NCBI RefSeq assembly: GCF_003570885.1
Contig: NZ_QXJC01000001.1
Location: 248,001 to 312,000 of the forward strand
DNA length: 64,000 nt
DNA from: Simplicispira hankyongi
GTDB taxonomy: Bacteria; Pseudomonadota; Gammaproteobacteria; Burkholderiales; Burkholderiaceae_C
Reading direction: 5' to 3'
In this document: positions 1 to 64,000 of the stretch, in pieces
How the letters are laid out: each line of letters begins with the position of its first letter
Numbering within the stretch: position 1 is the stretch's first letter
The notes under the pieces: generated by a model
Database searches by the model: none
The model's input: the letters and a program-made list of their open reading frames with translations, nothing else
Told to the model about the DNA's origin: nothing
Position numbers and translations under genes: made by a program

Positions 1-1414
1 CGATGACGTGACCATCCAGGTGCTGACGCAGGCGCGCGAGCCCCTGATTGCACGCACGTTCGAGTCACTCCAAGGTGCACCGCGCGCCATCGTGCACCTC
101 TACAACGCAGTCGCGCCCGTGATGCGTACCGTGGTGCTGGGTATGGACGAGGATGAGATCGTGTCGCTGGCGACCACCCATGCGGCGATGTTCAATGCAT
201 TCGCCGCCCGCCAGCCGCATACCCGCTGGACGTTCCAGTATTCGCCGGAAATGTTCTCGGGCACCGACCTCGCGTTTTCCAAGCGGGTGGTCGATGCGGT
301 GACCGCCGTGTGGAACGCAGGCCCCGAGCACAAGTGCATCGTCAACCTGCCTTCGACGGTTGAGCACTCGACGCCCAATATCTTTGCCGACATGATCGAA
401 TGGATGCACCGCCATCTCGCGCGCCGCGATGGCATTGTGCTGTCGGTGCATCCGCACAACGACCGGGGCACTGGCACGGCCGCGGGCGAATTTGCCCTGA
501 TGGCGGGCGCCGACCGCATTGAAGGCTGCCTGTTTGGCAATGGCGAGCGCACCGGCAATCTGGACCTGGTGAACGTGGCGCTCAATCTCTACACGCAGGG
601 TGTATCGCCTGAACTCGATTTTTCCAATATCGACGAAATCCGTGCGACGGTGGAACACTGCAACCAGATTGCCGTGCACCCGCGGCACCCCTATGCAGGC
701 GATCTGGTCTATACCTCGTTTTCGGGCTCGCACCAGGACGCGATCAAGAAGGCGTTTGCGGCGCGGCGCGATGGCGATGTCTGGGACATGCCCTATCTGC
801 CCATCGACCCCAAGGACGTTGGCCGCAGCTACGAGGCGGTCATCCGCGTCAACAGCCAGTCGGGCAAGGGCGGTATGGCCTACCTGCTGGAGAGCGAATA
901 CGGCATCGAAATGCCCCGGCGCCTGCAAATTGAATTCATGCAGGTGGTGCAGCGTGTGATGGACGTGGCCGGCACAGAGTTGTCTGCGGCCGATCTCTAC
1001 GCCTTGTTTGAGCGAGAGTACGGCTTGGCTACCGTGCAAACGCTCTCAAGCCGCGTGCTTGAGGCGCAGGCCAATGCTTCGGTGCGCCTGCGCGGCCAGT
1101 TGCACTGGGGCGGGGCGCTGGTTAACGTGGACGGGCAGGGCAATGGCCCGATAGACGCCTTCATTCAAGCCTTGCAAGCGGCCACGGGCCAACGCATTCG
1201 CGTGATTGACTACCACCAGCATGCCATCGGAGCCGGCGCCGATGCCAAGGCAGTCGCCTATCTTGAACTGCGCGTGAACGAGACCCAAACCCTGTTTGGC
1301 GTGGGCATGGACGCCGATGTCATTTCTGCTGCCCTCAAGGCCATCGTCTCGGGCCTGGAGCGCGCCACGGCGCAGGGGGCACAACGTGCACAATGCGCGG
1401 TTGCGCCAGCCTGA
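1..1414 (+). CDS. leuA: 2-isopropylmalate synthase, long subclass (5' end outside window)
   Basis: Condenses acetyl-CoA with 2-ketoisovalerate, the first committed step of leucine synthesis, in the cytosol. The frame is already open at the left edge (two Asp codons precede the first possible GTG at 8), so roughly the first 100 residues, with the DTTLRDG active-site strand, are missing. Visible are the metal-binding HPHND motif, GNGERTGN, the end of the TIM barrel and a C-terminal regulatory dimer domain ending at a TGA. The sequence style (LPSTVEHSTPN, HPRHPYAGD) fits the long, about 560-residue subclass, unlike the 512-residue enzyme encoded 51 bp downstream. Two different synthase subclasses thus sit side by side. 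Function is sure at family level; which one carries leucine flux is not visible. Confidence 0.93.
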   Translation, partial: DDVTIQVLTQAREPLIARTFESLQGAPRAIVHLYNAVAPVMRTVVLGMDEDEIVSLATTHAAMFNAFAARQPHTRWTFQYSPEMFSGTDLAFSKRVVDAVTAVWNAGPEHKCIVNLPSTVEHSTPNIFADMIEWMHRHLARRDGIVLSVHPHNDRGTGTAAGEFALMAGADRIEGCLFGNGERTGNLDLVNVALNLYTQGVSPELDFSNIDEIRATVEHCNQIAVHPRHPYAGDLVYTSFSGSHQDAIKKAFAARRDGDVWDMPYLPIDPKDVGRSYEAVIRVNSQSGKGGMAYLLESEYGIEMPRRLQIEFMQVVQRVMDVAGTELSAADLYALFEREYGLATVQTLSSRVLEAQANASVRLRGQLHWGGALVNVDGQGNGPIDAFIQALQAATGQRIRVIDYHQHAIGAGADAKAVAYLELRVNETQTLFGVGMDADVISAALKAIVSGLERATAQGAQRAQCAVAPA

Positions 1415-1465
1415 CACAGCACGCCCACCTACAACATTAAGCAACCACCATTTTCGGAGAGCACG

Positions 1466-3004
1466 ATGACAGACAAACTCATCATTTTCGACACCACCTT
1501 GCGCGACGGCGAGCAGTCGCCCGGCGCCTCCATGACGCGCGATGAGAAGCTGCGCATCGCACGCCAACTTGAGCGCCTGAAGGTTGATGTCATCGAAGCG
1601 GGTTTCGCGGCCAGCTCCAACGGCGACTTCGAAGCCGTCCAACTCATCGCCAACAACATCCAGGATTCGACCATCTGCTCGCTCTCGCGCGCCAACGACC
1701 GCGATATCTCGCGCGCTGCCGAAGCCTTGAAAGGCGCCAACCGTGCCCGCATCCACACCTTCATTGCGACGAGCCCGCTGCACATGGAGAAGAAGCTGCG
1801 CATGACGCCCGAGCAGGTGCTGGAGCAGGCGACGCAATCCGTGCGCTTTGCCCGCAACCTGTGCGGAGACATCGAATTCAGCCCGGAAGATGGCTACCGC
1901 AGCGAGATGGACTTTCTCTGCCGTGTCATTGAGGCGGTGATTCGTGAGGGCGCGACCACTATCAACGTGCCCGATACCGTGGGCTATGCCATCCCTGAGC
2001 TGTACGGCAACTTCATCAAAACCCTGCGCGAGCGTGTGCCCAACAGCGACAAGGCTATCTGGTCGGTGCATTGCCACAACGATCTGGGCATGGCAGTGGC
2101 CAATTCCCTTGCCGGCGTCAAGATCGGCGGCGCGCGCCAGGTCGAATGCACCATCAACGGTCTGGGCGAGCGTGCCGGCAATTGCTCGCTTGAGGAAGTC
2201 GTCATGGCGGTGAAAACGCGCAAGGACTACTTTGGCCTCGAAGTAGGTATCGACACGCGGCATATCTTGGCGGCCAGCCGCATGGTGAGCCAGACCACCG
2301 GTTTCGTTGTGCAGCCGAACAAGGCCGTGGTCGGGGCGAACGCTTTTGCGCACGCCAGCGGTATTCACCAAGATGGCGTGCTCAAGGCGCGCGATACCTA
2401 CGAAATCATGCGCGCCGAGGACGTGGGCTGGAGCGCCAACAAGATCATTCTGGGCAAATTGAGCGGCCGCAACGCTTTCAAACAGCGCCTGCAGGAACTT
2501 GGCGTGAGCCTGGAGAGCGAAGCGGATACCAACGCAGCATTTGCCCGCTTCAAGGAACTGGCCGACCGCAAGAGCGAGATCTTCGATGAAGACATCCTGG
2601 CGCTGGTGAGCGACGAGAGCGTCTCCAACCACGGGGAAGAGTACGTATTTGTGTCTCTCACTCAGCACAGTGAAACCGGCGAGCGGCCCCATGCAAGCAT
2701 TGTGTTTACGGCTTCCGGCAAGGAAATCAAGGGCGAGTCGGACGGCAATGGCCCGGTAGATGCCTCGCTCAAAGCCATTGAACAGCATGCGAAAAGTGGG
2801 GCCGAAATGGTGCTGTACTCGGTGAATGCCATCAGCGGTTCGACCGAAAGCCAGGGCGAGGTGACGGTGCGCCTGCAGAGCAGCGGCCGTGTGGTCAATG
2901 GTGTGGGCGCGGATCCAGACATCGTCGTCGCGTCAGCCAAGGCCTACATCAGTGCACTCAACAAGCTGCACAGCAAGGCAGAAAAAGTCGCTGCCCAGGG
3001 CTAG
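1466..3004 (+). CDS. leuA: 2-isopropylmalate synthase, 512-residue class
   Basis: Same reaction as the upstream gene but the shorter bacterial class. Residues 9-17 carry the catalytic DTTLRDGEQ strand, H202 and H204 in VHCHND bind the divalent metal, and NGLGERAGN follows. The last ~130 residues form the LeuA allosteric domain ([26 protein letters not shown] style) that usually mediates leucine feedback. Length equals that of full enzymes, so the gene is intact. The ATG follows a GGAG ribosome site (TTCGGAGAGCACG). A strong intrinsic terminator lies about 45 bp after the stop. In related genomes this class is often linked to psd and pssA; here psd is some 31 kb away, so that linkage is not kept. 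Confidence 0.96.
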
Positions 3005-3048
3005 GCGCTCCCGCGCCGTGTTGATTTCAAGCAACTTCTGCAAAACAG

Positions 3049-3079
3049 CATGCAAGACATTGATCTTGCATGTTTTTTT
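3049..3079 (+). terminator. Intrinsic terminator after leuA
   Basis: A perfect 9-bp stem (CATGCAAGA / TCTTGCATG) with a 6-nt loop is followed directly by seven T residues. It ends the leucine synthase transcript and isolates the endopeptidase gene downstream. Confidence 0.9.
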
Positions 3080-3094
3080 ATGAGTAGCTACACT

Positions 3095-3110
3095 CCTACA
3101 CCGTTGTAGG
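3095..3110 (+). promoter_or_regulatory. Short inverted repeat ahead of the endopeptidase gene
   Basis: CCTACA-CCGT-TGTAGG is a perfect 6-bp inverted repeat ending 5 nt before the GGAG ribosome site of the next gene. It could be an operator or a leader hairpin. No function can be assigned from sequence alone. Confidence 0.35.
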
Positions 3111-3126
3111 TATTTGGAGACATCCC

Positions 3127-4209
3127 GTGAATTTTCGCCGCCTGTGTGCCACCTTTTCTCCAATTTGCAGGGGCTTTTTCATTGTCGCGCTGGGCGTGGC
3201 CTTGGCGGCGCCCGCGGCCGATGCTGCGCAGCGCAAACACCCAGCAAAAAAATCGGTCGCCACTGCCAAGCGCACAGCCACTGTGGCCAAGGTATCGGTG
3301 CGCAAGCATAAGTCTTCTCACGTGGTGCGCACCTCAGCGCATTCTGTGCACAAACCCCGTGTTGCCGCCGCAGTCGTCAATGCACGCCCTTCTTTTGGTG
3401 AAATGGCCGGCCTGCACGCGGTGGAGGGTCCGTTGGACCTCAAGTCCAGCGTGGCGCTGGTGATCGACCAAGATACCAAGGAAGTCCTGCTCAGCAAGAA
3501 CGACCACGCGGTGTTGCCCATTGCCTCACTGACCAAGCTGATGACGGGTTTGATCATCAGCCAGGCGCGGTTGCCGATGGCTGAGCCCATCACCATCACC
3601 CAGGACGACGTCGATACCGAAAAGAACAGCCGTTCGCGCCTGGCTGTAGGCACCACCCTCAGCCGCCGCGAAATGCTGCACCTGGCATTGATGTCGAGCG
3701 AGAATCGGGCTGCGCATGCGCTCGGTCGCACTTATCCAGGAGGGTTGCCAGCGTTTGTCGCCCTAATGAACGCCAAGGCGCGGCTGCTCGGCATGACCAA
3801 CACACGCTACGTGGAACCTACGGGTCTCTCAAGCCAGAACCAGTCGAGCGCGCGTGACTTGGCTGCTTTGGTGAATGTTGCCTACGGCGACCCGTTGCTC
3901 CGGGAATTCACAACCTCGCCTGGCTATGAGGTGGCTGTCGGCCACCGCATGCTGCAGTACAACAATACCAATCGCCTGGTGAAGAACCCGGAGTGGGACA
4001 TCGGCCTGCAAAAGACGGGCTATATCACAGAGGCTGGGCGTTGCATGGTCTTGCAGACGCAGATCGCAGGCCGCAAGCTCATTATGGTGTTTCTGGATTC
4101 GGCTGGTAAATTGAGCCGCATTGCCGACGCCGAGCGTGTGCGCTCCTGGGTAGAAGCGACCCCGAAGCTTGCCGCCGGTCTCCACCATTTGCAAACAATC
4201 AAGGGCTGA
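3127..4209 (+). CDS. pbpG: D-alanyl-D-alanine endopeptidase, PBP7 type
   Basis: Periplasmic penicillin-binding protein of the S11 family that cleaves D-Ala cross-links in peptidoglycan during wall remodelling. The GTG start has GGAG 7 nt upstream. A hydrophobic signal segment (residues 17-34, ending AADA) is followed by a Lys/Ala/Val-rich linker to about residue 80. The catalytic triad motifs are all present: SxxK as S134-L-T-K137, SxN as S191-E-N193, and K296-T-G298. There is no clear C-terminal amphipathic membrane anchor, which fits PBP7 rather than PBP5/6. Flanked by a terminator upstream and a convergent regulator gene downstream, it appears to be transcribed alone. Confidence 0.93.
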   Translation: MNFRRLCATFSPICRGFFIVALGVALAAPAADAAQRKHPAKKSVATAKRTATVAKVSVRKHKSSHVVRTSAHSVHKPRVAAAVVNARPSFGEMAGLHAVEGPLDLKSSVALVIDQDTKEVLLSKNDHAVLPIASLTKLMTGLIISQARLPMAEPITITQDDVDTEKNSRSRLAVGTTLSRREMLHLALMSSENRAAHALGRTYPGGLPAFVALMNAKARLLGMTNTRYVEPTGLSSQNQSSARDLAALVNVAYGDPLLREFTTSPGYEVAVGHRMLQYNNTNRLVKNPEWDIGLQKTGYITEAGRCMVLQTQIAGRKLIMVFLDSAGKLSRIADAERVRSWVEATPKLAAGLHHLQTIKG

Positions 4210-4270
4210 GTGCGTGGCGTGTGCCGAGGCAGGCGCTTTCTGGTACGCAGTGGATTTCAAAGGCGGCGGT

Positions 4271-5065
4271 TTACGCAGGCGATTCGCCTTCTTTCAAGTA
4301 GCCCAGAGCCATCGAAATTTCTCGGACTGTAGCTTCCAGCTTGGGAAGCCAGGCATCGTCAAGCCGATCGGCGGGCGCCGAAATTGACAGCCCTGCCACC
4401 AGTTTGCCTTGATCATCACGGATGCCAGCTGCCATGCAGCGCACGCCGAGCTCCAGTTCCTCGTTGTCGCGGGCAACGCCAGTTTTGCGCGCCTGGGCCA
4501 GCTCACGCTCCAGGTCTGGAAGGCGCGTCAGGCTGTTGCGGGTATTGCCGGCAAGACCCGTGCGGGTCGCATAGGCGCGTACACGGGATGCCTCATCGGC
4601 CGCGAGAAACAACTTACCCGTAGAAGTAAGGTGCAGCGGTGCGCGCCCTCCAATGGCACGCACCACCTGCATACCCGAGCGCTCGCTATAGGCGCGCTCC
4701 ACATAGATAATCTCGTCCCCCTGGCGCAGGCTGAGGTTGACTGGCTGTTGTATGAGGCGATGCAACTCACGCATGGGAACGAGCGCTGCATCGCGCACAT
4801 TCAGGCGCGTTTTAACCACATTGCCAAGTTCCAGCAGACGCATTCCTAGACGGTAGCTGCCAGCTTCCGGGCGATCGACAAAACGGCCAATAGTCAGATC
4901 ATTGAGAAGGCGGTGTGCCGTGGAAGGGTGCAGGCCTGTGCGCTCACTAATTTCCTTGAGGGAGACGGTTTCCTCATGGCCTGCGAGTATGTCGATTAGT
5001 GCAAACACGCGCTCTAGAACCTGAACACTCGGCTTTGGAGGTGCAGAAAGAGGGCTTTTTTTCAT
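4271..5065 (-). CDS. IclR-family transcriptional regulator
   Basis: DNA-binding regulator with an N-terminal winged helix-turn-helix (VSLKEISERTGLHPSTAHRLL, about residues 35-55) and a C-terminal IclR effector domain (ARDNEELELGVRCMAAGIRD, then GLSIS). I chose the ATG giving MKKSPLSAPP; a GTG 15 nt further upstream is also possible and neither has a good ribosome site. Length (264 aa) is normal. It is convergent with the endopeptidase gene and faces the N-degron transferase pair, neither an obvious target. IclR proteins usually control catabolic genes, so its target may lie elsewhere. Effector unknown. Confidence 0.9.
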   Translation of the reverse strand: MKKSPLSAPPKPSVQVLERVFALIDILAGHEETVSLKEISERTGLHPSTAHRLLNDLTIGRFVDRPEAGSYRLGMRLLELGNVVKTRLNVRDAALVPMRELHRLIQQPVNLSLRQGDEIIYVERAYSERSGMQVVRAIGGRAPLHLTSTGKLFLAADEASRVRAYATRTGLAGNTRNSLTRLPDLERELAQARKTGVARDNEELELGVRCMAAGIRDDQGKLVAGLSISAPADRLDDAWLPKLEATVREISMALGYLKEGESPA

Positions 5066-5123
5066 GGCAACGGTATCCACAGTGCGGTGGAATATTTTAC
5101 CTTGTGAAAAAAAGAAGTGCCGG

Positions 5124-5870
5124 CTAGGTTCGGATCTCCATGGTTTGCCAATGGCCGTTCACCAGAATTTCGTGGGGAACAAAGCGCGCCTTGTACCGCA
5201 TTTTTCGGCTTTCCTGGATCCAATAGCCAAGGTAGACGTGCGACAGGCCCAGTGCCCGTGCCTGCTCGATTTGCCAAAGGATGGCGTAGGTTCCCAGATT
5301 GCACCCAGGCGCGGGATCGTAGAAGGTGTATACAGCGGAAAGGCCATCGTCGAGTACGTCCAGGATGCAGACCATCACCAGCCGGCCAGGGGTAGCGAGG
5401 GTGTCGGCTTCGCGAAACTCCACCAGCCGTGAATTGACGCGGCTTTGCAGCAAAAACTGTGTGTACTGCTCGACGCTGTCGTGGTCCATGCCCCCGCCGC
5501 TATGGCGGCCCGTCTGGTAGCGCAGGTACAGTTGGTAGTGTTCCGCGTCGAAGCTTGGCTGAAGCACGCGCGCCTGAAGGTGCTGGTGGCGGGCGCGCGC
5601 ACGGCGCTGGCTCCGGTCAGGTTTGAATTTCGAGGCAAGCACCCGCAAGGCAATGCAGGCGTGGCAGCCATCGCAATAGGGCCGGTAGGTGAACATGCCG
5701 CTGCGCCTGAAGCCCTGTGCGACCAGCGCTGAATAGCTGTCGCTGCGCACCAGGTGGCTTGGGGTGGCCACTTGGGAACGCGCCTCGCGCCCCGGCAGGT
5801 AGCTGCACGCATAAGGCGCCGTGGCATAAAACTGCAGCGTCTGGAAGGGAAGTTCGTTGAGTTGCGTCAT
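5124..5870 (-). CDS. bpt: Aspartate/glutamate leucyltransferase (Bpt)
   Basis: Transfers leucine from Leu-tRNA to proteins with N-terminal Asp or Glu, marking them for ClpS/ClpAP (bacterial N-end rule). Visible hallmarks are the N-terminal Cys-containing block with [14 protein letters not shown], then [24 protein letters not shown] (cysteines as in the ATE/Bpt N-terminal domain), and a GNAT-like C-terminal domain with VYTFYDP and YLGYWIQES. 248 aa, normal length. The start ATG overlaps the aat stop by 4 nt (ATGA), so the two are translationally coupled; an in-frame extension upstream would run into aat and was rejected. Confidence 0.95.
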
Positions 5871-6616
5871 CCGGATGCGGGCGCAAGGCGAAGGATTTCG
5901 TCCCAGTATAGAGGCTTGAATAACCATTCCACAGGCGCTTGCTGGCAAGCCAATGCCACCTGCACTGTGAATTGCGTGCGCGGCACCTCGTGTGCTCCAA
6001 GTCGCGCCAGATGGGGCGTATTTTGCTGGCAGTCGATACGTTCAATACCCTGGTGGCGGCACAGCGCCACCAATGCGGCGAGCGCAATCTTGGAGGCGTC
6101 TGGTTGCAGGGAAAACATCGATTCACCAAACACTGCGTGCCCAATGGCCACACAGTAAAGGCCACCGATGCGCTGGCCATCGATCCAGGTCTCGATGCTG
6201 TGGGCGATGCCGGCCTGGTGCAGTCGGATGTAGGCCTCGATCATGTCCTCACCAATCCAGGTGCCCGCTTGCCCCGCCCGCGGTACCTGCGAACATGCTG
6301 TGATGACGCCAGCGAAATCGTGATCGATACGAATCTCGCAGCTCGCATCGGCGCGAAACCTCTGCAGCGTCTGGCGCAGCGACCGGTGCACGCGAAACTG
6401 CGCCACCTGGAGCACCATGCGCGGGTCTGGCGACCACCACAGAATGGGCTGGCCCTCGGAGTACCACGGGAAAATTCCCGAGCGGTAGGCCGTGCTGAGG
6501 TTCTCAACCGAAAGTGAACCGCCGGCGGCGAGCAAACCTGGCGCGGGGCTCGAAGTGTCCCAGGCGCCAGAGACTGCGGGAAATGGATCGTTGGGGCCTA
6601 GCCAGGGAAGTGTCAC
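5867..6616 (-). CDS. aat: Leucyl/phenylalanyl-tRNA-protein transferase
   Basis: Adds Leu or Phe from aminoacyl-tRNA to proteins with N-terminal Lys or Arg, the other branch of the bacterial N-end rule. The family signatures are clear: [24 protein letters not shown] near the N terminus, [52 protein letters not shown] and FGESMFS. 249 aa, complete. It is the promoter-proximal gene of a two-gene operon with bpt. The 177-bp gap upstream of its start would hold the promoter; I saw no convincing -35/-10 pair there. Confidence 0.96.
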
Positions 6617-6793
6617 GGAGCGTATCTATGAATCATGCGGTGCATGCATCGTAGCGGGGATGGTGCCCATCAAAAAAGGAATCGGCGATTGGCAGGCCCC
6701 AGGCCCCTTTCGGATTGGCAGGCGGCGTCGCGCAACCCGCTGGGTTCGATCGCATTGGGCGCATTTCAATTGCCAATCAGGTTCATTGACTGC

Positions 6794-7567
6794 TCATTGC
6801 GTTCGCCCGACAGCCGAGCCAAGCACCCTGGATCCAACCAAAGCACATGCCGCCAAAGCCCAGACAATCACCGCGCCAGACGGCAGGTCGAACAATGCAG
6901 AAAGCGCTAGCCCGATCGCGTAACCGAGAGCACCTATCCCATACGCAATGCGGTGGCGATTGCGTCCCCGATACGCGCGGGTCGCCAATGCTGGAATGAT
7001 GAGACTGGAGAACACCAAGTACACCCCAACCAACTGCACTGAGGCAGTCACCGCGAGCGCAAATACCCCGTAGAACCCGAAACGACCAAACCTCTGGACC
7101 AGCCCGAGCCACATTGCCAGCAGAAGCAGCGCTGACACGCCCGCAAGCCACACGAGTTGTGTCGTGTTGACCCAGAGGATTTGCCCGACCAGCAGGTCCT
7201 TTAAATGTTCGCCGCCGTGCGGGTTGCTCGACAGCATCAGGATGCCGGCGCAGGCAGCGAGGATGAACATCACGCCAATCAGCGCTTCCTGCTGCTCGGG
7301 CGCGCGCCGTTCGGTCCACGTGAGCAGCCAAGCACCGAGCAAGGCCGCACATACCGCTGCCACCTGTACTGCGATGCCACCTTCGGGCATGCCCAGTGCG
7401 TCGGCGGCGATGACCCCCAGCCCTGCGATCTGTGCGATGGCGAGGTCGATGAAGACGATGCCACGGTCCAGTACCTGGGTGCCTAGAGGGACATGGGTTG
7501 CAAGCACCAGCAGACCGGCGATCAGTGCGGGGGCCAGGATGCCCCAGTCGAGTGCGCTCCAGCTCAT
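6794..7567 (-). CDS. Metal ABC transporter permease (ZnuB/TroC type)
   Basis: Inner-membrane permease of the ABC-3 family for divalent metals, most likely zinc or manganese. About eight hydrophobic segments, with the family pattern RGIVFIDLAIAQIAGLG early and VQLVGVYLVFSSLIIPALATR late. The start giving MSWSALDWG overlaps the stop of the binding-protein gene by 4 nt (ATGA), so a 44-residue in-frame extension was rejected. 257 aa, normal. It is the last gene of the group. No ATP-binding subunit gene occurs in the group or elsewhere in this window with matching type, so the importer must borrow an ATPase encoded elsewhere. Confidence 0.9.
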   Translation of the reverse strand: MSWSALDWGILAPALIAGLLVLATHVPLGTQVLDRGIVFIDLAIAQIAGLGVIAADALGMPEGGIAVQVAAVCAALLGAWLLTWTERRAPEQQEALIGVMFILAACAGILMLSSNPHGGEHLKDLLVGQILWVNTTQLVWLAGVSALLLLAMWLGLVQRFGRFGFYGVFALAVTASVQLVGVYLVFSSLIIPALATRAYRGRNRHRIAYGIGALGYAIGLALSALFDLPSGAVIVWALAACALVGSRVLGSAVGRTQ

Positions 7568-8478
7568 GGCTTGCCCAGCCCAGCCAGTAGCCGCGTCACG
7601 GTATCGTCGAACAGACCGAACAGGTCCTTGGCACCATCCGTGCCGCCCACCGTGAACGGGATTTTCACTACCGGGATGCCAGCGTTCTTGCTCAGCCATT
7701 CGGAGGGCCGCGGGTCCTGGTACGCGGAGTACAGCACCATGCGCGCAGGAGTTGCCTTCAAGGTGGAGAGCACTTCTTGCAGATGTGACGCCGTGGGTTC
7801 AACCCCCGGCTTGGGTTCCAGCACGGCGACTTCCTTCAGACCCAGCCAGTCGTACAGGTACACAAAGGCCTTGTGCTGGGAAACCACCGGGACGCCCCTG
7901 AGCGGCGCGGCACGTGTTGACCAGCGCGCCATCGCTTGTTGCCAGCGCTGACTGAAGTCGGCCTGCGCCTTCGCGTATTGGCCAGCGTTCGCCGCGTCGA
8001 CCTGCTGCAAACGGGCCGTGAGGGCAACTGCCACTTGAGCGATGTTGCGCGGGTCCGTCTGGATATGCGGGTTGCCGGCAGCGTGTACGTCCCCTTGCGA
8101 GCGGTCCAGCTGTGTCGGTATTTCGAGCTTGCGAACGTAGTCAGCGGCAGCGAAGTTGCCCGGTTGACCAGGTTGTATCTTGGCATTGCCCGACTGTTGC
8201 AACAGAACAGGAAGCCAGCCAATTTCCAGTTCTGCGCCGGTGCACACGACAAGATCGGCATTGCGCGCACGGGCGATCAGACTGGGCTTGGCCTGTATCT
8301 GATGCGGGTCTTGCCGTGCGTTGGTGGCGACCGATACGTCGACCAAGCTGCCGCCGAGTTCCTGGGCCAGTGCACCCCATTCGGGCTCGCAGGCGAAGAT
8401 GCGCAGCGCGGCTTGCGCGGGCGTAGCCAGCAGCACAAGAGGTGCGGCAAGGAGAGCGAGAAAAGTATGTCGATTCAT
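7564..8478 (-). CDS. Metal-binding periplasmic protein (ZnuA/TroA type)
   Basis: Periplasmic solute-binding protein of cluster A-I that captures a divalent metal for the adjacent permease. MNRHTFLALLAAPLVLLATPAQA is a standard signal peptide. Candidate ligands are the His of DPHQIQ, the His of GNPHIQTDP, the His of SQHKAF and the Asp of YQDPRP, the usual His3-Asp set. There is no His-rich loop of the kind many ZnuA proteins have. 304 aa. Start chosen for an AGGAA site about 11 nt upstream; a longer form would add a non-signal leader. Zinc is the favoured substrate, manganese possible. Confidence 0.9.
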   Translation of the reverse strand: MNRHTFLALLAAPLVLLATPAQAALRIFACEPEWGALAQELGGSLVDVSVATNARQDPHQIQAKPSLIARARNADLVVCTGAELEIGWLPVLLQQSGNAKIQPGQPGNFAAADYVRKLEIPTQLDRSQGDVHAAGNPHIQTDPRNIAQVAVALTARLQQVDAANAGQYAKAQADFSQRWQQAMARWSTRAAPLRGVPVVSQHKAFVYLYDWLGLKEVAVLEPKPGVEPTASHLQEVLSTLKATPARMVLYSAYQDPRPSEWLSKNAGIPVVKIPFTVGGTDGAKDLFGLFDDTVTRLLAGLGKP

Positions 8479-8506
8479 GATGCAGGGTTCCTGGTAATGA
8501 TGGGCT

Positions 8507-9892
8507 TCAGTAGCTGTGTGCACCGTGTGCGCCCAGGCTCATCTGGTACTGGAGGAAGATTTGGTTGTCGGGACGCCCTTCGCGTGAGCGGTCCTGTGCG
8601 AACTGCAGGCGAACACGCGAGAACTCGCTCGGGTTGTAGTCGAGCATCAAGGAGTTCTTGCGCGGCTGATAGCCACTGCCCATCAACGACAGGGCATTGA
8701 TGCCATAGTCCGGCGTGCCCGGGTTCAATCGCTCGGTGCGCAATCCAATGCGCCAGTTGGGCATGAACTGGTAGACACCCTGCACGTACCAGCCGGACTG
8801 AACGGCGCGGTACGCGCCCGTACTGTTGGAATTGCCCACGTCGTACACGAGACTTCCATCGCGCGTGCTGCGCAGGTATTCGCCTTGCAGTTTGAAGTTG
8901 GTGTGCGAGGCATTGCCGTCAGGCGCCCATTTCCAGACCCCATCAACGACCCAGACCCGGGTGCTGCCGCTGAACGCGTTGTTGACCAGGCTTCCGGCGG
9001 CGCTGGTTGCATTCAGCGCCTGGTCGGTGGCCTTTGCGTTGAGCACCGACAGACCGGCGCGCCAGTTGTGGCTGTCACCGATATCGCCCCCCGTATGTGC
9101 GCTCAGTGCCGTCATGCCCGCGCCATTTCGCCCCGTGTCGCTGCCTGGAAAGCTGCGCCCACGACCCAGCTCGGCACTGATTTCGATGTAACGGTCAGTG
9201 GGAGCCAGCCAGCTCAGTTGTACCCCATCGTCACCATATTGAGTGCCGAGCAGGGCCTGGTACGCCAGTGGGTTGTCGGTGAAATCCCAAGTATGCGAAT
9301 GCTGCGGGTTGAGGTAGCCAATACCTGAGAAGAACCGGCCGGCCTTCAGGGACACGCCATTGCCAAGCGATGTGGTCTGAACGTACGCCTCCTCGACCGA
9401 GACCGTGTTGTCCGCATGCAGGGAAATGTTCGCTGCACCGTGCAGCCACGGATCGACGTTTGCAGAAAACCCAAGCTCGGATTCGGCCAAGCTGAGCCCC
9501 CGCGTGCCCGGACCGACCTCAGCGTCCGCGGGCAACTGAAAACCGGTGATCGCGTAGCTTGCCGGATCCAGCGAGGTGCGGGTGTAGAGGCCAGACAGGA
9601 TCAGTGACATCGACGGATTGAAGGAGTTTGCACCGCCACCCGAGGTCGCCGGCACTGTCGCAGCGACGGATGCCGGGGGCTGCGCCACGGCAGCCTCTGG
9701 CTTGGGCGCTTGGGATGTGGCTCCCTCGGCCACCTTCAGCCGTTGTTCCAGTGCCTGAAGCCTTGCTTCATAGGCTGCGCGCATGGCCTCGATCTCCTGT
9801 CGAAGCGCGCTGATATCGGAGGGTGTGTCGGCCATGGCGCCCAATGGCGCGGCCAAGGCGAGCGCGATGCTCGCCAGAAAAGTCTTGTTCAC
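8507..9892 (-). CDS. Outer-membrane beta-barrel protein linked to metal uptake
   Basis: Predicted outer-membrane channel. Signal peptide NKTFLASIALALAAPLGAMA, then a short coiled-coil (ISALRQEIEAMRAAYEARLQALEQRL, residues ~25-50) of the kind that trimerises porins, a Pro/Ala linker, and ~350 residues of alternating beta-strand pattern (GVSLKAGRFFSGIGYLNPQHSH, WYVQGVYQFMPNWRIGLRTERL). It ends in S-Y, an aromatic C terminus as in barrel proteins. The GTG start has GGAG 9 nt upstream. It lies 28 bp before the metal-binding protein gene, so it probably brings the same metal across the outer membrane. Exact family not identified; it resembles OprP-like or DUF-type porins. Confidence 0.8.
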   Translation of the reverse strand: MNKTFLASIALALAAPLGAMADTPSDISALRQEIEAMRAAYEARLQALEQRLKVAEGATSQAPKPEAAVAQPPASVAATVPATSGGGANSFNPSMSLILSGLYTRTSLDPASYAITGFQLPADAEVGPGTRGLSLAESELGFSANVDPWLHGAANISLHADNTVSVEEAYVQTTSLGNGVSLKAGRFFSGIGYLNPQHSHTWDFTDNPLAYQALLGTQYGDDGVQLSWLAPTDRYIEISAELGRGRSFPGSDTGRNGAGMTALSAHTGGDIGDSHNWRAGLSVLNAKATDQALNATSAAGSLVNNAFSGSTRVWVVDGVWKWAPDGNASHTNFKLQGEYLRSTRDGSLVYDVGNSNSTGAYRAVQSGWYVQGVYQFMPNWRIGLRTERLNPGTPDYGINALSLMGSGYQPRKNSLMLDYNPSEFSRVRLQFAQDRSREGRPDNQIFLQYQMSLGAHGAHSY

Positions 9893-9967
9893 GGGTTCTT
9901 GCTCCAGCAATGGCTATGAAAGACGCACCGCCACGCGGGGCGCGGCTCGGGCGTCACGATTCAAAGA

Positions 9968-10324
9968 TCAGTGCAGGGCAAGTGGTGGGGCGCGGCTCTC
10001 GTAAGCCGGGAAGAAGGGGAAACCCCAGGCACTGCTGGGCTTGGCTTTCGGCACCTCATAGAGGGCTGTCGAATGGAATAGGGCCGGAGGTTCGGCAGGG
10101 GGCGCACCGCCGATCAGTGCAGCAGCGGTCAGGCAGATACCGCAGTGCGCATGAGAAAGCGCCAACTTGCCGCCGAGTTCGCGGGTTTCTTTCGCCTCTT
10201 CCGCGAGCCCGTGGGTGTACACGTGCATCGTCGCGGCCACCTGAGCTGCCGGCAATAGCAGCAACAGCCACAACCACCACATGCAGCGGCGGCGGGAGGC
10301 AGTATGAGCACGCAGGTTTGACAT
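9968..10324 (-). CDS. Small exported or membrane-anchored Cys/His protein
   Basis: 118 aa with one hydrophobic segment (MWWLWLLLLLPAAQVAATM) that can act as signal or anchor, followed by a short stretch HAHCGICLTAAALIGG holding two Cys and three His in the wider segment. This resembles the DUF2946 type of small proteins found beside metal transport genes. An internal ATG at residue 15 is an alternative start. The start codon sits inside a perfect inverted repeat CATCTG-GAAT-CAGATG (10322-10337), which might fold over the initiation site. First gene of the metal group. Role could be metal binding or sensing; not proven. Confidence 0.6.
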   Translation of the reverse strand: MSNLRAHTASRRRCMWWLWLLLLLPAAQVAATMHVYTHGLAEEAKETRELGGKLALSHAHCGICLTAAALIGGAPPAEPPALFHSTALYEVPKAKPSSAWGFPFFPAYESRAPPLALH

Positions 10325-10516
10325 CTGGAATCAGATGATCTTAGCAGTGCTCGCCGACAGCAGCAGGTTCTTGACCGGCTGGCGACCGCCACTGGTGGAG
10401 TAAGTGTGAGAGGTATCCGATTTGGCCGCACGTCGACCGGCCGTATCACCGCAATTGGAAGCATCCTTGCAATTCGGTGATTACAAATTGGGCGGCCAAT
10501 CAATTGTCCGGCCGGC

Positions 10517-10553
10517 AAGAAAAAAGCACTTGGCGCCGAAACGCCAAGTGCTT
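10517..10553 (-). terminator. Intrinsic terminator of the first tRNA-Asn
   Basis: Perfect 12-bp stem (AAGCACTTGGCG and its complement) with a 6-nt loop. Read on the minus strand it is followed by six T residues, just downstream of the tRNA gene. A T-rich run on the other side (10558-10568) makes it potentially bidirectional. The rest of the 243-bp gap before the small Cys/His gene has no gene I can support. Confidence 0.85.
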
Positions 10554-10567
10554 GATTCATTTTTTTT

Positions 10568-10643
10568 TGGCTCCTCGACCTGGGCTCGAACCAGGGACCT
10601 ACGGATTAACAGTCCGGCGCTCTACCAACTGAGCTATCGAGGA
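10568..10643 (-). tRNA. tRNA-Asn(GTT), copy 1
   Basis: 76-nt cloverleaf with encoded CCA. Acceptor TCCTCGA pairs with TCGAGGA, anticodon loop CTGTTAA gives GTT, and the T arm holds GGTTCGAGCCC. Identical to the copy 55 nt upstream on the same strand. Confidence 0.97.
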
Positions 10644-10654
10644 AAAATCGGCAT

Positions 10655-10683
10655 GAAAAAGCCCCGCTTGCACACGCAGGGCT
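10655..10683 (-). terminator. Terminator between the two tRNA-Asn genes
   Basis: On the minus strand AGCCCTGC pairs with GCGGGGCT (one G-T pair) around an 8-nt loop and is followed by five T residues. It suggests that the two tRNA copies can be terminated separately. Confidence 0.7.
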
Positions 10684-10697
10684 CAATAAAAAAATTC

Positions 10698-10773
10698 TGG
10701 CTCCTCGACCTGGGCTCGAACCAGGGACCTACGGATTAACAGTCCGGCGCTCTACCAACTGAGCTATCGAGGA
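10698..10773 (-). tRNA. tRNA-Asn(GTT), copy 2
   Basis: Same 76-nt sequence as the neighbouring copy, including CCA, so a recent tandem duplication or gene conversion. Confidence 0.97.
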
Positions 10774-10820
10774 ACAAGCCTCAGATTATATACAGGAATT
10801 GGGTGCGGTCCGGGTAGTTT

Positions 10821-11255
10821 TCACTGCGGCGGCGGAGGTTCTGGTCGGTACCACAGCCAGATCAGCACCACAGCCATGTTGCTGCTCGCTACGATGGGGA
10901 TCCAAAGTTTTTGCACGGTCAGGAACAGCACCACCGCGCACAGTGCCATGACAAAGCTGGCGTGCCACTTGGCCCGACGGCTTACCCAGCCGCCGCGCGA
11001 CCAGTCACGCAACATGGGGCCGAAAAGGCGGTGGTACCAGAGCCACTCGTGCAGGCGCGGGGAACTGCGCGCCGCGGCCCACGCTGCCATGAGGATGAAC
11101 ACCGTCGTGGGCAGGCCCGGCAAGAAAATGCCAATGACACCCAGCGCCAGGCACAGCACGGCAAACCCATGCAGCAGCCAGCGCGCGGCCCGCGGCACCG
11201 GCGGCATGCTTGGTGGTGGTGGAATACCGGGGGCAGGTGGCGGATCGTCGTTCAT
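10821..11255 (-). CDS. DUF454 (YbaN-like) inner-membrane protein
   Basis: 144-aa protein with a Pro-rich N terminus ([19 protein letters not shown]), then the DUF454 core: [35 protein letters not shown], a soluble segment with [21 protein letters not shown], and two further membrane segments near the C terminus. Start MNDD chosen because the in-frame extension upstream overlaps the deformylase promoter region and reads as noise. The molecular role of DUF454 is not established; family assignment is confident. It is divergent from def, with about 70 bp between the starts. Confidence 0.88.
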
Positions 11256-11326
11256 GCGGGAGTGTGCAGTGCGTCGCGGTATTCTCGCCAATCGGCACAG
11301 CCCTATTGGCAAGACAGGAAGAGGAC

Positions 11327-11866
11327 ATGGCGATTCAGAAAATTCTCAAGATGGGCGACCCACGGCTGCTGCGGGTCTCACGGCCCGTGCAGGGCTGGGG
11401 AACGCCCCAATTGCATGCCCTCGTCCAGAACATGCAGGACACCATGCGCTCGGCAAGTGGCGCCGGCATTGCGGCACCGCAGATCGGTGTGGATCTGCAA
11501 GTCGTCATTTTTGGCTCGTATGAGGCCAATCCGCGCTATCCCGATCGTGAGCGGATTCCGCCAACGGTGCTCCTCAACCCTGTCGTGACGCCGCTTGGCA
11601 GCGAAGAGGAAGACGACTGGGAAGGGTGTTTGTCGGTGCCGGGTCTGCGCGGGCGCGTGCCGCGCTGGCAGTGCGTGCGCTACCAGGGATTCGACCTGGA
11701 GGGCGCGCCCATCGATCGCACGGTGCAGGGGTTCCATGCACGCGTGGTACAGCACGAATGCGACCATCTGGTGGGCGTGCTGTACCCGATGCGCATGCGC
11801 GATTTGGCGCAATTGGGCTTCACCGAGGTGCTGTTTCCTGGGCTGGCATTGGACGCAGAGGATTGA
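11327..11866 (+). CDS. def: Peptide deformylase
   Basis: Removes the N-formyl group from nascent proteins at the ribosome. All three catalytic motifs are present: G-A-G-I-A-A-P-Q near residue 45, E-G-C-L-S near 103, and the metal-binding H-E-C-D-H near 145. The ATG follows AGGAAGAGGAC. 179 aa, a normal length. In many genomes def pairs with fmt; here it stands alone between a DUF454 gene and a universal stress gene, so it may be a secondary deformylase. Confidence 0.95.
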
Positions 11867-11905
11867 TACATCCTGGCCTGTTCCGCCCGCCGCCAAGCCA
11901 GGCTT

Positions 11906-12355
11906 TCAGCCCCGGTTGCTGCGCCAGACCAACACCGGTATCTTGCTGTGCGTGAGCACTTTCTGCGTTTCGCTGCCGATCAGCATGGCCTCGATGCCGC
12001 GCCGGCCGTGCGAGGCCATGACGATCAGATCGCAATCGCGGTCGCGTGCCGCGCGCAGGATGGCTTCGTGCGGCTGGTCGCTGGCCACCATGACCGTATC
12101 GCAAACCACGCCCTGGGCTTGCGCGGCCTCCTTGACGAAGTCGAGTGCCGCATTGGCTTCGGCGCGGGCCTGGCGCTCGAAATTGGCCCGTGTGTCGGTG
12201 GGCAAGCCCGGGTGCTGCGTCATATGCCGTAGCTCGGGCATGGCATGAAAACCGGTGATCTTGGCGCCAGCCGCCTTGGCAAAGCGCACGGCTTCGATGG
12301 CGGTGCTGCGCGAGAGGGAAGAGCCGTCTGTGGGGACGAGCAGGTGCTGGAACAT
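11906..12355 (-). CDS. Universal stress protein, UspA family
   Basis: 149-aa single-domain Usp protein (MFQHLLVPTDGSSLSRSTAI start) with the ATP-binding G-x2-G...GS motif in ASHGRRGIEAMLIGSETQKVL. Start at MFQH has AAGGA 9 nt upstream; an ATG eight codons earlier is a weaker choice. Cytosolic, role in stress survival inferred from the family. Convergent with def. Confidence 0.92.
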   Translation of the reverse strand: MFQHLLVPTDGSSLSRSTAIEAVRFAKAAGAKITGFHAMPELRHMTQHPGLPTDTRANFERQARAEANAALDFVKEAAQAQGVVCDTVMVASDQPHEAILRAARDRDCDLIVMASHGRRGIEAMLIGSETQKVLTHSKIPVLVWRSNRG

Positions 12356-12619
12356 GCGAGAAAGTCCTTGTTGCTTCATTTCTAGATCAAACGTGCACGT
12401 TGTCGGTTTCGCTTGCCGTACGTCTGTACCGTCTGCGCTTCACCTTCGCGTTCACGTTTGATGCAGAAATCGAGTTGGCCATGCGTCCCTGGCGCAGCTT
12501 GCCGCAGCGGTGGCGCGGCGCTGCAGAGTTCACAAGACAAGATGGGCTGGCCAAAGGCGGGTTGGGCACCACTGCCTGTGGGCGATGGTAGCCCCAGTTT
12601 CCCAACAGGAGCTGACGCT

Positions 12620-12685
12620 TAATAATAATTGGAAAAATAGCCGCTAGCGCTTGTGCATAAAGCCTAAGCAGCTATCAAAAACATA
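12620..12685 (-). repeat. Dispersed palindromic repeat, extragenic copy
   Basis: Degenerate member of the ~60-bp family found across this window: ATAG-CCGCTAGCGCTT...AAGC...AGCTATCAAAAA. It occupies the 3' end of a 350-bp gap between the stress gene and glnD, just after the glnD stop, where it may act as a 3' hairpin. The rest of that gap (12356-12619) shows no gene or strong signal. Confidence 0.6.
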
Positions 12686-12705
12686 GTTTTCAAGGTGTTG
12701 CGCGC

Positions 12706-15339
12706 TCAGGTGCCATCGCCAGCCAGGGCTTGCAGAAGTTCCGTTTCGATGCGGATCTGCGCTGCGTTGTTCTGCAGCTCGGAGCCTTGCACCAGAAATG
12801 TGTCTTCCACCCGTTCGCCGAGCGTGCTGATCTTGGCCAGCTGTACGCTGAGCTGGTGGCGCGCCAGCACACGGGCAATGCAGTACAGCAAACCAGAGCG
12901 GTCACTGGCGGAGACGCCCAGCAGCCAGCGCTGGGCCTTTTCGTCCGGGCGCAACGTGACCCGTGGTGCCATGGGGAAATGGCGCACCCGGCGTGAGACG
13001 CGCTTGCGCCCTGGCTCGGGCAGGGGGCTCGCATCTTGCAAGGCATGCATCAAGCCGCTTTCCACCAGGTGGGTGAGCTCGCGGTAGTGGCCTGGCAGGG
13101 CGTCGCTCACCACCTGAAAGGTGTCGAGCGCATAGCCGTTGCGCGTGGTGTGAATGCGCGCATCGAGGATGGAGAACCCCGCCTGGTCGAAATAGCCGCA
13201 GATGCGGGCAAACAAATCGTTCTGGTCGGCGGTGTAGACCAGGACCTGCAGGCCTTCGCCCGCTGGCGACTGGCGCGCGCTGACGACGGGCTTGCTGCTC
13301 CCCACGTGGCGCGAGAGATGCCGCGTATGCCAGGCGATATCGGCGGCCTCGTGGCGCATGAAATAGCCCACATCCAGTGTCGCCCAGAGCGCCTTGTGCG
13401 CGTCGAACGGCAAAGCGCTCAGTGCCAGCAGCACCAGGGCATCGCGCTTGCGGGCCTCGACTTCGGCTGCGGCATCGGGCGCCCGCCCGCCCAGGACGCG
13501 CAGCGTGGCGCGGTACAGGTCTTCCAGGAGCTTGCCCTTCCACGCGTTCCAGACCTTGGGACTGGTGCCGCGGATGTCGGCCACGGTGAGCAGGTAGAGC
13601 GCGGTGAGGTAGCGTTCGTTGCCTACGCGCTGCGCAAAGGCGCCGATGACATCGGGGTCGCTCAGGTCTTCCTTTTGCGCCACGCGGCTCATGGTGAGGT
13701 GCTCGCGCACGAGGAACTCGATCAAACGCGCATCCGCCCGGTCGACCGCGTGCTGGCGGCAAAAGCGCCGCACCGCCACGGCGCCGATCTGCGAGTGGTC
13801 GCCGCCGCGCCCCTTGCCGATGTCGTGGAACAACGCGGCGATGTAGAGCACCCAGGGCTTGTCCCAGCCAGCGGCAAGCTGTGAGCAAAACGGGTACTCA
13901 TGTGCGTGCTCGGCCATGAAGAAGCGCCGCACATTGCGCAGCACCATCAGGATGTGCTGGTCCACGGTGTAGACGTGGAACAGGTCGTGCTGCATCTGCC
14001 CCACGATGCGCCGAAATGGCCAGAGGTAGCGCCCCAGCACCGAGGTCTGGTTCATCAGACGCATGGCGTGGGTGATGCCCGACGGCTGCTGCAGGATGCG
14101 CAAAAAGGCCGCGCGATTCACCGGGTCGTCGCGAAACGCACTGTTCATCACGCTGCGCGCGCCGTACAGCGCCCGCAGCGTACGCGCCGAGAGGTTTTGC
14201 AGGGCCGACGACGACTGGAACAGCAAGAAGGTTTCGAGGATGGCGTGCGGGTCGCGCTGGTACAGATCGTCGCTTGCCACCTCGATCATTCCGCCCTTGT
14301 CCAGAAAGCGCTCGTCGATGGGTTGCGGTGGCGTCTGCGGCGGATTGAGCCGGTCTTCGATATCGAGCAGCAGGATCTGCGTGAGCTGCGTGACCGCCTT
14401 GGCGGCCCAGTAGTAGCGCCGCATCAGGGTCTCACTCGCGCGCATGGGCAGGCGCGAGCCGCCCTCGGACACGCTGCGGTAACCGAAGGCTTCGGCCACG
14501 GTGGCTTGCAGGTCAAACACCAGCCGGTCTTCGTGCCGCCCGGCAATGGCGTGCAGGCGTGCACGGATCAGCAGCAGCACCGCCTCGTTGCGCTCGAGCT
14601 GGTGCATTTCATAGGACGTGGCCAGGCCGCTGGCTCCCAGCGCGCGCCAACCCTGGCCCAGGCCCGCGGCGTCCGCCACCCACAAAATGGTCTGCAGGTC
14701 GCGCAGCCCGCCGGGCGACTCCTTGACGTTGGGTTCCAGCGCGTAGGCGGTGTTTTCGTACTTGTTGTGGCGCTGGCGCATCTCCAGCGTCTTGGCCGTG
14801 AGAAAGGCGCGTGGGTCGATGGACGCACGAAATTCCTGCTCGAAGCGCCCGAACAGCGCTGCGCTGCCGCAGACGCGCCGCGCCTCCAGAAGCGAGGTCT
14901 GCACCGTCACGTCGCCGGCCGCCTCCTGCAGGCATTCCTCCACCGAGCGCACGCTCGAACCGATTTCCAGCCCCGCATCCCAGCAGTTGCGGATGAAGTC
15001 TTCCACGCGGGCCCGGGTGTCGGTACAGAGCGCCGCGTGCGAGCCATCTGGCAGCAGCACCAGCACGTCCACATCCGAATACGGCAGCAGTTGCCCGCGG
15101 CCAAAGCCGCCCACCGCCAGCAGCGCCAGACCTGGGGGCAGGGCGCTGGCCTCCCACAGAGCGTGCAGCAAGGTATCGGCCAGCCGGGTGAATTTGCGCA
15201 GCAGTCCGTGGACGCCGCGCGCCGTGGGCAGCGGTGCGAGCAGTGTGGCCACCAGCGCCGCCTTGTCGCGCCGATAAGCCTCGCGCAGAGCCGGCAGGTT
15301 CGGTGTGGTGGGTGCGGGAGGAGGAGGCGTCAGTTGCAT
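12706..15339 (-). CDS. glnD: PII uridylyltransferase/uridylyl-removing enzyme
   Basis: Bifunctional sensor of glutamine that uridylylates PII proteins when nitrogen is scarce and removes UMP when it is plentiful. Domains in order: nucleotidyltransferase with GGFGRG (about residues 77-82) and YSDVDVLVL; helical GlnE-like region with [24 protein letters not shown] hydrolase with [15 protein letters not shown]; and two C-terminal ACT domains ([23 protein letters not shown] and [19 protein letters not shown]). 877 aa, normal. ATG at MQLTPP preferred over a GTG nine codons upstream. Map lies 45 bp upstream on the same strand, the usual map-glnD order. Confidence 0.97.
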
Positions 15340-15384
15340 GCGGCGAGTGAAGCAAGAAGCGTGCACAGGCCGCTCCCGAGCACT

Positions 15385-16200
15385 TCAGGTGGTGGTGGCC
15401 GTGACGAAATCGGGCAGCGCCGGCGAACCGGCCGAGAGCGTCATCACCTCGTAGCCGGTGGGGGTGACGAGAATCGTGTGCTCCCACTGGGCCGAGAGGC
15501 TGTGGTCCTTGGTGACGATGGTCCAGCCGTCGTTGCCGAATTCCTTGATGTCGCGCCGGCCGGCGTTGATCATGGGCTCGATGGTGAAGACCATGCCGGG
15601 CTCCAGCTTCTCCAGCGTGCCCGGGCGCCCATAGTGCAGGACCTGGGGCTCTTCGTGGAAGCGCTTGCCGATGCCGTGGCCGCAGAACTCGCGTACCACC
15701 GAGAAGCCCTGCCCTTCGGCGAACTTCTGGATGGTGTGGCCGATGTCGCCCAGGTGGGCGCCAGGTTTGACCTGCAGGATGCCATGCCACATGGCTTCAT
15801 AGGTGATGGCCGAGAGGCGCTTGGCGGCAATCGAGCACTCGCCTATCAAATACATGCGGCTGTTGTCGCCGTACCAGCCCTCTGGCGTGATGACGGTGAC
15901 GTCCACGTTGACGATATCGCCCTTCTTCAAAGGCTTGTCGTTCGGAATGCCGTGGCAGACCACGTGGTTGACCGAGGTGCACAGCGAGGCCGGGTAGGGT
16001 GGGTAGCCGGGCGGCTGGTAGCCAATAGTGGCCGAGATGGTGCCTTGCTCCTGCATGCAGGCGGCAGCGATTTCGTCGATTCGGCGCGTTGTGATGCCAG
16101 GCTGGATGTGCGGCGCAATGGCGTCCAGCACTTCGGACGCGAGGCGGCAGGCGACGCGCATGCCGGCAATGTCCTCGGCGCTTTTGATGGTGATGCTCAT
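15385..16200 (-). CDS. map: Methionine aminopeptidase, type I
   Basis: Cleaves the initiator Met from nascent proteins after deformylation. The five metal ligands are in place: D and D in DIVNVDVTVITPEGWYGDNSRM, H in GHGIGKRFHEEP, E in FTIEPMI, and E in QWEHTIL. CHGIPNDKPLKKGD is a further family block. 271 aa starting MSITIKSAEDI; the long in-frame upstream extension lies in non-coding sequence shared with the purL leader and was rejected. Expected operon partner glnD follows. Confidence 0.97.
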   Translation of the reverse strand: MSITIKSAEDIAGMRVACRLASEVLDAIAPHIQPGITTRRIDEIAAACMQEQGTISATIGYQPPGYPPYPASLCTSVNHVVCHGIPNDKPLKKGDIVNVDVTVITPEGWYGDNSRMYLIGECSIAAKRLSAITYEAMWHGILQVKPGAHLGDIGHTIQKFAEGQGFSVVREFCGHGIGKRFHEEPQVLHYGRPGTLEKLEPGMVFTIEPMINAGRRDIKEFGNDGWTIVTKDHSLSAQWEHTILVTPTGYEVMTLSAGSPALPDFVTATTT

Positions 16201-16370
16201 GGGCCAAATTATCCCATTGGGCCTTTTTTTGCGCTGAGTGCGGGTTTTGTCGTCCCAGCCAGCGCGTACCGACACCCCCTTTAAAATAGCCAGCTTTGGC
16301 GCCTGCAGATCGCAGTGCGCCGGAGCTGCCCGGCTCGCCCCGTCTTTCTTCCCATCAGAACGCTGCCACC

Positions 16371-19300
16371 GTGACTCTGCACCTGACCCTACTTGTGGGC
16401 GGCAACGCCCTGAGCCCTTTCCGTGCGCGCCAGTTGTTGCCGCAACTCCAGGGCATTGAGCCGCGCATAGATGCGGTGCGCGCACGCTACGTGCATTGGG
16501 TGGCGACACCCGGCGAACCCACCCCGGCGCAGGCGCAGCAACTCGCGGCGCTGCTGACCTATGGCGAGCCGTTCGAAGGCGGTGACGCCGGACAGGCCAT
16601 CGTCGTGGCGCCGCGCCTGGGCACCGTCTCGCCCTGGGCCTCCAAGGCCAGCGACATTGCCCACAATTGTGGGCTGGACGTGCGCCGCATCGAGCGCGTG
16701 ACCGAATACCGCATCACGTTGCGCTCGGGCCTGCTGGGCGGCACGAAGTCGCTGGACGCCGGCCAGATCGCCCAGGTGGGCGCGCTGCTGCACGACCGCA
16801 TGACCGAATCGTGGTTCACCGACCTGGACGCGGCGCGCGCGCTGTTCACCGAGCTGCCCGCGCAGCCGATGGCGCAGGTGGACGTGCTGGCTGGTGGCCG
16901 TGCTGCATTGGAGGCCGCCAACACGCAATGGGGCCTGGCGCTGGCGGCCGACGAAATCGACTATTTGGTGCAGGCCTTCACCACCTTGGGGCGCAACCCG
17001 ACGGATGTCGAGCTGATGATGTTTGCGCAGGCCAACAGCGAGCATTGCCGCCACAAAATCTTCAACGCCCAGTTCACCATCGACGGCGCACCGCAGGATC
17101 AGACCCTGTTTGGCATGATCCGCCACACCCACAAGACGAATCCCCAGCACACGGTGGTGGCGTATTCGGACAACGCCTCGGTCATGGAAGGCGGCGTCGT
17201 CGAGAAATTTCAAGCCAAATCAGCCTCCAGCGCAGGTGGGACTAGCGCGACCAGCTATGAAAAAGAGAGTGTTCTGCGGCATGTGCTGATGAAGGTGGAG
17301 ACGCACAACCACCCCACGGCCATCTCGCCCTTCCCTGGTGCCTCGACTGGCGCTGGCGGCGAGATTCGGGACGAAGGCGCCACCGGGCGCGGCTCCAAGC
17401 CCAAGGCGGGGCTGACGGGGTTCACGGTGTCCAAGCTCTGGGGCGGCCTGTCGGATGCGGCAGGCGGCAAGCCCGACCACATTGCCAACCCTTTGCAGAT
17501 CATGACCGAGGGGCCGCTGGGCGGCGCGGCCTTCAACAACGAGTTTGGCCGGCCCAACCTGCTGGGGTACTTCCGTGAGTACGAAGCCGAAGTCGCCGGC
17601 GTGCAGCGCGGCTACCACAAGCCCATCATGATTGCCGGCGGTCTGGGCAGCATTGACGGCGCGCTGACGCAGAAAATCGCATTCCCGGCCGGCTCGCTGC
17701 TGGTGCAGCTCGGCGGCCCCGGCATGCGCATTGGCATGGGCGGCAGCGCTGCGAGCTCCATGGCCACCGGCCAGAACGCCGCTGAACTCGATTTTGATTC
17801 GGTGCAGCGCGGCAACCCCGAGATCGAGCGGCGCGCACAAGAGGTCATCAACCACTGCGCCGCGCTGGGCGCAGGCAACCCGATTCTGGCGATCCACGAT
17901 GTGGGCGCGGGCGGGCTCTCCAACGCCTTCCCGGAGCTGGTGAACGACGCGGGGCGCGGCGCGCGCTTTGACTTGTCCGCCGTGCCCCTGGAAGAAACGG
18001 GCATGGCGCCGCGCGAAATCTGGTGCAACGAGAGCCAGGAGCGCTACGTGCTGGCTATTGCACCCGAGTCGCTCGCGCAGTTCGAGGCCTTTTGCGAGCG
18101 CGAGCGCTGCCCCTTTGCCGTGGTCGGCGTGACCACCGAGGCGCGCGAACTGGTGGTGGGCGCTGGCGTGCCGCTGGCGCCCGGCGCCGCCTTGCCCGAG
18201 GCCGCGCAAGCCGTCCACATGCCCATGGATGTGTTGCTCGGCAAGCCGCCCAAGATGCACCGCGACGTGACCCGCGTGCCGCGCACCGCCCAGCCGCTGA
18301 ACGCCACCGGCGTGGCGCTCCAACAGGCCGCGCTCGATGTGCTGAGCCACCCGACGGTGGCGTCCAAGCGCTTTCTTATCACCATTGGCGACCGCACCGT
18401 GGGCGGCCTCACGCACCGCGACCAGATGGTCGGCCCCTGGCAGGTGCCGGTGGCGGACTGCGCCGTCACCCTGGCCGATTACGCCGGTTTCGCCGGCGAA
18501 GCCATGGCGCTGGGCGAGCGCACGCCCATTGCCTCCCTCGACGCGCCGGCCTCGGGCCGCATGGCGGTGGCCGAAGCCATCACCAACCTGCTGGCCGCGC
18601 CCATCGATCTGGCCCGCGTCAAACTGTCAGCCAACTGGATGGCGGCGTGCGGCGAACCGGGCGAAGACGCCGCGCTGTACGATACGGTGCGCGCTGTGGG
18701 GCTGGAGCTGTGCCCTGCGCTGGGCGTTTCCATCCCCGTGGGCAAGGACAGCCTGTCGATGCGCACGCAGTGGACGCATGAGGGTGAGGCGAAAAAAGTC
18801 GTCTCGCCGGTCAGCCTGATCGTCACCGCCTTTGCCACCTTGCCCGATGTGCGCGGCACGCTCACGCCGCAGCTCGCGCGGGACGTGGACAGCACGCTGA
18901 TCCTCATCGACCTGGGCAAGGGCCAGGCGCGCATGGGCGGCAGCATCCTCGCGCAGACCCTGGGCCAGAGCGGCGGCGCCGTGCCCGACCTGGACGATGC
19001 GCAAGACCTGAAGAACCTCGTCGCCGCGGTGAATGCCCTGCGCGCCGAGGGAAAAATTCTCGCCTACCACGACCGCAGCGATGGTGGCCTCTTCGCCGCC
19101 GCCTTTGAAATGGCGATTGCCGGGCAGGTGGGCGTGGCGCTCAACATCGACATGCTGCTCACCGAAGGCGACGGCGTGAACGACAGCCGCATGGAAGCGG
19201 GCGACGCCAAGAACTGGGCGCAGCAGATGAGCGTGCGGCGCGATGAGCTGGCGCTCAAGGCGCTGTTCAACGAAGAACTGGGCGTGCTGCTGCAGGTGGC

Positions 19301-20414
19301 GGCCCCCAGCCGCGACGCGGTGCTGCAAACCCTGCGCGCGCACGGCCTCTCGCGCTTCTCGCACGTGGTGGGAAGTACCCGGCCCGAGCATTCGACCATC
19401 GATGTCGGCAAAAACAAGCTCAGCGTCTGGCGCGACACGCGCGAGGTCTTCTCGGCCAGCCTGCACGACCTGCACCAGGTCTGGGACAGCGTGAGCTGGA
19501 AGATCTGCCAGCAGCGCGACAACCCCGACTGCGCTGACGCCGAACATGCCAGCCGTGGTTTGGCCAGCGACCCGGGTCTGCACGTTCAGCTCACGTTCGA
19601 TCCGAGCGAGGATGTTGCCGCGCCCTTTGTGCATGGCGCGCGCCCACGCGTGGCCGTGCTGCGCGAGCAGGGCGTGAACTCGCATGTGGAAATGGCCTAC
19701 GCCTTCACCCAAGCCGGCTTCGAGGCGGTCGACGTGCACATGACCGACCTGCAAGCCGGCCGCGCCGACCTGCAAGACTTTGCCGGCCTGGTGGCCTGCG
19801 GGGGTTTCAGCTACGGCGACACGCTGGGCGCCGGCATTGGCTGGGCGCGGTCGATTACCTTCAACCCGCGCCTGGCCGACCAGTTCGCCGCCTTCTTCGC
19901 ACGCGGCGACACCTTTGGCCTGGGCGTGTGCAACGGCTGCCAGATGTTTGCCGAACTGGCCGACATCATCCCCGGTGCAGCGCACTGGCCGCGCTTCACC
20001 ACCAACCAGAGCGAGCGCTTCGAGGCGCGCCTGTCGTTGGTGGAGGTGCTCGAATCCCCCAGCCTGTTCTTCGCCGGCATGGCCGGCAGCCGCCTGCCGA
20101 TTGCCGTGGCGCATGGCGAGGGCTATGCCAACTTTGCGCAGCGCGGCGACGCGTCCCAGGCCATCGCCGCCATGCGCTTTGTCGACCACCACGGCGCGGA
20201 GACCGAGCAGTACCCCTTCAACCCCAACGGCAGCGCCGGTGGCCTCACGGCGGTGACCACGGCGGACGGGCGCTTCACGGCCATGATGCCGCACCCGGAG
20301 CGGGTGTTCCGCAACGTGCAGATGAGCTGGACGGACCTGGCGGTCACCGGCGGCCTGGACGCCGCCAGCCCATGGATGCGCCTGTGGCGCAACGCGCGGC
20401 GCTGGGTGGGTTGA
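16371..20414 (+). CDS. purL: Phosphoribosylformylglycinamidine synthase
   Basis: Large single-chain FGAM synthase of purine synthesis: converts FGAR to FGAM using ATP and glutamine. GTG start at [15 protein letters not shown]. Domains: N-terminal PurS-like part, linker, FGAR-binding core with [16 protein letters not shown] and [12 protein letters not shown], second PurM-like domain, and C-terminal glutaminase with the nucleophile Cys in GVCNGCQMF and catalytic His in MPHPERVF. 1347 aa, normal for the large form. Unusual: between [10 protein letters not shown] and the VETHNHP block lies a low-complexity segment rich in Ser, Ala and Gly (residues ~280-298) whose DNA matches the dispersed palindromic repeat (listed separately). 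The gene is otherwise intact. Confidence 0.97.
17208..17266 (+). repeat. Palindromic repeat embedded in frame within purL
   Basis: Read on the + strand the segment holds GCCTCCAGCGCA, then GT-GGA, GCGC and AGCTAT. The reverse complement of the extragenic copy just after purL (20434-20496) has the same blocks in the same order and spacing. It encodes a Ser/Ala/Gly-rich stretch without breaking the frame. It lies in the linker before the conserved VETHNHP block, where other PurL proteins vary. Insertion of a repeat copy is the best explanation; chance similarity cannot be excluded without alignment to relatives. Confidence 0.6.
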
Positions 20415-20433
20415 GCGCCTTTTAGCCGATTCA

Positions 20434-20496
20434 CTATTAAAAATATAGCTACCAGCGCATGTCCTACATGCGCTGGAGGCGTATTTTTATCAAAAT
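20434..20496 (+). repeat. Dispersed palindromic repeat, near-perfect hairpin copy
   Basis: Best-formed copy: CCAGCGCATGT and ACATGCGCTGG pair perfectly (11 bp) around a CCT loop, between ATTAAAAATATAGCT on the left and AGGCGTATTTTTATCAAAA on the right. It lies about 20 bp after the purL stop and may serve as its terminator. Confidence 0.75.
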
Positions 20497-20528
20497 CTCT
20501 GACCTTCACCTGACCCACAAGGATTCCC

Positions 20529-21515
20529 ATGGCCGGAGCCAGTCTGCTGACGCTGCTTGACGATATCGCCACCATCCTCGACGACGTGGCGCTGATGACC
20601 AAGGTGGCCGCCAAGAAGAGCGCGGTCATTGCCGACGACGTGGGCGTGATGACCAAGGTGGCGGCACAAAAGACGGCTGGCGTGCTGGGCGACGACCTGG
20701 CGCTCAACGCCCAGCAGGTCGGTGGTGTGCGCGCCGAGCGCGAGATTCCCGTGGTCTGGGCCGTGGCCAAGGGCTCGTTCCTCAACAAGCTGATCCTGGT
20801 GCCGCTGGCGCTGGCCATCAGCGCCTTTGCGTCCTGGGCTGTGACGCCGCTGCTCATGGTCGGCGGCGCCTTTCTTTGCTACGAAGGTTTCGAGAAAGTT
20901 GCCCACCGCCTGCTGCACAGCCGCCAGCAGGACAAGGTTGAGCACGAAGGCCATGTCCGCGCCAACGCCGATCCCCAGATCGATCTGGTGGCGTACGAGA
21001 AAGACAAGGTCAAGGGCGCGGTGCGCACCGACTTCATCCTCTCCGCCGAAATCGTCACCATTGCCTTGGGCACCGTGGCGACTGCGCCGTTTGGCCAGCG
21101 CCTGGCGGTGCTTTCGGCCATTGCCGTGGTGATGACGGTGGGCGTCTATGGCCTGGTGGCGGGCATCGTCAAGCTCGATGACCTGGGGCTGTGGCTCAGC
21201 CGCAAGTCCAGCAGTGCCGCCCGCAGCCTGGGCGATGCCATCGTGCGCGTCGCGCCCTGGCTGATGAAGGGCCTGACGGTGGTGGGCACGGCGGCCATGT
21301 TTCTGGTGGGCGGCGGCATTCTGGTGCACGGCGTGCACGCCGTGGCCGAGGCCATCGACGCGTTGGCTGCGCGCACGGTCATCGGACCGCTGGGCCATGT
21401 GTGGGCAACGCTGGCCGCACAACTGCTCAACGCCGGCGTGGGCGTGCTTGCGGGCGCGGTGGTGCTGGCGGTGGTGGCGCTGATCCAGCGGCTGCGCCCA
21501 CCGCGCCGCGCTTGA
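20529..21515 (+). CDS. DUF808 family (YedI-like) inner-membrane protein
   Basis: 328 aa. The N terminus MAGASLLTLLDDIATILDDVALMTKVAAKKSAVIADDVGVMTK and the phrase GVLGDDLALNAQQV are diagnostic of DUF808. Several membrane segments follow (LILVPLALAISAFASWAVTPLLMVGGAFLCYEGFEK; AVLSAIAVVMTVGVYGLVAGIV; GTAAMFLVGGGILVHGV; LLNAGVGVLAGAVVLAVVALI). ATG with an AAGGA site (CACAAGGATTCCC). Function unknown in the family. It stands alone between purL and the OmpW-like gene. Confidence 0.92.
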   Translation: MAGASLLTLLDDIATILDDVALMTKVAAKKSAVIADDVGVMTKVAAQKTAGVLGDDLALNAQQVGGVRAEREIPVVWAVAKGSFLNKLILVPLALAISAFASWAVTPLLMVGGAFLCYEGFEKVAHRLLHSRQQDKVEHEGHVRANADPQIDLVAYEKDKVKGAVRTDFILSAEIVTIALGTVATAPFGQRLAVLSAIAVVMTVGVYGLVAGIVKLDDLGLWLSRKSSSAARSLGDAIVRVAPWLMKGLTVVGTAAMFLVGGGILVHGVHAVAEAIDALAARTVIGPLGHVWATLAAQLLNAGVGVLAGAVVLAVVALIQRLRPPRRA

Positions 21516-21623
21516 GCCGTTCGCTAGGGAAAACCCGTGCATTTGATGTGAAGCAGTATTAGCCCTACAAAAAATAGGCTTAATTCCAGTACGGGAATAC
21601 CCCGTGCCACCTTCGAATTGAGC

Positions 21624-22214
21624 ATGAAAAAGAATCTTCTCGCAGCGGCCGCTCTGTGCGCCCTGGCCTGCGGCTCGGCCTTTGCCCAGCAGGCCGAAGG
21701 CCCCTGGATGGTGCGCGTGCGCGCCCTGCATCTGGACAGTGCCAACAAGGACAGTACCGGTCTGAACCTGTCGGTGAATAACAAATGGATGCCCGACATC
21801 GACGTCAGCTACTTCTTCAACCAGAACCTGGCCGCTGAGCTGGTGCTCTCGGTGCCGCAAAAGCACACCCTGAGCTCGGGCGATACCGCCATCGGTTCGC
21901 TCAAGCACCTGCCGCCGACGCTGATGCTGCAGTACCACCACGACCTGGGCGGTTTCAAGCCCTACGTGGGGGCGGGCTTGAACTACACGCGTTTCAGCAG
22001 CGTGCATGCCCCCGCGGGCGTGGACATCGATCGCAACAGCTTCGGCGCGGCGCTGCAAGTGGGGGTGGACATTCCATTGCAAAACAACCTGTACCTCAAC
22101 CTGGACCTGAAGAAGGTCTACATCGGTACCGATGTAAGTGCGGGCGGCGTCAAGGTCGGAACCTTCAAGGTCGATCCGGTGCTGTTGGGCGTCGGCGTGG
22201 GCTGGCGCTTTTAA
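21624..22214 (+). CDS. ompW: OmpW-family outer-membrane protein
   Basis: 196-aa eight-stranded barrel. Signal peptide MKKNLLAAAALCALACGSAFA, then VRVRALHLDSANKD, KWMPDIDVSYFFNQNLAAELVLSVPQKH, PPTLMLQYHH, FKPYVGAGLNYTRFS, and a terminal GVGVGWRF ending in Phe, the barrel-assembly signal. OmpW proteins are small hydrophobic channels, often induced in low oxygen or stress. A half-match to an FNR box (TTGAT-GTGA-AGCAG, 21543-21556) lies upstream but is too weak to claim. Start ATG preferred over a TTG two codons earlier. A strong terminator follows. Confidence 0.93.
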   Translation: MKKNLLAAAALCALACGSAFAQQAEGPWMVRVRALHLDSANKDSTGLNLSVNNKWMPDIDVSYFFNQNLAAELVLSVPQKHTLSSGDTAIGSLKHLPPTLMLQYHHDLGGFKPYVGAGLNYTRFSSVHAPAGVDIDRNSFGAALQVGVDIPLQNNLYLNLDLKKVYIGTDVSAGGVKVGTFKVDPVLLGVGVGWRF

Positions 22215-22233
22215 CGAAGGGCCAGCGCTGCGC

Positions 22234-22262
22234 AAAAGGGCCGGTCACTCCCGGCCCTTTTG
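22234..22262 (+). terminator. Intrinsic terminator after ompW
   Basis: Perfect 11-bp stem AAAAGGGCCGG / CCGGCCCTTTT with a 6-nt loop, ending in a T run. Separates ompW from the ergothioneine genes. Confidence 0.88.
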
Positions 22263-22360
22263 TTGACTGGCACCAGGGGCCGCAGCGATGGCTTGCACGG
22301 CAGGAGACAGCGTGCCGTCACAATGGTTCGCCGATTCTGCCCACAAAGCCCTGCCTACCC

Positions 22361-23278
22361 ATGTACGAGCCCCGCCACGCCGAGATCATCGAAGGCCTTA
22401 CGCGCACGCCAGCCCGTATTTCGCCCAAGTACTTTTACGACGAGCGTGGCTCCAAGCTGTTTGAGGCCATCACGCAGTTGCCCGAGTACTACCCGACGCG
22501 CACCGAGCACGCCATTCTTGAGCAGTCTGGCCCGGAGATTGCCCGCGCCATTGGCAGCGGCTGCACCCTGATCGAGCCCGGCGCCGGCAGTTGCGCGAAG
22601 GCGGCGGTGCTCTGCGGGCTGATTGCGCCGCGCTGTTTTGTGGGTGTCGATATTTCGGCCGATTACCTCAGTGAAGCGGTGCAGCGGCTGGGGGCGCGCT
22701 TTCCGGCGATGGATGCGCGTGCGTTGGGGGGTGACATCACACGCGGCATCCATCTGCCAGACGATTTGCCGGCCGCGCCGCGCCTGGTGTTCTATCCGGG
22801 CTCGTCGATCGGCAATTTTGACCCGCCGAGTGCGCTCGCCTTGCTGCGGCAGATGCGCGCCTTGGCGCGGGACGATGGCGGCCTGCTGATCGGCATCGAC
22901 CTGCCCAAGGATGTGGCCGTGCTCGAAGCAGCGTACGACGACGCGCAAGGCGTGACGGCGCAGTTCAACCGCAATGTGCTGGCGCATCTCAATCGCCTGA
23001 TCGGCAGCGATTTCGAAACCGATGACTGGCGCCACCGCGCCTTCTTCAACCCCGAGGAGTCGCGCATCGAGATGCATCTGGAAGCTTGCGTTCCGGTTGA
23101 TGTGCATTGGCCAGGCGGTGCGCGGGCCTTTGCAATGGGGGAGCGCATCCATACCGAAAACAGCTACAAATACTCGCTGGACCGCTTCTGCGACCTGTTG
23201 GCGCAGGCCGGCTTCGCCCGCGCACGCGCCTGGCAGGATGCGCGCGGGTGGTTTGCCGTGGTGCACGCCCAGCCCTGA
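22361..23278 (+). CDS. egtD: L-histidine N-alpha-methyltransferase
   Basis: Makes hercynine by trimethylating histidine with S-adenosylmethionine, first step of ergothioneine synthesis. 305 aa of the EgtD/DUF2260 family: ISPKYFYDERGSKLFEAITQLPEYYPTRTE at the N terminus, SAM-binding IEPGAGSCAKA (glycine-rich loop), VGVDISADYL, PGSSIGNFDP, and the C-terminal GERIHTENSYKYS. The partner egtB starts 14 bp after the stop. Together they form the two-gene hercynine/sulfoxide module; gamma-glutamylcysteine ligase (EgtA) is not nearby. A C-S lyase (EgtE) is also not nearby. Confidence 0.95.
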   Translation: MYEPRHAEIIEGLTRTPARISPKYFYDERGSKLFEAITQLPEYYPTRTEHAILEQSGPEIARAIGSGCTLIEPGAGSCAKAAVLCGLIAPRCFVGVDISADYLSEAVQRLGARFPAMDARALGGDITRGIHLPDDLPAAPRLVFYPGSSIGNFDPPSALALLRQMRALARDDGGLLIGIDLPKDVAVLEAAYDDAQGVTAQFNRNVLAHLNRLIGSDFETDDWRHRAFFNPEESRIEMHLEACVPVDVHWPGGARAFAMGERIHTENSYKYSLDRFCDLLAQAGFARARAWQDARGWFAVVHAQP

Positions 23279-23291
23279 AAGCGAAGCGCAA

Positions 23292-24550
<1,259 letters not shown>

Positions 24551-24551
<1 letters not shown>

Positions 24552-24618
24552 AATGCTATTGATTCAAGAGCTATAAACGCTTTATAGATAAGCGCTATAG
24601 GCACTTTTTATCAAAATT
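24551..24618 (+). repeat. Dispersed palindromic repeat overlapping a gene end
   Basis: Copy with GAGCTATAAACGCTTTA...GATAAGCGCTATAGGCA then TTTTTATCAAAAT. It fills the gap between the convergent egtB and diguanylate cyclase genes. Its last bases supply the TGA stop and last codons (ATT-TTGA on the minus strand) of the cyclase. Confidence 0.7.
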
Positions 24619-26509
24619 CTTGTGGCGCAAGCACCATCCGGTTGCGCCCCGTCGTCTTGGCCTGGTACAGCGCCTGGTCGGCCGCGGCCACCAGGCTGTC
24701 GGGTGTTTTCCCGGATGACGCCACGGCGGCCGCCACGCCGGCGCACAGCGTGACGCAGCCGCTCGGCGTGGTGGGGTTCGGCAGCGCCAGGGCCGCCACG
24801 GCCTGCTGGACTTCCAGGACCAATGCCTGCATCTGCGCCGCCGTGGCGCCAGGGGAAACGATGGCGAATTCCTCACCGCCGTAGCGCGCCACCAGGTCGG
24901 TGCTGCGTGCCGCGCAATGCACCAGCGCCCCTGCCACGCTGCGCAGGCAGTCGTCGCCCGCCAGGTGGCCATAGTGGTCGTTGTAGGCCTTGAACCAATC
25001 GATATCGATCATGGCCAGCGCCAGCGGTTTGCCGCTGCGCTGCGAGCGCGCCCATTCGCTGGCCAGAGCCTCATCAAACCGGCGCCGGTTGGCGATGCCC
25101 GTCAGGCCATCGGTGCGGCTCAGGGCTTCGAGCCGGTGGTTGGCCGCTTCCAGGGCGATGGTGCGCTCGGCCACATGCGCCTCCAGGCGCTGCTCGTTGC
25201 TCTGCAGCGTGTCGATCAGGGCCTTCTGCGTGGCGAGCAATTCGGCCTGCATGGCCGCCCGCTCGCGCCGCATCTGGTTGAAGCGGTCGGCCAGGGCCAG
25301 CGCCAGCAGCAGCATTTCCAGCGCCGAGCCAAATTGCATGGCGTTCGCCGTGACGGCGTTGGTGGGCATGAGGCCCATGGCGCGCAAGCCATTGATGCCC
25401 GCGCCCAGGCCCAGCAGCGTGAAAGCACCCAGAAAGAAGTACGCGCTTCGCTGGCGCAGCCAGGCAGACCAGGCCGCCACCCCCAGCATGGTCACTATGG
25501 CCAGCACGTACAGCACGGCGGCGGCTTTGATCAGCGTCTGGCTCGTGACCAGAAACAGCAGGGGGCTCAGGTAAAAGAAGGCGACGAAGCCGCGCAGCCA
25601 GGGATCGAGCCGGGGCATCAGGCGGCTTGTTTCCACCATGCGCCGCAAAAACAGCATGCCGCCGGCAATTGCGAAGGAGTAGCCGAAGGAGGTGCACACG
25701 TCGGACCAAAGCGGCGATTCCAGCCGGAAAACCTCTTTCACCAGCCCGTTCTGCCCCGCGACCGCAAAGGCCATGGCGAGTGCAAAGCCGCAGTACAGCA
25801 GGTACAGCCCGTCCTTGAGCCGCACGAACAGCAGCAGGTTGTAGAGCACCATGGCGGCAGCCATGCCGAAGTACCAGGCTTGCGCCGCGTAGTCGCTGCG
25901 TTCGTAGGCGTGAAACGCAGCGGGCTCCCACAGCCGCACGGGCACGATGAAGGCCGTGGTGGACGCCACGCGCAGGTACAGCATCTGCTCGGTTCGCGCG
26001 GGCAGGGTGACGGGAAAGACGAAATTGCGGTTCAGGTAGCCGCGGCTCTCGAAAGGCGCCGTGGTGCCTGTTCGAATGGCGCGGTAGCCGCCCCCAGCCA
26101 TGGGGACATAGACATCCAGGTGCGAGAGGCGCGCATAGGCCACTTCCAGCCACCGCTCTTGCGGTGCATCGCCGGTGTTGGACAGCCGCAGACGCAGCCA
26201 CCAGGCTGAGGGCGTGATGCCAAAGTTCAACGCCTCGCCGGTATGGCGGCTGGGGGCGAAGCGGGCGGCCCATGCTGCAGAGCGCACCTGGTCGAAGCCG
26301 AGCGTGCCGGAAGGGTCTTCCAGCAGGTCGACCCAGGGGGTGAGGTTTGCGGGCGCCGGATGGGCCTGTGCCACGTCCAGCATTCTGTCCACGGGAGCGG
26401 CGGTAATGCCGCTGCCGGCGAGCGCTACGCAGGCACCGGCCAGCGCCAGCGCGGCCAGCAGCCAGCGCAGTGCGAACAAGGGACCAATCAGAAAGCGCCG
26501 ACGCGTCAC
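24611..26509 (-). CDS. Membrane diguanylate cyclase with 7TMR-DISM sensor
   Basis: Makes cyclic di-GMP in response to an external cue. Order: signal/anchor; periplasmic 7TMR-DISMED2 domain (SAWWLRLRLSNTGDAPQERWLEV; YLRVASTTAFIVPVRLW); seven membrane segments (7TMR-DISM, from AQAWYFGMAAAMVLYNLLLF); coiled-coil; GGDEF domain with LTGIANRRRFDEAL, IDIDWFKAYNDHYGHLAGDDCL and the active-site motif as GGEEF. The GGEEF form is fully catalytic in known enzymes; no inhibitory RxxD was noted upstream of it. Start uncertain: GTG (used here) or a TTG six codons earlier, neither with a good ribosome site. Alone in its transcription unit. Confidence 0.92.
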   Translation of the reverse strand: MTRRRFLIGPLFALRWLLAALALAGACVALAGSGITAAPVDRMLDVAQAHPAPANLTPWVDLLEDPSGTLGFDQVRSAAWAARFAPSRHTGEALNFGITPSAWWLRLRLSNTGDAPQERWLEVAYARLSHLDVYVPMAGGGYRAIRTGTTAPFESRGYLNRNFVFPVTLPARTEQMLYLRVASTTAFIVPVRLWEPAAFHAYERSDYAAQAWYFGMAAAMVLYNLLLFVRLKDGLYLLYCGFALAMAFAVAGQNGLVKEVFRLESPLWSDVCTSFGYSFAIAGGMLFLRRMVETSRLMPRLDPWLRGFVAFFYLSPLLFLVTSQTLIKAAAVLYVLAIVTMLGVAAWSAWLRQRSAYFFLGAFTLLGLGAGINGLRAMGLMPTNAVTANAMQFGSALEMLLLALALADRFNQMRRERAAMQAELLATQKALIDTLQSNEQRLEAHVAERTIALEAANHRLEALSRTDGLTGIANRRRFDEALASEWARSQRSGKPLALAMIDIDWFKAYNDHYGHLAGDDCLRSVAGALVHCAARSTDLVARYGGEEFAIVSPGATAAQMQALVLEVQQAVAALALPNPTTPSGCVTLCAGVAAAVASSGKTPDSLVAAADQALYQAKTTGRNRMVLAPQEF

Positions 26510-26558
26510 GGCACGAAGGGCGCTCAAGGCGCAGGGAGTGGTGGGGTGCCGATCATCG

Positions 26559-26594
26559 CAGGCTGCGGGCCACGCACTGTGCGCCCGCAGCCTG
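26559..26594. other. Hairpin in the gap before the diguanylate cyclase gene
   Basis: Perfect 11-bp inverted repeat CAGGCTGCGGG / CCCGCAGCCTG around a 14-nt loop that itself contains CGCAC-TG-TGCG. No T run on either side, so it is not a classic terminator. It lies between two minus-strand genes and could be part of a 5' leader or operator. Confidence 0.45.
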
Positions 26595-26683
26595 CATTTC
26601 GCTATATAAGGTAGAGCAGAAAAGCATTGCAGGCTGTGCGTCAGAGGCCAAAATCGTTCTGGTTTCCAACCTCACCACCAGGT

Positions 26684-27967
26684 TCAGACCTTGTCCAGCG
26701 CCTGCGCCAGATCGGCCTGCAGGTCGTCAATGTGCTCGATGCCGACCGACAGGCGCACCATGTTCTCGCTCACGCCGGCCTTTTCCATCTCGGCGGCGTC
26801 GAGCTGGCGGTGCGTGGTCGAGGCCGGGTGTGTGGCGAGCGACTTGGCATCGCCAATGTTCACCAGGCGCGTGAACAAATCGAGCGCGTCAAGGAAGCGT
26901 GCACCGGCGGCACGCGGGTCGGCGTCGCTGCCCTTGAGTCCGAAGGACAGAATGCCCGAGGCCCGCCCGCCCATCTGGCGCTGCGCCAGCGCGTGGTCGG
27001 GGTGGTCGGGCAGCCCGGCATAGCGCACCCATTCCACCTTGGGGTGGCTTTGCAGGAACTTGGCCAGCGCCAGGCTGTTGTCGCAGGTGCGGTCCATGCG
27101 CAGCGGCAGGGTTTCGATGCCTTGCAGCGTGAGCCAGGCGTTGAAGGGCGAGATGGCGGCGCCCATGTTGCGCAGCGGCACCACGCGGGCGCGGCCGATG
27201 TAGGCGGCAGCCCCCAGGGCTTCCGTGTAGACCACGCCGTGGTAGCTGACGTCGGGCTCGTTCAGGCGCTTGAAGCGGGCCTTGTGCTCTGCCCAGGGGA
27301 ACTTGCCGCTGTCCACGATGATGCCGCCGATGCTGTTGCCGTGGCCGTTCATGTACTTGGTGAGCGCATGCACCACGATGTCGGCGCCGTGCTCGATGGG
27401 GCGGCACAAGTAGGGGCTGGGCACGGTGTTGTCGACGATGAGCGGCACGCCAGCGCCGTGCGCCACCTTGGCCAGCGCGGCGATGTCGGTCACGTTGCCC
27501 AGCGGGTTGCCGATGGACTCACAGAACACCGCCTTGGTGCGTGCGTCGATCAGCTTGGCAAAGCTGGCTGGGTCGCGCGGGTCGGCAAAGCGCACCTCGA
27601 TGCCCTGCTGCGGGAAGGTGTGGGCGAACAGGTTGTAGGTGCCGCCATAGAGCGTGCTGGCCGAGACGATGTTGTCGCCCGCCTCGGCAATGGTCTGGAT
27701 GGCCGCGGTGATCGCCGCCATGCCAGACGCCAGTGCCAGTGCCGCCACGCCGCCTTCGAGTGCAGCCACGCGCTGCTCCAGCACGTCGGTGGTCGGGTTC
27801 ATGATGCGGGTGTAGATGTTGCCCGCCACCTTCAGATCGAACAGGTCGGCGCCGTGCTGTGCGTTGTCAAAAGCGTAGGCCGTGGTCTGGTAGAGCGGCA
27901 CGGCGGCGGACTTGGTGGTCGGGTCGGGTGTATAGCCGGCGTGGACAGCAAGGGTTTCGATCTGCAT
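26684..27967 (-). CDS. metY: O-acetylhomoserine sulfhydrylase
   Basis: PLP enzyme that makes homocysteine from O-acetylhomoserine and sulfide (direct sulfhydrylation route to methionine). Cys/Met metabolism family: VPLYQTTAYAF, YTRIMNPTTDVLEQRVAALEGG, LYGGTYNLF, CESIGNPLGNVTDI, PLIVDNTVPSPYLCRPIEHGADIV and the PLP lysine in HALTKYMNGHG. 427 aa, the long form typical of MetY/Met17 rather than the ~400-residue cystathionine enzymes. ATG at MQIETLAVHAGY chosen; an upstream extension does not look coding. Transcribed alone; no methionine riboswitch seen ahead of it. Confidence 0.93.
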   Translation of the reverse strand: MQIETLAVHAGYTPDPTTKSAAVPLYQTTAYAFDNAQHGADLFDLKVAGNIYTRIMNPTTDVLEQRVAALEGGVAALALASGMAAITAAIQTIAEAGDNIVSASTLYGGTYNLFAHTFPQQGIEVRFADPRDPASFAKLIDARTKAVFCESIGNPLGNVTDIAALAKVAHGAGVPLIVDNTVPSPYLCRPIEHGADIVVHALTKYMNGHGNSIGGIIVDSGKFPWAEHKARFKRLNEPDVSYHGVVYTEALGAAAYIGRARVVPLRNMGAAISPFNAWLTLQGIETLPLRMDRTCDNSLALAKFLQSHPKVEWVRYAGLPDHPDHALAQRQMGGRASGILSFGLKGSDADPRAAGARFLDALDLFTRLVNIGDAKSLATHPASTTHRQLDAAEMEKAGVSENMVRLSVGIEHIDDLQADLAQALDKV

Positions 27968-28070
27968 GACTGGAGTCTCTCTGGAGGTGGTGGGGTGAAC
28001 GGTGAACGCGCACGCGTCCGTGCGAGTCGGCATTTTGCACGCCCCGTACGGGCGATGGTCGAACCATTGG

Positions 28071-30770
28071 CTATGAGCTTATCTGGCGGCCTGGCTTACG
28101 GCGCAGGGCTTTTTCAATCTCCGCCGCGCCATAGACAGCGGCGGCGGCGCCCAGGCAGATCAGCAGTTCGGGCAGGCTCAGGGGCTGGGTCTTGAAGATG
28201 GGGTTGAGAAAGGGCACATAAATGGTGGCCAGTTGCAGAAGAAAGGTCAGCAGCACGGCCCCCAGCAACGGGCGGTTGCTGCACAGGCCAAGCCGCCACA
28301 GGGGTTCGCTCTCGGACCGGATGGCGAGCACATGCGCCATCTGGGCCAGCGTGAGCACGGTGAACACCATGGTCTGCCAGTGGGCGTGGCCGGTGTGCAG
28401 GGCCCAGGCCTGCACCGCCAGGCACAGTCCGGCAATCAGCAGGCCCATGAACAGGATGTGCTGCCACATGCCGTGGGCAAACAGGCTTTCGTCCGGCGCG
28501 CGGGGCGGGCGCCGCATGGTGCCGCGTTCGGCCGGTTCGGCGGCCAGTGCCAGGCCGGGCAGGCCGTCGGTGACCAGGTTGACCCACAGGATGTGAATGG
28601 GCAGCAAGGGAATGGGCAAAAAGAGCAGGGGCGCGAGGAAAATGGTCCAGATCTCGCCCGAGTTGCCCGTCATGGCATAGCGCACAAACTTGCGGATGTT
28701 GTCGTAGATGCGCCGCCCCTCGCGGATGGCCGCGACGATGGTTGCGAAGTTGTCGTCCAGCAGCACCAGGCTGCTGGCTTCACGTGCCACGTCGGTACCG
28801 CCGCGCCCCATGGCCACGCCAATGTCGGCCTGTTTGAGGGCGGGTGCATCGTTCACGCCATCGCCGGTCATGGCGACGAAATGGCCTTGGGCCTGCAGTG
28901 CCTGGACGATGCGGATTTTTTGCGCCGGATCGACCCGTGCGTATACCTGTACCTGCTCGACGCGCGCACGCAGGACCGCATCGTCCAGCGTGGCCAGGTC
29001 CGCGCCGGTCAGGACAGGGGCATCGCTGCGCGTCACGATGCCCAGGCGGTGTGCAATGGCGCGGGCGGTGGCGGGATGGTCACCGGTGATCATCACGGGG
29101 GTGATGCCCGCGCTGATGCAGTCGCGCACGGCGGCCATGGCTTCCGGGCGAGGCGGGTCGATGAGTGCGATCAGGCCTAGCAACTCCAGCTGGCTTTCCA
29201 TGGCATCGAGCGCGTTGGTGTCGGGCAGGCGGTCATGGCTGCGCCGGGCCAGGGCCAGTACGCGCAGGCCCTGCGCGGCCAGACGAGAGGCCGTGGCCAG
29301 CGCACTGGCGCCGTCGAGCGGGGTGCTGCCCTCGGGTGTCCATTGCGTGGCGCAGCGCGGCAGCACCGATTCGGGCGCTCCCTTGGTGTAGGCAACGAAG
29401 CCTGCGCCCTCCCGGTGAAAGGTGGTCATGCGCTTGCGGTCCGAATCAAAGGGCTGCTCCTGCACGCGTGGGCAGGCGTGGTCCAGCTCGGCTTTGTCCA
29501 GTCCGCCAGCGTGCGCGGCCAGCACCAGGGCCGTCTCGGTGGGGTCACCGGTCCAGGTTGCGCCAGCGTCGGGCACATCGCAGACGCCGGGCTCGTTCTG
29601 TCGGTGGCGCGTGGCGTCATTGCACAGCGCAGCGGCGCGCAGCGCCTCGCGGTGTATGGCGCTGGGCAGAGTGTCGCCGGGGAACCAGGGCTGCTCCTGC
29701 ACCACCAAAAGCTCTGCGTGCATGCAGTTCTGTGTGAGGGTGCCCGTCTTGTCCGAGCAGATGGTGGTCACCGAGCCCAGCGTTTCGACCGATGGCAGGC
29801 GGCGCACCAGGGCATGCACCGCGACCATGCGGCGCGCGCCCAGCGCCAGCAACACCGTGACCACGGCGGGCAACGCCTCCGGGATGGCCGCCACGGCCAG
29901 GCTGATGGCTGTGAGCGCCATCAGCAAAGGGGCCTCGCCGCGCAGCACGCCGACCACAAAAACAATGGCACAGATCCCCAGCACGGCCAGCGCCAAGCGC
30001 TTGCCGAAGGCGGCCAGTCGCAACTGCAGGGGGGTGTTGCGGTCGTCGCTGTCGAGCAGGCGTGCGATTTTGCCCAGTTCGGTGTGCATGCCCGTGGCCA
30101 CCACCAGCCCGCGGGCCCGGCCATGGGTCGCCGTGGTGCCCTTGAAGGCCATGTTGGTGCGGTCGCCAAGCGCAGGGGCTTCTTGCTGTGCCAGGGGGGC
30201 GGTCTGCTTGGCCACGGTGACGGATTCGCCAGTCAGCGCGGATTCATCCACGTGCAACTGCGTGATGTCGATGAGCCGCAGGTCGGCAGGGATCTGGTTG
30301 CCGGCCTCCAGCAACACAATGTCGCCTGGCACCAGGCTGCTGGCGGGCACCACCTGGACCGCGCCACCGCGCAGTACCGTGGCGTGTGCTGCAGCCAGTT
30401 GCCGCAGGGCGGCCATGGCCTGGTCGGCGCGCCAGGCCTGAACGAAGCCGATCACGGCATTTAGAACGACGATCACCAGGATAACCAGGGTGTCGGTCAG
30501 CTCTCCCACCAGGCCCGAGACCACGGCAGCGCCCAGCAGCACCAGCACCATGAAATCCTTGAACTGCTCGGCCAGCAGTGCCACTTTGCTGCGTTGCGGG
30601 GCGCCGGCCAAGGCGTTGGCGCCGTGCTGCGCGGCGCGCCGCTGGGCCTCCTCGGGGTGCAGGCCGCAACCAGGATCGACCCCATGGGCCTGGACGAGGT
30701 CATGGACTTCACGCAGATGCGCCGCTGCGGACGCGGCGGTCGGGGGGCGGGGTGCCGGGTCAGGTGCCAT
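28071..30770 (-). CDS. P-type cation ATPase, P2A calcium-pump type
   Basis: Inner-membrane ATP-driven cation exporter, most likely for Ca2+. Actuator loop with DESALTGES, transmembrane metal site PEALPAVVTVLLALGARRM (usually PEGLP in calcium pumps, here PEALP), phosphorylation site D in CSDKTGTLTQN, KGAPE nucleotide loop, and hinge GDGVNDAPALKQADIGVAMG. C-terminal membrane segments include the N-x2-D-type IHILWVNLVTDGLPGLALA. 899 aa, complete. Start overlaps the end of the upstream cation/proton antiporter by 11 nt, so both are co-translated and likely serve the same ion. Confidence 0.93.
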   Translation of the reverse strand: MAPDPAPRPPTAASAAAHLREVHDLVQAHGVDPGCGLHPEEAQRRAAQHGANALAGAPQRSKVALLAEQFKDFMVLVLLGAAVVSGLVGELTDTLVILVIVVLNAVIGFVQAWRADQAMAALRQLAAAHATVLRGGAVQVVPASSLVPGDIVLLEAGNQIPADLRLIDITQLHVDESALTGESVTVAKQTAPLAQQEAPALGDRTNMAFKGTTATHGRARGLVVATGMHTELGKIARLLDSDDRNTPLQLRLAAFGKRLALAVLGICAIVFVVGVLRGEAPLLMALTAISLAVAAIPEALPAVVTVLLALGARRMVAVHALVRRLPSVETLGSVTTICSDKTGTLTQNCMHAELLVVQEQPWFPGDTLPSAIHREALRAAALCNDATRHRQNEPGVCDVPDAGATWTGDPTETALVLAAHAGGLDKAELDHACPRVQEQPFDSDRKRMTTFHREGAGFVAYTKGAPESVLPRCATQWTPEGSTPLDGASALATASRLAAQGLRVLALARRSHDRLPDTNALDAMESQLELLGLIALIDPPRPEAMAAVRDCISAGITPVMITGDHPATARAIAHRLGIVTRSDAPVLTGADLATLDDAVLRARVEQVQVYARVDPAQKIRIVQALQAQGHFVAMTGDGVNDAPALKQADIGVAMGRGGTDVAREASSLVLLDDNFATIVAAIREGRRIYDNIRKFVRYAMTGNSGEIWTIFLAPLLFLPIPLLPIHILWVNLVTDGLPGLALAAEPAERGTMRRPPRAPDESLFAHGMWQHILFMGLLIAGLCLAVQAWALHTGHAHWQTMVFTVLTLAQMAHVLAIRSESEPLWRLGLCSNRPLLGAVLLTFLLQLATIYVPFLNPIFKTQPLSLPELLICLGAAAAVYGAAEIEKALRRKPGRQISS

Positions 30771-31806
30771 GCAGAAAAATGACGTAGGTGTTGAGCAGGT
30801 ACACCGCCGTCAGGGCCAGGCTGATGGCACCGACGGCACGCAGCACCCGGTCGCGGGGACGAAAGAACAGGCCGACCACCGCCAGGCCGGTCATCACGAT
30901 GGCAGAGGTGGCGGTGACGGCATGCACCAGCGACACATCGGCCAGCAGCGCGCCCGGGCGGTAGAAAAGATCGTCCACTGCAATGATGGTCACGTTGAAC
31001 AGGTTGCTTCCCAGCAGGTTGCCGATGGCCATGTCCAGCGCGCCCAGGCGCAGGGCCGACAGCGTGACGGCCAGTTCTGGCAAGGTGGTGGCCATGGCCA
31101 CGAACAGGCTGCCGACGAAACTGCGATTCCAGCCCATGGCATGTGCCAGGTCGACCGCGGCAAAGGGCAGCCACAGGCCCGCCCCCATCACGACCAGGGC
31201 GGATACGGCAAAGCGCACGATGGCCCTGCGCAGTGGGGGGATTGCCGCGTCGAGGGTGGAGGCGGCGTTGTCATTCGCCTGTTCAGCCGGGTGGGTGCGC
31301 TCGTAGACGAAGACCACCTTCATGGCCACCACGTAGAGCAGCAGCATGACGGGCGTCATCAGGCCCAGATTCCAGCGTGGCGCATGGGTCGTCGGCTCGG
31401 TGGAAGTCGGCGACAGTTGGCCGATCAGCAGGCCCAGCAGCAGAAAGCCCAACAGCACGACACCAAAGGCGGCGGCCAGCACATGGCCGCGGCTGGCACG
31501 GCTCCAGACGGGTTCGCGCCGGTGCACCATGTCAATCACCACCAGGAATGCCAGGTTGAGCACGCAACTGCCCAGGGCATTGCCTACGGCGAGGTTGGGA
31601 GCGTGGGCAAGAGTGACACTGGTAATGCCGGTGGCCAGTTCGGGCAGCGACGTCACGCTGGCGATCAGTGTCAGGCCAATCCAGTTCCCGGAGAGCCCCG
31701 TGCGCCGCGCAATGGTGTCGCCCGCAAGGGACAGCTGGTAGCCTGCCGCGCCGATCAGCGCAGCGCAGGCAAGAAACGCAAGCCAGACCGCAGCGGGGGA
31801 GTTCAT
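30760..31806 (-). CDS. Calcium/cation antiporter (CaCA superfamily)
   Basis: Membrane exchanger of about ten segments with two NCX alpha repeats facing opposite ways: first LTLIASVTSLPELATGITSV with GNALGSCVLNLAF, second VAMATTLPELAVTLSA with GNLLGSNLFNVTI. The conserved acidic residues of both (Glu in SLPE and TLPE) are present. A central soluble loop with many charged residues separates the halves. 348 aa, normal. It is promoter-proximal to the P-type pump gene. Substrate by family: Ca2+ against H+ or Na+. Confidence 0.92.
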   Translation of the reverse strand: MNSPAAVWLAFLACAALIGAAGYQLSLAGDTIARRTGLSGNWIGLTLIASVTSLPELATGITSVTLAHAPNLAVGNALGSCVLNLAFLVVIDMVHRREPVWSRASRGHVLAAAFGVVLLGFLLLGLLIGQLSPTSTEPTTHAPRWNLGLMTPVMLLLYVVAMKVVFVYERTHPAEQANDNAASTLDAAIPPLRRAIVRFAVSALVVMGAGLWLPFAAVDLAHAMGWNRSFVGSLFVAMATTLPELAVTLSALRLGALDMAIGNLLGSNLFNVTIIAVDDLFYRPGALLADVSLVHAVTATSAIVMTGLAVVGLFFRPRDRVLRAVGAISLALTAVYLLNTYVIFLHGT

Positions 31807-31900
31807 GCCTTCAGCCGCTTTCTGCCGGGAGCGCGGCCATCTGTGCAGAAACCGATAAACAGGGCATCAGGAGCGGGATCTCAGGGCGGGGAGGTGGTGG

Positions 31901-33892
31901 TCATGCAGGACGGTGGGGCCGGGTCGTGTAGAAGGTCAAGGGTATTTCGCGGCCTTGCTGAAGCACATGGCGCTTGATCTTGCCCATGACGTGCATTTCA
32001 CAGGGCTTGCAGTCAAACCGCAAGGTCAGGCGCTCGTTGCCGTTGATCAGTGTCAAGGGTTCTGCCCGGATCGTGCCCTGCACACCGGTGACGCCCTTGG
32101 CCTGCTTGGGACACAGGCTCATCGAATAGCGCACGCAGTGTTTGGTGATCATCAAGCTGACCTCGCCGTCCTCTTCGTGGCTTTCGTAGGCGGCGGCGAT
32201 CACCTTCACGCCATGGCGCGCATAGAAGTCGCGTGCCTTGTGGTTGAACACGTTGGCGAGGTAGGAGAGCGTGTCCTCGGGGTAGGGCGCCGGTGGCTCG
32301 ACAGGCGTGGCGCGCGGCAGGCGTTCGAATCCGGCGGCGCGCGCAGCTTCGAGCTCGGCCAGGGCGTCTCGGCGCAGCGCATTGAGGCCGGAGGCAGGTA
32401 CAAACCAGGGCTGCGAGAGCTGGAGTGCAATGTCGTGTACGGCGAAGAGGCTGGCGCCAAAGCGCCCGAGTTGCTCGCGCAGGCTGGCCTCGGCGCGGGC
32501 TGCGTCCTGTGCTGGTTCATGGGGCAGGGTGGCCCGGGCCGTGCCGGTGAAGCCGTCCTCGTCGGTCAGCGTGAGAGCGAAGCCGTTGCCCGTTTCGGCA
32601 AACTGCGCCCACAGGCCGATGCGTCGGTCGCTGGACTTCTTCTCCAGCGTGCGCACCCAGTCCATGTCGCGGTTGCGGTTGACCTCGGCTCCCTTGCGCA
32701 GGTCCTTGAAACCCTCCATCGGGTCTTTCGGGAACACACGCCACTGCCGTCCATCGCGCGGGGACACGGGTTCGGCGCGGTTGATCTGCAGGCCCACCAG
32801 TTCCTTCTGCAGGTCGTAGTAGCACAGGCCGTCGCCGTTGTGCAGCACGGTGACCGGGTTGCTCACTTCGATTTCGACGAAGTGGGGCCCCAGTTTGGTG
32901 ACCCAGCCGATGGCCTGGCCTGGATTCTTGGGCGTGTCGAACGCGCCAATGTCTTCCTTGCGGCCGTTGACGAAGTAGTCGGTGAACTCGCGGTTGAAAT
33001 TCTGCAGCGGGTCGGGCGTGAAGGTGAACGTGGTGCGGCCGCTCGACGCGCGCGCCAGCGGGTCGCCCGAGGTCTCGCGCTCGTCGAGGATTTCGTCGAG
33101 CAGCTTGCGGTAGTGGGCGGTGATGTTCTTCACGTAGCCCATGTCCTTGTAGCGGCCCTCGATCTTGAAGCTGCGCACACCGGCGTCGATCAGGGTGCGC
33201 AGGTTGTCGCTCTGGTTGTTGTCCTTCATCGAGAGCACATGCTTGTCGTGCGCGATGAAGCGCCCCTGCGCGTCGGTCACCTGGTAGGGCAGGCGGCAGG
33301 TTTGGCTGCAGTCGCCCCGGTTGGCGCTGCGGCCCGTTTGCGCATGGCTGATGTAGCACTGGCCGCTGTAGGCCACGCACAGCGCGCCGTGGATGAAAAA
33401 TTCGATGGCGCAGCGCTCGGGATCGGTGGCGGTGCGTACGGCGGCGATCTGCTGCACGGTCAGTTCGCGGGCCAATACGATCTGGCTGAGCCCGGCATCT
33501 TGCAGAAAGCGCGCCTTTGCGGGCGTGCGGATGTCGGTCTGCGTGCTGGCGTGCAGCTGGATGGGCGGCAGGTCCAGCTCCAGCAGGCCCATGTCCTGGA
33601 TGATGAGTGCATCGGCGCCCGCGTTGTAGACCTGCCAGGCCATTTGGCGCGCGCCCTCCAGTTCGTCGTCGCGCAGGATGGTGTTGAGCGTGATGAAGAC
33701 GCGGCTGCCAAAGCGGTGCGCGTGCGTGATCAGGCGTTCAAGGTCGCGAATGTCATTGCCTGCCGTGGCGCGTGCGCCAAAGGCAGGGCCGCCGATGTAG
33801 ACGGCATCGGCGCCGTGGTTCACGGCCGCGATGCCGATGTTGGCATCGCGGGCGGGAGAGAGCAGTTCGATCTGGTGCGGTTGCAGGGACAT
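31901..33892 (-). CDS. rlhA: U32-family protein, RlhA (YdcP) type
   Basis: Probable 23S rRNA 5-hydroxycytidine synthase, formerly called collagenase-like peptidase U32. N-terminal barrel MSLQPHQIELLSPARDANIGIAAVNHGADAVYIGG; four clustered cysteines C172, C179, C195 and C199 around YSGQCYIS and RGDCSQTC, the Fe-S signature of the family; FKIEGRYKDMGYV; and a long C-terminal extension ending with FDCKPCEMHVMGKIK. At 663 aa it matches the long RlhA/YdcP group, not the ~450-aa TrhP/YegQ group. An in-frame extension reaching into psd was rejected. It starts 7 bp after the psd stop and is probably co-transcribed. Confidence 0.88.
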   Translation of the reverse strand: MSLQPHQIELLSPARDANIGIAAVNHGADAVYIGGPAFGARATAGNDIRDLERLITHAHRFGSRVFITLNTILRDDELEGARQMAWQVYNAGADALIIQDMGLLELDLPPIQLHASTQTDIRTPAKARFLQDAGLSQIVLARELTVQQIAAVRTATDPERCAIEFFIHGALCVAYSGQCYISHAQTGRSANRGDCSQTCRLPYQVTDAQGRFIAHDKHVLSMKDNNQSDNLRTLIDAGVRSFKIEGRYKDMGYVKNITAHYRKLLDEILDERETSGDPLARASSGRTTFTFTPDPLQNFNREFTDYFVNGRKEDIGAFDTPKNPGQAIGWVTKLGPHFVEIEVSNPVTVLHNGDGLCYYDLQKELVGLQINRAEPVSPRDGRQWRVFPKDPMEGFKDLRKGAEVNRNRDMDWVRTLEKKSSDRRIGLWAQFAETGNGFALTLTDEDGFTGTARATLPHEPAQDAARAEASLREQLGRFGASLFAVHDIALQLSQPWFVPASGLNALRRDALAELEAARAAGFERLPRATPVEPPAPYPEDTLSYLANVFNHKARDFYARHGVKVIAAAYESHEEDGEVSLMITKHCVRYSMSLCPKQAKGVTGVQGTIRAEPLTLINGNERLTLRFDCKPCEMHVMGKIKRHVLQQGREIPLTFYTTRPHRPA

Positions 33893-33899
33893 GGCCGGA

Positions 33900-34766
33900 T
33901 TATCCGGCGCCCCCCGCTCCTGTGCTGCGCTCGGCCATGGTTTGACCCAGGCGCACGGCGCCCCCGCTCTCCCAGTGGGCGCTGAAGTGAAAGGGGCCAC
34001 TCGGGAACAGCAGCACGACGGTGGAGCCAAGCTGAAAGCGCCCCATTTCCTCCCCCTTCTGTAGCACGACTTTGCCTTCCGGGTAATCCCAATGGCGCAA
34101 CACGCCCGTGCGTGGCGGGTTGACAAGACCGTGCCACACCGTGGCCATGCTGCCCACAATGGTGGCGCCCACCAGCACCATGACGAATGGGCCTTGCGCC
34201 CCCTCAAACACGCACACCACGCGCTCGTTGCGCGCAAAGAGCCCCGGCACTCCGCGCGCGGTGACCGGGTTGACCGAGAACAGGTCGCCCGGCACATGCA
34301 CCATGCGGGTCAAGCGCCCGGTGCAAGGCATGTGGATGCGGTGGTAGTCGCGCGGGCTCAGGTAAATGGTGGCGAACCGACCATTGTTGAAACGCGCGGC
34401 CAGCGCAGCATCGCCGCCCAGCAGTGCGGTGGTCGAATAGTGGTGGCCCTTGGCCTGAAAAATCTGGTCCTGCTCGATGGCGCCGAACTGGCTGATGGCG
34501 CCATCCACCGGGCAGACCCATTCGGCCGCCGACATCGGCCGCGCGCCCAGCCGCAGTGCGCGCGTGAAAAAGGCATTGAAACTGGGGTAGGCCGACGGGT
34601 CCGCATGTTCTGCCTCGGTCATGTCGACGTCGTAATGCGAGACGAAGGCACGCACCAGGGCGGTGGTGAACCAGCCTGCGCGGGCCGAGGCAATCTTGCC
34701 GGCGAGTGCGGTCAGCGCCTGTTTGGGCAACAGATACTGGAGGGAGACAGCGAGCGAGTCGGACAT
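33900..34766 (-). CDS. psd: Phosphatidylserine decarboxylase proenzyme
   Basis: Makes phosphatidylethanolamine from phosphatidylserine at the inner membrane. Self-cleaves at a Ser to create its pyruvoyl group: the LGST site is present as FQLGSTVVLLF, close to the C terminus. Other family blocks: YPSFNAFFTRALRLGARP, CPVDGAISQFG, FATIYLSPRDYHRIHMPCTG, and VHVPGDLFSVNPVTA. 288 aa, normal for the short proteobacterial class. The catalytic Asp-His pair sits in SPRDYHRIH. First gene of the psd-rlhA pair, divergent from infA. Confidence 0.96.
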   Translation of the reverse strand: MSDSLAVSLQYLLPKQALTALAGKIASARAGWFTTALVRAFVSHYDVDMTEAEHADPSAYPSFNAFFTRALRLGARPMSAAEWVCPVDGAISQFGAIEQDQIFQAKGHHYSTTALLGGDAALAARFNNGRFATIYLSPRDYHRIHMPCTGRLTRMVHVPGDLFSVNPVTARGVPGLFARNERVVCVFEGAQGPFVMVLVGATIVGSMATVWHGLVNPPRTGVLRHWDYPEGKVVLQKGEEMGRFQLGSTVVLLFPSGPFHFSAHWESGGAVRLGQTMAERSTGAGGAG

Positions 34767-34825
34767 GGCGGGCAGGGATGGCGAGTGTGGCGGGCGATTC
34801 TATAGAGCAGGCTGCGGTAACTGTG

Positions 34826-34854
34826 TAGTCAGACAGGGTATGTCACGCTACAAT
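34826..34854 (+). promoter_or_regulatory. Sigma-70-like promoter of infA
   Basis: TAGTCA (4 of 6 to TTGACA) and TACAAT (5 of 6 to TATAAT) are separated by exactly 17 bp, in the right place to give a leader of about 180 nt before infA. Predicted by eye only. Confidence 0.55.
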
Positions 34855-34860
34855 AGAAGG

Positions 34861-35042
34861 CTTAGGGCTTGCGCCCAGCCTGTCCATTGAAGCCGTCACG
34901 CCGGCCTTCCCACCGAGCTGCGCTGCGGGTGCAGCACCCCCCGAACGCAATGCACAGAGGCCTGCTCACGCCGAGCAGGCGGCGCACGCGGTGGCGGGTG
35001 CCGCAGCGCCGATGGATGAAATCGTTTACCAGAGATTGAAAA
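34861..35042 (+). promoter_or_regulatory. Long structured 5' leader of infA
   Basis: About 180 nt without a convincing reading frame. It can fold at least two hairpins: GCTGC-GGGT-GCAGC (34922-34935) and CCTGCTC-ACGCC-GAGCAGG (34961-34979). A leader of this length before a translation factor may carry post-transcriptional control; no known riboswitch class was recognised. Confidence 0.45.
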
Positions 35043-35291
35043 ATGGCCAAAGAAGAACTCATTGAAATGCAGGGCAGCGTCACCGAGGTGTTGCCTGACT
35101 CGCGCTTTCGCGTGACGCTGGACAACGGGCACCAACTCATCGCCTACACCGGCGGCAAGATGCGCAAGCACCACATCCGCATTCTGGCGGGCGACAAGGT
35201 CTCGCTCGAACTCTCGCCCTACGACCTCACCAAAGGCCGCATCACCTTCCGCCACCTGGCAGGGCGTGGTCCTGGCCCATCGCAACGTTGA
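35043..35291 (+). CDS. infA: Translation initiation factor IF-1
   Basis: S1/OB-fold factor that binds the ribosomal A site during initiation. [53 protein letters not shown] is unmistakable, followed by [12 protein letters not shown]. 82 aa, about ten longer than the minimal IF-1 through a C-terminal [10 protein letters not shown] tail. This is the stand-alone type seen in Burkholderiales beside the copy in the ribosomal-protein cluster (inference from family knowledge). Transcribed with its own leader; tRNA-Pro follows about 75 bp downstream. Confidence 0.95.
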
Positions 35292-35365
35292 CGCTGTAAA
35301 TTTCTTTTCGTTATGGGTCTTTTGCCGCAAATGATGCTCATGGCGCAGGTTAGAATACTAGCTGT

Positions 35366-35442
35366 CGGAGCGTAGCGCAGCCTGGTAGCGCATCTGCTTT
35401 GGGAGCAGAGGGTCGCGAGTTCGAATCCCGCCGCTCCGACCA
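35366..35442 (+). tRNA. tRNA-Pro(TGG)
   Basis: 77-nt cloverleaf with encoded CCA. Acceptor CGGAGCG pairs with CGCTCCG; anticodon loop TTTGGGA gives TGG; T arm GAGTTCGAATCCCG. A -10-like TAGAAT lies 9 nt upstream. Confidence 0.96.
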
Positions 35443-35451
35443 CCGAACCGA

Positions 35452-35483
35452 GGACTTGCAGCATGCGCTGCAAGTCCTTTTTT
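35452..35483 (+). terminator. Intrinsic terminator after tRNA-Pro
   Basis: Perfect 10-bp stem GGACTTGCAG / CTGCAAGTCC with a 6-nt loop, then six T residues. Confidence 0.9.
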
Positions 35484-35526
35484 CTTGTCCAGACGACAAT
35501 TCGCATCCTGCTGCTGCGAATGGCCC

Positions 35527-36291
35527 ATGCCCACATTGCCCGATCCCCGAATAGACCGCTACGATGCCATTGATGCCCTGCGCGGTCTCGCAATGGTGTG
35601 GATGACGGTGTTCCATTTCTGCTTTGACCTGAGCCACTTCGGCTGGTGGCACCAGGACTTCTACCGCAACCCTGTTTGGACGTGGCAGCGCACCGCCATC
35701 GTCAGCCTGTTCCTGTTTTGTGCCGGCCTTGGGCAGGCCGTGGCACAGTCGCGCTCGCTCGGGTGGGAGCGCTTTTTTCGCCGCTGGCGGCAGATAGCGG
35801 GCTACGCACTGCTGGTGTCGGCTGGCTCCTGGCTGATGTTTCCTCGCAGCTTTATTTATTTTGGCGTGCTGCATGGCATGGTGGTCATGCTGCTGATTGC
35901 ACGGCTGAGCATGGGCTGGGGGCGGTGGCTGTGGCCCGCGGGCTTGCTGGCCTTGCTGCTGCCCTTGGTGGCGCATGCCATGCTGACAGGGCCTTTTGCC
36001 CACCTGGCGGGCGCGTTGGATGCGCGGTCGCTGAACTGGCTGGGACTGATTACCCGCAAACCCATCACCGAAGACTACGTGCCGTTGTTCCCTTGGCTGG
36101 GCGTTTTGTGGTGGGGCCTGGCGGCAGGGCAGTGGTTGCTCGTGCACCAGCGGCGCTGGCTGGTGTCACCGGTGCCTGCCGTGGCATCACCGTTGGCACT
36201 GCTTGGGCGCTGGAGCCTGTCGTACTACATGGTGCACCAGCCGGTGATGATTGGGGTGCTTCTCGCCACTGGCTGGTTGCTTGGCCGTTAG
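35527..36291 (+). CDS. DUF1624 (HGSNAT-like) integral membrane protein
   Basis: 254 aa with seven or eight membrane segments and the DUF1624 opening RYDAIDALRGLAMVWMTVFHFCFDLSHFGWW, then FLFCAGLGQAVAQ, FGVLHGMVVMLLIARL, YVPLFPWLGVLWWGLAAG and LSYYMVHQPVMIG. The family is distantly related to heparan-alpha-glucosaminide N-acetyltransferase and acyltransferase-3 proteins, so acyl transfer across the membrane is suspected but not shown. ATG at MPTLPDPR used; a GTG or ATG upstream would start inside the tRNA terminator region. A bidirectional terminator separates it from the convergent ppiC-type gene. Confidence 0.85.
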   Translation: MPTLPDPRIDRYDAIDALRGLAMVWMTVFHFCFDLSHFGWWHQDFYRNPVWTWQRTAIVSLFLFCAGLGQAVAQSRSLGWERFFRRWRQIAGYALLVSAGSWLMFPRSFIYFGVLHGMVVMLLIARLSMGWGRWLWPAGLLALLLPLVAHAMLTGPFAHLAGALDARSLNWLGLITRKPITEDYVPLFPWLGVLWWGLAAGQWLLVHQRRWLVSPVPAVASPLALLGRWSLSYYMVHQPVMIGVLLATGWLLGR

Positions 36292-36294
36292 CCA

Positions 36295-36324
36295 TAAAAA
36301 AACGCGGCCGAGGCCGCGTTTTTG
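36295..36324. terminator. Bidirectional terminator
   Basis: A-run, stem ACGCGGCC / GGCCGCGT with a very short loop, and T-run: symmetrical, so it can end both the DUF1624 gene (+) and the ppiC-type gene (-). Confidence 0.85.
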
Positions 36325-36342
36325 AATAGCGCGAAACCGGGT

Positions 36343-37128
36343 TTATTCAATCTTGGCTTTGGCGCGCAAATCTTCCTGGAACTTGGCGAGCTTCTGCTGC
36401 TGCAACTGCTGTGCGATCTGGGGTTTGACGTCTTCCAGCTTGGGCAATTGGGCCTGGCGCACGTCGTCCAGGCGGATCACATGCCAGCCGAACTGGGTCT
36501 TGACCGGGGCCTGCGTCATCTGGCCTTTTTGGAGCTTGATCAGTGCTTCGGTGAATTCCGAGACGTAGCTGCTGGGGTTGGCCCAGTCGAGGTCGCCACC
36601 CTTGGCGCCCGACCCTGGATCCTTGGACTGCTTCTTGGCGATGTCTTCGAACTTCGCCCCCTTCTTGATCGAAGCGATGATCGCCTTGGCTTCTGCCTCG
36701 GTGGGGACCAGGATGTGGCTGGCCTTGTATTCCTTGCCGCTGTTGGCGGCGACAAATTTGTCGTACTCGGCCTTGATTTCGGCGTCGGTGACGGGGTTGT
36801 TCTTCTGGAAGTCGGGAAACAGCTCGCGGATCAGGATGGTCTGGCGGGCCAGTTCCATCTGCACCTTGAAATCAGGGTCCTTGTCGAGATTGCGCTTGGC
36901 GGCTTCCTGCAGGAAGATTTCGCGTGCAATCACTTCGTCCTTGATCTGCTTTTCGAGCTCGGGGGTGATGGGGCGGCCCGAACGCTCAACCTGCTGGCGC
37001 AGCACATCGGCGCGCTCTTTGGGGATGGCCTGGCCGTTGACCACGGCAATGTTCTGGGCTGCCACAGGCAATGCCACGGTGCCCAGCAAGGCTGCGGCCA
37101 CAAGGCCGGACAAAAGCTGTTTCTTCAT
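36343..37128 (-). CDS. Periplasmic peptidyl-prolyl isomerase, parvulin/SurA type
   Basis: Folding helper for exported proteins. Signal peptide MKKQLLSGLVAAALLGTVALPVAA; SurA-like N-terminal helices with a chaperone role (ELEKQIKDEVIAREIFLQEAAKRNLDKD); parvulin domain with ASHILVPTEAEAKAI, KKGAKFEDIAKKQSKDPGSGAKGGDLDW, FTEALIKLQKGQMTQAPVKTQFGWHVIRLDD. 261 aa. C terminus is Gln/Lys-rich helical. Start at MKKQ, because the 24 codons upstream read as noise. Last gene of a run with selO, msrB, yciB and bolA; spacing to bolA is 68 bp. Confidence 0.92.
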   Translation of the reverse strand: MKKQLLSGLVAAALLGTVALPVAAQNIAVVNGQAIPKERADVLRQQVERSGRPITPELEKQIKDEVIAREIFLQEAAKRNLDKDPDFKVQMELARQTILIRELFPDFQKNNPVTDAEIKAEYDKFVAANSGKEYKASHILVPTEAEAKAIIASIKKGAKFEDIAKKQSKDPGSGAKGGDLDWANPSSYVSEFTEALIKLQKGQMTQAPVKTQFGWHVIRLDDVRQAQLPKLEDVKPQIAQQLQQQKLAKFQEDLRAKAKIE

Positions 37129-37196
37129 TCGAAATCCAAAAGGTGGAAGGGGTGCCGGCAGATTGCCGGCGAGCCGCAACGCGTTTCCGCGTGGGA

Positions 37197-37469
37197 TCAA
37201 AGAACTTCGATGGCGATGGCGTGAGCGCCCCGGTCGATAAATTCTTGCAGCGCATCATACACAAGGCGGTGCTGCTTCACCCGGGAAAGGCCGGTAAGCG
37301 AAGGTGACGCAATGCGCACCCGGAAATGGGTGCCAAAGCCGGTGCCATTGGCGCCGGCGTGTCCTTCGTGCTGGTAGCTCTCGTCAAGCACCTCAAGTTG
37401 GGTAGGTTGGAGGGCTGTATTCAAGGCAGCCTGCATGGCGGGGGCGGTAATGGGGGTGTCGTTCGTCAC
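37197..37469 (-). CDS. BolA-family protein
   Basis: Small (90 aa) BolA-fold protein. In known systems these partner with monothiol glutaredoxins to handle Fe-S clusters and also influence envelope shape. Core LQPTQLEVLDESYQHEGHAGAN...THFRVRIASPSLTGLSRVKQHRLVYDAL is typical, with the class-I His in the HEGHAG loop. Its ATG overlaps the yciB stop by 4 nt (ATGA), a coupled pair as in many proteobacteria. Confidence 0.92.
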   Translation of the reverse strand: MTNDTPITAPAMQAALNTALQPTQLEVLDESYQHEGHAGANGTGFGTHFRVRIASPSLTGLSRVKQHRLVYDALQEFIDRGAHAIAIEVL

Positions 37470-38020
37470 GGCTGAGCGTCCTTTTCGGGTTCGGTGTCCT
37501 TCACGTAGCGGCTGAGAAATGCGGCCTGTGCCAGCACGAAGGCCAGCATCAGCCCCAGGCCGCCAAACAGTTTGAAGTTCACCCAGGTGTCGGTGTCAAA
37601 GTGGAAGGCCACCCACAGGTTAAGCACGCCCATGGCGGCAAAAAAACCGGTCCAGGCCCAGTTCAGCGCATTCCAGGCGCTCTCTGGCAGTTCGATTTGT
37701 GCGCCCATCAGACTTTTGATCAGGTTGCGGCGAAACAGCAACTGGCCCACCAGCAGGGAACCGCCCATCAGCCAGTACAGCACGGTGGGCTTCCACTTGA
37801 TGAAGGTATCGCTATGCGAAAGCAGTGTGGCGCCGCCAAACACCACGATCACGCCCAGGCTCACCCATTGCATCGGTTCGACCTTGCCATGTTTGTGGCG
37901 CAGGTAGGCAATTTGCACGATGGTGGCGGCGATGGCCACGCCCGTGGCAGCAAAAATGCCCCAGAACTTGAAGGCCACAAAGAACAGGATGATGGGGAAG
38001 AAGTCGATCAGCAGTTTCAT
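37466..38020 (-). CDS. yciB: Inner-membrane septation protein YciB (IspZ)
   Basis: 184-aa protein with about five membrane segments. MKLLIDFFPIILFFVAFKFWGIFAATGVAIAATIVQIAYLRHKHGKVEPMQWVSLG is the family opening, with GGATLLSHSDTFIKWKPTVLYWL, NLIKSLMGAQIELPESAWNALNWAWTGFF and a charged C-terminal tail. Linked in other bacteria to cell division and envelope synthesis. ATG at MKLL with GGGCAG upstream; longer form rejected. Coupled to bolA. Confidence 0.94.
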   Translation of the reverse strand: MKLLIDFFPIILFFVAFKFWGIFAATGVAIAATIVQIAYLRHKHGKVEPMQWVSLGVIVVFGGATLLSHSDTFIKWKPTVLYWLMGGSLLVGQLLFRRNLIKSLMGAQIELPESAWNALNWAWTGFFAAMGVLNLWVAFHFDTDTWVNFKLFGGLGLMLAFVLAQAAFLSRYVKDTEPEKDAQP

Positions 38021-38045
38021 GGGCAGGTGCCGTTGGATGGTCTGT

Positions 38046-38459
38046 TCAGGTGGCGTCGGACGCGAAATCAAGCGATGCGGAATTCATGCAGTAGCGCAGC
38101 CCGGTCGGGGCAGGGCCGTCCTCGAACACATGGCCGAGGTGCGAGCCGCATTGTGCACAAACCGTTTCCACCCTCCGCATGCCATGGCTGAGGTCGACGT
38201 TTTCCCGGATGGCGCCCGGCACGGCCTGCGAGAAGCTCGGCCAGCCACAGCCGGCGTCGAACTTGGTGCCGGCATCGAACAGCTTGTTGCCGCAGCAGAT
38301 GCAGTGGTAGCTGCCGTCCGCCCAATGGGCTTCGTATTTGCCCGTGAAAGGGCGTTCGGTGGCAGCGTGGCGCGTGACGTTCATGGCGCCGGGTTCTGCC
38401 CCCTTTTCACGCAGCACGGCTTGCCACTCGGCTTCGGACTTCTGGATAGGAAAGGTCAT
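38046..38459 (-). CDS. msrB: Peptide-methionine (R)-S-oxide reductase
   Basis: Repairs methionine-R-sulfoxide in proteins. Two CxxC pairs bind structural zinc (CICCGNKLF and [16 protein letters not shown]), and the catalytic Cys is in [11 protein letters not shown]. Substrate-binding block [10 protein letters not shown] is intact. 137 aa, cytosolic form. The start ATG overlaps the selO stop by 4 nt (ATGA), so it is translated together with selO. The two are related by redox repair. Confidence 0.96.
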
Positions 38460-39943
38460 GATGAGCAACTGATGGACAGGTGGGACGCCCAATCGGGCGG
38501 GGGCAGGGCGTAGGCTTCGTCGCCGGGGCGCTCATCAAAGGGATGGGCCAGCAGCATTTGCAAGCGGTCAATCTCGCTGAAATCGCCCGTATTCGCCTGT
38601 CGGATGGCCTGTTCCGCCAAGTAGTTCCGCAGCACATAGGCGGGGTTGGTTTTTAGCATCAAATTGGCCGCTAGCGCACGGTCTGTCTGCGCAAGCAGCT
38701 CTGAATACGAGAGCAACCATTGGTCGAACGCCGCGCGGTCGGCAAACAGGTCGCGCACGGGCTCGAAATCGCCAGCCGCCACGGCGTGCGAGATCCGCCG
38801 CCAGAAGATGGTGGTGTCCACCGCGTTGTCGGCGAGCAGGCGCAGGATGCCGTCCATGACCACACTCTCGTCGGCAAGTGGCGCAGGCAAGCCGAGCTTG
38901 GCCCGCATGCGCGCCATGAGCGCACGGGGAAACACTTGCTTGTAGGAGTCCAGCGCTTCGACCACGCGCGCAGGCTCGCCAATCAAGGGCTGCAGCGCTT
39001 GCCCCAGACAGAAGAGATTCCAGTAGACGACATTGGGTTGGCGGTCAAATGCGTAGCGCCCCCTATGGTCGCTGTGATTGCACACATGGTTGGGCACATA
39101 GGCGTCGAGAAACTGAAATGGTCCGTAGTCAATAGTCAGGCCCAGGATGCTCATGTTGTCGGTATTGAGCACACCATGGCAAAAGCCGACCGCCTGCCAC
39201 TGGGCTACCAGCGCCGCAGTGCGCTCGCTCACTGCCCGCAGAAAATCCGCGTACGGGTTGCCCAAGGCGGCACCCGCGCGGCATTCGGGGTAGTGCCGTG
39301 CGATCACATGGTCGGCCAACTGCCGGAGCGCATCGTGGTTGCCAGCAGCGGCAAAGTGCTCGAAATGTCCAAAGCGCACAAAACTCGGCGCAGCGCGCGT
39401 GACGACAGCGGTGGTCTCCATCGTTTCGCGCCGCACCCGCAGGGGCGAGCCAATGAGCGCCAGTGCCCGCGTCGTGGGAATGCCCAGCGCCTGCATGGCT
39501 TCGCTCACCAGAAACTCACGAATGCTCGAACGCAGCACCGCCCGCCCATCGCCCATGCGCGAATAGGGCGTCAGGCCGCTGCCCTTGAGCTGGATTTCCA
39601 TTGGCCCTGTAGGCGTTTCCACCTCGCCCAGCAGGATGGCCCGGCCATCTCCCAATTGCCCGGCCCAGACACCGAACTGGTGGCCGCTGTACACGCTGGC
39701 CAGGGGAGTGCTGCCGTGCAGGGGGGTATTGCCGCTCAGGGCGTGCAATGCCGCGTTCGAGTGCAGCCAGTCTGGATTTAGCCCGAGCTCTTCCGCCAGC
39801 CCCGTGCTGGTGCCGACCCAATACGGGTTGGGCAGGGGGGTTGGTTGTAGCGGGGTATGGAAAGCTGGCCCCAGAGAGGCGAAGCTGTTGTGCCAGGACA
39901 GACCGCAATCGGCCCGCTCCAGGGGCGCTTCAGGCTGGTTCAT
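38456..39943 (-). CDS. selO: Protein adenylyltransferase SelO (YdiU)
   Basis: Pseudokinase that transfers AMP to protein side chains, tied to oxidative stress. Family blocks: [94 protein letters not shown] and [14 protein letters not shown]. The C terminus ends SCSS, where eukaryotic relatives carry selenocysteine and bacterial ones keep Cys. 495 aa. ATG at MNQPEA is used; upstream codons overlap the next promoter region. First gene of the five-gene run ending with ppiC. Confidence 0.96.
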
Positions 39944-40112
39944 GCGTCCATTCTCCCGCAGGGAGCAAGCTGCGTGGCGTGCAGGGCTATCCTGGGTGAC
40001 GGGACGACTGGCCGTGGGCAGGCGGCTGGGCGCGGTATCGTCCCGGACCACGCCAATGGATGGACCTGCCGATTTGCGCGTGGGTCAGGCGCAGTGCGAT
40101 ATTGCGGGCTAT

Positions 40113-40799
40113 TTAGTCGCCAGCTGTGGCCGCCAGATGCGCCGCAAGCGCGCCGTCGTCCACGATGGCCACTCGCCCGAAGTCCAAAGACACGATGCCC
40201 GAAGCTTCCAGCGCGCGCAGCACGCGGTTGACGGTCTGGCGCGACAGGCCGCACAACTGGCCGAGTTCTTCCTGCGTGAGGTTGAGCCTGCGCGTGCTGC
40301 GCCAGAACAGGCGGCTGAGGTACAGCGCCACGCGGTGCTCTGTCGAGCGCATGCGACCGGCTTCAATGATGGCCATGGCCTGGCCCAGCCGCAGGTTCAT
40401 GTGCAGCACCAGAAACTGGTTGAATGCCAGGCTGGTCTCGCGCAGGGTGGCGAACAGGGGAAGAGGCAGGCACAGCATGCGCGTAGGGCGCAGGGCCACC
40501 ACGTCGTACTTGCGCGGCTCGGGTTTCATGGCGGAGCCTTCACCGAACCAGTCGCCGTCGGACACGCCAATGAAGGCCGATGCGCGCCCCCTGGACGCTG
40601 GACTTTGCAGCATGACCAGCCCCGACAGCACGGCGTGCCAGCCCTCCACGGCGGAGCCTGCCGGCAGCATGACGTCGCCCTTGGCGCCTTCGGTGAAATA
40701 CACGCCGTGGCGCAGTTGTTCCTGCAGATCGGTCGGCACAGAGGCAAACCAGGGTTGGCAGGCAATGAAACGTTCCGCAGAAGGGGTGGCGCCAAACAT
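40113..40799 (-). CDS. Crp/Fnr-family transcriptional regulator
   Basis: 228 aa. N-terminal cyclic-nucleotide-binding-type barrel (GVYFTEGAKGDVMLPAGSAVEGWHAVLSGLVML, SDGDWFGEGS) and C-terminal helix-turn-helix LTQEELGQLCGLSRQTVNRVLRALEASGIV. Only isolated Cys residues occur, not the N-terminal cluster of oxygen-sensing FNR, so it is not an Fe-S sensor. Start ATG at MFGATPSAERF; the much longer open frame upstream overlaps the remnant gene and was rejected. Divergent from the acyl-CoA ligase/ABC cluster, which it may control (inference). Confidence 0.9.
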   Translation of the reverse strand: MFGATPSAERFIACQPWFASVPTDLQEQLRHGVYFTEGAKGDVMLPAGSAVEGWHAVLSGLVMLQSPASRGRASAFIGVSDGDWFGEGSAMKPEPRKYDVVALRPTRMLCLPLPLFATLRETSLAFNQFLVLHMNLRLGQAMAIIEAGRMRSTEHRVALYLSRLFWRSTRRLNLTQEELGQLCGLSRQTVNRVLRALEASGIVSLDFGRVAIVDDGALAAHLAATAGD

Positions 40800-40925
40800 A
40801 GAGGGATTGTCGCGGTATGTTTGCACGCCAGCGCGGGAAAACCCGCTGTAAATGTCAGGCAGGCGACAAGTGTTGGAGTTCCCTTCCCGGCGACGGACAC
40901 TGCGCTGCCTTTGCGTCGGGTGTGA

Positions 40926-41336
40926 TGCAGGAGCCGTGCAGCCCGCTTCTACGCCACTTCGGTAATGGGAACCCAGTCCACCATTCAGGCGCTGGGGCCG
41001 GATGGCGTGGGGGTGGTGGTGACATCGGTTGTACCGTTCCCCTGGAGCCAGAGCCTGCCCGTCGCCCAGGAATACCGGGAACTGTTGAAAAAAGCCGGAA
41101 TGCAAGAAACGGTGTCTTTTATCGGACTGGAGGTTTTCATCAATGCCAAGGTGCTGGTCGAAGGCTTGCGCTGCGCTGGCAAAGACCTGACACGGCCCCG
41201 CTTCATCCAGGCCCTGGAATCGCTGCAGCAGTTCGATGTGGGCGGTTTCGAGGTGAATTTTGGCAAGGGGGTACGCCAGGGTTCGCGCTTTGTGGATTTG
41301 ACCATCGTCGGTGCGGGCGGCAAGTTCACCCGTTAG
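40926..41336 (+). pseudogene. C-terminal remnant of a Liv-type substrate-binding protein gene
   Basis: The open frame starts after a TGA with no credible start signal and reads ARFYATSVMGTQST, VVTSVVPFPWSQSLPVAQEYRELLKKAG, IGLEVFINAKVLVEGLRCAG and FVDLTIVGAGGKF. These are the last third (about 130 residues) of a periplasmic branched-chain-type binding protein (Peripla_BP_6). The first two thirds and signal peptide are missing; the sequence upstream belongs to the Crp/Fnr promoter region. It is not the same sequence as the intact binding-protein gene 1.8 kb downstream. A truncated, probably non-functional remnant; an ATG at 40965 could in principle give a short peptide. Confidence 0.75.
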
Positions 41337-41378
41337 GATGGTCCTGTTTTTGTGATATGAAAAGCTAAAGGAGCACTT

Positions 41379-43016
41379 ATGCTGGGTTTAATGCAGAGTC
41401 AGCCACTCTTGATTTCGTCGTTGATCGAGTTTGCCGAGCGGCACCACGGCGACGGCGAAATTGTCTCGCGCCGTGTCGAGGGCGACCTCCATCGCTACAC
41501 CTACCGCGACCTTGCCGCGCGCTCGCGCCAGCTTGCCAACGCGCTGGACCAAGCGGGCCTGGCGTTTAGCGACCGCGTGGCCACTCTGGCCTGGAACGGC
41601 TACCGCCATATGGAGATGTACTTTGGCGTGAGCGGCTCGGGGCGCGTGGTGCACACCGTCAACCCGCGCCTGCACCCCGAGCAGATTGCGTGGATCATGA
41701 ACCACGCCGAAGACCAGATTCTGTGTTTTGACCTCACGTTCCTGCCCCTGGTGCAGGCGGTGCACGCCAAATGTCCCACGGTGAAGAAGTGGGTCGCCCT
41801 ATGTGATGCCGACCGCCTGCCGCAGGACAGCGGCGTGCCTGGCCTGGTGAGCTACGAAACCTGGATTGGCGCGCAATCCGCCGAATACGTCTGGCCGCAG
41901 TTCGATGAGAACACGGCTTCGAGCATGTGCTACACGAGTGGCACCACCGGCCACCCCAAGGCCGCGCTCTATAGCCACCGCTCGACTGTGCTGCACGCTT
42001 ACGCCGCTGCCTTGCCGGACGTGATGTGCCTGTCTGCCCGCGATGCAGTGCTGCCCGTGGTGCCCATGTTCCACGTTAACGCCTGGGGCATTCCATATTC
42101 GGCGGCGCTCACGGGTTGCAAGGTCGTTTTCCCCGGCCCGGCGCTCGATGGCAAGTCGATCTATGAACTGATTGAAGCCGAGAAGGTGACCTACGCCGCT
42201 GGCGTGCCCACGGTATGGCAGATGCTGCTCGGCCACCTGCGCCCGGCGGGCCTGAAGTTCAGCACGCTCAAGCGCACGGTGATTGGCGGCTCGGCCTGCC
42301 CGCCGGCCATGATTACCGCGTTCCAGGACGAATACGGCGTTGAGGTGCTGCACGCTTGGGGCATGACGGAAATGAGCCCGCTCGGCACGCTGTGCACGTT
42401 GAAAAACAAGCAGCTGGAATTGTCCAAGGACGAGCAGATGAAGATCCTGCAAAAGCAGGGTCGGGCGATCTACGGCGTGGATATGAAGATCGTCGATGGG
42501 GACGGCAAGGAACTGCCCTGGGATGGCAAGTCCTACGGCGACCTGCTGGTGCGCGGCCCGTGGATCATCGAGAGCTATTACAAGGGAGAAAACCCACTGG
42601 TGGCTGATGCACAGGGCCGCGGCTGGTTCCCCACGGGCGACGTGGCCACCATTGACGCTGACGGTTTCATGCAGATCACCGACCGCAGCAAGGACGTGAT
42701 CAAGTCGGGCGGCGAGTGGATCAGCTCCATTGACATCGAGAACATCGCCATGGCGCACCCAGCGGTTGCCATGGCCGCCTGTGTCGGTATGCCGCACCCC
42801 AAGTGGGATGAGCGCCCCATCGTCGCGATCGCGCTCAAGCCCGGCGCCGAACTCACGCGAGAAGCATTGCTCGCTTTTTATGAGGGCAAGACCGCGAAAT
42901 GGCAGATTCCCGACGATGTGGTGTTTGTCGACGCCATCCCGCTGGGCGCCACGGGCAAGATGCTCAAGACGCGCCTGCGCGAGCAACTCAAGGGATACAA
43001 GCTGCCAGGTCTTTGA
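41379..43016 (+). CDS. Acyl-CoA ligase (AMP-forming)
   Basis: Activates a carboxylic acid to its CoA ester with ATP. 545 aa, ANL superfamily: P-loop-like [17 protein letters not shown], the A4/A5 region [50 protein letters not shown], and the catalytic lysine in [11 protein letters not shown]. The overall style is that of medium-chain/methylthiopropionate-type ligases. ATG follows AAAGGAGCAC. It heads the catabolic region with Liv-type uptake and beta-oxidation genes downstream, so the ligase probably activates the imported acid. Exact substrate unknown. Confidence 0.9.
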
Positions 43017-43145
43017 GGCATTCGGACCGCGCTCGGTTCACGGGGTGAAGTCGCCTGTGCGATAGGCCATAAGGGCATTCCCTGTGCCCTGAGCGTGCAC
43101 CACCGGTTAGGCTGAAGTCGTTCGTTAAACACTAGGAGACAAGGC

Positions 43146-44384
43146 GTGAATTTTGCTACTAAAACACTAGCTGCAAGCGTGCTGTTGATAAGCGCTGGAG
43201 GCGTATTTGCTCAACAGGGTGAGACGGTCAAGATCGCAATGATCGAGGGGCTGTCTGGCCCCTTCGCCAATGTGGGGCAAAACCAGCTCAAGAGCTGGCA
43301 GTACGTCGCCGATTATTTTTCCGGCAACAAGAATCCTGCGGGCGTGACGTTTCAGATCAATGCCTTTGATTCGGGCGGCTCACCACAGGGCGCGGTGACC
43401 CAGTTGAAGGCGGCCATTGATCAAGGCTATCACTACATCACCCAGGGCAACGGGTCGGGAGCCGCGCTGGCACTGGAGCAGGCGGTCACCAAGTACAACG
43501 AGCGCAATCCTGGCAAAGAGGTTGTCTACCTCAACTACGCTGCAGTCTCTCCAACCCTGACCAACGAGGATTGCAGCTTCTGGCATTTCCGTCTTGACGC
43601 CGATACCACCATGAAGATGGAGGCACTCACCACCTTCATGAAAGACAAGCCGGAAGTCAAGAAGGTGTACATGCTGGACCAGGACTACTCGCACGGGCAC
43701 GAGGTTTCCAAATACTTCCAGGCAGACATCAAGCGCAAGCGCCCAGATGTGCAAATTGTCGGCGATGACTATGTGCCAATCGGGCATGTCAAAGACTTTG
43801 CGCCCTACGTGGCCAAGATCAAGCAGTCGGGCGCCGACGCCATCGTGACCGGCAATTGGGGTGCCGACTTGACCCTGTTCGTCAAGGCCCTGGGCGAAGC
43901 GGGTCTGAATTTGCCGATGTACACCTATTATGCAGGTGTCTCCGGCACGCCGACGGCGCTTGCTGCCCTGGGGGACAAAACCCAAGTCTACGTAGTGTCC
44001 TACGGTTACTCCCAAACGACAGGCGAGCTGGGCAAGGTCGTTGAAGGGTTCAAGAAAAAGTACAACGACGACTTCTATACCTTTGCCATTTACAACGGCA
44101 TCAAGCTGCTGAACGCCGCAATGGTCAAAGCCAAGTCGACCAATTCGGTCAAGGTGGCGCAGGCCTTGGAAGGCATGGAAGTTCCAAGCTTTGCGGGCGA
44201 GGTCACGATGCGCAAGTCGGACCACCAGTTGCAGCAAAGCCTGTTCATCACGAAGTGGGAAAAGGTCAGCGCCAAGTACCCCTACAGCAACGAAAACACG
44301 GGCTACACCTTCGCCCCGATCAAGCAGTTTGAGCCCTATGTCTCAAGCACGCCCACCAGCTGCCAGATGAAGCGTCCTGGCTGA
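43146..44384 (+). CDS. Liv-type ABC transporter substrate-binding protein
   Basis: Periplasmic receptor of a branched-chain-amino-acid-type importer (Peripla_BP_6): KIAMIEGLSGPFANVGQNQLKSW, FDSGGSPQGAVTQLKAAIDQG, QGNGSGAALALEQAV, VYMLDQDYSHGHEVSKYF, and TGNWGADLTLFVKALGEAGL. GTG start with AGGAG 8 nt upstream. The signal peptide (residues 1-22, cleavage after VFA) is encoded by DNA that matches the dispersed palindromic repeat. 412 aa, complete. It begins the transporter gene run and is followed by a hairpin terminator. Ligand not evident; it need not be an amino acid given the fatty-acid genes around it. Confidence 0.92.
   Translation: MNFATKTLAASVLLISAGGVFAQQGETVKIAMIEGLSGPFANVGQNQLKSWQYVADYFSGNKNPAGVTFQINAFDSGGSPQGAVTQLKAAIDQGYHYITQGNGSGAALALEQAVTKYNERNPGKEVVYLNYAAVSPTLTNEDCSFWHFRLDADTTMKMEALTTFMKDKPEVKKVYMLDQDYSHGHEVSKYFQADIKRKRPDVQIVGDDYVPIGHVKDFAPYVAKIKQSGADAIVTGNWGADLTLFVKALGEAGLNLPMYTYYAGVSGTPTALAALGDKTQVYVVSYGYSQTTGELGKVVEGFKKKYNDDFYTFAIYNGIKLLNAAMVKAKSTNSVKVAQALEGMEVPSFAGEVTMRKSDHQLQQSLFITKWEKVSAKYPYSNENTGYTFAPIKQFEPYVSSTPTSCQMKRPG
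43155..43217 (+). repeat. Palindromic repeat forming a signal-peptide coding region
   Basis: CTACTAAAA, TAGCTGCAAGCG, GATAAGCGCTGGAGGCGTATTT and TCAACA occur in the same order and spacing as in the extragenic copies. The 17-nt string GCGCTGGAGGCGTATTT is identical to one at 20471, and GATAAGCGCT is shared with the copy at 24551-24618. The segment covers codons 4-24 of the binding-protein gene. Confidence 0.7.
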
Positions 44385-44407
44385 GGCCAGGCCTGCGGCG
44401 GCGGAGC

Positions 44408-44446
44408 AAGCCGGGATTGCCATTGTCATCCCGGCTTTTCTATTTC
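44408..44446 (+). terminator. Hairpin terminator between binding protein and permease
   Basis: AAGCCGGGAT pairs perfectly with ATCCCGGCTT (10 bp, 10-nt loop), followed by TTCTATTT. Probably partial termination, giving more binding protein than membrane parts. Confidence 0.75.
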
Positions 44447-44489
44447 TGATCGACCTTGTATTCACGGCCTTTGACCAGACGGGTGCTGC

Positions 44490-45437
44490 ATGGAGTTTTA
44501 CGTTATTTCGATTTTGAACGGGCTGAGCTACGGGTTGCTCCTGTTCATGCTGAGCTCCGGGCTCACGCTGATTTTCAGCATGATGGGTGTGCTCAATTTC
44601 GCCCACGCAAGCTTCTACATGCTGGGGGCATTTTTTGCGTACAGCACGACGCGTGTGATCGGTTTTTGGCCGGCTCTGCTGATCTCTCCGCTGCTGGTCG
44701 GCCTGATAGGCGCCGCGTTTGAACGCTACTGTTTGCGCCGGGTGCACAAATTTGGCCATGTGCCCGAGTTGTTGCTGACCTTTGGGCTGAGCTACATCGT
44801 TGTCGAGCTGGTGCAACTGGTGTGGGGCCGCGGTTCGGTCGACTACCGCATTCCGACCGTGCTCAGCGGCCCGCTGTTTACCCTGTACGGCATTCAGTTT
44901 CCGATTTATCGCGGCTTCATGATGCTGGTGGCGCTTTTGATGCTGCTCAGCACCTGGCTGCTGCTTACGCGCACCCGCATTGGTCTGGTGATTCAGGCTG
45001 CGTTGACCCACCCTCAGGCTGTTGAGGCCCTGGGTCACAACGTACCGCGTGTTTTCATGCTGGTTTTTGGCGGTGGTGCTGCGCTGGCGGGGTTGGCAGG
45101 GGTCATTGGTGGCAATGCTTTCGTGACCGAGCCTGGCATGGCGGCGGCCGTGGGCGCCATCATTTTCGTGATCGTGGTGGTCGGCGGCATGGGCTCGTTG
45201 GCGGGGGCTTTCCTCGCGTCGCTGCTCATTGGCGTCATTCAAACCTTGGCGGTGGGCATTGACAGCACTCTGCTCGGCGCCGCGAGTTTTCTGGGGGTTC
45301 ACATCACCCCAGACACCTTTGGCTATCCGGTATGGAGCATGCGGCTCAGCCAGGTGGCGCCGATCCTGCCTTACCTGCTCATGGTTCTGATCTTGATTTT
45401 CCGGCCCAAGGGTCTTATGGGTACACGAGAGGGCTGA
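44490..45437 (+). CDS. Liv-type ABC permease (LivH)
   Basis: Inner-membrane permease of the LivH class, 315 aa with about eight segments. Landmarks: ILNGLSYGLLLFMLSSGLTLIFSMMGVLNFAHASFYMLGAFFAY at the N terminus, GHVPELLLTFGLSYIV, QAALTHPQAVEALGHNVPRVFMLVFGGGAALAGLAGVIGG, and IIFVIVVVGGMGSLAGAFLASLLIG near the end, the loop that contacts the ATPases. ATG with a weak ribosome site. Followed after 4 bp by the LivM-type gene. Confidence 0.93.
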   Translation: MEFYVISILNGLSYGLLLFMLSSGLTLIFSMMGVLNFAHASFYMLGAFFAYSTTRVIGFWPALLISPLLVGLIGAAFERYCLRRVHKFGHVPELLLTFGLSYIVVELVQLVWGRGSVDYRIPTVLSGPLFTLYGIQFPIYRGFMMLVALLMLLSTWLLLTRTRIGLVIQAALTHPQAVEALGHNVPRVFMLVFGGGAALAGLAGVIGGNAFVTEPGMAAAVGAIIFVIVVVGGMGSLAGAFLASLLIGVIQTLAVGIDSTLLGAASFLGVHITPDTFGYPVWSMRLSQVAPILPYLLMVLILIFRPKGLMGTREG

Positions 45438-45441
45438 CCGC

Positions 45442-46734
45442 ATGCGATCCAAGGTTTATCAATTCAAGCCGCTGAATCTCGGGCGGTTCGTGATTTGGGG
45501 CGGTTTTGCACTGGTGTTGCTGGTGGCTCCCCTGGTATTTACCAGCGGCCTCAGCCAGACCATGCTCTGCCAGATGGGCGTGGCCATCATCGTCTGCCTG
45601 AGCTACAACATGTTGCTCGGGCAGGGCGGCATGCTGAGTTTCGGCCATGCCGTGCACTCGGGTCTGGGTGCCTTCCTGGCGATCCACGTGCTCACGCTCG
45701 TGGATGCTGGCACCCTGTATGTCCCTGTGAGTCTGATTCCATTGGTCGGTGGCTTGGGCGGCTTGGCCTTTGCCGTGCTGATGGGGTGGGTGACGACCAA
45801 AAAGGCTGGCACTACGTTTGGCATGATCACTTTGGGCATCGGCGAACTGGTGGCGGCCATGTCGCTGATGTTCCCGGGCGTGTTTGGCGGTGAGGGCGGT
45901 ATCTCGGGCGACCGCGTCACTGGTTTGCATCCGCTGGGCATCACATTTGGCCCGCAGATTCAGTTGTACTACCTGATCGCGCTCTACACCTTCGTCTGCA
46001 CGGCACTCATGTTTGCTTTTACCCGGACGCCATTGGGACGCATGCTCAACGCCGTGCGCGACAACCCCGAACGTGTTGAGTTCGTCGGCTACGACACGCA
46101 GATGGTGCGTTACATCGCTTTTCTGGTGGCCGGGTTTTTTGCGGGTATCGCAGGCGGGCTCGCTGCGCTGAACTTCGAACTCGTCACTTCTGAGGTGGTC
46201 AGTGGCTACCGCTCGGGCGCCTATTTGTTGTTCACGTTCCTGGGCGGCGCCACGTTCTTCTTCGGCCCCATCATTGGCGGCGTTCTGATGGTGCTGGCCA
46301 CCATCGTTCTGAGCGAGCTGACTCGGGCCTGGCTGCTTTACTTGGGACTGGCGTTTCTGTTGATGGTCATGTATGCGCCTGGCGGCATCGCGAGCCTAAT
46401 CATGATGAACGTGCGGGTGGCCTCATTTGGCAGGTTGCGGCCCTTGCTGATCCACTATCTGGCCTTGGCGGCAACGGCACTCATCGTCCTGATCGGGGCC
46501 GCGGCCCTGATCGAAATGATCTACCACGTGCAACTCAATATCGGCCAGGGACCAGGCACGCCGTTCATGGGCATGGTATTGAACACCAAGGCGATGAGCG
46601 CCTGGCTGGGCGCAGGCTTCGTGACGCTCGTGGGTGTCGCGCTGTTTGAGGTAGCGCGCAGAAAATTTGCGCGCCAATGGAGCGCCGCCCAAGAGTACAT
46701 TGAAGACCAAACCAACGGGCGGGGGGCTCTGTAA
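45442..46734 (+). CDS. Liv-type ABC permease (LivM)
   Basis: Second membrane subunit. 430 aa, longer than typical LivM (about 320-360) because of an extra C-terminal part of about 90 residues with one or two more hydrophobic segments (LALAATALIVLIGAAALIEMIYHVQ) and a soluble tail. Core landmarks: LSYNMLLGQGGMLSFGHAVHSGLGAFLAIH, GTTFGMITLGIGELVAAMS, YDTQMVRYIAFLVAGFFAGIAGGLAAL, GAYLLFTFLGGATFFFGPIIGG. The extension recurs in this transporter subclass as far as I recall; its role is unknown. Confidence 0.92.
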   Translation: MRSKVYQFKPLNLGRFVIWGGFALVLLVAPLVFTSGLSQTMLCQMGVAIIVCLSYNMLLGQGGMLSFGHAVHSGLGAFLAIHVLTLVDAGTLYVPVSLIPLVGGLGGLAFAVLMGWVTTKKAGTTFGMITLGIGELVAAMSLMFPGVFGGEGGISGDRVTGLHPLGITFGPQIQLYYLIALYTFVCTALMFAFTRTPLGRMLNAVRDNPERVEFVGYDTQMVRYIAFLVAGFFAGIAGGLAALNFELVTSEVVSGYRSGAYLLFTFLGGATFFFGPIIGGVLMVLATIVLSELTRAWLLYLGLAFLLMVMYAPGGIASLIMMNVRVASFGRLRPLLIHYLALAATALIVLIGAAALIEMIYHVQLNIGQGPGTPFMGMVLNTKAMSAWLGAGFVTLVGVALFEVARRKFARQWSAAQEYIEDQTNGRGAL

Positions 46735-46735
46735 C

Positions 46736-47587
46736 ATGGATACGGCGCCAAATCACACCAACCATGTGAACGTAACCCCTGGGGGCAGTGGCGCGGCACA
46801 AGCCGCGCACGGACAGGCCAATTACGCACTTGAACTCAAAGACCTGCGCAAGCGCTTTGGCAAGACCGAAATCATCCGCGGCGTCAACCTTGCCGTCAGG
46901 GCGGGTGAGCGCGTCGCCATCATCGGGCCCAATGGCGCCGGCAAGTCCACGCTGTTCAACCTGATCAGCGGCCGTTTCGAGCCCACCAGCGGCGAAGTGC
47001 TGCTCAACGGCCATCGCATCAATGGCAAGCGGCCGTTCGAGATCAATCGCCTTGGCCTGTCGCGCAGTTTTCAGATCACCAACATCTTTCCCAAGCTCAG
47101 CGTGTTTGAAAACTTGCGCTGCGGCGTGCTCTGGAGCCTGGGCTACAAGTACACCTTTCTGAAATTTCTAGCGAATCTGCATGACGCCAATGCGCGCGCC
47201 GATGCACTGATGAAGATGATTCGACTTGACACGAAGCGCGATGTGCTTGCCGTCAACCTCACCTATGCAGAGCAGCGCGCGCTAGAGATTGGCATCACCA
47301 TCGCAGGCGGTGCCAACGTGATCCTGCTCGACGAACCCACGGCAGGCATGAACAAATCAGAGACAGAGCGCTTTATCGAACTGATCAAAGAGGTGACGGT
47401 CGGAAAGACCCTGCTCACCGTGGAGCACGATATGGGGGTGGTGTTCGGCCTGGCCGATCGCATCGCGGTGGTGGTCTATGGAGAGGTGCTGGCATTCGAC
47501 ACGCCGGACGCCGTACGCGCCAATGCGCGGGTGCAAGAGGCGTATTTGGGCTCCTCGGTGGCCGACGCCCAGGCGGAGGGCCACTGA
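46736..47587 (+). CDS. Liv-type ABC ATP-binding protein (LivG)
   Basis: First ATPase subunit. Walker A is intact (GPNGAGKST, K in place), Walker B ANVILLDEPTAGMN, and the switch His in TVEHDM. The ABC signature is the Liv-type variant LTYAEQRALEIG rather than LSGGQ. 283 aa with a short Asn/His/Thr-rich N-terminal tail before the ABC core begins at LELKDLRKRFG. ATG one base after the LivM stop. Pairs with the second ATPase, which has an altered Walker A. Confidence 0.94.
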   Translation: MDTAPNHTNHVNVTPGGSGAAQAAHGQANYALELKDLRKRFGKTEIIRGVNLAVRAGERVAIIGPNGAGKSTLFNLISGRFEPTSGEVLLNGHRINGKRPFEINRLGLSRSFQITNIFPKLSVFENLRCGVLWSLGYKYTFLKFLANLHDANARADALMKMIRLDTKRDVLAVNLTYAEQRALEIGITIAGGANVILLDEPTAGMNKSETERFIELIKEVTVGKTLLTVEHDMGVVFGLADRIAVVVYGEVLAFDTPDAVRANARVQEAYLGSSVADAQAEGH

Positions 47588-47588
47588 C

Positions 47589-48284
47589 ATGCTGCACATA
47601 CGCGATCTACACGCCTATTACGGCAAAAGCCATGTGCTGCATGGCGTGAGCTTTGACATCCAGCCAGGGGAAATCGTGGCGCTCTTGGGGCGCAACGGCT
47701 CGGGCCGCTCCACCACCGCCAAGGCCATCATGGGGCTGGTGGATTGGAACGGCACCATGACGTGGAAAGACCGCCCCCTGAATGGCAGCAAAGCCTACGA
47801 GGTGGCGCACGCCGGTGTGGGCTATGTGCCCGAAAGCCGCGATGTGTTTCCCAGCCTCACCGTGCACCAAAACCTGCTGCTGGGCCAAAAGGGCAATGGC
47901 AAGGGGAGTCGCTGGACCTTCAAGGACATGTACGCGATGTTTCCCCGCCTGGAGGAGCGTTGCAACGTTCAGGCAGGCGTCATGTCGGGTGGCGAGCAGC
48001 AAATGCTCACCCTGTGCCGCACGCTGATGGGCGATCCGGACCTCATCATCATCGATGAACCCACCGAGGGGCTGGCCCCCAAAATCGTCGAGCAGGTGGG
48101 CGAATTTCTCAAGACGCTCAAAAGCCGTGGCATTTCCGTGCTGCTGATCGAGCAAAAACTCACCATTGCCATGACCGTCTCTGACCGCGCCTTGGTCATG
48201 GGCCATGGCAGCATCGTTTTCGATGGCACGCCCGACAGCCTGCGTGCCAACAGCGGTGTGCGCAAGGAATGGCTCGAGGTTTGA
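47589..48284 (+). CDS. Liv-type ABC ATP-binding protein (LivF) with altered Walker A
   Basis: Second ATPase subunit, 231 aa. Signature MSGGEQQMLTLCRTLM, Walker B DLIIIDEPTEGLAP and switch LLIEQKL are normal. The Walker A reads GRNGSGRSTT: the invariant lysine that holds the phosphates is arginine (codon CGC at 47704-47706). The gene is otherwise intact, so a subclass feature or a degenerate site is more likely than a pseudogene. ATG overlaps nothing and follows the LivG stop by 1 nt. Last transporter gene before the beta-oxidation genes. Confidence 0.92.
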   Translation: MLHIRDLHAYYGKSHVLHGVSFDIQPGEIVALLGRNGSGRSTTAKAIMGLVDWNGTMTWKDRPLNGSKAYEVAHAGVGYVPESRDVFPSLTVHQNLLLGQKGNGKGSRWTFKDMYAMFPRLEERCNVQAGVMSGGEQQMLTLCRTLMGDPDLIIIDEPTEGLAPKIVEQVGEFLKTLKSRGISVLLIEQKLTIAMTVSDRALVMGHGSIVFDGTPDSLRANSGVRKEWLEV

Positions 48285-48343
48285 GGTGGCAGCCCTTGTC
48301 CCGCCAGGGACAAAACGGCCATGGCAAATCCCCGGAAACTGCC

Positions 48344-48370
48344 TACAATAAAAAACGCACGACCGTTCTT
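48344..48370 (+). promoter_or_regulatory. Promoter -10 and operator-like palindrome ahead of the beta-oxidation fusion gene
   Basis: TACAAT is followed within six bases by ACG-CA-CG-AC-CGT, an even-spaced palindrome (ACGNNCGNNCGT) embedded in A and T runs. TetR-type regulators of fatty-acid genes in Betaproteobacteria use sites of this shape, so repression at this spot is likely. No good -35 could be chosen. Confidence 0.5.
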
Positions 48371-48396
48371 TTTCTATCATTAGCAAGGAAGCCAGC

Positions 48397-50496
<2,100 letters not shown>

Positions 50497-50511
50497 TTCG
50501 CGCGCACCGCC

Positions 50512-52005
50512 GTGATCAAGAAGATCTTCCTGGGCCTGCTGGCGCTGATCGTGGTGCTGGTGGCGGCTGTGGCCGCCAACACGCTGCGCAAGGGTTCGCG
50601 CCAGCTTGATGTGCCGCCGCTGGCCGTGCTGCCGGTGGACGAGCAGGGCGCGGCCAAGCGCCTTGGCGAGGCGGTGCGTTTTCGCACCATCTCGTCGCGC
50701 GACGACCCGCAGCTCAATGCCGACCAGTTCCAGCAGTTCCATGCCTTGCTGGAGCAGCGCTTTCCCAAAACCCACGCAGCGCTCAAACGCGAAGTGGTCA
50801 ATGGCCTGAGCCTGCTCTACACCTGGCAGGGCAGCAAGCCAGAGCTTGCCCCCATCCTGCTGTTGGCGCACCAGGACGTAGTGCCTATCGCGCCCGGCAC
50901 TGAAGGCGACTGGACCGAGCCACCCTTCAGCGGCGCGGTGAAGGATGGTTTCATCTGGGGCCGTGGCTCGTGGGACGACAAGGGCAACCTCATGTCCCAG
51001 CTCGAAGCGGTCGAGATGCTGGTCGCCAGCGGCTACCAACCCGAGCGCACCGTGTACCTGGCCTACGGCGCGGACGAAGAGGTGAGCGGCCTGCGCGGCG
51101 CGACCCAGATAGCGGCGTTGCTCAAGCAGCGCGGCGTGCACCCGGATTTCGTCATTGACGAAGGCCTGCTGATTCTCGACGGCATCCTGCCCGGTTTGGC
51201 CAAACCTGCTGCGCTGATTGGCGTGGCAGAAAAAGGCTATCTGTCGGTCGAGCTGTCGGTGTCAGCCACGCCGGGGCATTCGTCCATGCCGCCCAAGCAC
51301 GGCACCAGCGCCATTGCCATGATGAGCACGGCCTTGAAGCAGCTCGAAGACAAGCAACTCCCGGCCGGCATTCGCGGCGTCGGCGGCGAAATGTTCGACA
51401 CCATCGCCCCGGAAATGAGTGGCTTTTCGCGCGTCGCACTCTCGAACCTGTGGCTGTTTGGCCCGGTTGTGCAAAAGCAATTAGAGGCCGGTGCCAGCAC
51501 CAACGCCATGCTGCGCACCACGACGGCGCTGACCATCGTGAATGCCGGCAACAAGGAAAACGTGCTGCCCGGCCGCGCCGACGCCACGGTGAACTTCCGC
51601 ATCCTGCCGGGCGACACCGAGGCCCAGGTGCTGGAGCACGTGAAGTCTGAGCTGGCGCAGGCCGTGGGGGAGGGCAAGGTCAAGGTCACTGCGCTGCCCG
51701 GCGCGCAAGAGGCATCGAAGGTGGCACCTACAGCCTCCCATCAGTACCACCTGTTGAACAAGACGATCCGCGAAGTATTCCCCGGCACCCTGGTCGCGCC
51801 GGGGCTGATGGTGGCGGCCACCGATTCCGTTCATTACGGCGAGCTGAGCGACCACATCTTCAAGTTCTCGCCAGTGCGCGCCAACGCCGAAGACCTCAAG
51901 CGTTTTCACGGCACCAACGAGCGCCTGTCCACCAGCAACTACGCGGAAGCCATCCGCTTCTACTACCGACTGTTGAGCGAGGGTGCCAAGGCACCCGCGC
52001 CCTGA
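50512..52005 (+). CDS. M20 family metallopeptidase, membrane-anchored
   Basis: 497-aa zinc peptidase of the carboxypeptidase S/ArgE group. N-terminal segment IKKIFLGLLALIVVLVAAVAANTL is an uncleaved anchor or signal. Metal site: H in LLLAHQDVVP, bridging D in WGRGSWDDKGN, catalytic E-E in GADEEVSG, D in VIDEG, and a His in the C-terminal DHIFKF region. Lid domain ATPGHSSMPP present. GTG start only 15 nt after the fusion-gene stop, so co-transcribed. Substrate unknown; perhaps an N-acyl amino acid, which would explain its place between beta-oxidation genes (inference). Confidence 0.88.
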   Translation: MIKKIFLGLLALIVVLVAAVAANTLRKGSRQLDVPPLAVLPVDEQGAAKRLGEAVRFRTISSRDDPQLNADQFQQFHALLEQRFPKTHAALKREVVNGLSLLYTWQGSKPELAPILLLAHQDVVPIAPGTEGDWTEPPFSGAVKDGFIWGRGSWDDKGNLMSQLEAVEMLVASGYQPERTVYLAYGADEEVSGLRGATQIAALLKQRGVHPDFVIDEGLLILDGILPGLAKPAALIGVAEKGYLSVELSVSATPGHSSMPPKHGTSAIAMMSTALKQLEDKQLPAGIRGVGGEMFDTIAPEMSGFSRVALSNLWLFGPVVQKQLEAGASTNAMLRTTTALTIVNAGNKENVLPGRADATVNFRILPGDTEAQVLEHVKSELAQAVGEGKVKVTALPGAQEASKVAPTASHQYHLLNKTIREVFPGTLVAPGLMVAATDSVHYGELSDHIFKFSPVRANAEDLKRFHGTNERLSTSNYAEAIRFYYRLLSEGAKAPAP

Positions 52006-52031
52006 ATGTGCACAACTTTTAAGGATTCACC

Positions 52032-53207
52032 ATGACTTCCGCTGTAATCGTTTCCACCGCCCGCACCCCGCTGACCAAGGCCTGGAAAGGTGCTTTCAAC
52101 ATGACCCACGGCGCTACCATGGGCGGCCATGTGGTCGAGCACGCCATCCAGCGCGCTGGCATCGATGCCGCCGAGGTGGACGACGTCATCATGGGCTGCG
52201 GCACCCCCGAAGGCGCCACGGGCGCCAACATCGCCCGCCAGATCGCCCTGCGCGCCGGCTGCCCCGTCACGGTATCGGGCATGACCATCAACCGCTTCTG
52301 CTCGTCGGGCCTGCAGACGATTGCGATTGCATCTCAGCGCGTCATGGCCGGCGAAGGCGACGTGTACGTGGCGGGTGGCGTGGAAGTCATCTCCTGCACC
52401 GCGCAAGAGATGAACACGCACATGCTGCATGACCCCTGGCTCATGAAGAACAAGCCCGAGGTTTATTGGTCCATGCTGCAAACCGCCGAGCAAGTGGCCA
52501 AGCGCTACGGCATTAGCCGCCAGGCCATGGACGAATACGGCGCCAGCAGCCAGCAAAAGGCCAGCGACGCACTGGCCAAAGGCCTGTTCAAGGAAGAAAT
52601 CGCCCCCATCACCGTCACCATGGGCGTGGCCGACAAAGTCATGGGCCTGACCACCAAGCAGGTCACCGTGAGCGACGACGAAGGCATCCGCGCCGGCACC
52701 ACTTACGACGGCATCAAAGACCTGCGCTCGGCCTTGCCCGGTGGCCTGATCTCAGCAGGCAACGCCAGCCAACTGTCGGATGGCGCTGGTGCCGTGGTGG
52801 TGATGCATGAAAAAATCGCCGAGCAAAAGGGCCTCAAGCCCCTGGGCCGCTTCCTCGGCTTTGCCGTGGCCGGCTGCGAACCCGATGAAATGGGCATTGG
52901 CCCCGTGTTCGCCATCCCCAAGGTCTTGAAGCGCCTCGGCCTCACCATCAACGACATCGACCTGTGGGAGCTGAACGAAGCCTTCGCCGTGCAGGTGATC
53001 TACTGCCGCGACAAGCTGGGCATCCCTGCCGACAAGCTCAACGTCAACGGCGGCGCCATCGCCGTGGGCCACCCCTTCGGCATGAGCGGCCAGCGCCTCA
53101 CCGGCCACGCCCTCATCGAAGGCAAGCGCCGTGGTGCGAAGCGGGTCATGGTCACCATGTGCATTGGCGGCGGCATGGGCGCGGCGGGTGTGTTTGAGGT
53201 GCTGTAA
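52032..53207 (+). CDS. Acetyl-CoA C-acyltransferase (thiolase)
   Basis: Last step of beta-oxidation: splits 3-ketoacyl-CoA. 391 aa. Nucleophilic Cys in [14 protein letters not shown] (about residue 92), His in [19 protein letters not shown], and the second catalytic Cys in [14 protein letters not shown]. Middle region carries [35 protein letters not shown] with AAGGA upstream. Follows the M20 gene by 26 bp and is closed by a strong terminator. Its usual neighbour, acyl-CoA dehydrogenase, now lies 3.4 kb away beyond the AT-rich block. Confidence 0.94.
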
Positions 53208-53230
53208 GCGCTGAAGTCAGATAGCGACAC

Positions 53231-53275
53231 AACGCCCCGCGCAGGCCGAACGGTTTGCGCGGGGCGTTTGCTTTT
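53231..53275 (+). terminator. Intrinsic terminator after thiolase
   Basis: 13-bp perfect stem AACGCCCCGCGCA / TGCGCGGGGCGTT with a 12-nt loop and T-rich tail. Confidence 0.9.
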
Positions 53276-53277
53276 GT

Positions 53278-53338
53278 TTTGATAGCTTCTCGCGCTTATG
53301 GAATAAGCCCTAGAGGCCTAAAACACTAAAATTTTCTG
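53278..53338 (+). repeat. Dispersed palindromic repeat, left of the AT-rich block
   Basis: GATAGCTTCTCGCGCTT...AAGCCCTAGAGGCCTAAAACACTAAAATTTT. Degenerate stem, same orientation as the copy at 56432-56492 on the other side of the block. Between it and the small membrane gene (53339-53426) there is no annotated gene; on the minus strand the small gene's frame continues beyond its TAG for 38 codons and looks coding, perhaps a decayed tail. Confidence 0.6.
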
Positions 53339-53426
53339 CTGAACCAGCCTCAGGCTTCGCGCTCTGGCCATGCTTTTGCAGACGCTCACGAAACCGGATC
53401 AACGCCGGGCCAACCGTGCGTGATGG

Positions 53427-53768
53427 CTATTGAGATGCCAGAACAGTCCATCGGACAAACACCACGGCAGCAGGAATCGCGAACAGCAAGCCCACGAGCC
53501 AGAACTGGGTAGCTTTTTGGGTGACTTTGCCCTGAAGCAATATCGCCAGAGCCACCAGGCCCAAGACGACGAAGATTACCCCGGCAAAAACAGCGCCCGG
53601 CACATTCACCGTCGTCACCACCGTAGAGCGAATCGGCTTTGTCGAAAAACTCTGCGTCGCGACAAAATACCAGCCGCTGACGGCTCGGGTAGAAGGGGGT
53701 GAGAAACTCATTTCTACCCAATTAGCCATCCACTCGGGCGCCAGGAAAAAATCACGAAAAATATCCAC
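53427..53768 (-). CDS. Small two-segment membrane protein
   Basis: About 113 aa. A soluble N-terminal half (FFLAPEWMANWVEMSFSPPSTRAVSGWYFVATQSF) and two hydrophobic segments, GAVFAGVIFVVLGLVALAILL and FWLVGLLFAIPAAVVFV, near the C terminus, with the loop QGKVTQKATQ between. The start is unsure: GTG (used) within the end of the ATPase gene, or ATGs at 53729 and 53711. No family recognised. It follows and slightly overlaps the large ATPase gene on the same strand, so the two may be co-translated. Could be a membrane effector or simply unrelated. Confidence 0.55.
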   Translation of the reverse strand: MDIFRDFFLAPEWMANWVEMSFSPPSTRAVSGWYFVATQSFSTKPIRSTVVTTVNVPGAVFAGVIFVVLGLVALAILLQGKVTQKATQFWLVGLLFAIPAAVVFVRWTVLASQ

Positions 53769-55758
53769 CAACTTTTTCTTCTAACCATGACATTGCGCCT
53801 CGAAAGGATTGCATATCAGAGTCCGGGACATTCTTGGCGTGAGCGTCGCTTCTGCCAATTGAGTTCAGAAGAATCATCCGCGAATTGAACCTCTCAACAT
53901 CTTCGGAAAATATATTCCTAAATCCGGCTTCCCAATCTTTCCGAATTAGATCACGCAAGTCATCCAAATAAATTTCATACTTATTCGCATCAAAAAGATG
54001 TTTATATTCCAGTGCTAAGAATCTTGTTCGCTTTTTGGTATCGTGTTTGGCGAGAATCAACTGCTTCGCTTGCTGTTCGCCATGCAATGTTCTGAGCACT
54101 TGGCTTACGAGCTTTCGTAACTTTTGCTCAATTTTGTTTCGGCGCTCGCTGATTTCAGCCAATTTCTCCTCATTGGACAAATTGAGCGTCTTGTACTTTT
54201 CTCGCTTGGCAAGATGTTTCTTGACCGCATCAATTTTGAAATCAAATCCTTGCTGCGATCTTGAAAGCACTCCATAACCAACCAGGTGCTGGGTGTATGT
54301 TTGGTCGCTTTCCGCTAGCTCTGTAAAATCCAGAATATCACCCCGTGCCAAATAAGTGAGCATGGTATATTCGTCCTTGTAGTGTTCAGCTAGGACGCCA
54401 ATGACCATTTCACAAAACGTGTGTCCAACACCGTCGTTAAATGTGATAATAGATGAATCGAATAATAGGCGATCAATGTGTTTTTTGATTCGACTATCTA
54501 GTTCTGATTTTATGTGAGAGCATGCCTGGCGCATTAGGAATGGATGCCCGCCGAACTCGCGTGTCAAGTACGTATAAATATCTTCATCGATTGAAATTCC
54601 CATATATGAGGAAAGCGTTTCAATCATTTGCTTCGTTTGTGCAACGGAAAATCCAGGTATATACTCCGCTTTTATTTGCCCATACAGTGGATTGTCTCCG
54701 CCCAATATGAATGGGGTCTCGAGACAGCGTGGATTTGTACCTGCAATAAGGAGTGTTATTGGGTTGTCTTGGCGCTGAAATAGACTACGAAGAACATGCC
54801 AAAACTTGACATAGTCTGTTCCATCTCGCCAGTTCGAGGAGAATGAAACGTCAAAAGTGATTTGCTCTATTTCATCCAGTGCGACAAGAATGTTTTTCTT
54901 GAGTTTTTTATGTATTCTGTCAATATCTTTAATAAATGCCAAAGGTGCATTTGTTGATGTGTAGTTTGCTTTGTCTATTACGAGTCTACAATGATGCTCG
55001 TCATTTATTGTTGATGAGAGAAAGAATAGAGCATCATTCCAGCTCATTAAATGCAATAGTTGGCAATCAATTAGGGTCGCATATCCAGCTTGGTTTGCAA
55101 TTCGTCTGCAAATTGAAAGGAGAATCGACGTTTTCCCACTTCTTCGCAGGCCAAAGAGGGATGAGTTTTGACCTGCGAAGTGCTTATCTATTATTCCTTG
55201 ACAAATATCATCGCGACCGAAAAAATAGAGATCCTTACGGAGTGGTGAGTCGAAATCGTATAGGTTTCTTTCAAATGAATATTTCTTTATTCTCTGCCTG
55301 AAGAATTCTTCGTCTTTTCGCTGTGCAAGTTCCTGATACGTGAACGGTGTAATCAGTCGCGACTCTTTTTGCGTCTTTATCGTCCGATCAAGTTTTTCAA
55401 GAAAACCATTGTCCCTTGATATGACAAACGCGCAGATCTTGTCAAGTCTAAAGCCTGCATTCGCTTCCTGTATTTTCTCAATCGCGTCGAGTGTTCTTGG
55501 TTCGAAATTATCAAATGGACTAAAGAGTACAATTATCTCATCCTTGGCGCCGAAGGCGATGGCCTTATCGTCTGGGAATTTTAGGAAAAAATAGCGGTAT
55601 TCGCTTTGCCCGATGGTTAAAAATTTGCAGCCGGCAGAAATATAGAACTCATTTGAGATATTTCTGACAATATTTTGTTCGTCTTGGGTAAATCTGTCAA
55701 TTCTCGCGCGAACATTGATGCCTGCGTAGACCTTCATGATGGGTGATTTTGAGTTCAC
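53752..55758 (-). CDS. STAND-like AAA ATPase with HEPN-like C terminus, AT-rich
   Basis: 668 aa, codon and base composition visibly AT-richer than all neighbours. N-terminal ~190 residues ([48 protein letters not shown]) look like a sensor or degenerate nuclease domain. P-loop GLRRSGKTS at residues 203-211, Walker [13 protein letters not shown] near 290, arginine-finger region [10 protein letters not shown], winged-helix-like region, then a coiled-coil ([25 protein letters not shown]) and an end domain with [14 protein letters not shown], resembling Swt1/HEPN-type domains. GTG start chosen for its GGAG site 8 nt upstream. Similar proteins occur in defence islands; immunity role is inference. 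Confidence 0.8.
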
Positions 55759-55797
55759 TATTCGTACTCCAAGTTTGCCGAGACTCTGAAATTTGGG

Positions 55798-55860
55798 AAG
55801 GCTAACGCAATGTATCCCGCAGAACTTGCGGGATACGCTGGATGCTGCGGGATATTCTGT
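55798..55860 (-). other. attI-like recombination site of an integron
   Basis: On the minus strand GTTAGCC (55800-55806, one mismatch to the core GTTRRRY) lies about 42 bp before the ATPase start. Just upstream, TATCCCGCA occurs twice as direct repeats 19 nt apart (55827-55835 and 55846-55854 as complements) and once inverted (55813-55821). Position between a divergent integron integrase fragment and a minus-strand gene is exactly where attI belongs. It was found by eye and needs comparison with known Comamonadaceae attI sites. Confidence 0.5.
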
Positions 55861-55900
55861 GTACGGCTTCCTCCTGAACGTCGTTTGCATCCTGCGTTGA

Positions 55901-56247
55901 CATTCGATGCACTGCGCAAAAACAGGCATAAAACTTCCATCAAACCCGGCACGCCTGTTTTGCGCTCCACACGACTACTGGATCAGGTTCGGGAGCGTGT
56001 TCGCTACCTTCACTATAGCCTCAGCACCGAGAAGGCTTACCTGTATTGGGTGCGTTTTTTTATCCGTTGGCATGGTCGGTCTGGTGCTATGCGGCATCCG
56101 CGTGAGATGGGTGCGCAAGAGGTAGAGGCATTTTTGACCATGCTGGCCACCGAGCGCCGGGTATCGGCATCCACGCACAACCAGGCGCTCAGCGCGCTGT
56201 TGTTTCTTTATCGGGAAGTGCTGGCAATTGATTTCACTTGGCTGAAT
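55901..56247 (+). pseudogene. intI: Integron integrase intI, N-terminal fragment
   Basis: Frame reads [45 protein letters not shown], then [45 protein letters not shown]: the SAM-like N-terminal domain of an integron integrase (class 1 IntI reads [34 protein letters not shown]). Four residues (RSGA) are inserted after WHG. Homology stops at about 56247; the remaining frame to 56388 is unrelated, and the catalytic core with the Arg-His-Arg-Tyr residues is absent. No true start is clear. Non-functional remnant. The next 185 bp before the repeat show nothing I can identify. Confidence 0.8.
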
Positions 56248-56431
56248 AGTGGTTGCATGCCCGAAGCGTTTGGGAGCGGGACAGGCGGGTGCAGCGCGGC
56301 GGACGGTTCCTTGGACACCATGGGCTTTGGAGTACGACAGGCAGCTGTGCGGTTGCGGGATGAATGGCTCTTTTTGGTTCACACCTAGCAATCAGAACTG
56401 AATCCGTCCCAATCGACGAAATTTGCTCCTA

Positions 56432-56492
56432 TGTTCATAGCTTCTAGCGCTTTCCCTATAAGCGCTAGAAGCCAAAAACGCTACAAATTCGT
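56432..56492 (+). repeat. Dispersed palindromic repeat, right of the AT-rich block
   Basis: Perfect 12-bp stem CTTCTAGCGCTT / AAGCGCTAGAAG (56441-56452 with 56460-56471) and a 7-nt loop, flanked by CATAG and CAAAAACGCTACAAAT. Lies 79 bp before the acyl-CoA dehydrogenase start. Confidence 0.75.
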
Positions 56493-56570
56493 GCCCCGGT
56501 AGCGGCAACCCCCTCACCGCGTCGCCCAGCGGACATGCCTTCCCGGCCGCGCCCGCCCATAATTTTCCCC

Positions 56571-58406
56571 ATGACGACCCTACGCTCCACCCTCGATTTC
56601 CTGCTGTACGACTGGCTTCAAGCGGAAACGCTCAACGCACGCGAGCGCTTTGCTGACCATTCGCGCGAGACCTTTGACGCCGTGCTCGACACCTGCGAGC
56701 GCATCGCGCGCGAGAAGTACGCGCCGTTCAACCGCACGGTGGACGCGCAGGAGCCGCAGTTCGACGGTGAAAAGGTCATCCTGCCGCAGGCCACGAAAGA
56801 CGCCTACGACGCCTATGCCGGCTCGGGCATGCTCAGCGCGGCGCAGGATTACGGCATTGGCGGCATGCAACTGCCCTACACGGTGGATGCTGCGGCCAAT
56901 GCCTTTTTTGCCGTGGCATCGATCAGCATCAGCTCCAACCTGCTCAGCACGGGCAATGCCAACCTGCTCATGGTGCACGGCACGGATTTGCAGAAGCAGG
57001 TGTTTGCGCTCAACGAGTTCTCCGGGCGCTTCTCGGGCACCATGTGCCTGTCGGAGCCGCAGGCAGGTTCCAGCTTGAGCGACGTGGCCACCCGCGCCGT
57101 GCCTGATGGCGAGGGCCATGAGAGTGACCCGCTCGGCGCGCGCTACCGGCTCACCGGCAACAAGATGTGGATCTCGTCGGGCGAGCACGAGCTGTCGGAG
57201 AACATCGTCCACCTGGTGCTGGCCAAGATTCCGGGGGCGGATGGCAAGCTGGTGGCGGGCACGCGCGGCATTTCGTTGTTCATCGTGCCCAAGAAGCTGG
57301 TGGATACCGAGGGCAACTTGACCGGCGTGCGCAACGACGTGGCGCTGGCAGGGCTGAACCACAAACTGGGCTGGCGCGGCACCACCAACACGCTGCTCAA
57401 CTTTGGCGAGGGCAAGTACCCCGTCCAGGGCAGGGCGGGTGCCGTGGGCTACCTGGTGGGCCAGCCGGGCAAGGGGTTGGCGTGCATGTTCCACATGATG
57501 AACGAGGCGCGCATCGGCATTGGCATGGCGGCCACCATGCTGGGCCTGGCGGGCTACTACGCCAGCCTCGACTATGCCAAGAACCGCCCGCAGGGCCGGC
57601 CCACGGGTGCTGGCGGCAAAGACGCTGCCCAGCCCCAGGTGCGCATCATTGAGCACGCCGACGTCAAACGCATGCTGCTCGCGCAAAAGAGCTATTGCGA
57701 AGGCGCATTGGCACTGAACCTGTACTGTGCCCGCCTGGTGGACGAGCAGCACACCGGCCAGCTCGAAGCGGCCGATGACGCGCGCCTGCTGCTGGAAGTG
57801 CTCACCCCCATTGCCAAGAGCTGGCCCAGCGAGTTCTGTCTGGAGGCCAATTCGCTGGCCATTCAAATCCACGGCGGCTACGGCTACACGCGCGACTTCC
57901 CGGTGGAGCAGTACTGGCGCGACAACCGCTTGAACATGATCCACGAGGGCACGCACGGCATCCAGGCGGCTGACCTGCTCGGGCGCAAGGTGCTGATGGA
58001 GAACGGCAAAGGCCTGCAACTGCTGGCTGCGCGCATGCAGGCCACCATGGCGCGGGCCGCCGCCGTGCCTGAACTGGCAGCGTATGTGGCTGCGCTGGGC
58101 GACGCCTTGCAGCAGGTGGCCGCGGCCACACAGGCGGCCTGGGCCACGGGCAACCCCACCGAGGCCCTGGCCAATGCCGTGCCCTATATGCAGGCCTTTG
58201 GCCACACTGTGCTGGCCTGGGTGTGGCTGGATGTGGCCCTGGCCACGCTGCGCCTGGATGTTACGCTTTCAGTAGCTGCAAACGCAGGAAGAATGGGCGC
58301 TGCACGCTATTTTTATCACTATGAACTGCCCAAGGTCGGCGCCTGGCTCAAGGTGGTGAACGCGCGCGACATGACCTGCGCAAGCCTGGCGGAAGAGGCT
58401 TTTTAA
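56571..58406 (+). CDS. Acyl-CoA dehydrogenase, long C-terminal-domain type
   Basis: FAD enzyme for the first step of beta-oxidation. 611 aa, the long class with extra N-terminal helices and a C-terminal domain (about 150 residues beyond the core). Landmarks: MCLSEPQAGSSLSDVATRA, YRLTGNKMWISSGEHELSENIVHLVLA, GYLVGQPGKGLACMFHMMNEARIGIG, and GGYGYTRDFPVEQYWRDNRLNMIHEGTHGIQAADLLGRK, which holds the catalytic Glu region. ATG at MTTLRSTLDF. Near the end, codons 566-585 match the dispersed repeat. In related clusters such a gene sits directly with thiolase and the fusion protein; here it is cut off by the AT-rich block. Confidence 0.94.
   Translation: MTTLRSTLDFLLYDWLQAETLNARERFADHSRETFDAVLDTCERIAREKYAPFNRTVDAQEPQFDGEKVILPQATKDAYDAYAGSGMLSAAQDYGIGGMQLPYTVDAAANAFFAVASISISSNLLSTGNANLLMVHGTDLQKQVFALNEFSGRFSGTMCLSEPQAGSSLSDVATRAVPDGEGHESDPLGARYRLTGNKMWISSGEHELSENIVHLVLAKIPGADGKLVAGTRGISLFIVPKKLVDTEGNLTGVRNDVALAGLNHKLGWRGTTNTLLNFGEGKYPVQGRAGAVGYLVGQPGKGLACMFHMMNEARIGIGMAATMLGLAGYYASLDYAKNRPQGRPTGAGGKDAAQPQVRIIEHADVKRMLLAQKSYCEGALALNLYCARLVDEQHTGQLEAADDARLLLEVLTPIAKSWPSEFCLEANSLAIQIHGGYGYTRDFPVEQYWRDNRLNMIHEGTHGIQAADLLGRKVLMENGKGLQLLAARMQATMARAAAVPELAAYVAALGDALQQVAAATQAAWATGNPTEALANAVPYMQAFGHTVLAWVWLDVALATLRLDVTLSVAANAGRMGAARYFYHYELPKVGAWLKVVNARDMTCASLAEEAF
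58264..58323 (+). repeat. Repeat-like segment within the acyl-CoA dehydrogenase gene
   Basis: TAGCTGCAAACG (one base from the signal-peptide copy), then GGCGCTG and CGCTATTTTTATCA in the order and spacing of the family. It encodes VAANAGRMGAARYFYHY. The last part overlaps a conserved aromatic stretch, so partial chance match is possible. Confidence 0.4.
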
Positions 58407-58553
58407 GCGCTCTGGCGCAGCCCCGCGCCCTCCCGCCGATGGGCGACGCAGCGGCTTGCGAGGCGTTTCTTTCCACGCCCGTTTTTTCGGCGATTTTTCG
58501 GCCTACCATTCGCACCCTAAGGCCCATGTCGGGCTGAACTTGTGGAGCCTGGC

Positions 58554-58691
58554 ATGGCAAAAGAACAGCGCAACGAAAAGATGGCGAAGAAGCCGAAAAA
58601 GGACACTTCGCTCCCCAAGACCGGCGGCACCGATCGGCCCACGCCACCCATCACCGCCGTGATGCCCAAGGGCAAAGAAAAGAAGAAGTAA
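58554..58691 (+). CDS. 45-residue lysine-rich small protein
   Basis: ATG with GGAG 6 nt upstream opens MAKEQRNEKMAKKPKKDTS, then PKTGGTDRPTPPITAVMPKGKEKKK and stop. Very basic, no hydrophobic segment, so likely cytosolic and nucleic-acid or ribosome associated (inference). Similar short proteins seem common in this family, but I recall no named function. Good ribosome site and clean frame support coding. Confidence 0.65.
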   Translation: MAKEQRNEKMAKKPKKDTSLPKTGGTDRPTPPITAVMPKGKEKKK

Positions 58692-58709
58692 AGCTAGGCG
58701 CGACCCGCC

Positions 58710-58826
58710 AAGAGCGGCTAACAAAGCTCAGCGAAGCGGCCCTGACTAGGCGTTCCGTCGCAGGCAGTACGAGCAGTACGACAAGACGGAACAACGGCGC
58801 CAGGGGAGTTTTTGTTAGTCGCTCTT
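58710..58826. repeat. 117-bp imperfect hairpin with attC-like ends
   Basis: Ends AAGAGCGGCTAACAAA / TTTGTTAGTCGCTCTT pair over 16 bp with one mismatch; inside, GTTCCGTC (58752-58759) pairs with GACGGAAC (58785-58792), and CCCTG with CAGGG. The ends hold CTAAC/GTTAG as integron attC sites do. The right arm overlaps the phnE stop codon. It lies between convergent genes, so it may act as a terminator; dispersed-repeat origin is possible. Confidence 0.6.
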
Positions 58827-60381
58827 AGCGCATCGCCCTGCGCAGCAAGGCGCTGGACTGGTCCACTGCGACCGACAGCAGCAGCATGGCGACGATGACG
58901 GTTGCCGCCTGCGCATAGTGAAACAGCGACAGCTCGAAGTAGAGCCGTTGCCCCAGGCCCCCAGCGCCGACGAAGCCCAGAATGGCGGCCATGCGGATGT
59001 TCATCTCCCAGCGGTAGAGCGTGTAGGCAATGAGCTGCGGCGCCGCGCCGGGCAGGGTGCCATACAGAAAGGCCTGGCTGCCGCTGGCGCCCGCCAGGCG
59101 CAAAGCCCCGGTCGGCGCGGGCGGGGCATTCGCCAGCGCCTCGGCATACAGGCGCCCCAGCACCCCTGCCGTATGCAGCGCGAGCGCCAGCGCACCGGCA
59201 AACGGGCCCAGCCCCACGCACAGCACCGTGATGGTGGCCCACACCAGTTCCGGCACCGAGCGCAGGGTGTTGAGCACCAGCGTGTAGGGCAGCCGCCATT
59301 TGGGAAGCGCCAGCAGCAGGCCTGCCACGGCCGCGAGCAGCGTGCCGACCACCGACATGGCGAACGTCTCCCAGGTGCCCACCGCCACCTTGCGCAGCAG
59401 GGAGGCGGAAACATCCAGCGGGAAGAAGCTGGTGACGAAATCGGCGATGGCATGCAAGGATTCGCCCGACCACAGCGCCAGCAGCGGCATGTCGAGCAGC
59501 CTGAAGCTGGCCACGGTCGCCAGCACGGTCACTGCGATGAAGCCCGCGCTGCGCCAGCCCCAGGGCGAGGCACGCGCTGCTGGCGGTGTGTCGAGCGAGC
59601 GGCGCAGCCAGCCGGCGAGGGCGTCGGCGCCCAGCACCAGCAGCATGAAGGTGGCGAGGATGGTGGCCGCCTCGCCTCCATTGAGCATCTTCATGGCCTG
59701 GTCCATGAGCTGCCCCAGGCCACCCGCGCCGACAAAGCCCATCACCACCGAGGCGCGAATCGCGCATTCCCAGCGGTACACCGTGTAGCTGGCCAGCTCC
59801 TTCGACGCCTGGGGCAGCAGCCCGTAGAGGATGGCGACGGGCCGGCGGGCGCCGCTCGTGCGCAGCGCCTGGGCCGGCAAAGGGTCGGTGGATTCCAGAA
59901 TCTCGGCATACACCTTGGCCAGCATGCCACCATAGGTCAGCGCCAGCGCCAGCACGCCGGCGGCCGGCCCCAGGCCCAGCACGCGCACGAACAGCAGCGC
60001 CCACACCAGTTCGGGAATGCTGCGCAGAATGGTCAGCAGACCGCGCGCCACCGGGTTCTGGGTGCGCCGCTCGCGCCCGGCGCCGCTGGCCACGTAGGCC
60101 AGGGGCACGGCGAGCAACCAGGCGAGCGCCATGCCGGCAGTGGCAATCGCCAGCGTTTCCAGCGTCGCGCGGGCCAGGTAGCCGCGGAATTCGGGGCCCG
60201 TCTCCGGCGGCAAAAAGCCCGCGAGAAAGCCGCCAATCACCCGCAGGTTGGCCGGGTCGAGCAGCGCGCTGGGGTGCACTTGCGCGGCGCGCAGCAGCGG
60301 CCAAAGGATGAGCAGCGCCAGCACGGCGCCGCCAAAGCGCCGGCTGGCAGCCGGGTCGCGCAAGGCGGGGTTCAGCGGCAT
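58825..60381 (-). CDS. phnE: Phosphonate-type ABC permease, fused double PhnE
   Basis: Inner-membrane permease of 518 aa made of two PhnE halves in one chain. Each half has the TM/loop pattern and cytoplasmic coupling motif: first [25 protein letters not shown] with [19 protein letters not shown]; second [25 protein letters not shown] with [19 protein letters not shown]. Normal PhnE is about 270 aa and works as a dimer, so the fusion makes an obligate heterodimer. Start overlaps the end of the ATPase gene by 10 nt. Substrate by context: phosphonate, phosphite or selenate. Confidence 0.93.
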
Positions 60382-61211
60382 CCGGCGATGAGGGGCATGG
60401 CCCTGGCGGCGGCTTCGCCCGGTGGCGGCGGCGCGCTGACGCTCACCTGGCCCAGCGTTGGCAGTACCTCGCCTTCGCTGGCGTACAAGGCGTGTAGCAG
60501 GGCGTCGTCCACCTGGGCGGCGGGCAGGTCAAAGACGATACGCCCGGCGCGGATGCCGACGATGCGTGCAAAACAGGCCAGCGCCAGGTCCACCGCGTGC
60601 AGGCTGGCCACCAGCGTGGCGCCACGTGCGGCGGCGTCCTGCACCAGCAGGCGCACCGTGGCCAGTGCGAGGGCAGGGTCCAGGGCAGACACGGGCTCGT
60701 CGGCCAGCAGCAGGTCGGGCTGCTGGTAGAGCACCCGCGCGATGCCCACGCGCTGCAATTGCCCGCCCGAGAGCTCGTCGCAGCGGGCAAACAGTTTGTC
60801 GGCCAGTTGCACGCGCGCCAAAGCTGCCCGTGCACCCGCGATGTCCAGCGGATAGACCAGCGAGGCGAAGGATTTCCAGGCCGGCCATTGCCCCAGGCGC
60901 CCGGCCAGCACGGCGGTGACCACGCGCTGGCGGCCAGGCAAGGGCGGCGCCTGGTGCACCGTGCCGATGCGGGCGCGCAAAGAGCGATCAGGTGCTTGCG
61001 CTGTGGTTGGCAAGGGGCTTTGCAAGACCACCGCACGGCCGGTGCTGGGGCGCAACGCGGTGCCCAGCACCGAGAGCAGCGAGGTCTTGCCCGCGCCGGA
61101 CGGCCCGACCAAGGCCAGGCATTCGCCTTGTCCGGCTTTGAGCGCAATGTCCTGCAAGGCGACGGTGCCATTGGCGTGGGTGAGGCCCACGCCGCTCAGG
61201 TCGAAGCTCAT
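60372..61211 (-). CDS. phnC: Phosphonate-type ABC ATP-binding protein
   Basis: 279-aa ATPase. Walker [12 protein letters not shown], signature [15 protein letters not shown], Walker [15 protein letters not shown], switch His in [10 protein letters not shown]. Domain order and the phrase [20 protein letters not shown] fit the PhnC group. C-terminal tail is Pro/Ala-rich. ATG at [10 protein letters not shown]. Sits between the binding protein and the fused permease on the same strand, spacing 14 bp to the former, so all three form one operon. Confidence 0.93.
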
Positions 61212-61225
61212 GCGCCTGCCAGGGT

Positions 61226-62119
61226 TTACTTCAGCAGGCCGGCCGACCGGGCCGCCTTTTCGATGCCATCGTAGTTCTCCGCACGCGTCGGGATGAAGCG
61301 CGAGGCCCGTTGCAGCGCCAGGATGTCCTTTTGCTGCGGGTTGGCCGGGTCGAGCTGGAGGAAGGCGTCCTTGAGCTTCTGGATCAGCGCCGGGTTGAGG
61401 TCGCCGCGCACCGTCCAGTTGTAATCAAAGTAGGGCGGCGTGGTGGCAAAGACGTGCACCTTGCTGGTGTCCACCTTCTTTTGCTCGACCAGCTTGTCCC
61501 ACACCGAGGTATTGAGCACCCCGGCTTCCACCTTGCCCGAGGCCACAAAGGCCGCTGTAGCGTCGTGCGCGCCCGAAAAGGCGACGTTTTTGAAGTCGTT
61601 CTCCGGGTTCAGCCCGGCCTGCTGCAAATAGAAGCGCGGCATCAGGCTGCCCGAGGTGGACGAGGGCGCACCAAAGGCAAAGCTCTTGCCCTTGAGGTCG
61701 GCGAGGGTCTTGATGTCGGGGTTGGCGGTGATGAACTTGGAGGTGAAGCGCGCATCTTCCTCGCGCTGCACGATGGGAATCGCCGTGCCGTGGGTGCGAA
61801 TCTTCGCCTGCACATACGTGAAGCCCCCCAGCCAGGCCAGGTCCAGCTTGCCCGTGGCGAGCGATTCGACCACGGCGGCGTAGTCGGAGACGGGGGTGAA
61901 CACCACCTTCATGCCGGTCTTCGCGGCCAGATACTCGCCCAGCGGCGCGAACTTGCGTTGCAGCTCCGTGGGGGCTTCGTCCGGAATGGCGGAGACGCGC
62001 AGCACCTTGTCGGCGGCAGCCGCAGGCAGGCAGGTCAGGGTGGACGCAAGGGTGGTGAGGGCGGCGCAGCACAGCAGCGCCTGCTTGAGCGCCGAGCGGC
62101 GCGCAGGGGTAAAGGTCAT
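61226..62119 (-). CDS. Phosphonate/selenate-type ABC substrate-binding protein
   Basis: 297-aa periplasmic receptor, PhnD-like. Signal region with [20 protein letters not shown], then [77 protein letters not shown], and [22 protein letters not shown]. The opening phrase and [14 protein letters not shown] closely recall the group annotated as putative selenate-binding protein (recollection, no search). Phosphonate or phosphite remain possible. ATG at MTFTPARR; longer in-frame start less likely. First gene of the operon, divergent from the acyltransferase gene. Confidence 0.88.
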
Positions 62120-62330
62120 GGCAAAGTCCGGTTTGAAAGCAGCCACCACCGTGCGGAGTCACGGCGGTTTAAAAAGGCTCCCGAGGAGCCAAAAGTTGGG
62201 CGCGGCATGCACGCCGCGCCCGTGCATTCTCGCGGAAATGTCCCAGCGCCGCGCCGGCCCATGCCTTTTTGTTACGCCGCCCCAGCGGTGCGCCCCTAGA
62301 ATCCGGCTCCATCAGTAAAAACCCTGAGTC

Positions 62331-63509
62331 ATGACCGGAATTCGAGAAAGGCGCATGGATTTGGCAACAAGAAACTTCACGCTGGGCTACAACCCCGCCC
62401 TGGATGGGCTGCGCGGTGTCGCCATCCTGCTGGTGGTCCTGTCGCACGCGCACGTGCCGCTGTTTGATGGCGCGTTTCTGGGCGTGGATCTGTTTTTTGT
62501 ATTGAGCGGGTTTCTCATTACCTCGCTGCTCTTGCTGGAGCGCCAGGCCCACGGGCGCATCGACTACGCACGGTTTTACTGGCGCAGGTTCCTGCGCCTG
62601 ATGCCCGCGCTGGCCCTGTTTCTGGGCACCTACTGTCTGGTAGCGCCGCTGCTCTGGCCCAGTCTTGGCGATGTGTACCAGGATGCGCTGGTGTCTCTCG
62701 CCTACCTGGCCGACTACGGTATCGCCTTCTTTGACAGCCCCGGCACGCTGCTGCACATGTGGTCGCTGTCGGTGGAAGAGCATTTCTACCTCGTCTGGCC
62801 GCCGCTGCTGATGCTGTTGGTGCGCTTTTCCCCGCCCACGAAGGTCTGGCGGCCGATAGCGCTTCTCTACCTGCTGAGCTGGCTGTGGCGGCTGCTGTGG
62901 GTGGTGCACGGCCAGCAGTTCTACGAGATCTTTTTCCGCTTCGACACCCGCGTTTCCGGTTTGCTGGCGGGCAGCTTGCTGGCGGCGCTTGTGCACGAAC
63001 GCCCGGCGTTCGTGCATTGGCTGCACCAACACCTCCCGCGGGCCATGTGGCTGCCATTGGCCGTGCCCTTGTTGATGGAGCTCGGCTGGGACAACCAGGG
63101 CGCCATGGTCTGGGGCATCACGGTGGTGGAGCTGGCCACCATGGTGCTGCTCGTGGCCGCGCAGCAGCGTTCGGGTCTGGTGTACGAGATGCTGAGCGCC
63201 CCCACACTGGTCAAGCTCGGCACGCTGTCGTACGGCGTCTATTTGTGGCACTACCCCGTAGTGCGCTATTTGCGCGCCGATTTCTCCTGGCCGGTGGTGG
63301 TCGTCCTCACGCTGGCGATCTCGACCGCCCTGGCCGCGCTCTCGTTGCATACGATCGAGCGCTGGGCCTTGCGCTACCGCGATCGCAAAGGCGGACAGGG
63401 CGATGCCGGCAGGGCCGCGCCGGGCCTGGGTCAGGCTGCTGCGCGATGGCGGGGCTCCCCCCAAGCCGGGCGCCGCGCGCGCCAGGTGTGGGTCCAGGCG
63501 CCGCGTTAA
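62331..63509 (+). CDS. Membrane acyltransferase, OafA/YrhL type
   Basis: Acyltransferase-3 integral membrane protein (392 aa, about ten segments) that usually acetylates surface sugars. Opening YNPALDGLRGVAILLVVLSHAHVP with catalytic His, FLGVDLFFVLSGFLITSLLLLE, RFYWRRFLRLMPAL, and HMWSLSVEEHFYLVWPPLL are hallmark. No C-terminal SGNH domain; instead a Gly/Arg-rich tail. Start may be the ATG used or a second ATG eight codons later (AAAGG just upstream). No sugar genes nearby to give the substrate. Confidence 0.9.
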   Translation: MTGIRERRMDLATRNFTLGYNPALDGLRGVAILLVVLSHAHVPLFDGAFLGVDLFFVLSGFLITSLLLLERQAHGRIDYARFYWRRFLRLMPALALFLGTYCLVAPLLWPSLGDVYQDALVSLAYLADYGIAFFDSPGTLLHMWSLSVEEHFYLVWPPLLMLLVRFSPPTKVWRPIALLYLLSWLWRLLWVVHGQQFYEIFFRFDTRVSGLLAGSLLAALVHERPAFVHWLHQHLPRAMWLPLAVPLLMELGWDNQGAMVWGITVVELATMVLLVAAQQRSGLVYEMLSAPTLVKLGTLSYGVYLWHYPVVRYLRADFSWPVVVVLTLAISTALAALSLHTIERWALRYRDRKGGQGDAGRAAPGLGQAAARWRGSPQAGRRARQVWVQAPR

Positions 63510-63677
63510 GAAGGCTGTCGTGCGGGGTTGAAGCACGCACTGAGGCCCCCCACTGCGCGCTTCAATCGCCAGCGCGACAGTGCGCAGGTGCGCAAAGTCG
63601 CAGAATGGGATGCTTCTCGATTGCTGGGCCAGCCCGGCCAGCACCACGCACGCCAAAACTTCCCAGGAGACACCCCT

Positions 63678-64000
63678 ATGACCCGCACCATCCAGCAACT
63701 CTTTGACCTGACCGGAAAGACGGCCCTCGTCACCGGCGGCTCACGCGGCCTGGGCTTGCAAATGGCCCATGCTTTGGGTGAAGCCGGGGCCAAAATCATG
63801 CTCAGCTCGCGCAAGGCCGCCGACCTGGAGGCCGCCACCGCCGAACTGCAGGCGGCCGGCATCGACGCCCGCTGGATTGCCGCCGATTGCGCGCAGGAAG
63901 CCGAAATCCACCGCCTGGCGAGCGAGACGATGGAGCGCATGGGCGACATCGACATCCTGGTGAACAACGCCGGCGCCACCTGGGGCGCACCGGCCGAGGA
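63678..64000 (+). CDS. Short-chain dehydrogenase/reductase (3' end outside window)
   Basis: NAD(P)-dependent oxidoreductase, classical SDR. Visible: MTRTIQQLFDLTGKTALVTGGSRGLGLQ with the TGxxxGxG cofactor motif (about residues 19-26), an AADCAQEAEI adenine-pocket stretch, and LVNNAGATWG with the NNAG motif (about residue 95). The frame is open to the right edge; the SYK catalytic part lies beyond. ATG with AGGAG ten nt upstream. Substrate not predictable from this part; gluconate/3-oxoacyl reductase types look alike here. Confidence 0.92.
   Translation, partial: MTRTIQQLFDLTGKTALVTGGSRGLGLQMAHALGEAGAKIMLSSRKAADLEAATAELQAAGIDARWIAADCAQEAEIHRLASETMERMGDIDILVNNAGATWGAPAE

Follow-up and report, generated by a model that had tools for sequence, protein, structure and literature searches.

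The DNA encoding the signal peptide (SP) of a branched-chain amino acid-type binding protein resembles a dispersed palindromic repeat of the same genome, and this resemblance was confirmed as real. The SP is probably, if only just, an inherited one of the Sec type, the coding DNA of which would have been pulled in place, without any insertion, towards a dispersed palindromic motif of about 60 bp. The gene lies in a window of 64,000 nucleotides, which denotes the whole stretch of DNA analysed here, and is called LivK in the following as a label for the gene at 43146-44384, not as an established name.

Resemblance Between the Signal Peptide Codons and the Repeat

The assignment of LivK to the branched-chain amino acid type is based on its match to PF13458 and on two neighbouring permease genes downstream matching PF02653; its N-terminus reads VNFATKTLAASVLLISAGGVFAQQGETVK in translation. 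The repeat-like stretch covering the SP (Table 1) shows the layout of the repeat, consisting of the core GCGCTNGAGGCNNATTT and an upstream TAGCT/AGCG at fixed spacing. Aligned without gaps to the 67-column consensus of 69 other copies (approximately GCTATTAAATTGATAGCTGCTAGCGCTTATGGGATAAGCGCTAGAGGCCAATTTGACTTAAAATTTT, with the SP left out), the stretch is identical at 41 of 67 positions and at 30 of 41 core positions. On the profile of these 69 copies it scores 27.2 bits, with both arms fitting the profile but not the loop (-13.4) and the right flank (-15.6). This is below every one of the leave-one-out scores of the 69 copies (40.6-99.9, median 81.9), a range that reflects their selection by an exact core. 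Weaker matches outside ORFs are found in 464 kb as well, e.g., at 39.4, 36.7, 30.8, and 22.6 bits, and down to 10.7 and below.

A sequence-only reading of the window had pointed to a 17-nt identity, GCGCTGGAGGCGTATTT, between the SP codons and the repeat copy after purL. The identity is indeed exact, at 43192-43208 (SP codons 16-21) and 20470-20486, and the sequence has four matches with up to three mismatches versus 0.29 expected, a number reached in 0 of 100 shuffles. However, it overstates the kinship with this particular copy, because GTATTT is already present in the same-genus ortholog L112.

In the genome, the core GCGCTNGAGGCNNATTT has 73 matches, including that of the SP itself, versus none for the reversed control, and a wider motif has 156 matches (76 forward and 80 reverse); all these counts are exact pattern matches and hence lower bounds. 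The repeat is about 60 bp long, with a mean GC content of 41-49% and up to about 290 copies by pattern. Its many copies occur on both strands, in ORFs and outside of them, as is known of uptake sequences. Of 2480 candidates in a model search of the genome, 150 were scored, and the SP is not among the matches listed. Among the six reading frames of the consensus, a single one is free of stops throughout, TIKLIAASAYGISARGQFDLKF, whereas a second one on the opposite strand is interrupted once, by a stop shortly after its start, and comes near the frame used by PurL. The open frame is rich in alanine and hydrophobic in part, a composition for which signal peptides and membrane segments should be permissive.

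A function as RNA hairpin was considered and rejected. No excess of covariation was observed on A1, which is a weak test since the pattern used for picking A1 fixes the right arm, and the RNA of the LivK SP shows no hairpin fold (z 0.31, compared to -8.2 for the copy after purL and -0.55 and -1.33 for two other copies). Searching the 64-kb window against Rfam at gathering thresholds returned three tRNAs and nothing else. Two near-identical tRNA genes are located at 10565-10777, with starts 130 bases apart, and a 54-nt imperfect tandem duplication (72%) is present at 20579-20686.

TABLE 1. Positions of the LivK gene, its repeat-like signal peptide region and further repeat copies in the window or, where a locus precedes the position, in other loci.
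Feature	Position	Strand	Evidence
Peripla_BP_6 binding protein gene (LivK), GTG start, mosaic	43146..44384	+	Pfam PF13458, 217 bits
Repeat-like stretch covering SP, codons 4-26, LAASVLLISAGGVFAQ	43155..43221	+	profile 27.2 bits; covariance model 39.1 bits, E=1.2e-7 over window
17-nt exact identity with repeat copy after purL	43192..43208	+	
Approximate recombination breakpoint: upstream like host genus, downstream like g71 (another genus)	43218..43244	.	sliding identity
Repeat copy after purL, strong hairpin	20433..20499	+	62.8 bits; RNA fold z -8.2
In-frame repeat copy within purL, common to repeat-bearing genus members	17204..17270	-	59.1 bits; 17/20 loci
Repeat-like stretch in selO-like gene 38456-40051(-)	38648..38714	-	44.8 bits; NCBIfam SelO/YdiU models
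Repeat copy outside ORFs of at least 100 aa	24555..24621	+	51.4 bits
Repeat copy outside ORFs of at least 100 aa	53270..53336	+	49.5 bits
Repeat copy outside ORFs of at least 100 aa	56425..56491	+	46.0 bits
Repeat copy outside ORFs of at least 100 aa	12621..12687	-	44.1 bits
Weak repeat-like stretch in acyl-CoA dehydrogenase-like gene, could be chance	58260..58326	+	19.1 bits, E 0.064
GspD SP repeat copy (GspD 9028-11304)	L249:9070-9136		
GspF membrane segment, repeat-like	L249:18743-18809		32.2 bits
Methylmalonyl-CoA mutase (MCM) helix, DNA resembling the repeat in some genomes without an indel	L235:10171-10237		

Orthologs and Mosaic Structure of the Gene

A view on the orthologs shows that the SP is colinear with theirs. 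The motif G(E/Q)(T/V)V is found at the identical residue in 49 of 54 ortholog rows (46 of 51 distinct ones), counted over a set that includes three pairs of identical DNA and leaves out the more distant L039, L040, and L049-L110; in L049-L110, which include other families, many SPs align with gaps. The orthologs, including those from genera with 0-1 repeats, agree in start position and SP length and have a similar ribosome-binding site (the start is perhaps misplaced in L195 and L198, and none is assigned for L111 and L189). The peptide M(K/N)FAIKxVAAS...AG..FAQ is found again in several genera, and the named relatives are Polaromonas sp. C04 with 89% and a Rhodoferax MAG with 87% identity. 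Within the genus, an ortholog is present in 15 of the 25 other genomes, always with the same colinear SP. The scores of the resulting 16 genes, the window gene among them, run from -21.1 to 38.7, with L122 (38.7) and L116 (30.0) outscoring the window gene. Repeats were counted with the wider motif in 13 of the 16 genomes, which contain 31-156 copies each. By contrast, all 12 ortholog SPs from genomes with 0-1 repeats score -23.5 or lower at the same register, as the sequence-only reading would lead one to expect: the 12 orthologs lack the nucleotide stretch, and most related signal peptides score far lower on the profile than the window SP does. Note that this comparison of repeat-bearing and repeat-free genomes amounts, for LivK, to one genus versus others, and that L032, an outgroup MAG outside the repeat counts, scores -18.9 with a synonymous z of 3.7, which is within the range of the genus.

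The proposal that the protein recently gained or replaced its SP in this species by insertion of a mobile repeat copy does not agree with these data and has to be regarded as extremely improbable. The match is in frame, and the codons GGA, AGC, and ATA bring the window gene closer to the repeat than 13 of the 15 same-genus orthologs; yet all 15 share the colinear SP and the ribosome-binding site, and two of them score higher. An inserted element of the RPE or MITE type should have left an additional stretch in the SP relative to the orthologs, and there is none. Recent insertion of a repeat as SP was thus rejected on the colinearity with the orthologs.

The part of the gene that was exchanged is actually the mature domain, as judged from a comparison of the window with five loci of its own genus and three of g71. 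The upstream ligase gene is closer to the own genus (71-93% identity versus 61-85% to g71), and so are the SP codons (69-83% versus 47-70%), whereas the spacer shows low identity to both, with one 20-nt piece being nearer to g71 loci. Beyond 43218-43244, the sequence of the mature protein and that of the permease gene resemble g71 most (L181 and L182; 73-96%, mostly at least 80) and share only 43-81% identity with the own genus. The switch of identity at this position indicates that the gene would have retained its resident SP while acquiring a new mature part, for which homologous recombination close to the junction of SP and mature protein is the simplest route. The promoter region and SP correspond to the own genus, and the mature binding protein and the permease gene that follow are of the type of another genus. 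The SP looks like the genus's own Sec-type signal peptide, vertically inherited and inherited in place. Its role in export is taken to be ordinary, and nothing added to it by the repeat is in evidence here.

Chance and Codon Usage

Among 20,000 synonymous recodings of the SP, the share reaching 27.2 was 0.0000 with the codon usage of the genome or of 5' ends and 0.0004 with that of the SPs of the genus. Shuffling the ORFs of the window (53 kb) synonymously 60 times gave no score of at least 25 in 6.4 million positions, and 278 ORFs of at least 200 aa from the same genome (380 kb, some of these ORFs being probably spurious) contain 16 matches of at least 25 bits, compared to 0.13 per synonymous shuffle. 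The 16 SPs of the genus, which are related and therefore do not represent independent trials, show a mean synonymous z of 4.16, versus a mean of 1.83 and a maximum of 4.14 for 1000 decoy profiles with shuffled codon blocks (0/1000 as high). With the codon usage of genus SPs, the mean z falls to 1.17, with 1/1000 decoys as high. The respective values for 23 outgroup SPs are 1.27 (252/1000) and -1.70 (897/1000). Among the paralogous binding proteins at 14 loci (L127-L140), none has a repeat-like SP; the 5' end of L132 scores -59, and the repeat matches at L127 and L133 fall outside the gene. The claim that the SP codons carry the repeat motif beyond chance and beyond amino acid constraint is supported.

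The resemblance might still be coincidental, if an alanine-rich SP with AT-rich early codons simply looked like the alanine-rich open frame of the repeat. The peptide pattern is common to repeat-free genera, the SP codon usage accounts for part of the z value, the score is lower than those of all 69 profile copies, and a value of -18.9 is reached outside the genus by L032. Nevertheless, the outcome of the recoding and decoy tests and the excess of matches in ORFs are difficult to reconcile with coincidence, which we consider quite unlikely. Pure chance is disfavoured by the shuffle, recoding, in-ORF count, and decoy tests as well as by the column permutations described below.

Other Genes Carrying the Motif

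The SP of the LivK protein is not the strongest case, as the SP of GspD, a loop of PurL, and a helix of MCM provide better ones. The SP of the GspD secretin (TIGR02517) is encoded by a 64.7-bit copy in the same frame as in LivK, TIVSIAACALLISAGGQIHAQ, and is repeat-like in 22 of 25 loci of the genus (22.8-64.7). The three remaining loci, G001, G015, and G022, lack the motif (about -70 to -76), and their genomes hold 0, 1, and 0 repeats, respectively. In other genera, positive scores are found in 14 of the best 28 loci, taken from 110 matching genomes among 160. The GspD score broadly tracks the repeat count, with G097 (78 copies, score -10), G153 (41, -26), G045 (0, -18), and G172 (1, 4) as exceptions. 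In a tree of 53 GspD proteins, in which the genus does not form a single clade, the repeat-poor G001/G015/G022 and G171/G043 (both 100/100) are nested in repeat-bearing clades, and the repeat label requires 6 changes, at least 5 of them by well-supported branches.

The GspD genes also differ in codon choice. Of 37 repeat-bearing rows, 36 have ATAGCT in the SP, compared to only 1 of 16 repeat-free rows (counting six genus rows that lack a wide-motif count as repeat-bearing and G015 as repeat-free). Among the isoleucine codons of repeat-bearing genomes, ATA makes up 50 of 136 in the SP versus 17 of 1330 in the mature part, and the corresponding numbers for repeat-free genomes are 6 of 29 versus 6 of 623. 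This enrichment of ATAGCT and the excess of ATA codons would also agree with selection, rather than drive, for a site at which binding to DNA or RNA benefits the gene. The lack of a hairpin in the RNA of the LivK SP and the occurrence of copies in unrelated genes, in sense as well as antisense orientation, speak against such a nucleic acid function, which appears doubtful at best. Moreover, we know of no factor for such a site.

In PurL, the motif is present in 17 of 20 loci (34.9-71.3), whereas three repeat-poor loci lack it and are 5 residues shorter; the other five of the 25 loci do not cover the segment. The MCM helix was compared in 20 loci as well (17 of 21 plus three more, one locus not covering the helix). 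Five of them score 17-37, six 1-8, and one -10, and the values are -35 to -73 in five repeat-bearing and three repeat-poor genomes, with an indel in none of the 20. The MCM DNA is thus repeat-like without an indel in a protein that is 90-98% identical overall. It has to be noted that 5 of 14 repeat-bearing genomes do not show this resemblance in MCM, which counts against a drive in place. The scores for the GspF segment range from 32 in the own genome to -58 in the repeat-free G043, with the gene found in 8 of 18 stretches. Further repeat-like DNA occurs at codons 3-25 of a 694-aa ORF (L238:18485-18551), which may encode an NAD-dependent DNA ligase, and an antisense copy of 54.8 bits is located inside the gene of a 923-aa S1-domain protein (L234:6968-7034).

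Genome-Specific Dialects and Origin of the Coding Copies

The repeats of the different genomes may be viewed as dialects, each represented by a profile of 16 core-pattern copies (seven genomes, the own and six others; known in-gene copies excluded). The in-gene copies of LivK, GspD, and PurL fit the profile of their own genome best, with only 20 of 5040 permutations as good if kinship is ignored; on the same basis, the single genes gave 77/5040 (LivK), 260/5040 (GspD), and 137/5040 (PurL). Compared to column-permuted copies, the sum was reached in 0 of 1000 cases, and the values of LivK, GspD, and PurL in 5, 19, and 0 per 1000, respectively. The tracking by LivK alone in both tests is further evidence against coincidence. 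Among neighbouring coding segments, 0-1.4% have a dialect value of at least 9, and the maxima lie between 6 and 13; those at 12-13 exceed the value of 9.5 for LivK, which counts against the effect. In an earlier test limited to four genes from four genomes, the true pairing came first among 24. The dialect fit is the most direct evidence pointing to coding copies and repeats that may still interact or share a common force. An origin in place in coding DNA (MCM) and the tracking of genome dialects (seven genomes, three genes, kinship ignored) are both features of uptake sequences.

The SP could also descend from an ancient capture, in which a repeat was inserted at the 5' end in an ancestor of the genus or of the whole family, came to serve as the SP, and has drifted synonymously since, faster where repeats were lost. 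Such an event, which we consider unlikely, would explain why the best synonymous score is still 29-40 in the repeat-free g71 (the 99.99th percentile of window peptides being 21.7), although this support is qualified by an amino acid compatibility with the repeat of down to -46 in other repeat-free genera. The repeat-free GspD lineages nested in bearing clades without a DNA match, some of which keep similar residues, would fit as well. On the other hand, SP length and start are the same in other genera of the family without a trace of insertion, MCM shows that an origin of the motif without one is possible, and the dialect tracking suggests continued interaction. More generally, an old insertion is possible, chiefly for GspD and PurL.

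Drive in place is favoured by the absence of length changes in LivK and MCM. A drive at the nucleotide level, affecting all copies in trans, would write the motif into permissive coding sites, possibly by short-patch gene conversion from the repeats or by a bias during transformation like that for uptake sequences; alternatively, the force may be selection for sites of a putative binding factor. The motif would settle where the peptide tolerates the sole fully open frame of the consensus. More tentatively, and with considerable reservation, the repeat could represent a so far undescribed uptake-like drive motif of about 60 bp, which writes itself in place into genes in a dialect specific for each genome, favours signal peptides and membrane segments via its alanine-rich, partly hydrophobic open frame, and gives way to ordinary codons after repeat loss, with the protein kept.

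Comparison With Known Repeats

Motif pairs listed as potentially novel have been reported from Acidovorax ebreus, GCTTAT(N)5AAGCG, and Polaromonas naphthalenivorans, ATAGCT(N)22CAAAAG, with 114 and 125 copies, respectively, which are mostly intergenic, with 5 and 18 in genes and 2 and 6 overlapping gene ends (PMC5217627). The A. ebreus pair fits the repeat consensus exactly, whereas the P. naphthalenivorans pair agrees in its first half and spacing, but has CAAAAG where the repeat has CTAGAG (PMC5217627). The section concerned of that report treats motif pairs only and mentions neither a signal peptide nor evolution in place or a dialect (PMC5217627). A precedent for repeat-encoded signal peptides is provided by YPAL/RU-2 in enterobacteria (PMC2759123, PMC2229807). 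As described in these sources, however, YPAL/RU-2 and ERIC/RU-1 represent insertions or fusions, with related sequences from other genera bearing unrelated signal sequences (PMC2759123, PMC2229807), whereas the LivK SP is colinear with its orthologs. Rickettsia palindromic elements (RPE), as covered in part by PMC2229807, resemble the repeat in placing a palindrome in frame within conserved proteins. They are inserts of 105-146 bp, and no matching insert is found here, as PurL differs by 5 aa and MCM and LivK by none. The BRE of Betaproteobacteria are likewise small repeats of Polaromonas, Rhodoferax, and Acidovorax that are at times found inside genes (PMC3110155). They are about 90 bp long, with 69% GC in Bordetella, and at times in tandem, compared to 41-49% GC of the repeat, and an identity of the two was rejected on these differences in GC and layout as given in their description (PMC3110155).

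The DNA uptake sequences of Neisseria and Pasteurellaceae also occur in many copies on both strands, at permissive sites and in coding DNA (PMC2397512, PMC2346458). In Neisseria, they are found in permissive sites and tied to gene conversion (PMC2397512). With 10-12 bp and about 1500-2000 copies (PMC2397512, PMC2346458), they are shorter and more numerous than the repeat of about 60 bp and up to about 290 copies by pattern. A literature search for GCGCTAGAGGC returned one unrelated paper. No report of imprinting in place by such a repeat was found in the open-licence literature with queries not aimed at exactly that, and a single query of the same literature yielded no uptake-type motif in this family.

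Taken at their present strength, the data suggest that a long dispersed repeat need not insert in order to shape protein-coding sequence, and reasoning in terms of an element inserted in a gene would misread such cases. GspD, PurL, MCM, and LivK, together with genomes with and without the repeat, form a set for separating drive, gene conversion, and selection, and the repeat may be a lead to an uptake-type motif of this family.
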